From positions 1 through 20,214 of IMG/VR virus record IMGVR_UViG_3300042007_000080: 20,214 nucleotides of DNA; one strand, 5' to 3'. The translations under genes were made by a program, and so were the position numbers. The stretch's first letter is position 1. The number at the start of each line of letters is the position of its first letter. The stretch is from a virus. The notes beneath the pieces were generated by a model. It saw only the letters and a program-made list of their open reading frames with translations. It did not search any database and was not told the origin of the DNA. Shown in pieces: positions 1-20,214 of this stretch.

Positions 1-303
1 GCCAAGCGTGCCGAGGCTGGCCGTAAAGGCGGTCTGGCCAGCGGAAAAGCGCGAAGCAAACCGGGAAGCAAACGCGAAGCAAATGCTTCGGAAGTCGTTG
101 AACCCCCGGCCCGTCCCGGCCCCCCTCCTTTCCAAAGGAAAGGGGGGCCGGGGGGCGCCACGCTTCGCTCGGCGCAGCGCCCCCCGCTCCGCGCCGTCCG
201 CGACTGGTGTGGTCGGTGCAACAAGGACACCCGGATGGACGTCGGCGATGACGACCGGAGCCGGCCCTGCCCGATCTGCCATCCGGCCGCCGAGGCGTCG
301 TGA
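1..303 (+). CDS. C-terminus of probable phage replication-initiator-type protein, zinc ribbon tail (5' truncated)
   Basis: Frame 1 is open from the first base to the TGA at 301-303, so this is the last 100 residues of a gene starting outside the window. It begins with a basic AEAGRKGGLASGKARSK stretch, passes through a Pro/Gly-rich linker (about residues 35-68), and ends with a compact zinc-ribbon-like module: WCGRC, about 20 residues, then CPICHP. From family knowledge, the RKGGxASGKAR tail followed by a WCGxC...CPxCHP module recurs in actinophage replication-organiser proteins encoded at the end of the replication module. That assignment is inference, because the DNA-binding N-terminus is not here. 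Two strong hairpins lie inside the linker-coding DNA (115-185). The stop overlaps the next start (TGATG), so the genes are probably translationally coupled. Confidence 0.6.
   Translation, partial: AKRAEAGRKGGLASGKARSKPGSKREANASEVVEPPARPGPPPFQRKGGPGGATLRSAQRPPLRAVRDWCGRCNKDTRMDVGDDDRSRPCPICHPAAEAS
115..185 (+). repeat. Two overlapping GC-rich hairpins inside the first gene
   Basis: Hairpin A: 115-133 pairs with 137-152 around an AAA loop (TTTCC/GGAAA, CCCCCC/GGGGGG, GG/CC, CCC/GGG, with a 3-nt bulge at 126-128). Hairpin B: GGGGGGCGC at 150-158 pairs perfectly with GCGCCCCCC at 177-185 across an 18-nt loop. They share 150-152, so the full forms compete. Both lie in the low-complexity linker of a coding frame, far from the stop codon. 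A conventional terminator is therefore not obvious; an inserted repeat or an mRNA-level control element is possible. Confidence 0.6.
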
Positions 304-584
304 TGGAGATCCCCGACCCGCCGGGCCGCACGGAGTGCGCTGACTGTGGCCCGCTGGTGTGGCTGTGGTCGCCGCGGCGTAGCGCCTGGGTGGCGTTCGT
401 TCCGGCGCCTGCGGGCGGTGCGCATGCGATCCGCCCGCATCCGTGCCGGTCGGCGCAGGATCCGGCCACCTGGCGGGACCTGCGGGCCACGCCCGCCCCG
501 GAGCAGTTCGACATCAACGCTCGCGGTCGCCGGCTGGTGGAGCGCGAGATCAAACCCTCAACGACGACAGGAGAAAGCCAATGA
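303..584 (+). CDS. Small conserved actinophage-type protein, function unknown
   Basis: A 93-residue protein starting MEIPDPPGRTECADCGPLVW. The ATG at 303 overlaps the upstream TGA; a GTG at 300 is an alternative start one codon earlier. The N-terminus has a CADC pair next to the aromatic motif LVWLWSPRRSAWVAF, a pattern I associate with small actinobacterial prophage proteins of unknown function. A third Cys sits near residue 49 in HPCRS, beside two His, so one zinc site is possible. The C-terminus is charged and probably disordered. Its stop overlaps the next start as ATGA (581-584). I do not recognise a named family. Confidence 0.75.
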   Translation: MEIPDPPGRTECADCGPLVWLWSPRRSAWVAFVPAPAGGAHAIRPHPCRSAQDPATWRDLRATPAPEQFDINARGRRLVEREIKPSTTTGESQ

Positions 585-742
585 CCGAGGACGACTACGA
601 CGGCTACGACGACGGCCGCTGCGATAGCTGCATGTGCTGCACCCGGGCGGGTTGCCACCGCGGCCCCGACTCGGGCTGCCCGATCGGCTACGAAGGCGGC
701 CCGTTCGATGGCGAGTACCTCTGCCCCTGCACTGGAGAGTGA
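581..742 (+). CDS. 53-residue acidic cysteine-rich protein
   Basis: Starts at ATG 581 with an AGGAG Shine-Dalgarno at 569-573 (7-nt spacer) and a 4-nt ATGA overlap with the previous gene. A longer frame is open further upstream but would run through the preceding gene. The product has an acidic Tyr/Asp-rich N-terminus, then eight cysteines (14, 17, 19, 20, 25, 33, 48, 50) plus His26, enough for two zinc or disulfide-linked sites in a tiny domain. There is no signal peptide, so a cytoplasmic metal-binding micro-protein is more likely than a secreted one. Function unknown. Confidence 0.7.
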   Translation: MTEDDYDGYDDGRCDSCMCCTRAGCHRGPDSGCPIGYEGGPFDGEYLCPCTGE

Positions 743-745
743 CTG

Positions 746-1873
746 ATGTTGACCTATGACGAGTATCGCGAGGCTGCGGCCACGATCGCCCAGGACGCCG
801 TGCGCGGGGTGGATCCGGAGGTGATCCGCGAGCACCTGTCCGACAGTGGCCGCTCCTTCGGCCCGGCGGACGTGGCGGCGGTCCGGTCGCTGCTGTCGAC
901 TGCCTCCATGGCCGTCTCCTGGCCCGGTGTGGTGCCGACGGGCGACGCCACCCCGGGCGAGCTGCCGCCGGTACCGGATGACTGCTACCCGCCGGATGCC
1001 GTGCCGCTGCCGGTCGCGGTCGACGTCGACCAGCTGACGGCCAACGTCGCTCACGCCCTGATCGTCGGCGACTCTGACGAGCGCACCGCCTCGGTGCGGG
1101 ACCTGTTGGAGGGCTGGTATGCGGCGTGGCCGGAGACGGCTGTCGTCGACGAGCATGAGCCGCTCGCCGGGCTGCTGGTGCGCCTGTTCGACGGCCGGTT
1201 GGCCCGGGTGGAGCGGGAGCGCGACGAGGCCCGCGCCGAGCTGGCCGACCTGGAGCGGGTTCGCGACAAGGCGATCGTGTGGGCTCAGTCCACAGAGCGG
1301 GCGGACATCGCCCGCCAGATCAAGATGCTGGCCTCTGACGAGCGGCTCCTTGTGGACTGGGCGTCGACGTGCGATCCGGTGCCGATGACCGTGGCCGGCT
1401 TCTTGGTGGCGCTCGCGGGCAAGCTGACCGCCGGAGACGCTCCGCCCGCCCTCGAGGATGCCGCCGCGGACGAGCCGGCGCCGCAATCCATCCCCGCGGC
1501 GTGGGAACTCGTGCTGCTGCGCCAAGCCGAGCGCGAAGAGGGCCTGGATGTGGCTGACGACGAGTTGCTGGACCACCACCGGACCGCGACCTACCGGAGC
1601 GTGATTCAGGCCGCCTACCGGGTCGGGTTCGCGGTCGCCCTCGGCTATGAGATCGAGGTCGGGGATCTCGGCGACCGGCTGTTGGTCGGCGACCGCGTCA
1701 CGCCGGCCGAGCCGGAGCGCCCGGTGGATCGGGTCGCGCAGGCGTGCGGGGATCCGGGCAGCATCACCCCTCGCCGTGAGGGGGAGTCGCTGTCTCTGTG
1801 GACGGCTCGGGCTGTGGTCGCGGTGCTCGACGGCTGGCTGGCCGCCGACCGGTGCCCCGGGAGCCGGTCGTGA
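746..1873 (+). CDS. Hypothetical 375-residue acidic protein with short coiled coil
   Basis: ATG 746 is preceded by GGAGAG at 734-739, inside the end of the previous gene, which supports this start. The protein is acidic and mostly helical. A Pro-rich linker sits around residues 60-90, and a charged heptad-like stretch of about 35 residues starts near 145 (RLARVERERDEARAELADLERVRDKA), predicted to form a coiled coil. There are no membrane segments. Of its few Cys, none form clear zinc pairs. It is the largest protein of the early operon. I do not recognise the family; scaffold or DNA-metabolism accessory roles are guesses. The stop overlaps the next GTG as GTGA. Confidence 0.75.
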   Translation: MLTYDEYREAAATIAQDAVRGVDPEVIREHLSDSGRSFGPADVAAVRSLLSTASMAVSWPGVVPTGDATPGELPPVPDDCYPPDAVPLPVAVDVDQLTANVAHALIVGDSDERTASVRDLLEGWYAAWPETAVVDEHEPLAGLLVRLFDGRLARVERERDEARAELADLERVRDKAIVWAQSTERADIARQIKMLASDERLLVDWASTCDPVPMTVAGFLVALAGKLTAGDAPPALEDAAADEPAPQSIPAAWELVLLRQAEREEGLDVADDELLDHHRTATYRSVIQAAYRVGFAVALGYEIEVGDLGDRLLVGDRVTPAEPERPVDRVAQACGDPGSITPRREGESLSLWTARAVVAVLDGWLAADRCPGSRS

Positions 1874-2118
1874 GGTGCGACGTCTGCAACCTGCCGGACC
1901 TCCACAACGGCCAGGGCGACGGTGTCGGTTCGTGTGACTGCCCGCGCTGCGACTGCGGCGCGGCCTCCTGGTCGTCGCTGTGCACCTGCCCGTCGGACGA
2001 CGACTACCCGTGGGGTGAGGACCCGGACGCCGGCTACGGGGACGACGACGTGGAGTGGCCTGACGACGTGTGGGCCCGGCCGATCGTGTCTATCGAGCCG
2101 GTCGGGGGTGTCCTGTGA
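1870..2118 (+). CDS. Small cysteine-rich acidic protein, possible zinc finger
   Basis: 82 residues. The start GTG at 1870 overlaps the preceding stop (GTGA); although the frame is open further upstream, this start fits the regular coupling pattern of the operon. Eight cysteines lie in the first 40 residues (3, 6, 22, 24, 27, 29, 38, 40) with His12, arranged as CDVC, CDCPRCDC and CTC, consistent with two zinc sites. The remaining half is very acidic (DDD/GDDDVEW) and probably disordered. The acidic tail could mimic DNA or bind a basic partner, but that is speculation. Family not recognised. Confidence 0.7.
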   Translation: MRCDVCNLPDLHNGQGDGVGSCDCPRCDCGAASWSSLCTCPSDDDYPWGEDPDAGYGDDDVEWPDDVWARPIVSIEPVGGVL

Positions 2119-2516
2119 CCGCCGTCCTCCCGCCGGCGTACCTGGCCAACACTGCGCCCGTGAACGTGTGCCGCTGCCAGTGGGGTCCGAGCGGCACCTG
2201 CCGGTCCGGCCGCCACGACAGATGCCAGCGCACGGTGGGGTGGGAGCGTCACGGCTCGCCGGGGCCGGAGACGCACATCGTGTCCCGCCGCGGCTGGGTT
2301 GCGCTCACACCGGTGTGGCGTGCCGGTCGGGCGTGTCGCTGGCTGTGCCCCTGCTGGTGTCACGAACAGGTACAGGCGCTGTTCCCGGCCCCTCCGGGCC
2401 GGCCCGGCCGCCTGTCGACCACCGGCGGCAACGGCTACACCCGTATCTCATCCACCGACCGGCTACGGGTCGACGACGAGCCGCAGCCCGCCCTTCCCCT
2501 GGAGTTCCCCCGATGA
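2115..2516 (+). CDS. Cys/His-rich protein, possibly DUF6248-like
   Basis: 133 residues, from GTG 2115 overlapping the previous stop (GTGA). It has two Cys/His clusters: VCRCQWGPSGTCRSGRHDRC at about residues 18-37 and CRWLCPCWCH around residue 75-85, separated by a Trp-rich segment with PETHIVSRRG. This layout (CxCQxGxxxxCxxGRHxxC ... CxWxCxCxCH) resembles what I remember of an actinobacterial domain of unknown function, DUF6248. I cannot check that here. The C-terminus is Pro-rich. Two zinc sites are likely; the function is unknown. The stop overlaps the next ATG. Confidence 0.7.
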   Translation: MTAVLPPAYLANTAPVNVCRCQWGPSGTCRSGRHDRCQRTVGWERHGSPGPETHIVSRRGWVALTPVWRAGRACRWLCPCWCHEQVQALFPAPPGRPGRLSTTGGNGYTRISSTDRLRVDDEPQPALPLEFPR

Positions 2517-2935
2517 CCCCCGACCCGGCGGCCTGGATCGACCACATGGTCCTCGTGGAGTCCCTGCGATTCGCCGTGCCCATGTGGGTCGACGAGCTGC
2601 GCCGCCTGCCTGCCGACATTCGGGAACAGCGCCGCTACGCCTGGGCGAGCGAGTCCGCGCAGCACGTCGCCGAGCGGGGCGACGCGCTCCAGTTCGGCGG
2701 TAAACGAGGCAGCGCCGCCGCCGTCTTCAACAGTCTGGCCCGCGGGCTCGCGGCAGCCGCCTACCAGTCGGGCGGCATCACGTTCGCCGGCGTCCACTGG
2801 TGCATGAATCACACCGAGTGCGAGGAGGCCGAGCGGGAGGCCGCGGCCCGGCCGTCGCTGCTCGACCGGCCCGACCCGCCCCCGGCACCCCCGGTCCGGC
2901 CGATCGTCGACGTGCACCTCCCCGAGGTGCTCTGA
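2513..2935 (+). CDS. Conserved actinophage-type hypothetical protein
   Basis: 140 residues, ATG 2513 overlapping the previous TGA. The first 100 residues look like a compact helical/mixed domain with a distinctive segment, ASESAQHVAERGDALQFGG, then an Ala-rich helix, then GGITFAGVHWC. The last 30 residues are Pro-rich and probably disordered. I recognise the general look of a protein found in actinobacterial prophage early operons, but no assigned function. There are no membrane segments or obvious catalytic motifs. Its stop is coupled to the next gene by TGATG. Confidence 0.75.
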   Translation: MTPDPAAWIDHMVLVESLRFAVPMWVDELRRLPADIREQRRYAWASESAQHVAERGDALQFGGKRGSAAAVFNSLARGLAAAAYQSGGITFAGVHWCMNHTECEEAEREAAARPSLLDRPDPPPAPPVRPIVDVHLPEVL

Positions 2936-3657
2936 TGCTCGACGCGCCGCTGGCCCACGGGTACACCCTCGCCGATGTCCACCGGCTGGCCCGCAAGTCC
3001 GCCGGCTCGAACCGCACCATGGCCGCCGACCACCGGGATCTGCTGGACACGGCTTGGTCAGCGATCGCCGAAGCCGTCTACGCCTCCTCAGAGCCGCCGA
3101 CCGAGCATGACCTACTCGCCGTGGGGAAGGGCGCCATCTGGGACATCGTCAAGGACCACCGGAAGACCTACGGCTACCGGGATCGGGAATGGGATGCCGG
3201 CTACGCCAGCGCACCCCGGTTTGTGACGTACTGGCTCGACCTCACCGGCGTCACACCAAGCCCCGAACAGGGCATCGTGGAGCGCCTCACCCTGCCCCGC
3301 CTACTCGATGCCCTCAAACCGCACGAGCGGGCCGCGGTCGCCGCGCTGGCCGCCCATGACGGGGACCGTATTGCCGCCGCAGCCGCGCTCGGCATCACCG
3401 AGAACACGTTCAACCGCCGGATCTGGCTGGCCCGCCGCACCTGCCTCGCCCTGTGGTTGGAGGGCGAAACCCCGGCGCGTACCCCGCTGCGCCGGCTGGA
3501 CCGACGCAACCACCGCGGCGAGGTGGCCCCGCACGGGACGCTGGCGGCCGGCCGCCGACACCAAAGCCGACGTGAGCCGCTGTGTGAGCCGTGCCGTGCG
3601 GCGATGTCCGCGTACGACCGGGCCCGGAGAGGCCCACGAGGAAAGGCAGCAGCATGA
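2935..3657 (+). CDS. Sigma-70-like/HTH transcription regulator with C-terminal Cys-pair tail
   Basis: 240 residues. An N-terminal helical region (about 9-100) resembles a divergent sigma region 2. It is followed by SPEQ..VERLTLPRLLDALKPHERAAVAAL and the helix-turn-helix GDRIAAAAALGITENTFNRRIWLARR (about 142-167), the usual shape of sigma region 4, where an ALGIT...VxxRLxRAR-like pattern contacts the -35 element. A basic C-terminal extension carries HGTLAAGRRHQSRREPLCEPCRAA, matching the actinobacterial phage motif (C/H)GTxxGYxxHxRRxExxCxxC. Known ECF sigma factors would act with host RNA polymerase to redirect transcription, here perhaps to middle or late genes. The sigma call is inference from the region-4-like part; a non-sigma HTH regulator is the alternative. 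Confidence 0.55.
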   Translation: MLDAPLAHGYTLADVHRLARKSAGSNRTMAADHRDLLDTAWSAIAEAVYASSEPPTEHDLLAVGKGAIWDIVKDHRKTYGYRDREWDAGYASAPRFVTYWLDLTGVTPSPEQGIVERLTLPRLLDALKPHERAAVAALAAHDGDRIAAAAALGITENTFNRRIWLARRTCLALWLEGETPARTPLRRLDRRNHRGEVAPHGTLAAGRRHQSRREPLCEPCRAAMSAYDRARRGPRGKAAA

Positions 3658-4055
3658 CCGCTCTCGACTCCTGGCGTGCACTCGCGACCGAGCGGCCCGG
3701 GATGGCGATCTACCCGGAGATGATCGCCCGGCCCCCGGTGGCCGCCGCTGACAGCCTGCCGTACCCCGCCGAGGGGTACGGCCACCCCCACGGCTCCGCG
3801 CGCCTCTCGGGCTACGTCGGCCGGGAGTGCGCTCGCGACTGGTGCAAGCGCTGCGACGACCCGGCGTGTGACTGCCCGCATCACGAGGAGGACCTGGCCG
3901 AGGCGCTGACGACGCTGCTGTTGTGGGCTCGGTCGACCGCGGCCCGCCGCGAGAACCGGGAGATCCGCAAGTTCGCCCGGCTCGACCCGGTGCGCCAGCG
4001 CATCCGGGCCATGCACTCCCGTTACCCGTCCCGATGGAGGTCCCGCCGTGGATAA
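3654..4055 (+). CDS. Hypothetical protein with central Cys/His cluster
   Basis: 133 residues, ATG 3654 with AGGAAAGG just upstream and a 4-nt overlap with the sigma-like gene. The middle holds ECARDWCKRCDDPACDCPHHEEDL (starting about residue 58), five Cys and two His, a likely zinc-binding knuckle. A helical, strongly basic C-terminus follows (AARRENREIRKFARLDPVRQRIRAMHSRYPSRWRSRRG) and could bind nucleic acid. I do not recognise the family. The end overlaps the next GTG by 8 nt. Confidence 0.7.
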   Translation: MTALDSWRALATERPGMAIYPEMIARPPVAAADSLPYPAEGYGHPHGSARLSGYVGRECARDWCKRCDDPACDCPHHEEDLAEALTTLLLWARSTAARRENREIRKFARLDPVRQRIRAMHSRYPSRWRSRRG

Positions 4056-4449
4056 CCCGATCCGCTTCGAGCCAGGCGACCACGTCGCCGTCGAGCTGCC
4101 GCCGAACGTCCTCGGCCTCGGCTCGCTGCCTCGCCGCGTTGTCGGCGAGGTGACTCAGGTCGGCGACGACGGGGTGATCACCTTCACGGTGCCTCAGGAG
4201 GGTGCCGCGCCGATGGAGGTCCATTGCGTCTCGACCGAGGCGATCCGGGTGAGGGTGTCTCCGGATGTGCAGGCGGCGTACGACCGGGGCGTGGCTGCTG
4301 GTCGTACCGCAGCAGCCGAGGCGATGCTGGCGCTGGCCGACCGTATGGAACGCCGGGCCGATGGGGGCGACAACCCGGCCGACTGCTGGGCGATGGCCGA
4401 GTTCGCCGAGGAGCTGCGCGCGCTCGCGTCGGAGGCCGGCCGTGGCTGA
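4048..4449 (+). CDS. Hypothetical protein, beta-barrel-like N-terminus
   Basis: 133 residues from GTG 4048, preceded by GGAGG in the end of the upstream gene. The N-terminal 60 residues (FEPGDHVAVELPP ... RRVVGEVTQVGDDGVITFTVP) alternate as beta strands with Gly/Asp turns, like small SH3/KOW-type barrels. The second half is a long amphipathic helix region rich in Ala, Glu and Arg. There are no zinc motifs or membrane segments. Function unknown; the barrel resemblance is by eye only. Confidence 0.7.
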   Translation: MDNPIRFEPGDHVAVELPPNVLGLGSLPRRVVGEVTQVGDDGVITFTVPQEGAAPMEVHCVSTEAIRVRVSPDVQAAYDRGVAAGRTAAAEAMLALADRMERRADGGDNPADCWAMAEFAEELRALASEAGRG

Positions 4450-4819
4450 CCCGTACACCCCGGACCCCGCCGACGTCGAGCTGGTGCACACCGCATGGCA
4501 CAACGCGCCGTGCCCGAAGTGCGGGCGAACTGCCCGATGCCGCTGCCTTGTCGACGATCGGGGCTACCGTGCCCGCGCTGTGCTGGCCGCGCTCGCCGAG
4601 GCGGGCCGGCTACTCCCATCCGACGCCGAGACCCGGACCGAGTGGGGAGTCATCGGTTGGGGCGGCGGCCGGTACGGGACGGCGACCCGAGAGGCCGCAG
4701 AGGAACTCGTGGCGAGTGCTCCTGACGATCGACGCCTGATCAGCCGCACGGTCACGGTCGGCCCGTGGCAGCCGGTACCTACCACCCCCACCACTGAGGA
4801 GGCATCCGATGCAAGCTGA
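4442..4819 (+). CDS. Conserved actinophage-type protein with Cys cluster
   Basis: 125 residues; GTG 4442 overlaps the previous gene by 8 nt. The N-terminal part has CPKCGRTARCRC (about residues 24-35), a short zinc-ribbon half. Later it has TEWGVIGWGGGRYGTATREAAEELVAS..DDRRLISRTVTVGPW, a pattern that recurs in small actinophage proteins (EWGV ... SRTVT.GPW) of unknown role. The frame is open further upstream, but this start keeps the operon's overlap pattern. The end overlaps the next gene by 11 nt. Confidence 0.7.
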   Translation: MADPYTPDPADVELVHTAWHNAPCPKCGRTARCRCLVDDRGYRARAVLAALAEAGRLLPSDAETRTEWGVIGWGGGRYGTATREAAEELVASAPDDRRLISRTVTVGPWQPVPTTPTTEEASDAS

Positions 4820-5063
4820 GATCACCGTCCGTAGGGACGGCACCGCCTCGATCCTGGTCGGCGGCCACGACATCGCCGGAGCGGTCGGGGAGATTGTCCT
4901 GTCGGCCCGCCCCGGTCGGCCGCCGGTGCTCAATTTGTCGCTGCCGATGCTCGACGAGGCCCTGTTCGTCGCCGACGTGGAAGCTCTGATCTCGCCGAGT
5001 GTGTATCAGGCTCTGGTCGCTCTGGGCTGGACGCCGCCGGCCGCGCCCGAGGAGGCGTCGTGA
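4809..5063 (+). CDS. Small hypothetical protein
   Basis: 84 residues, ATG 4809 preceded by GAGGAGG, a strong Shine-Dalgarno. The first half reads as beta strands (EITVRRDGTASILVGGHDIAGAVGEIVLSARPGRPPVLNLSLP). The second half is helical and ends in VYQALVALGWTPPAAPEEAS. It has no cysteines, unlike most neighbours. Family not recognised. Confidence 0.7.
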   Translation: MQAEITVRRDGTASILVGGHDIAGAVGEIVLSARPGRPPVLNLSLPMLDEALFVADVEALISPSVYQALVALGWTPPAAPEEAS

Positions 5064-5248
5064 GCGCTCGTGAGACTGCGATCCGCGGCTCGGCGCTGCT
5101 GCGGACGCACATCCCGGACGCGACCGCCCGCCGGACCGCGCAGCTCAAGCTCGCCGCCGTGGCACTCGAGGGCCGCACCGAGCCTGAGGCTGCGGCCGAG
5201 TTGCGTGACGTCCTGGACGCCCTCGGGCTGCTGCGAGGTGACACGTGA
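5060..5248 (+). CDS. Small helical hypothetical protein
   Basis: 62 residues, GTG 5060 overlapping the previous TGA (GTGA), with GAGGAGG upstream. It is predicted almost entirely helical (RRTAQLKLAAVALEGRTEPEAAAELRDVLDALGLL), with no Cys, no membrane segment and no recognisable catalytic motif. It could be a small partner-binding protein, but nothing in the sequence says of what. Confidence 0.65.
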   Translation: MSARETAIRGSALLRTHIPDATARRTAQLKLAAVALEGRTEPEAAAELRDVLDALGLLRGDT

Positions 5249-5463
5249 TGCACGACGACTGCCAGTTCTGGCAGCTCACGCCACAGCAGTGCCGCCGCTA
5301 CCACCTGCGGGTCAGCGTCATGCAGGTCGGCCAGGCCTGGGCGGCGGCGCGGCGTGCCTGGCGGTCGGTCCGCTGGGCGACGTTCGCGGTCTGGCTCGCC
5401 GTGTTCTCGCTGGCGCTCGCGCTGGCCAACCTGGCGTACCAGCTCGTACGGGTGATGTCGTGA
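5248..5463 (+). CDS. Small single-pass membrane protein
   Basis: 71 residues from ATG 5248 (TGATG coupling); GTG 5245 directly before it would add one residue. A basic amphipathic stretch (AARRAWRSVRW) precedes one hydrophobic helix, ATFAVWLAVFSLALALANLAYQLV (about 45-68), ending four residues before the C-terminus. By the positive-inside rule the N-terminus is likely cytoplasmic. Two Cys occur near the N-terminus (DDCQFW, QQCRR). Possible roles include a membrane anchor or an inhibitor of host functions; none can be assigned. Confidence 0.7.
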   Translation: MHDDCQFWQLTPQQCRRYHLRVSVMQVGQAWAAARRAWRSVRWATFAVWLAVFSLALALANLAYQLVRVMS

Positions 5464-5633
5464 GGCCGCCGTGCCCGGTGTGCGGGGCGGCGGTGGATCG
5501 GATGCAGCGGTCGGTGGGGGTGGTGGCCGCGTACCCGTGTGGCTGCTGGCTGACGCCCGGTGAGGCGCGGGCGCTCGCGGACCGGGCGCACGCCGCCCAG
5601 GTCGACGGAGAGTCACACCGGAGCGAGCCCTGA
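5460..5633 (+). CDS. 57-residue zinc-ribbon-like micro-protein
   Basis: GTG 5460 overlaps the previous stop (GTGA). The product begins MRPPCPVCGAAVDRM and continues to YPCGCWLTPGEARAL, giving CxxC...CxC, a minimal four-cysteine zinc ribbon. A short charged helix follows. The frame is open well upstream in the preceding gene, but the coupled start and Cys-pair placement favour this one. Function unknown; similar small ribbons in phages often bind host polymerase or nucleases, which is only an analogy. Confidence 0.65.
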   Translation: MRPPCPVCGAAVDRMQRSVGVVAAYPCGCWLTPGEARALADRAHAAQVDGESHRSEP

Positions 5634-5702
5634 TGATCTCCAATCGCGGGGCCAGCCCTCGCAGAATGCCAGCCCTGCCCCGAACTGTGGAGGTATGACT
5701 AG
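5634..5702 (+). promoter_or_regulatory. Intergenic spacer with repeat, Shine-Dalgarno and 3-codon mini-ORF
   Basis: This 69-nt gap breaks an otherwise overlapping operon. It holds a 9-bp direct repeat GCCAGCCCT (5651-5659 and 5668-5676) flanked by CGGGGC (5647-5652) and GCCCCG (5677-5682), which can pair. GGAGG at 5689-5693 lies 9 nt before ATG 5703, so 5703 is chosen as the next start. An ATG at 5695, only 1 nt from the GGAGG, would encode Met-Thr-Arg (rare AGA codon) and stop within the ATGA of the next gene. No clear -35/-10 was seen. Confidence 0.5.
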
Positions 5703-6458
5703 ATGACTGCCCGTCACCGCGTCCTGTGTGCTGCCCCGCGCTGCGCCGGTCGGGGCTACCACGCCGACGACTGCATGGGCGGGGAGTGCTCCGGCTGCCT
5801 GCCCCGCCCGGCCGCTGACGGCATGCTGCTGTGCACCCCGCACCATGCCGGGATCGCCCGGGACGCAGTCAAGGCGGCCGAACTGTACGGGGAGCTCGCG
5901 CTCACGCTCGCCGGCGGATCCGGCCAGGGCGAGCGCACCTCCGGATCCCGGGACCGTGCGATTCCGTACTCCGACCGGGCGTCGGATGCGCGGGCCACGA
6001 TCCAGGCCGTTCTCGCCGCCTGGTGCTCACTCATCTCCGAGCAGCGCGGCATCTACCCGCCGAAACGCCGCGTCGTCAAACTCCTGCCGTACGACTTCAT
6101 CGGGCCGCCGCCGCTGGTGTGGACGCTCGACGACCGGCCGCGGGTGATGGCCGCCTACATTGCCGAGCACGCCGACTGGCTCGCCGCCCACCCGGCCGCC
6201 GGTGACTGCTCGGCGGAGCTCGCCGACCTGGTGCGCATGGCCCACCCGATCGCCTACCCGACCGGCACGAGGGTGATCGACGTCGGCCCGTGCGTGGAGC
6301 CCGGGTGCCCCGGCACGATCCGAGCTGTTCTCCGGCGTGCTGACTCCCTGCTGCCCAGCGCGCTCGCGTGCAGCGAGGATGATGGTCATACGTGGCCGCC
6401 GCACCAGTGGCGCACCATCGGCAGGCAGCTACAGGCCAGGACGGAGGCGGCGGCATGA
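5703..6458 (+). CDS. Conserved actinophage-type protein with two zinc-binding regions
   Basis: 251 residues, start fixed by GGAGG 9 nt upstream. The N-terminus has C9, C14, C24, C29, C32, C44 and H47/H48, and the C-terminus has C197/C202 (CVEPGC) and C223...H229 followed by WPPHQWRTIGRQL. The central section (RGIYPPKRRVVKLLPYDFIGPPPLVWTLDDRPRVMAAYIAEHADWLAAHP) is helical and typical of a family I have seen in actinobacterial phages and mobile elements just upstream of a small HTH gene, as here. The terminal WxTIGRQL helix may help bind DNA or the partner. No catalytic function can be assigned. Confidence 0.75.
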   Translation: MTARHRVLCAAPRCAGRGYHADDCMGGECSGCLPRPAADGMLLCTPHHAGIARDAVKAAELYGELALTLAGGSGQGERTSGSRDRAIPYSDRASDARATIQAVLAAWCSLISEQRGIYPPKRRVVKLLPYDFIGPPPLVWTLDDRPRVMAAYIAEHADWLAAHPAAGDCSAELADLVRMAHPIAYPTGTRVIDVGPCVEPGCPGTIRAVLRRADSLLPSALACSEDDGHTWPPHQWRTIGRQLQARTEAAA

Positions 6459-6868
6459 GCGACCCGAGCGATCTGGTGACGTGGCTGCGCGCTCAGCTCG
6501 ACGAAGACGAGCGGCTGGCCAAGCGGGCTGCATCACTCTGCGGGTGCCATCCCCCTGCACCGAAATGGCTCTTCGGCGACGAGAGCACCGACGGGCGAAT
6601 CGTCGTCGCCGACGAACCCCACCCCGAGGTGCGCCGCAAGCTGGGGCGCCGGTGGAATGGCAGCTACGAAAACATGTTCGCCGCCGAACACATCGCCCGC
6701 TGGGACCCGGCCCGCGCGCTCGCCGAGGTGGAAGCCAAGCGGCAACTGCTCGACCTCGCCGAGTTCATTGGCTGCGCGGACGGCTTCGACGTTGAGAACA
6801 TGATCTGCGAACTGCTTGCCGCGCCGTACACCGACCGGCCCGGCTACCGGGAGGAGTGGCGCCCATGA
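6455..6868 (+). CDS. DUF6221 family protein
   Basis: 137 residues, ATG 6455 overlapping the previous TGA, with GGAGG upstream. The pattern DLVTWLRAQLDEDERLAKRAA at the N-terminus, AAEHIARWDPARALAEVEAKRQLLDL in the middle and LAAPYTDRPGYREEWRP at the C-terminus is characteristic of DUF6221, common in actinobacterial genomes and phages and of unknown function. Length and all three landmarks fit the family. It is soluble and helical, with no conserved catalytic residues known to me. It is coupled on both sides by 4-nt overlaps to the zinc protein and the HTH protein. Confidence 0.85.
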   Translation: MSDPSDLVTWLRAQLDEDERLAKRAASLCGCHPPAPKWLFGDESTDGRIVVADEPHPEVRRKLGRRWNGSYENMFAAEHIARWDPARALAEVEAKRQLLDLAEFIGCADGFDVENMICELLAAPYTDRPGYREEWRP

Positions 6869-7146
6869 CCGTGCTCGCCCCGGTGGTCGTTGACACCGCC
6901 GCCCTGGCCGTCCACCTCAAGTGCACTCCGGCGCACGTGCGGCTGCTGGTATCCGAGGGCGTCATCGCTCCGATCGGTCGCCGGCCGGTGGCTCGCCTCG
7001 GCCGTCCGGCGATGCTGTTCGACATCGACGCGGTTGACGATGCGATGGCGGCGGCGTTCGCGTCCGGTCGTGTTCGGCGCACCCGACTTGACCATGGACT
7101 CCGAGTTGTGCGAAAGTCCAAGTCAACATCGGCGCACTGTCGCTGA
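6865..7146 (+). CDS. Small helix-turn-helix DNA-binding protein
   Basis: 93 residues, ATG 6865 overlapping the preceding TGA, with GGGAGGAG upstream. Residues about 11-61 (TAALAVHLKCTPAHVRLLVSEGVIAPIGRRPVARLGRPAMLFDIDAVDDAM) read as a winged HTH of the MerR/excisionase type: a first helix, a recognition helix AHVRLLVSEG, then a hairpin wing ending in FDIDAVDDAM. The basic C-terminal tail is RRTRLDHGLRVVRKSKSTSAHCR. It is the last gene of the early operon and is followed by a dyad and a terminator-like hairpin, so it may control the switch to the late region. Its target is unknown. Confidence 0.75.
   Translation: MTVLAPVVVDTAALAVHLKCTPAHVRLLVSEGVIAPIGRRPVARLGRPAMLFDIDAVDDAMAAAFASGRVRRTRLDHGLRVVRKSKSTSAHCR
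7085..7126 (+). repeat. Dyad symmetry at the end of the HTH gene
   Basis: Two nested inverted pairs lie within 42 nt: TTGAC (7088-7092) with GTCAA (7122-7126), and GGACT (7096-7100) with AGTCC (7115-7119). A competing pairing is GACTTG (7085-7090) with CAAGTC (7119-7124). It lies in the last codons of the HTH gene, upstream of the 7160-7189 hairpin. It could be an operator for the HTH protein or an mRNA structure. Confidence 0.4.
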
Positions 7147-7159
7147 TCGTCACAGCATC

Positions 7160-7189
7160 CGGCCCGCCCGCGCTCCCGCTGGCGGGCCG
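7160..7189 (+). terminator. Terminator-like hairpin after the early operon
   Basis: CGGCCCGCC (7160-7168) pairs perfectly with GGCGGGCCG (7181-7189), a 9-bp GC stem with a 12-nt loop, starting 14 nt after the HTH stop codon. No T-run follows, but actinobacterial terminators often lack one. The position at the end of an 18-gene operon supports a terminator or 3'-end stabiliser. Confidence 0.55.
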
Positions 7190-7223
7190 CTGCTATTCCC
7201 GGACCGTCCCGAGCGAGGTGACC

Positions 7224-7310
7224 ATGCCGGGTCGGATCATGACCGCCGTGTACCTGTCGGTGATCGTGCTCGGGCTGCTGATCGGATGCCTCGCCCACTG
7301 GCCCGACTGA
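7224..7310 (+). CDS. 28-residue membrane micropeptide
   Basis: ATG 7224 to TGA 7308, preceded by GAGCGAGG. The product MPGRIMTAVYLSVIVLGLLI... is a single hydrophobic helix ending in AHWPD. Its small size makes the gene uncertain, but the ribosome-binding site, codon pattern and adjacent second membrane micro-ORF support it. Role unknown; holin-like or membrane-protein-modulating peptides are possible. Confidence 0.5.
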   Translation: MPGRIMTAVYLSVIVLGLLIGCLAHWPD

Positions 7311-7325
7311 GCGCAGGAGGTTCCC

Positions 7326-7466
7326 ATGCTCCAGCTCATCCTCTACATCGCCGCCGCCGTGCTGTTCGCCCTGGCCATGTTCGGCGTACCGGCCCGCATC
7401 AACACCGTGGCGGCCGGTCTGCTCTGCTGGCTGCTCGCCGCCGTGTTCGTGCCGATGCTCGCCTGA
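7326..7466 (+). CDS. 46-residue two-helix membrane peptide
   Basis: ATG 7326 follows a clear AGGAGG (7315-7320) at good spacing. The product has two hydrophobic helices, LQLILYIAAAVLFALAMFGV and TVAAGLLCWLLAAVFVPML, joined by PARIN. The short hairpin topology resembles small phage holins or antiholins and the host YqjK/DUF-type membrane hairpins, but no endolysin lies nearby, so a lysis role is not supported. The stop (TGA 7464-7466) abuts the convergent gene's stop (7467-7469) in a shared TGATCA. Confidence 0.65.
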   Translation: MLQLILYIAAAVLFALAMFGVPARINTVAAGLLCWLLAAVFVPMLA

Positions 7467-7898
7467 TCAGTCGGTGCACTTCTCATACGCCTGCTTGTAC
7501 TTCGGATCGCTCGCGGCGTCCTTGCTCTCGTGGTAGGCGTCGCCGCCGTATCCCCAGCCCGCTCGGGCGCCGGTGCTCGCGTCGACCTGCCACAGGGTGC
7601 GGCCGTCACCGCACTGGAAACTCCCGGGCGCCTGGACTCCTCCGCGGGCATCGAGGCATCCGGCCGCCGCCTTCGCCTGGTCGATCCGCTGACCAGCCTT
7701 GAACACCTCGCCGCACTTCGGCAACGCTGCGACGCTGGCCTGAATGTCCCGGGCCTGGGCTGGGGTTATGGTGTCCGTCTGTCTGGACTGGACTACCCAG
7801 GCCAGGATGAGTGATCCGCCGAGGATGACCACGAAGACAGCCAGCGCCACGGGGACCGCTAACGTTCTGCGCTTGCTGCGGTTGCTGTTCGTCATCAT
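7467..7898 (-). CDS. Membrane-anchored four-cysteine protein, probable moron
   Basis: This is the only confident reverse-strand gene. From ATG 7898 it encodes 143 residues: a basic N-terminus (TNSNRSKRR), one membrane helix TLAVPVALAVFVVILGGSLILAWVV (12-36), then a soluble domain of about 105 residues with Cys at 62, 81, 96 and 141, probably outside the membrane with two disulfides. The start is uncertain: a second ATG is at 7895, and ATG 7925 or GTG 7937 would overlap the divergent HNH gene. No strong Shine-Dalgarno was seen. Opposite orientation, location between early and late modules, and an exported domain fit a lysogenic-conversion or superinfection-exclusion gene, which is inference. 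Confidence 0.75.
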   Translation of the reverse strand: MMTNSNRSKRRTLAVPVALAVFVVILGGSLILAWVVQSRQTDTITPAQARDIQASVAALPKCGEVFKAGQRIDQAKAAAGCLDARGGVQAPGSFQCGDGRTLWQVDASTGARAGWGYGGDAYHESKDAASDPKYKQAYEKCTD

Positions 7899-7923
7899 GC
7901 CAGTGTGGATCGAGTGAGCAAGC

Positions 7924-8193
7924 ATGAGCCGCCACACCGAGGACGGCCACGTCTACCGCCGCCTCCGCCGACAGTTCCTCGCCGACCATCCGGTGTGCTG
8001 GCTCTGCGGACACGCCGGCGCCGACCAGGTTGACCACGACCCGCCACAGTCGGTACGCCGCACGCGGTTGGACGTCAGCACGTGGCGTCCGGCTCACGGG
8101 GTGCATGGCTGTCCGACCTGCCGACGTCGATGCAACCAGGAGCGTGGCACGCGGTCGCACGTGCAGGTGTTCCGACCTGCGCTCGACTGGTGA
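7924..8193 (+). CDS. HNH endonuclease (packaging-associated)
   Basis: 89 residues, ATG 7924 (an in-frame TGA lies 6 nt upstream, so no longer start is possible). It has C25/C28, D37-H38, H58 or H61, C63/C66 and N71, the DH...H...N catalytic core of HNH nucleases with a structural CxxC...CxxC zinc site. Phage HNH proteins encoded directly beside the terminase assist the large terminase in cleaving packaged DNA, especially in cos-type phages (established for HK97-like phages). This position matches: next comes an 87-nt gap, then the small terminase. A homing nuclease is the less likely alternative. Confidence 0.85.
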   Translation: MSRHTEDGHVYRRLRRQFLADHPVCWLCGHAGADQVDHDPPQSVRRTRLDVSTWRPAHGVHGCPTCRRRCNQERGTRSHVQVFRPALDW

Positions 8194-8245
8194 CCGGTCC
8201 TTTTTTCAAATCGGACATTCCATCGACCCCGCGCCCAGCCGATGG
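8185..8245 (+). terminator. AT-rich gap: weak hairpin plus T6, then a dyad; candidate terminator and/or cos region
   Basis: GACTG (8185-8189) pairs with CGGTC (8195-8199, one G-T wobble) around GTGAC and is followed after one base by T6 (8201-8206), the form of a weak intrinsic terminator overlapping the HNH stop. Next comes CCATCG (8220-8225) paired with CGATGG (8240-8245). This is the most AT-rich stretch near the packaging genes. A cohesive-end site is equally plausible here, but no overhang can be defined from sequence alone. Confidence 0.4.
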
Positions 8246-8280
8246 TTTCTCCCCCCGGCTCGGATCTTGGAGGGCGCTCG

Positions 8281-8859
8281 ATGGGGTTGACGTCCGCCGA
8301 GCGTCAGCAGCGTTACCGGGAGCGTCAGCGGGCGCACAAGGCCGGTGACCACTCGAAATGCGACCCGAATCGGTGCCGACCGGAGCCTGTGTCCGTAACG
8401 GAGGCCGTTACGGAGCCTGTAACGCCTCCGGCCGTAACGGTGGACGCGCCGATTCTGGGAAATCGCGGCCGGCGGCTGTGGGCTCAGGTGACCGGCGAGG
8501 GCCCGGAGCTTCGCCCGGGCGAGCGGGTGCTGCTCGAGGAGGCGTGCCGCACGGCGGACCGCTTGGACGTGCTCGATCGGATTCTGCGTGGCGACGTCGA
8601 CTCGTGGATGAGACTCGACACGATCACCCCGGACGGGTCGGTCGTGCGCGTGGTCGTGAACAACGCGCTCGCCGAGGTGCGACAGCAGCAGATCGCTTTG
8701 AAGCAGATCCTTGCCGAGCTACGTCAGTCCCGGTCCGCTACCGGCAAGCCGGGCCGACCCGGCACCGGGTCGACGTCAACGACGGGAGGTGGCCGTGTCG
8801 CTGGCGTCGCGGACCTCACCGCCCGAATCCGTGATCGGCGCGCGTCGCCCGCGGGTTGA
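8281..8859 (+). CDS. terS: Terminase small subunit
   Basis: 192 residues, ATG 8281 with GGAGGG at 8269-8274. An earlier in-frame ATG (8242) lacks a ribosome-binding site. The N-terminus is basic (SAERQQRYRERQRAHKAGDHSKCDPNRC), followed by a V/T/P/E repeat (VSVTEAVTEPVTPPAVTV), then a helical core LGNRGRRLWAQVTGEGPELRPGERVLLEEACRTADRLDVLDRIL and VVNNALAEVRQQQIALKQILAEL, typical of actinophage small terminases that recognise phage DNA and recruit the large subunit. The C-terminus is Gly/Ser-rich with a basic end. It overlaps the large subunit gene by 65 nt in another frame, unusually deep. Palindromic sites lie in the V/T repeat DNA. Confidence 0.85.
   Translation: MGLTSAERQQRYRERQRAHKAGDHSKCDPNRCRPEPVSVTEAVTEPVTPPAVTVDAPILGNRGRRLWAQVTGEGPELRPGERVLLEEACRTADRLDVLDRILRGDVDSWMRLDTITPDGSVVRVVVNNALAEVRQQQIALKQILAELRQSRSATGKPGRPGTGSTSTTGGGRVAGVADLTARIRDRRASPAG
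8393..8440 (+). repeat. CCGTNACGG palindrome cluster in the small terminase gene
   Basis: Perfect CCGTNACGG copies at 8393-8401, 8405-8413 and 8432-8440, plus a degenerate one (TGTAACGCC) at 8418-8426. Centres are 12, 13 and 14 nt apart. Three of the four Val codons involved are GTA, otherwise uncommon here, suggesting the DNA itself is constrained. Packaging sites inside small terminase genes are known (SPP1, P22), so this may be a terminase-binding array. Confidence 0.55.
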
Positions 8860-10360
8860 GACCCACCCGGACTACGCCTACAGCTACGGGCCGGAGGCCG
8901 CCGAGCTGATGGCCCGGGCCGGCCGCCCGCTCGACCCGTGGCAACTGGACGCGGTCACGCTGATGCTCGCGGTCCGCGAGGACGGCCAGTGGGCCTGCTA
9001 CGAGTGCTGCGAGTGGGTATCGCGCCAGAACGGCAAGGGCGCCATCTTGGAGGCCCGCGCGCTGGCCGGGTTCTTCCTACTCGCCGAAGAGTTGATCATG
9101 TGGAGCGCCCACGAGTACAAGACGGCGATGGAAGCGTTCCGGCGGGTCAAGGCGATCATCCGGGCACTCGGCGTTCAGGTCGACATCGCCGGGAACCTGT
9201 TCGACGTCGACGGCATCCTCGTCAAGGTCAACAACACCAACGGGGAAGAATGCTTCGAACGGCTCGACTCCGGCGCCCGGATCAAGTTCGTGGCCCGCAG
9301 CAAGGGCTCCGGTCGGGGCTTCTCCGCTGACTGCAACATCATCGACGAGGCGTTCGCGTACACGGCCGAGCAGCAGTCCGCGCTGCTGTACACGCTTTCG
9401 GCCCGCCCGAACCCACAGATCATCTACACGAGCTCGCCCCCGCTAACCGGCGACACCGGTGAGATCATGTACGACCTGCGGCTACGCGGCGACCCGACCG
9501 CCCCTCGGTCCGCGACTGACCCGTCCTGGACACAAGACCCATCCCTGTCCTACCGGGATTGGGGCATGGCGGGCGTCATGGAGATGCTCGACGGCGTCGA
9601 CCTGGACGACGTCGCCAACTGGGCGGCGACGAACCCGGCGTTGGGGATTCGGATCACGCACGAGACGATCGCCCGCCAGCGTCGGGCAACGGCCGGCATG
9701 CCGGCCGACTTCGCTCGCGAGCGGCTGGGCATCTGGCCGAAACGGGCGGCGGCCGGCGCGGGGGTGATCCCCGGAGAGCTGTGGCGGGACCTGGCGGTGA
9801 TCGCGGAACGTCCGGCGGACGTGGCGATGGCGATCGTGGTCAACCACAAGCGCAGCCACACGGCGATCGCCGCTGTCGGAATGCGCGAGGACGGCCGGAT
9901 GCAGGTGTCGATCGTCGACTACCGGCCCGGCACCCACTGGGTCGTGGACCGGGCGGTCGAGCTGAACGCCCGGTGGACGCCGGTCGGGTGGGCGGTGCAG
10001 GACAAGGGTCCGTCGGCGACGTTGATCGAGCCGCTTGAGGCGGCCGGGATCGTCCAGCCGGAAGACCGGGACGAGCCGCGCCGCGGCCAGTTGGCGGTGC
10101 CGTGGTCCAACGATGTGGCCGTGGCGTACGGGCTGCTGATCGACGCGGTCACCGAGCGCCGATTCGTGCACCTGGACGAAGCGCCGCTGAACCTCGCGGT
10201 GGCCACCGGTCAGACCCGGCCGCTGGGTGGCGGAACGACATGGGACTACCGGGCGCCCGGGGCGGAACTGCTGCAGGCCGGCACGCTGGCGCACTGGCTG
10301 TATGTGGCCTGGGTCGACAAGGTCTCCAACGACTACGACGTGCTCCAATCCGTTTTCTGA
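8795..10360 (+). CDS. terL: Terminase large subunit
   Basis: 521 residues from GTG 8795, preceded by GGGAGGTGG; an upstream ATG in the frame would overlap the small subunit even more. The ATPase domain has a Walker A variant SRQNGKG (Lys81), Walker B NIIDEAF (Asp184/Glu185) and the coupling motif TSSP (about 212-215), all standard for HK97-type terminases that translocate DNA into proheads. The C-terminal half aligns by eye with the RNase-H-like nuclease, including AVQDKGPSATLIEPL (Asp403) and WSNDVAVAYGLLIDAV. At the usual first catalytic strand, however, it reads AIVVNHKRSHTAIAAVG, where related proteins generally have AxDVxxDR; positions 348 and 352 are Val and Lys. Confidence 0.9.
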   Translation: MSLASRTSPPESVIGARRPRVETHPDYAYSYGPEAAELMARAGRPLDPWQLDAVTLMLAVREDGQWACYECCEWVSRQNGKGAILEARALAGFFLLAEELIMWSAHEYKTAMEAFRRVKAIIRALGVQVDIAGNLFDVDGILVKVNNTNGEECFERLDSGARIKFVARSKGSGRGFSADCNIIDEAFAYTAEQQSALLYTLSARPNPQIIYTSSPPLTGDTGEIMYDLRLRGDPTAPRSATDPSWTQDPSLSYRDWGMAGVMEMLDGVDLDDVANWAATNPALGIRITHETIARQRRATAGMPADFARERLGIWPKRAAAGAGVIPGELWRDLAVIAERPADVAMAIVVNHKRSHTAIAAVGMREDGRMQVSIVDYRPGTHWVVDRAVELNARWTPVGWAVQDKGPSATLIEPLEAAGIVQPEDRDEPRRGQLAVPWSNDVAVAYGLLIDAVTERRFVHLDEAPLNLAVATGQTRPLGGGTTWDYRAPGAELLQAGTLAHWLYVAWVDKVSNDYDVLQSVF

Positions 10361-10371
10361 GGGGGTAGCGA

Positions 10372-10599
10372 GTGCACAGGACTGCAACGACCCTCCTTGA
10401 CGTGTTGGGGCTGCTGCTGGTCGCCGCCGGCTGCTACTACCTGGCCGAGCCGTACATGGGCCGCGGCGCACTGCTGATCGCCGGCGCGGTGGTGCTCGGC
10501 GGTTCGGCGCTGGCATCTCGGGAGCCGTCCCCGAATCCGGTGTGGCCGCGCCTTGTCGCCTGGGTACGTGTCCGGATGCGCCGTGAGGGCACGACGTGA
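10372..10599 (+). CDS. Small two-helix membrane protein between terminase and portal
   Basis: 75 residues from GTG 10372, preceded by GAGGGGGT. Two hydrophobic helices, TLLDVLGLLLVAAGCYYLAEPYM and GALLIAGAVVLGGSALA, are followed by a basic amphipathic tail (WPRLVAWVRVRMRREGTT). Small membrane proteins in this slot are common in actinophages, with no assigned role. Its stop overlaps the portal start (GTGA). Confidence 0.75.
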   Translation: MHRTATTLLDVLGLLLVAAGCYYLAEPYMGRGALLIAGAVVLGGSALASREPSPNPVWPRLVAWVRVRMRREGTT

Positions 10600-11747
10600 G
10601 CCTGTTCCGCCGCCGCTCGCTGCCGATGCCGACCGCAGCCCAGTTGATCCCGCAGCGGCCCGTCCAGACAGCGGGTACGGCGGTGGTCACCAACGACACC
10701 GCGCTGCGGCACTCTGCGGTGTGGGCGTGTCTGCGGCTGCGCGCCGACCTCATCTCGACGATGCCGGTGGACGTGTACCGCCGTGTCAACGGCGTACAGG
10801 TGGAGGTGGCCAAGCCGCCGGTGCTGAAGCATCCCGGCGGGGAGCGGGTTGACCTGTTGGAGTGGCTGTACTCCACCCAGTTCGACCTCGATCGAGCCGG
10901 GAACGCGTTCGGCATCATCACCGAACGGAACGGCCGCGGGCTGCCGTCGCGGATCGAGCTCGTGCCACTGGCCGACGTTGTGGTGGTGGTCCGCCAAGGC
11001 GTGCTGACCGAGTACCGGATCGCCGGCGAGCGGTTCGAGCCGGATCAGGTGTGGCACGAGAAGCAGTTCACCGTCGCCGGCCTGCATGTCGGGTTGTCTC
11101 CGGTGGCCTACGCGGCATGGTCGATCGGCGAATACCTCAGTGTTCAGCAGTTCGCCCTGGACTGGTTCGGAGACGGCACGATCCCGGCCGCGATGTTGAA
11201 GAACACCGGAAAGACCATCACCCCCGACGAGGCGGCGGCGGTGAAGGACCGATTCAAAGCAGCCGTAGCCGGGCGGGACCTGTTCGTCACCGGCCAAGAC
11301 TGGGAATACAAGATGATCCAGGCCGAACAGGCATCCTCGGACTGGATCGAGGCGAAGAGGTACAGCGTCGGCGACATCGCCCGGTTCTTCGGCTGCCCCG
11401 GCGACCTGATCGACGCCGCCGTCGCCACCGGATCGATCACCTACGCCAACATCACTCAGCGGAACCTCCAGTTCCTGATCATGAACTTGGGGCCGGCGAT
11501 CATCCGCCGCGAGGCCCGGCTGAGCAGCCTCACCCCGCAACCGCAGTACGTGAAGCTCAACACCGACGCGCTGCTGCGCATGGACCCGCAGACACGGGCG
11601 CAAACCATCGAAACGCGGATCCGATCTCGTGTGCTGGCCCCGAGCGAGGCCCGCGAACACGACAACCTGCCGCCGTTCACGCCCGCGCAGCTCGCCGAGT
11701 TCGACCGACTCTTCGGCGCCCCAACCACTTCGGGAGGCATGCCGTGA
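10596..11747 (+). CDS. Portal protein (HK97 family)
   Basis: 383 residues, GTG 10596. Landmarks of the HK97-type portal family (Phage_portal) include NDTALRHSAVWACLRLRADLISTMPVDVYRR, LLEWLYSTQFDLDRAGNAFGIITERNGRGLPSRIELVPLADV, the stem-region DWFGDGTIPAAMLKN, and SDWIEAKRYSVGDIARFFGCPGDLIDAA...TYANITQRNLQFLIMNLGPAIIRREARLSSL. It forms the dodecameric ring at the capsid vertex through which the terminase pumps DNA and onto which the connectors dock. The length is normal. It sits between the terminase and protease as expected and is translationally coupled on both sides. Confidence 0.95.
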   Translation: MSLFRRRSLPMPTAAQLIPQRPVQTAGTAVVTNDTALRHSAVWACLRLRADLISTMPVDVYRRVNGVQVEVAKPPVLKHPGGERVDLLEWLYSTQFDLDRAGNAFGIITERNGRGLPSRIELVPLADVVVVVRQGVLTEYRIAGERFEPDQVWHEKQFTVAGLHVGLSPVAYAAWSIGEYLSVQQFALDWFGDGTIPAAMLKNTGKTITPDEAAAVKDRFKAAVAGRDLFVTGQDWEYKMIQAEQASSDWIEAKRYSVGDIARFFGCPGDLIDAAVATGSITYANITQRNLQFLIMNLGPAIIRREARLSSLTPQPQYVKLNTDALLRMDPQTRAQTIETRIRSRVLAPSEAREHDNLPPFTPAQLAEFDRLFGAPTTSGGMP

Positions 11748-12490
11748 CCGACACCAGCGCTCTGCGCGCCGCCGCCGCGCAGGCCCGCGCCGCTGCCGCA
11801 GGTGGCCGGACGATGGGCATCCCGTGCGATGAGCCGCGCCGCTCCGACATCAAGTTCGCCTCGGAGATGCGCGCGGAGAAGGTCGACCGGGACGGCCTCA
11901 CCTGGTATCGGGTGGAGGGCTACGCGTCGATGTATGAGCGCGGCTACGAAATGTGGGACGTGTTCGGCCCCTACACGGAGGTCGTGACCCGGGGTGCCGC
12001 CGAACGGACCCTCACCACCAACCCTGATGTGGTGTACCGGTTCAACCATGCGGGCATGCCGATGGCCCGCACCACGAACGGCCGTCTGGAGTTGTGGGAG
12101 GACTCCACCGGGCTCGGTGACCGGGCTTGGCTGAACCCGAAACGCGCCGACGTCCAGGAGCTGATCCACGCCATCGAAGACCGCGACGTGACGGAGCAGT
12201 CGTTCATGTTCCGCATCACCGAAGGCAACTGGTCGGAAGACTTCAGCGAGTTCCGGATCGCCGAGTTCGACCTGGACCGCGGGGACGTCGGGCCGGTCAC
12301 CTACGGCGCGAACCCCAACACCACGGTGGCGTTGCGGTCCGGTGAGATCCTCGCCGCCATTCCCCGACTGCCCGCGCTGGCCGCCCGCGAGGCGTACCAG
12401 CTGTTGGCCCAGCGCGGTGACCTTACCCCCGAAGACTCTGCGCCGACGGGGCGCAGTATCGCCCTCGTCCGGCACCTGCTGGATCTGTAG
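11744..12490 (+). CDS. HK97-family prohead protease
   Basis: 248 residues from GTG 11744, with GGGAGG just upstream and overlapping the portal stop. Family S78 features: GYASMYERGYEMWD...FGPYTEVVTRGA, catalytic His102 in YRFNHAGMPMAR, catalytic Ser153 in VTEQSFMFR, and the terminal beta strand DVGPVTYGANPNTT. The 51-residue His-Ser spacing matches the family. It is packaged in the prohead and cleaves the N-terminal scaffold domain of the capsid protein. The N-terminal 35 residues are Ala-rich and may be a self-cleaved propeptide. Confidence 0.9.
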   Translation: MTDTSALRAAAAQARAAAAGGRTMGIPCDEPRRSDIKFASEMRAEKVDRDGLTWYRVEGYASMYERGYEMWDVFGPYTEVVTRGAAERTLTTNPDVVYRFNHAGMPMARTTNGRLELWEDSTGLGDRAWLNPKRADVQELIHAIEDRDVTEQSFMFRITEGNWSEDFSEFRIAEFDLDRGDVGPVTYGANPNTTVALRSGEILAAIPRLPALAAREAYQLLAQRGDLTPEDSAPTGRSIALVRHLLDL

Positions 12491-12510
12491 GGCACACACC
12501 TCCTCCACGT

Positions 12511-12565
12511 CCCGGGCCCAGATGGCGGCCGGGCGGCTACCGGTGCGCTGGCCAGATGGCGCCAG
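12511..12565 (+). promoter_or_regulatory. Twin stem-loops with identical CAGATGGC loops
   Basis: In the 128-nt gap before the capsid gene, stem-loop 1 pairs 12511-12518 with 12527-12533 (7 bp, one bulged G at 12514) around loop CAGATGGC (12519-12526). Stem-loop 2 pairs CTGGC (12548-12552) with GCCAG (12561-12565) around the same loop (12553-12560). The stems differ outside the closing C-G pair, so the shared 10-mer CCAGATGGCG is loop plus closing pair. This suggests a paired RNA-binding or ribosome-control element for capsid expression. Confidence 0.5.
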
Positions 12566-12618
12566 ACATCCGCAGGCACGGAGCAATCCACTATCCACAC
12601 CTGCCGAAAGAGGCTGTC

Positions 12619-14034
12619 ATGCCAACCATCACCGAGACGATCTCGGCAATCGAAGTCGAGCTCGAGGCCGCCGAGCGGGTCCGTGACCGGTCGATCGCCG
12701 AGGCGAAACTGATCCTCGACACCGCAACCCAGGAGGGGCGGGCGAGCCTGTCCCCCGACGAGGACGCCCAGGTCAACGCCCTGTTTGAGCGGCGCGACCA
12801 GGCCAAGAAGGACATCCAGGGCATCAAGAAGAAGCTGGATTCGGCGCAGAAGGTCCGCGCCGAGGAAATCGAGAACGAGAAGGCGTACGCGGAGCGGCAG
12901 GCCACCGGTGCCGCCCGGCCGGCCTACGACCACGTTGGCCGGGTTGGGCGGGAGGAGCGCACCTACCGGCCCGACAGCGACCGCAAGGGTGGCCAGTTCA
13001 TTCGGGACGTCTCCCGACAGTTCCTCTACCGGGACCTCGAGGCGGAGCACCGGCTCGCACGGCACATGCAGGAAGAGCGGGTCGAACGGTCCCAGTACCT
13101 GCAGCGGGCCGTCGGCACCGGCGCGTTCACCGGTCTGGTGGTGCCGCAGTACCTGACGGACATGTACGCCCCGGCGGTCGCCGCGCTCAGGCCGTTCGCC
13201 GACATCTGCACCAAGCACGAACTCCCGCCGGACGGCATGACCGTCAACATCTCCCGCATCACCACCGCCACCAGCGTGGCGCTGCAGTCGTCGGAGAACG
13301 CATCCGTGTCGGAGACCAACATCGACGACACGCTGCTGACGGAGAACGTGCACACCGCCGCCGGCCAGCAAACCATCTCCCGGCAGGCCATCGACCGCGG
13401 TACCGGAATCGAAGAGGTCGTGATGTCGGACCTGTTCCGCCGGTACGCGACCACCCTGGACTCGACGCTGATCAACCAGGCCACCACCGGCCTGTCGGCG
13501 GTCGCCCAGGCCGTCACCTACACCGACGCGGACCCGACCGCAGCCGAGCTGTGGCCGAAGCTGCTCAACGCCAACGCCAACGTGGAGGCGGCACTGCTCA
13601 ACCAGGCCACCCCCACCCACGCGATCATGCACTCGCGGCGCTGGTACTGGCTGCAGTCCCAGGTCGGCAACTCGTGGCCGTTCATGTCGCAGCCCGGGAT
13701 CGCCACCCAGGCCGGCGGCACGAACTTCGCCACCGGCTACGACATGGGCGCCCGAGGCGTACTGCCCAACGGCAACCGGGTCATCGTCGACAACAACATC
13801 CCCACGAACCTCGGTGCTGGCACCAACGAGGACGAAATCTTCGTCGTGCCGGCGGACGAATGCCACCTGTGGGAGGACCCGCAAGCGCCGGTGTTCATCC
13901 GCGCAGAACAGCCGCACGCGGCATCCCTCGGTGTGCTGCTGGTGCTGTACGGCTACTTCGCCTACAGCTTCCGCCGGTACACCAACGGCATGAGCAAGAT
14001 CAGCGGCACCGGCCTGGTGACGCCCACCTTCTGA
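12619..14034 (+). CDS. Major capsid protein (HK97 fold, with N-terminal scaffold domain)
   Basis: 471 residues from ATG 12619, preceded by AGAGG at 12609-12613; an in-frame ATG at 12556 lies in a hairpin loop without a ribosome-binding site. About the first 115 residues are a charged coiled-coil delta domain (EVELEAAERVRDRSIAEAK ... QVNALFERRDQAKKDIQGIKKKL), acting as built-in scaffold and presumably removed by the protease. The mature part (about 150-471) has the HK97-type succession TGLVVPQYLTDMYAPAVAALRPFADICTKHELP, TTATSVALQSSENASVSE, and the C-terminal FIRAEQPHAASLGVLLVLYGYFAYSFRRY. The long gap before it and the hairpin after it fit separate, high-level expression. Confidence 0.93.
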   Translation: MPTITETISAIEVELEAAERVRDRSIAEAKLILDTATQEGRASLSPDEDAQVNALFERRDQAKKDIQGIKKKLDSAQKVRAEEIENEKAYAERQATGAARPAYDHVGRVGREERTYRPDSDRKGGQFIRDVSRQFLYRDLEAEHRLARHMQEERVERSQYLQRAVGTGAFTGLVVPQYLTDMYAPAVAALRPFADICTKHELPPDGMTVNISRITTATSVALQSSENASVSETNIDDTLLTENVHTAAGQQTISRQAIDRGTGIEEVVMSDLFRRYATTLDSTLINQATTGLSAVAQAVTYTDADPTAAELWPKLLNANANVEAALLNQATPTHAIMHSRRWYWLQSQVGNSWPFMSQPGIATQAGGTNFATGYDMGARGVLPNGNRVIVDNNIPTNLGAGTNEDEIFVVPADECHLWEDPQAPVFIRAEQPHAASLGVLLVLYGYFAYSFRRYTNGMSKISGTGLVTPTF

Positions 14035-14041
14035 TCCCACC

Positions 14042-14073
14042 CCTCGCCGGGCCGACGAAACGGCCCGGCGAGG
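14042..14073 (+). terminator. 13-bp hairpin after the major capsid gene
   Basis: 14042-14054 (CCTCGCCGGGCCG) pairs perfectly with 14061-14073 around a 6-nt loop ACGAAA, starting 8 nt after the capsid stop. No T-run follows. It probably partly terminates transcription or protects the capsid mRNA 3' end, so that capsid is made in excess over the connector genes. Confidence 0.75.
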
Positions 14074-14106
14074 CCCAGATCCCGCCGATCGGCTAGGGAG
14101 GCGACC

Positions 14107-14307
14107 ATGACCGACGACCCGACGATCGCGGCGCTGTTGCGAGAACGAGAGGGCTACGTACGTCGCAACCTGCTCGAACGCGTCGCACAGGTCGACGAGC
14201 AACTCGCGGCACGTGGCTACGTGCCCGACAAGTCGACCGGCGACGCCAAGGAGTCCACCAAGACGCCGCCGAAGGGGCGCCAGGCCCCGCCGAAACGCAC
14301 CGCCTGA
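14107..14307 (+). CDS. Small hypothetical protein downstream of capsid
   Basis: 66 residues, ATG 14107 after AGGGAGGCG. The N-terminal half is helical (PTIAALLREREGYVRRNLLERVAQVDEQLAARGY). The C-terminal half is Lys/Pro/Thr-rich and disordered (STGDAKESTKTPPKGRQAPPKRTA). Small basic-tailed proteins in this slot are common in actinophages, with no established role. A head-associated or capsid accessory protein is possible. Its stop is coupled to the next ATG (TGATG). Confidence 0.7.
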   Translation: MTDDPTIAALLREREGYVRRNLLERVAQVDEQLAARGYVPDKSTGDAKESTKTPPKGRQAPPKRTA

Positions 14308-14417
14308 TGCACCCCGACGACCTCCGGGCCGTGCTGACTACGGCCGGATGGACGGATGTGGTCGTCGACCAGCACGGAACAGACGTTCGCACCACCGCAG
14401 TCCAACGTGACATCTGA
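14307..14417 (+). CDS. 36-residue hypothetical micro-protein
   Basis: ATG 14307 overlaps the previous TGA (TGATG) and the frame closes at 14415-14417, 9 nt before the next start. The product MHPDDLRAVLTTAGWTDVVVDQHGTDVRTTAVQRDI reads as one helix plus beta strands. Coding is supported mainly by exact filling of the gap between two genes and by coupled translation. No family recognised. Confidence 0.55.
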   Translation: MHPDDLRAVLTTAGWTDVVVDQHGTDVRTTAVQRDI

Positions 14418-14426
14418 GGGGGTGCC

Positions 14427-15014
14427 GTGGCCAACGAGTACGCCACCCTGACCGAACTCAAGGCGGCCCGAAGGATTTCAAGCACGGACGACGACACCGC
14501 CCTGCAGACCGTACTGACGGTGGCGTCACGGGCCATCGACCGCAAGACCGGCCGTCGCTTCTATCTCGATGCCAGCGCGACCGCCCGCACCTACAACCCC
14601 CGTGGACGAGTAGTAGGCACCGACGACGGCCACCTGCTTATCGTCGACGACATGGGATCCACTACCGGCCTGACCGTCGAGACAGGATCCGCAGGCGGGG
14701 CAACCTGGACGGCCACGACAGACTACGAAACCGACCCGATCAACGCCATCGCCACGAACGCGCCGATCACTGGGCTGTTAAGCATCGGCGGCTACTGGGA
14801 GGGCCGGATACGCGTCACCGCCCGCTGGGGCTGGCCGACCGTGCCAGACGAGATCAAACAGGCCACCATCCTGCTGGCCAACCGTCTGTACCTGCGTAAG
14901 GACAGCCCGCAAGGCATCACCGGATCGGCGGACTGGGGGGTGATCCGTGTGTCCCGCTGGGATCCGGACGTGGAAGCCCTGGTGAGTCCCTTCGTGCTGC
15001 CCGGGTTCGCCTGA
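14427..15014 (+). CDS. Head-tail connector protein (gp6/gp15-like)
   Basis: 195 residues from GTG 14427 with GAGGGGG upstream. The N-terminal helical part (YATLTELKAARRISSTDDDTALQTVLTVASRAIDRKTGRRF) and the C-terminal VTARWGWPTVPDEIKQATILLANRLYLRKDSP are signatures of the HK97 gp6/SPP1 gp15 adaptor fold, which docks under the portal ring. A beta-rich insert (YNPRGRVVGTDDGHLLIVDDMGSTTGLTVET...) lies between them, a frequent actinophage elaboration. Gene position after capsid supports it. Confidence 0.8.
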   Translation: MANEYATLTELKAARRISSTDDDTALQTVLTVASRAIDRKTGRRFYLDASATARTYNPRGRVVGTDDGHLLIVDDMGSTTGLTVETGSAGGATWTATTDYETDPINAIATNAPITGLLSIGGYWEGRIRVTARWGWPTVPDEIKQATILLANRLYLRKDSPQGITGSADWGVIRVSRWDPDVEALVSPFVLPGFA

Positions 15015-15433
15015 TGGATATCGAGGCGGTACGGCAGGGGCTGGCGACCGCGGCCAGCGCGGTGTCCGGCCTGAACTGCTACGGCTACGTGCCGGACTCG
15101 ATCAGTGAGCCGGCGTTCTTCCCTGCCGAGGTAGACATCACGTTCGACCGGGCGTTCGACCGGGGCATGGACGAGCTGACCATCACATGCCGGGTGCTGG
15201 TCGGCCGCGCTGACGACAAGGCCTCGCAGAAGCTGCTGAACGGCTACCTGTCCGGCTCCGGTTCCTCATCGCTCAAGGCGGCGCTCGAGGGCACCCCGGG
15301 GGTCGCGCAGACCCTCGGCGGAGCCTGCGACGACCTGCACGTCATGCGTGTGCAGGGCTACCGCTTCTACGAACACGCCGGGGCGGAGTACGTGGGCGCC
15401 GAACTTGTCGTGAGAGTCATCGGGGAGGGCTGA
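15014..15433 (+). CDS. Tail terminator / neck protein
   Basis: 139 residues, ATG 15014 overlapping the previous TGA. The layout is an N-terminal helix MDIEAVRQGLATAASAVSGLNCYGYVPDSISEPAFFP, beta strands AEVDITFDRAFDRGMDELTITCRVLVGR, a helix ASQKLLNGYLSG, a strand pair and a final AEYVGAELVVRVIGEG. This matches the tail-terminator (lambda gpU/HK97-type) fold used to cap the tail tube and join it to the connector. The assignment rests on this pattern and position; a second connector is the alternative. Confidence 0.7.
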   Translation: MDIEAVRQGLATAASAVSGLNCYGYVPDSISEPAFFPAEVDITFDRAFDRGMDELTITCRVLVGRADDKASQKLLNGYLSGSGSSSLKAALEGTPGVAQTLGGACDDLHVMRVQGYRFYEHAGAEYVGAELVVRVIGEG

Positions 15434-15434
15434 C

Positions 15435-16184
15435 GTGGCCAAGTTCGTGCTCAAGGCGGTCCGCCTGTTCACCGGCGGCGCCGACCTGACGAGCAACAAC
15501 AACGCCCTCGAGGTTTCCTCGGAGGTGGAAGACAAGGACGTCACGACCTTCCAGAGCGACCCCACCTCACCCCTGTGGCGGGAGGTGCTCGGCGGGCTCG
15601 CCTCCACCACCGCCACCGGCAGCGGCCAGTGGGAGGCCGGCGACGCATCCAAAGTCGATGACGCCACCTGGTCGGCGCTCGGCGGAGTCGGAGCGTGGAC
15701 CGCATGCCCGTCCGGCGCGAACGTCGGCGATGTCGCGTGGGTGACGACGATGCTCACCGGCTCCTACAGCCTCGGCGACGCTGTCGGCGAGGTCGCCCCC
15801 TGGAAAGCGGACTGGAACTCGTCGTGGCCGATGGCCCGCGGCCAGATCCTCCACCCCCCGGGCACGGCCCGCACCACAACCGGCACCGGCACCGCGCGCC
15901 AACTCGGCGCACTGTCCACGTCACAGGCCCTGTACGTGACCCTGCACGTCCTGTCCGTCTCCGGCACCACGCCGTCCATCACGGTGGCCATCGAGTCCGA
16001 CGACTCGTCAGGGTTCGCATCGGCCACGACCAGGGCCACGTTCACCGCGGCCACCGACCGGGCCGGTCAGACCGTCAAGATCTCCGGCGCGGTCACCGAC
16101 GACTGGTGGCGTGCCTCGTGGACCATCTCCGGCACTTCGCCCTCGTTCCTGTTCGTCGTGGCCGCCGGTATCGGCCCGGCCTGA
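15435..16184 (+). CDS. Tail tube protein paralogue 1, with C-terminal beta domain
   Basis: 249 residues from GTG 15435. Residues 1-65 (MAKFVLKAVRLFTGGADLTS...SEVEDKDVTTFQS...WREVLGGLAS) are clearly homologous to the next gene. Then comes a tube-like core (DDATWSALGGVGAWTACPSGANVGDVAWVTTMLTGSY...) and, from about residue 150, a Thr/Ser-rich beta domain (ALYVTLHVLSVSGTTPSITVAIESDDSS...) that could decorate the tail surface and bind glycans. Tube subunits stack in rings around the tape measure. Having two such genes suggests mixed tubes or one specialised tail-end or decorating copy. Confidence 0.8.
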   Translation: MAKFVLKAVRLFTGGADLTSNNNALEVSSEVEDKDVTTFQSDPTSPLWREVLGGLASTTATGSGQWEAGDASKVDDATWSALGGVGAWTACPSGANVGDVAWVTTMLTGSYSLGDAVGEVAPWKADWNSSWPMARGQILHPPGTARTTTGTGTARQLGALSTSQALYVTLHVLSVSGTTPSITVAIESDDSSGFASATTRATFTAATDRAGQTVKISGAVTDDWWRASWTISGTSPSFLFVVAAGIGPA

Positions 16185-16253
16185 CCCACCACTCATCCAT
16201 CCCGGCCCACACGGTGACCGGGCATCACGTCGTGCCCCGAAGGAGGCTCACCC
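16185..16253 (+). promoter_or_regulatory. Spacer with hairpin and strong Shine-Dalgarno before second tube gene
   Basis: GGGCA (16220-16224) pairs with TGCCC (16233-16237) around an 8-nt loop, and AGGAGG (16241-16246) lies 7 nt before GTG 16254. The unusually strong ribosome-binding site and the spacer fit higher expression of the second, shorter tube protein. Confidence 0.45.
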
Positions 16254-16664
16254 GTGGCCAAGATGGTCCTCAAGGCGTCGTACCTGGCCCTGGGCGGCAC
16301 CGACCTGTCCAGCTACACGAGCAAGATCGAGCTCTCCGCCGAGGTAGAGGACAAGGACGTCACCACGTTCGGCTCTGGCGGCTGGACGGAGGTCCTCGGC
16401 GGTCTGGCGTCCGGCTCCCTCGCGGTCGGCTTCAAACAGGACGTCGCCGCGTCCGCGCTCGACAGCATCATGTGGCCGCTGTTCGGCACCGTGGTGACGT
16501 TCGAAGTGCGGCTGAGTAACGCCGTGGTTGGTACTTCCAACCCGAAGTACACCGGCTCCGTGTTGGTGAAGGAGTGGAAGCCGATCGCCGGGTCGGTCGG
16601 CGACACCGCCGAGATGGACGTCACCTTCCCCACCTCCGGCGCAGTCAGCCGGGCGACCGCCTGA
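16254..16664 (+). CDS. Major tail tube protein (paralogue 2)
   Basis: 136 residues from GTG 16254, start fixed by AGGAGG. The N-terminus MAKMVLKASYLALGGTDLSSYTSKIELSAEVEDKDVTTFGS..WTEVLGGLASG parallels the previous gene. The remainder (SLAVGFKQDVAASALDSIMWPLFGTVVTFEVRLSNAVVGTSNPKYTGSVLVKEWKPIAGSVGDTAEMDVTFPTSG) is the typical siphophage tube fold, ending in the last strands with VGDTAEMDVTFPTSG. Its length is normal for a minimal tube protein, and it has the stronger ribosome-binding site, so it is the likely main subunit. Its stop is coupled to the next gene by TGATG. Confidence 0.88.
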   Translation: MAKMVLKASYLALGGTDLSSYTSKIELSAEVEDKDVTTFGSGGWTEVLGGLASGSLAVGFKQDVAASALDSIMWPLFGTVVTFEVRLSNAVVGTSNPKYTGSVLVKEWKPIAGSVGDTAEMDVTFPTSGAVSRATA

Positions 16665-17152
16665 TGCTCGACCTCACCGCCGAACAGGAGTCGATCCTCG
16701 GCGTGGCCGAGGCGATCAAGTACGAGACGGACGGCCGGAGGCTGCGTCGGGACCTCGTCAAGGAGCTGAAACGGGCAATCGAGCCGGCCCTACCGGAGAT
16801 CCGGTCGGGGCTGATGGGCATGTCCACCGCCGGACTCGGCACCGTGTCGCCGCGGCTGCGTACGGCGGTGCTGCGCAAGCTCACCATCAAGACCAGCCTG
16901 TCCGGCACGCCGCGGGTGCGAGTGAGCATCAGCAAGCGGGGCATGCCACGCGGGTTCAACAACGCCCCGAAGCGGCTCAACCGGTCGCGAGGCTGGCGAC
17001 ACCCCGTCTTCGGCCAAGACGTGTGGGTCAGCCAGCGAGGCGAGCCGGACTACTTCGACCGGCCGCTTCGGCAGCGCCGCGACGAAGCCCGCCAGGCCGT
17101 ACAGGACGCGGTAGAGGCGATGCGGGAGCGAGTCAGACGAGGAGCGCGGTAG
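16664..17152 (+). CDS. HK97 gp10-like tail/neck component
   Basis: 162 residues, ATG 16664 overlapping the previous stop. It contains DLVKELKRAIEPALPEIRSGL near residue 30, and RGMPRGFNNAPKRLNRSRGWRHPVFGQDVWVSQRGEPDYFDRPL, a pattern typical of HK97-gp10-like proteins (stopper or tail-completion group), followed by a basic helical tail. Such genes usually precede the tube genes, so its place between the tube protein and chaperone is slightly unusual. Confidence in the exact role is moderate. Confidence 0.7.
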   Translation: MLDLTAEQESILGVAEAIKYETDGRRLRRDLVKELKRAIEPALPEIRSGLMGMSTAGLGTVSPRLRTAVLRKLTIKTSLSGTPRVRVSISKRGMPRGFNNAPKRLNRSRGWRHPVFGQDVWVSQRGEPDYFDRPLRQRRDEARQAVQDAVEAMRERVRRGAR

Positions 17153-17563
17153 ATGTTCGTCACGTACACCCCGGCCGATGGCGATGAGCAGCGGTGGGAG
17201 TTCGACCCCGGCCGCGTCCGCCAGTCCGAGGCGGAAATCGTCGAGAAGCGGTACGGCGCCACCTACGACAAGTGGCGCCAGGCCATCGTCACCGGTGAGG
17301 CGAAGGCGCGGCGGGTGCTGCTGTGGCACCTCCTACGCCGCGACCACCACACCATGCGGTACGAAGACACGCCCGACTTCTACATGGATGAGCTGGTCGT
17401 CACGCACTCCCACGGGGAGCTGCTGACCCTGCGGGACCGCGTACTCAAGGCGAACTTGCCCGAGGAAGAGCGGGAGGCCGTTCTGGCCGCGCTGGACATC
17501 GAGATCACCGAGGCGATGGCCGGCGAGGACGAGGGAAAAGCGACCGCGAGCAGCGCCGGCTGA
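17153..17563 (+). CDS. Tail assembly chaperone, short form (gpG-like)
   Basis: 136 residues, ATG 17153 after AGGAG. The sequence RWEFDPGRVRQSEAEIVEKRYGATYDKWRQAIVTGEAKARRVLLWHLLRRDHHTMRYEDTPDF and NLPEEEREAVLAALDIEI is characteristic of actinophage gpG-type chaperones, which coat the tape measure and recruit tube subunits. It lies directly before the tape measure gene. The slippery heptamer G GGA AAA at 17533-17539, in the correct reading phase, lets part of the ribosomes shift -1 to make the longer gpGT form. The zero-frame stop (17561-17563) follows soon after. Confidence 0.88.
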   Translation: MFVTYTPADGDEQRWEFDPGRVRQSEAEIVEKRYGATYDKWRQAIVTGEAKARRVLLWHLLRRDHHTMRYEDTPDFYMDELVVTHSHGELLTLRDRVLKANLPEEEREAVLAALDIEITEAMAGEDEGKATASSAG

Positions 17564-17688
17564 CCCGGCTCGGGCTGTTCGCCTACTACCTGCACATCCG
17601 GCCGTGGGAGGTTTCTCTTCTCACCGCCGACGAGTTCGACGCCCTGTGTAACTGGCTGGACGAGCAGAACAAGCCGGAGGTGAGCTGA
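17539..17688 (+). CDS. gpT-like extension made by -1 programmed frameshift
   Basis: After slippage at GGGAAAA (17533-17539), reading resumes at codon 17539-17541 in the -1 frame and continues for 49 codons to TGA 17686-17688, giving a 178-residue fusion with the chaperone. The extension (EQRRLTRLGLFAYYLHIRPWEVSLLTADEFDALCNWLDEQ) has the HPxEV..LT..EF..L form of actinophage gpT domains. No start codon or ribosome-binding site precedes it, and it fills the gap exactly to the tape measure start. A small hairpin (17555-17559 with 17565-17569) lies downstream and may stimulate slippage. Confidence 0.85.
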   Translation, partial: SDREQRRLTRLGLFAYYLHIRPWEVSLLTADEFDALCNWLDEQNKPEVS

Positions 17689-19145
17689 TGGCCTCCGACA
17701 CGTCGCTCGTGTTCAACATCCTCGGCCGCGACCGGGTGTCGAAGGTGCTCGGCGCCATCGGCGGCGCGTTCCGCTCGACCGCGTCCCAAGCCGAGGAGGC
17801 GCTCGACAAGGCGTCGACCGACACGGCGAAACTCGACGCCGAACTGGAACGGGTCGAGAGCAGCCTGCGGGACCTGAACCGGGAGTTCGCCGAGACCGGC
17901 AACAAAGAGTTGTTCGCGAAGATGAAGCGCGACCGGACGCTGCTGGCGAACCTGCGGAAGATCCGCCAGGAGCTCGACGACATCGGCGACGAGGCCGACG
18001 ACGCAGGCGACAAGATGGCCAACAACCTGGCCGGCCGATTCGCCGCCCGATGGAAAGCCATCGATCTGTCCGACGGGGTGAACGGCGCATTTCGGTCGCT
18101 GCCCATCGAGGCCAAAGGGGCGGTGATCGGCGCTGCGGCCGTCATCGGCGGCATCTTCGTCTCCGCACTGGCCGCCGGTATCCTCCTCGGCCTCGGCGGC
18201 GGGGTGCTCGCGCTCGGCATCAAGTCGGCGCTCGCCGACCCGAAAGTGACCGCCGCCTGGTCGACGTTCGGCGAGCGGGCGAAGAAGGCGACAGCCGGTT
18301 TCACGAACGCCTTCAAAGGCCCCGTTGCCCGTGCCGCCGGCACCTTCGGCGCCGCGATCGAACGCATGGGCCCAGCGTTCACCCGGATCGGCCAGACCAT
18401 CGCACCGGTGATCGACAAGCTTGCCCCGGCCCTGGCCGACATGGCTGAACGGGCCATGCCCGGCATCGAGAAAGCGATCACAGCATCGGTGCCGCTGTTC
18501 CTCAAGCTCGCCGAAAAGCTACCGGCCCTGGGTGACTCGATCACGTCGTTCTTCGACTCGGTGAGCGCCGCCGCACCCGCCGCGCTGCTCGTCCTCGGCG
18601 TCCTGATGGACCTGATCGGCGGTGTCATCCGCTACTGGGGCAACGGCATCGAATTCTGGTCCAAGACGTTGGTCAGCTTCAAAGACGCGATGGTGGCCGC
18701 CAAGAACTGGATCGTTGGCGTCTGGAACAGCGTGGTCGGGTTCGTGTCCGGACTGCCCGGACGGATCAGCAAAGCCGCCTCAGGTATGTGGAACGGCATC
18801 AAGAACAGCTTCCGCAGCGCGGTCAACTGGATCATCGCCCGCTGGAACAGCCTGAGCTTCACGGTCGGCGGCGGGTCGATCATGGGCGTCGGCATCCCCA
18901 GCATCACCCTGAACACCCCGGACATTCCGATGCTCGCCAAGGGCGGTATCGCCACCACCCCCGGTCTCGCCGTCGTAGGTGAACGCGGCCCGGAGCTCGT
19001 GTCGCTGACCAAGGGGGCACAAGTCACCCCGCTACCGGCCCGCGGTCGCGGTCCGGCCCGAGGAGAGCTGGAACTGGTCGGTGAGCGGGAAGTTGTCGCC
19101 TTTGTGCGCAGGCTGATCAAGCAGTACCGGCTGGTGGAGGGCTGA
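17688..19145 (+). CDS. Tape measure protein (short)
   Basis: 485 residues, ATG 17688 overlapping the gpT stop (TGATG). An N-terminal coiled coil of charged heptads (about 30-105) precedes a hydrophobic Gly/Ala helix pair (about 144-184, AAAVIGGIFVSALAAGILLGLGGGVLAL), further amphipathic helices and a hydrophobic AALLVLGVLMDLIGGVIRYW near 300. The C-terminus has the hallmark MLAKGGIATTPGLAVVGERGPELVSLTKGA (about 414-443). It sets tail length; at about 1.5 A per residue it predicts a tail of roughly 70-75 nm, short for a siphovirus. No peptidase or muramidase domain is visible. Confidence 0.92.
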   Translation: MASDTSLVFNILGRDRVSKVLGAIGGAFRSTASQAEEALDKASTDTAKLDAELERVESSLRDLNREFAETGNKELFAKMKRDRTLLANLRKIRQELDDIGDEADDAGDKMANNLAGRFAARWKAIDLSDGVNGAFRSLPIEAKGAVIGAAAVIGGIFVSALAAGILLGLGGGVLALGIKSALADPKVTAAWSTFGERAKKATAGFTNAFKGPVARAAGTFGAAIERMGPAFTRIGQTIAPVIDKLAPALADMAERAMPGIEKAITASVPLFLKLAEKLPALGDSITSFFDSVSAAAPAALLVLGVLMDLIGGVIRYWGNGIEFWSKTLVSFKDAMVAAKNWIVGVWNSVVGFVSGLPGRISKAASGMWNGIKNSFRSAVNWIIARWNSLSFTVGGGSIMGVGIPSITLNTPDIPMLAKGGIATTPGLAVVGERGPELVSLTKGAQVTPLPARGRGPARGELELVGEREVVAFVRRLIKQYRLVEG

Positions 19146-20214
19146 ATGGTCTACCCGGCTACCCGGCTGCCTGTTGTGGTGGAGATCGCCCCCGGCGCCG
19201 CCCCGGCGGGTGACCCCGGCGACTGGCAGTGGACCGACGTCACGTCGAGCGTGCGCATCCGGGACGGCATCACCATCACCGAAGGGCGCGGCGATTGGGG
19301 CGACCAAACCGACCCCGGCTCGATTTCGCTCGTCTTCAAGAACAACTCGGGCGATTTCTCGGAGCACAACCCGCTCGGGCAGTGGTACGGCTCGCTGGGC
19401 CAGGACACGCCGCTGCGGGTGAGGATCCGGCGCGGTGAGGACGCGTTCGGTCGGACCACGTCCAACGGCTGGGGGACGGCTGACTCGGGGCAGGTGTGGA
19501 CCGCCTCCGGCGCGTCCGCATCCGACTACAGCGTCAGCGGCGGCACCGCGAGGCATAGCCACGGAACGGTCAACTTCCTCCGCCGCACCGTTCTCGACAC
19601 AAGCCTCGTGGACGTCGAGCAGCTCTACGACGTGTCGACCCCTGTGCTCCTGACCGGAGCCGCACTGGTGACGGGCGTACTCGCCCGGTACGTCGACACC
19701 TCCAACTACTACTGGCTCAGGGCCGAGTTCAACTCGGGCGGCACCACGGTCATGCTCAAGATCACCAAAAGGGTTGGTGGAGTAGAAACCGAACTCGGCG
19801 CGCTGAACCCCGTACCGTCCCTCGCCTACGCGGCCGGCGTGCCGCTGCGCGTGCGGGCCCTGGTCGACGGCGACCACCTCGCCATGAAGGTTTGGACAGC
19901 CACGGACGACGAGCCCGCGGGGTGGATGCTCGAGGCAACCGACACCAGCATCACCGCCCCCGGTGCGACCGGCATCCAAACCTGGCTGGTCGCCGGCAAC
20001 ACGAACACCCTGCCGCTGGTCGCTTCCTTCACCAACTACCAGGCCGACGTCGACTTGGCCGGCGGATTCGTGCCCGCATGGGTGCCCCGCTGGGACATCA
20101 CCGGCCGGGACCGGATCGTGCCCGTCACCGCCCGCGGCGTCCTCTACCGGCAGCAGCCAGCCACCGGCACCGCCCCGACCCGCTCCCCGCTGCGGCGTAC
20201 GATCGGCGCCTCTG
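19146..20214 (+). CDS. Minor tail protein with lectin-like insert (3' truncated)
   Basis: ATG 19146 follows the tape measure stop directly. The frame stays open to the window edge, giving 356 codons here. Residues about 25-100 (WTDVTSSVRIRDGITITEGRGDWGDQTDPGSISLVFKNNSGDFSEHNPLGQWYGSLGQDTPLRVRI) are the usual beginning of actinophage minor tail proteins that attach to the tail tip. Residues about 109-298 form a concanavalin/laminin-G-like beta sandwich (LARYVDTSNYYWLRAEFNSGG..., PLRVRALVDGDHLAMKVW). Then DLAGGFVPAWVPRWDITGRDRIVPVTARGVLYR resumes the tail domain. It probably contributes to host surface recognition. Confidence 0.85.
   Translation, partial: MVYPATRLPVVVEIAPGAAPAGDPGDWQWTDVTSSVRIRDGITITEGRGDWGDQTDPGSISLVFKNNSGDFSEHNPLGQWYGSLGQDTPLRVRIRRGEDAFGRTTSNGWGTADSGQVWTASGASASDYSVSGGTARHSHGTVNFLRRTVLDTSLVDVEQLYDVSTPVLLTGAALVTGVLARYVDTSNYYWLRAEFNSGGTTVMLKITKRVGGVETELGALNPVPSLAYAAGVPLRVRALVDGDHLAMKVWTATDDEPAGWMLEATDTSITAPGATGIQTWLVAGNTNTLPLVASFTNYQADVDLAGGFVPAWVPRWDITGRDRIVPVTARGVLYRQQPATGTAPTRSPLRRTIGAS

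What the first reader, a model, noticed from the sequence alone, without database searches (positions are those of the whole stretch)
12511..12565. Two stem-loops with different stems but an identical 8-nt loop ahead of the capsid gene
The 10-mer CCAGATGGCG occurs twice, 34 nt apart, and each time CAGATGGC is exactly the loop of a local hairpin. Stem 1 is CCCGG/GCC-type with one bulge; stem 2 is CTGGC/GCCAG. Keeping the loop while changing the stem is what a protein-binding or loop-loop-interacting RNA element looks like. Its place in the only long gap of the head operon, before the most highly made protein, suggests control of capsid translation or an RNA processing site. The regulatory role is inference.
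Basis: partly seen in the sequence, partly recalled or inferred. Interest (0 to 1): 0.6.

Follow-up and report, generated by a model that had tools for sequence, protein, structure and literature searches.

The report
Matched-loop hairpins before capsid gene
Just ahead of the capsid (virus shell) gene of this bacterial virus, the messenger RNA carries a pair of small hairpins with the same loop but different stems, and the same arrangement recurs at the same place in most of its relatives, so it is very probably an undescribed RNA switch for shell-protein production.

Summary
Both hairpins exist (loops CAGATGGC at 12519-12526 and 12553-12560). They lie in the 128-nt gap between the S78 protease and the capsid gene, whose real start is ATG 12619. 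In about 90 related phages and prophages of Streptomyces, Amycolatopsis, Frankia and other actinobacteria, the same gap holds 1-3 such hairpins. Stems covary strongly, the loop start CAG is nearly fixed, and loops within one phage match each other far better than loops of different phages. Pattern-only scans of IMG/VR, Streptomyces genomes and long viral records find the tandem essentially only in front of this capsid family, on the sense strand. Mycobacteriophages with 28-33% identical capsids have the same plan with another loop (TGGCACT, twice). In Streptomyces-type leaders, loop plus 5' arm is complementary to the sequence just before the Shine-Dalgarno, predicting a translational switch; this pairing is not evident in the window. 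Rfam and the papers searched do not describe it. I conclude: a new cis-acting RNA leader of the capsid gene, most likely a translational control element read by one loop-binding factor. Structure and locus specificity are well supported; control of translation is inferred.

The parts
12491..12618 (+). capsid-gene leader: 128-nt non-coding gap between protease stop and capsid start
   Evidence: same gap holds the element in relatives
12511..12533 (+). hairpin 1: CCC(G)GGCC - CAGATGGC - GGCCGGG, 7 bp with one bulged G
   Evidence: second best match in the window to covariance model R2, built without the window, 14.4 bits, E about 0.1
12519..12526 (+). loop 1, CAGATGGC
   Evidence: loop class CAGATSNC of relatives
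12548..12565 (+). hairpin 2: CTGGC - CAGATGGC - GCCAG
   Evidence: best match in the window to model R2, 21.0 bits, E about 0.001
12553..12560 (+). loop 2, CAGATGGC
12572..12604 (+). possible SD-proximal helix GCAGG 12572-12576 / CCTGC 12600-12604, next to the Shine-Dalgarno
   Evidence: present in the predicted fold; other leaders also have a local helix here (L022 type, inspection output); not tested by covariation
12606..12613 (+). Shine-Dalgarno GAAAGAGG of the capsid gene
   Evidence: sequence
12619..14034 (+). major capsid protein, the gene the leader belongs to
   Evidence: PHROG 2263 major head protein, E 2e-56; relatives 61-72% identical
11813..12490 (+). prohead protease upstream of the leader (start codon approximate)
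   Evidence: PF04586, E 5e-20; phrog_80

Best explanation
It is a cis-acting RNA leader of the capsid mRNA: an array of two (one to three) hairpins whose loops are read by one and the same trans factor, with the stems serving only as scaffolds. It most likely sets how often ribosomes start on the capsid gene. In Streptomyces-type relatives the mechanism can be drawn: the 5' arm plus loop of one hairpin is also complementary to the stretch just upstream of and into the Shine-Dalgarno (for example CCGG-C-AGATCG with CGATCT-A-CCGG-AAGG), so a closed hairpin leaves the ribosome site free and an opened hairpin covers it. A factor that grips the loops would decide between the two. In the window the same hairpin array is present but the pre-SD complement is not, so there the link to the ribosome site must be by a bound factor or by the local helix next to the SD. 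Shown: hairpins, covariation, concerted loops, locus and strand specificity, SD complementarity in one large lineage. Inferred: the effect on translation, its direction, and the factor; the capsid protein or another head protein is my first guess because the element always travels with this capsid gene.
For: Stem covariation over 75 distinct hairpins: 83% of cells paired against 64% shuffled, 73 double changes against 25, score 0.436 against 0.125, at most 0.115 when slid. The three innermost pairs were pre-selected as paired; the three outer pairs were not and also covary. Loops within a phage: 28 distinct loop pairs, mean identity 0.83 against 0.54 +- 0.04 permuted, 11 identical against 1.2; within-phage identity exceeds that between phages with about 90% identical capsids. 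Locus specificity: 29 of 31 tandem hits in IMG/VR lie between protease and this capsid; 28 single-motif hits in about 760 kb of viral records, 27 at the gap and all on the sense strand. Distant mycobacteriophages share the plan with loop TGGCACT and compensated stems. SD complementarity: only at -32..-14 from the start, 4.29 against 3.43 +- 0.14 nt; 23 of 25 Streptomyces-type leaders predicted to pair loop and pre-SD.
Against: No experiment. Predicted folding of the window alone does not favour the two hairpins. Outside the Streptomyces-type lineage the predicted SD pairing is hardly more frequent than in shuffles (6 of 41 against 9%), and the window lacks it. Wobble pairs do not decide between RNA and DNA. 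Loop class does not track capsid better than protease, so no ligand is singled out.
Confidence: 0.5

Rival explanations
1. Autogenous protein operator without an RNA switch: free capsid (or scaffold-domain or protease) protein binds the twin loops and blocks translation when unassembled subunits accumulate.
For: Concerted, lineage-specific loops on free stems are what a protein-read operator looks like; the element is bound to this capsid family; needs no SD complement, so it covers the window too.
Against: No ligand shown; loop class correlates no better with capsid than with protease (partial r 0.19 and 0.27); the hairpins sit 50-105 nt upstream of the start, not on it.
Confidence: 0.25
2. 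RNA-only switch or timer: hairpins form first during transcription and leave the SD open, later rearranging so that a hairpin's 5' half covers the SD; no protein involved.
For: Position-specific loop/pre-SD complementarity and ensemble predictions with one hairpin open and the other closed in 23 of 25 Streptomyces-type leaders.
Against: Not detectable in the window and not above chance outside that lineage, while matched loops are general; loop and pre-SD element are about 70 nt apart, so co-inheritance inflates the swap test.
Confidence: 0.12
3. mRNA processing or stability element that lets the capsid message outlive the protease and portal message in one operon.
For: Place at the head of the most needed product of the operon; hairpins stabilise 5' ends (general knowledge).
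Against: A barrier would need stems, not matched loop sequences; loops are the conserved part.
Confidence: 0.08
4. DNA-level protein site (operator, recombination or packaging site) made of short inverted repeats.
For: Short palindromic arms around a conserved core; wobble counts do not exclude DNA.
Against: Double-stranded DNA sites would conserve the arms or the whole box; here arms change freely but stay complementary, and copies lie on the sense strand only. No promoter or terminator was found in the window gap.
Confidence: 0.03
5. Chance repeats in a GC-rich gap.
For: Window fold energy is not unusual (z +1.2).
Against: Everything comparative.
Confidence: 0.02

Closest known systems
Translational operator hairpins of phages (MS2 coat operator, T4 RegA/gp43 operators; from general knowledge)
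   Same: Small hairpins near a ribosome site, loop carrying the specificity, stem free to vary.
   Different: Two or three copies with matched loops, 50-105 nt upstream of the start, in front of the capsid gene of a tailed dsDNA phage; no protein ligand known.
Loop/pre-SD pseudoknot control, as in IncI-type plasmid repZ (from general knowledge)
   Same: Hairpin loop complementary to a stretch just upstream of the Shine-Dalgarno; seen here in Streptomyces-type leaders.
   Different: Several loops for one complement, stem arm included, lineage-specific, absent in the window; direction of the effect unknown; no antisense RNA seen.
Autogenous control of P22 scaffolding protein synthesis (from general knowledge)
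   Same: Post-transcriptional feedback on a head-assembly gene as a plausible purpose.
   Different: Other gene, other phage type, no hairpin array of this kind recalled.
Cluster O 17-bp dyad repeats in mycobacteriophages (PMC4351075)
   Same: Short inverted repeats in an actinophage.
   Different: Those have fixed arms, a variable 3-bp centre and more than 30 copies spread over the genome; here arms vary, the loop is fixed and copies sit at one locus.
Cluster J (Omegavirus) mycobacteriophages (PMC3706429)
   Same: Homologous capsid gene with two hairpins of a shared loop (TGGCACT) in the same gap.
   Different: Loop sequence differs; a term search of that paper found no mention of hairpins or stem-loops.

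Membership tests
Any described Rfam 15 family | match at the family's gathering score | tested here: not met
   no match in the window or in 12 relatives; permissive scan of the gap gives only chance matches with E above 2
Conserved structured RNA element (general) | compensatory changes that keep the stems | tested here: met
Conserved structured RNA element (general) | predicted fold more stable than shuffles | tested here: not met
   z +1.2; uninformative at this G+C content
Translational operator bound by a phage protein | hairpin with conserved loop upstream of the start codon | tested here: met
Translational operator bound by a phage protein | protein ligand and repression | not testable with these tools
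   needs binding assays and reporters; correlation with capsid or protease is not decisive
repZ-type loop/pre-SD pseudoknot or SD switch | loop complementary to the stretch just upstream of the SD | tested here: inconclusive
   met in Streptomyces-type leaders; at most 4 nt in the window
Intrinsic terminator or attenuator | G+C-rich hairpin followed by a T run | tested here: not met
   none in 12300-12800
Dispersed phage repeats (stoperators, cluster O repeats) | many copies across the genome | tested here: not met
   copies confined to the capsid gap
boxB or put type antitermination RNA | hairpins near the start of a transcript with boxA or polymerase contacts | not tested
   transcript starts are unknown; position deep inside the head operon argues against it

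The most novel reading that the evidence does not exclude
The leaders form a fast-recoding address system: each phage lineage carries its own loop word, written two or three times before its capsid gene and read by a co-evolving phage protein (possibly the capsid or its scaffold domain), which flips a Shine-Dalgarno switch. That would be an autogenous RNA operator of a tailed-phage capsid gene, kept across phages whose capsids share only about 30% identity.
Probability: 0.25. Interest if true: 0.82.

Novelty: new variant of a known kind. Interest (0 to 1): 0.63.

Why it matters
How tailed phages make hundreds of capsid subunits for every portal or protease from one operon is poorly understood outside a few models. 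A conserved, structured leader confined to the capsid gene of a wide group of actinophages and prophages points to a specific RNA-level control step, gives a ready reporter experiment, and would add an RNA family to the databases. The matched but recoded loops offer a natural series for finding the factor that reads them.

Tried and rejected
Folding energy of the window: uninformative. Universal loop/anti-loop pairing: real in Streptomyces-type leaders, not general, not in the window. Ligand by co-variation of loop class with capsid, its N-terminal part, or protease: not discriminating. Wobble asymmetry to tell RNA from DNA: too few cells. Terminator or promoter in the gap: none. Rfam, including a permissive scan of the gap: none. 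Third copy of the 10-mer at 3132-3141: on the + strand it is a complement of the loop inside an early ORF, judged chance. Tandem hits L123 and L124 in IMG/VR, and the CAGAC-type hits L279-L282, L286, L287 in Streptomyces genomes: not next to a capsid of this family, judged chance or coding repeats. Type B tandem pattern in 395 whole genomes of the class of G022: none found. Literature: eight searches, no description found; the library holds open-licence papers only.

Full report
What is there. The window is a 20.2-kb IMG/VR virus fragment with a standard head operon: small and large terminase, portal (PF04860), S78 prohead protease (PF04586), capsid (PHROG 2263), connectors, tail. Between the protease stop (12490) and the capsid start (ATG 12619, preceded by GAAAGAGG) lie 128 non-coding bases. 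They contain two hairpins with the identical 8-nt loop CAGATGGC on different stems. The 10-mer is expected 0.06 times in the window by chance. The window alone would not convince: its folding energy is ordinary, and in a longer context the two hairpins compete with a joint fold.

Relatives. A scan with the capsid protein gave 80 IMG/VR loci at 61-72% identity and prophages in Streptomyces, Amycolatopsis, Frankia, Spongiactinospora and others; two further scans added diversity. Hairpins with related 7-9-nt loops (CAGATCGC, CAGATGAC, CAGATGGC, CAGACGCC, CAGTCAGA, CACTCAGA, CAGACCGAA, CAGAGCAGA, CAGAACAGA, AGCTCACA and others) recur in the same gap. The proximal one usually lies 57-80 nt before the start codon, the next one 33-43 nt upstream of it. 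A test that presupposes no loop sequence finds two hairpins with an identical loop in 25 of 120 capsid gaps, against 2 of 2400 shuffles and 3 of 2007 control windows.

Covariation. Of 75 distinct 20-mers centred on an 8-nt loop, with the three closing pairs required, 83% of all stem cells pair and 73 cells carry double changes (25 expected). The covariation score is 0.436 against 0.125 for shuffles, and collapses when the partner is slid by one base. The outer three pairs were not part of the selection and still vary as G-C, C-G, A-U and U-A. C, A and G at the start of the loop are invariant in this set, but that follows from the CAG search pattern; outside it CAC, TAG and other starts occur. 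A covariance model built without the window rows still ranks hairpins 2 and 1 first and second in the window, at 21.0 and 14.4 bits, the latter only just above background.

Locus specificity. Scanning all of IMG/VR for tandem hairpins by pattern alone gave 31 stretches, 29 of them between protease and capsid of this family. In 20 long viral records the 14-mer CGGCAGAYNNCCCG occurs 28 times, 27 at the capsid gap, all in capsid sense. In 393 Streptomyces genomes the tandem pattern gave 10 hits; the four that contain CAGAT loops are capsid leaders, and the six with CAGAC loops only are not next to a capsid.

Beyond the family. Mycobacteriophages with capsids only 28-33% identical have the same plan with another word. 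In Optimus, Courthouse, Baka, Ariel, Porcelain, LittleE, Bipper, Typha and WXIN the loop TGGCACT occurs twice, on stems such as CCCCC/GGGGG, ACCCTC/GAGGGT, CCCCCTTT/AAAGGGGG, GCCC/GGGC and GTCG/CGAC. The TGGCACT tandem pattern finds three IMG/VR contigs, all next to a capsid homologue. A sister clade (L093-L120, capsids mostly 55-64% identical) has a different, strongly conserved structured leader in the same gap.

Concerted loops. The two loops of one phage agree far better than loops drawn from different phages: over 28 distinct loop pairs the mean identity is 0.83 against 0.54 +- 0.04, and 11 pairs are identical against 1.2 expected. Within-phage agreement exceeds that between phages whose capsids are about 90% identical. 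This is what a common reader of all loops in one phage would produce.

Link to the ribosome site. In Streptomyces-type leaders the sequence just before the Shine-Dalgarno complements the loop and the 5' arm: CATCTG-TACGGAGGG with CAGATG, CGATCT-A-CCGGAAGG with CCGG-C-AGATCG. Elsewhere: GACTGCCGG with CCGGCAGTC in L033, CCGGTCTGAC with GTCAGACCGG in L011, TGACT-A-CCGG with CGG-C-AGTCA in L164. The excess is confined to -32..-14 from the start (4.29 against 3.43 +- 0.14 nt, no swap of 1000 reaching it); other windows are unremarkable, and the excess remains, weaker, without the Streptomyces type (3.29 against 2.67, p 0.001). Ensemble folding predicts a hairpin opened onto the pre-SD element in 23 of 25 Streptomyces-type leaders, often with the other hairpin kept closed, but in the rest only about as often as in shuffles. 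Because loop and pre-SD element are about 70 nt apart, shared ancestry inflates the swap statistic; I count a handful of independent solutions, not dozens. The window has at most a 4-nt match and is not explained by this pairing.

Judgement. That this is a conserved RNA structure tied to the capsid gene I hold at about 0.95. That it acts on translation, with loops read by one factor and in one lineage a switch over the Shine-Dalgarno, is the best account but untested (about 0.5). No earlier description was found in Rfam 15 or in the open-licence papers searched.

Noticed in passing
L093-L119, about 130 nt before the capsid start (e.g. L101:2857-2985): Sister-clade prophages (Streptomyces, Nonomuraea, Thermomonospora and others) carry a different, strongly conserved structured leader in the protease-capsid gap (TCCCGCC..GGCGGGA, TGCCCTGCGCTC..GCGCACGAG, CCAYCCG..CGGRTGG with double changes, ACCGGGGCGYC); the representatives scanned have no Rfam match.
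   Followed up: partly
L149:1429-1474 (phage Optimus) and the same place in L152: The annotated capsid start of Optimus (GTG, no SD) is probably too far upstream: GAAAGGA followed by ATGGAG at L149:1474 fits homology and the hairpin spacing; AGTGCC at the annotated start complements the loop GGCACT.
   Followed up: partly
window 12556: An ATG in loop 2 is in frame with the capsid gene and makes the automatic ORF 21 codons too long.
   Followed up: yes
window 3132-3141: Third copy of CCAGATGGCG on the minus strand; the + strand reads CGCCATCTGG, a perfect complement of the loop, inside ORF 2800-3657. Probably chance.
   Followed up: no
window 2800-3657: ORF with weak matches to an HTH_8 domain (Pfam) and a WhiB-like regulator (PHROG 12112); looks like a phage transcription regulator.
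   Followed up: no
about -235 from the capsid start in many Streptomyces-type loci (e.g. L012, L042, L045): A further hairpin GCGCCG-CAGAYGC-CGGCGC with a similar loop lies inside the 3' end of the protease coding sequence; whether coding or RNA constraint is unknown.
   Followed up: no
L022, L142, L147 just before the capsid SD: Instead of an anti-loop these leaders have a local hairpin AGCAAGC..GCTTGCT directly before ACCGAAGG, so the stretch before the SD may be paired in another way.
   Followed up: no
L271:1192-3433 (phage LittleE): The capsid gene of LittleE is annotated as split by a putative group I intron with an HNH endonuclease gene on the other strand; the leader hairpins lie upstream of it.
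   Followed up: no
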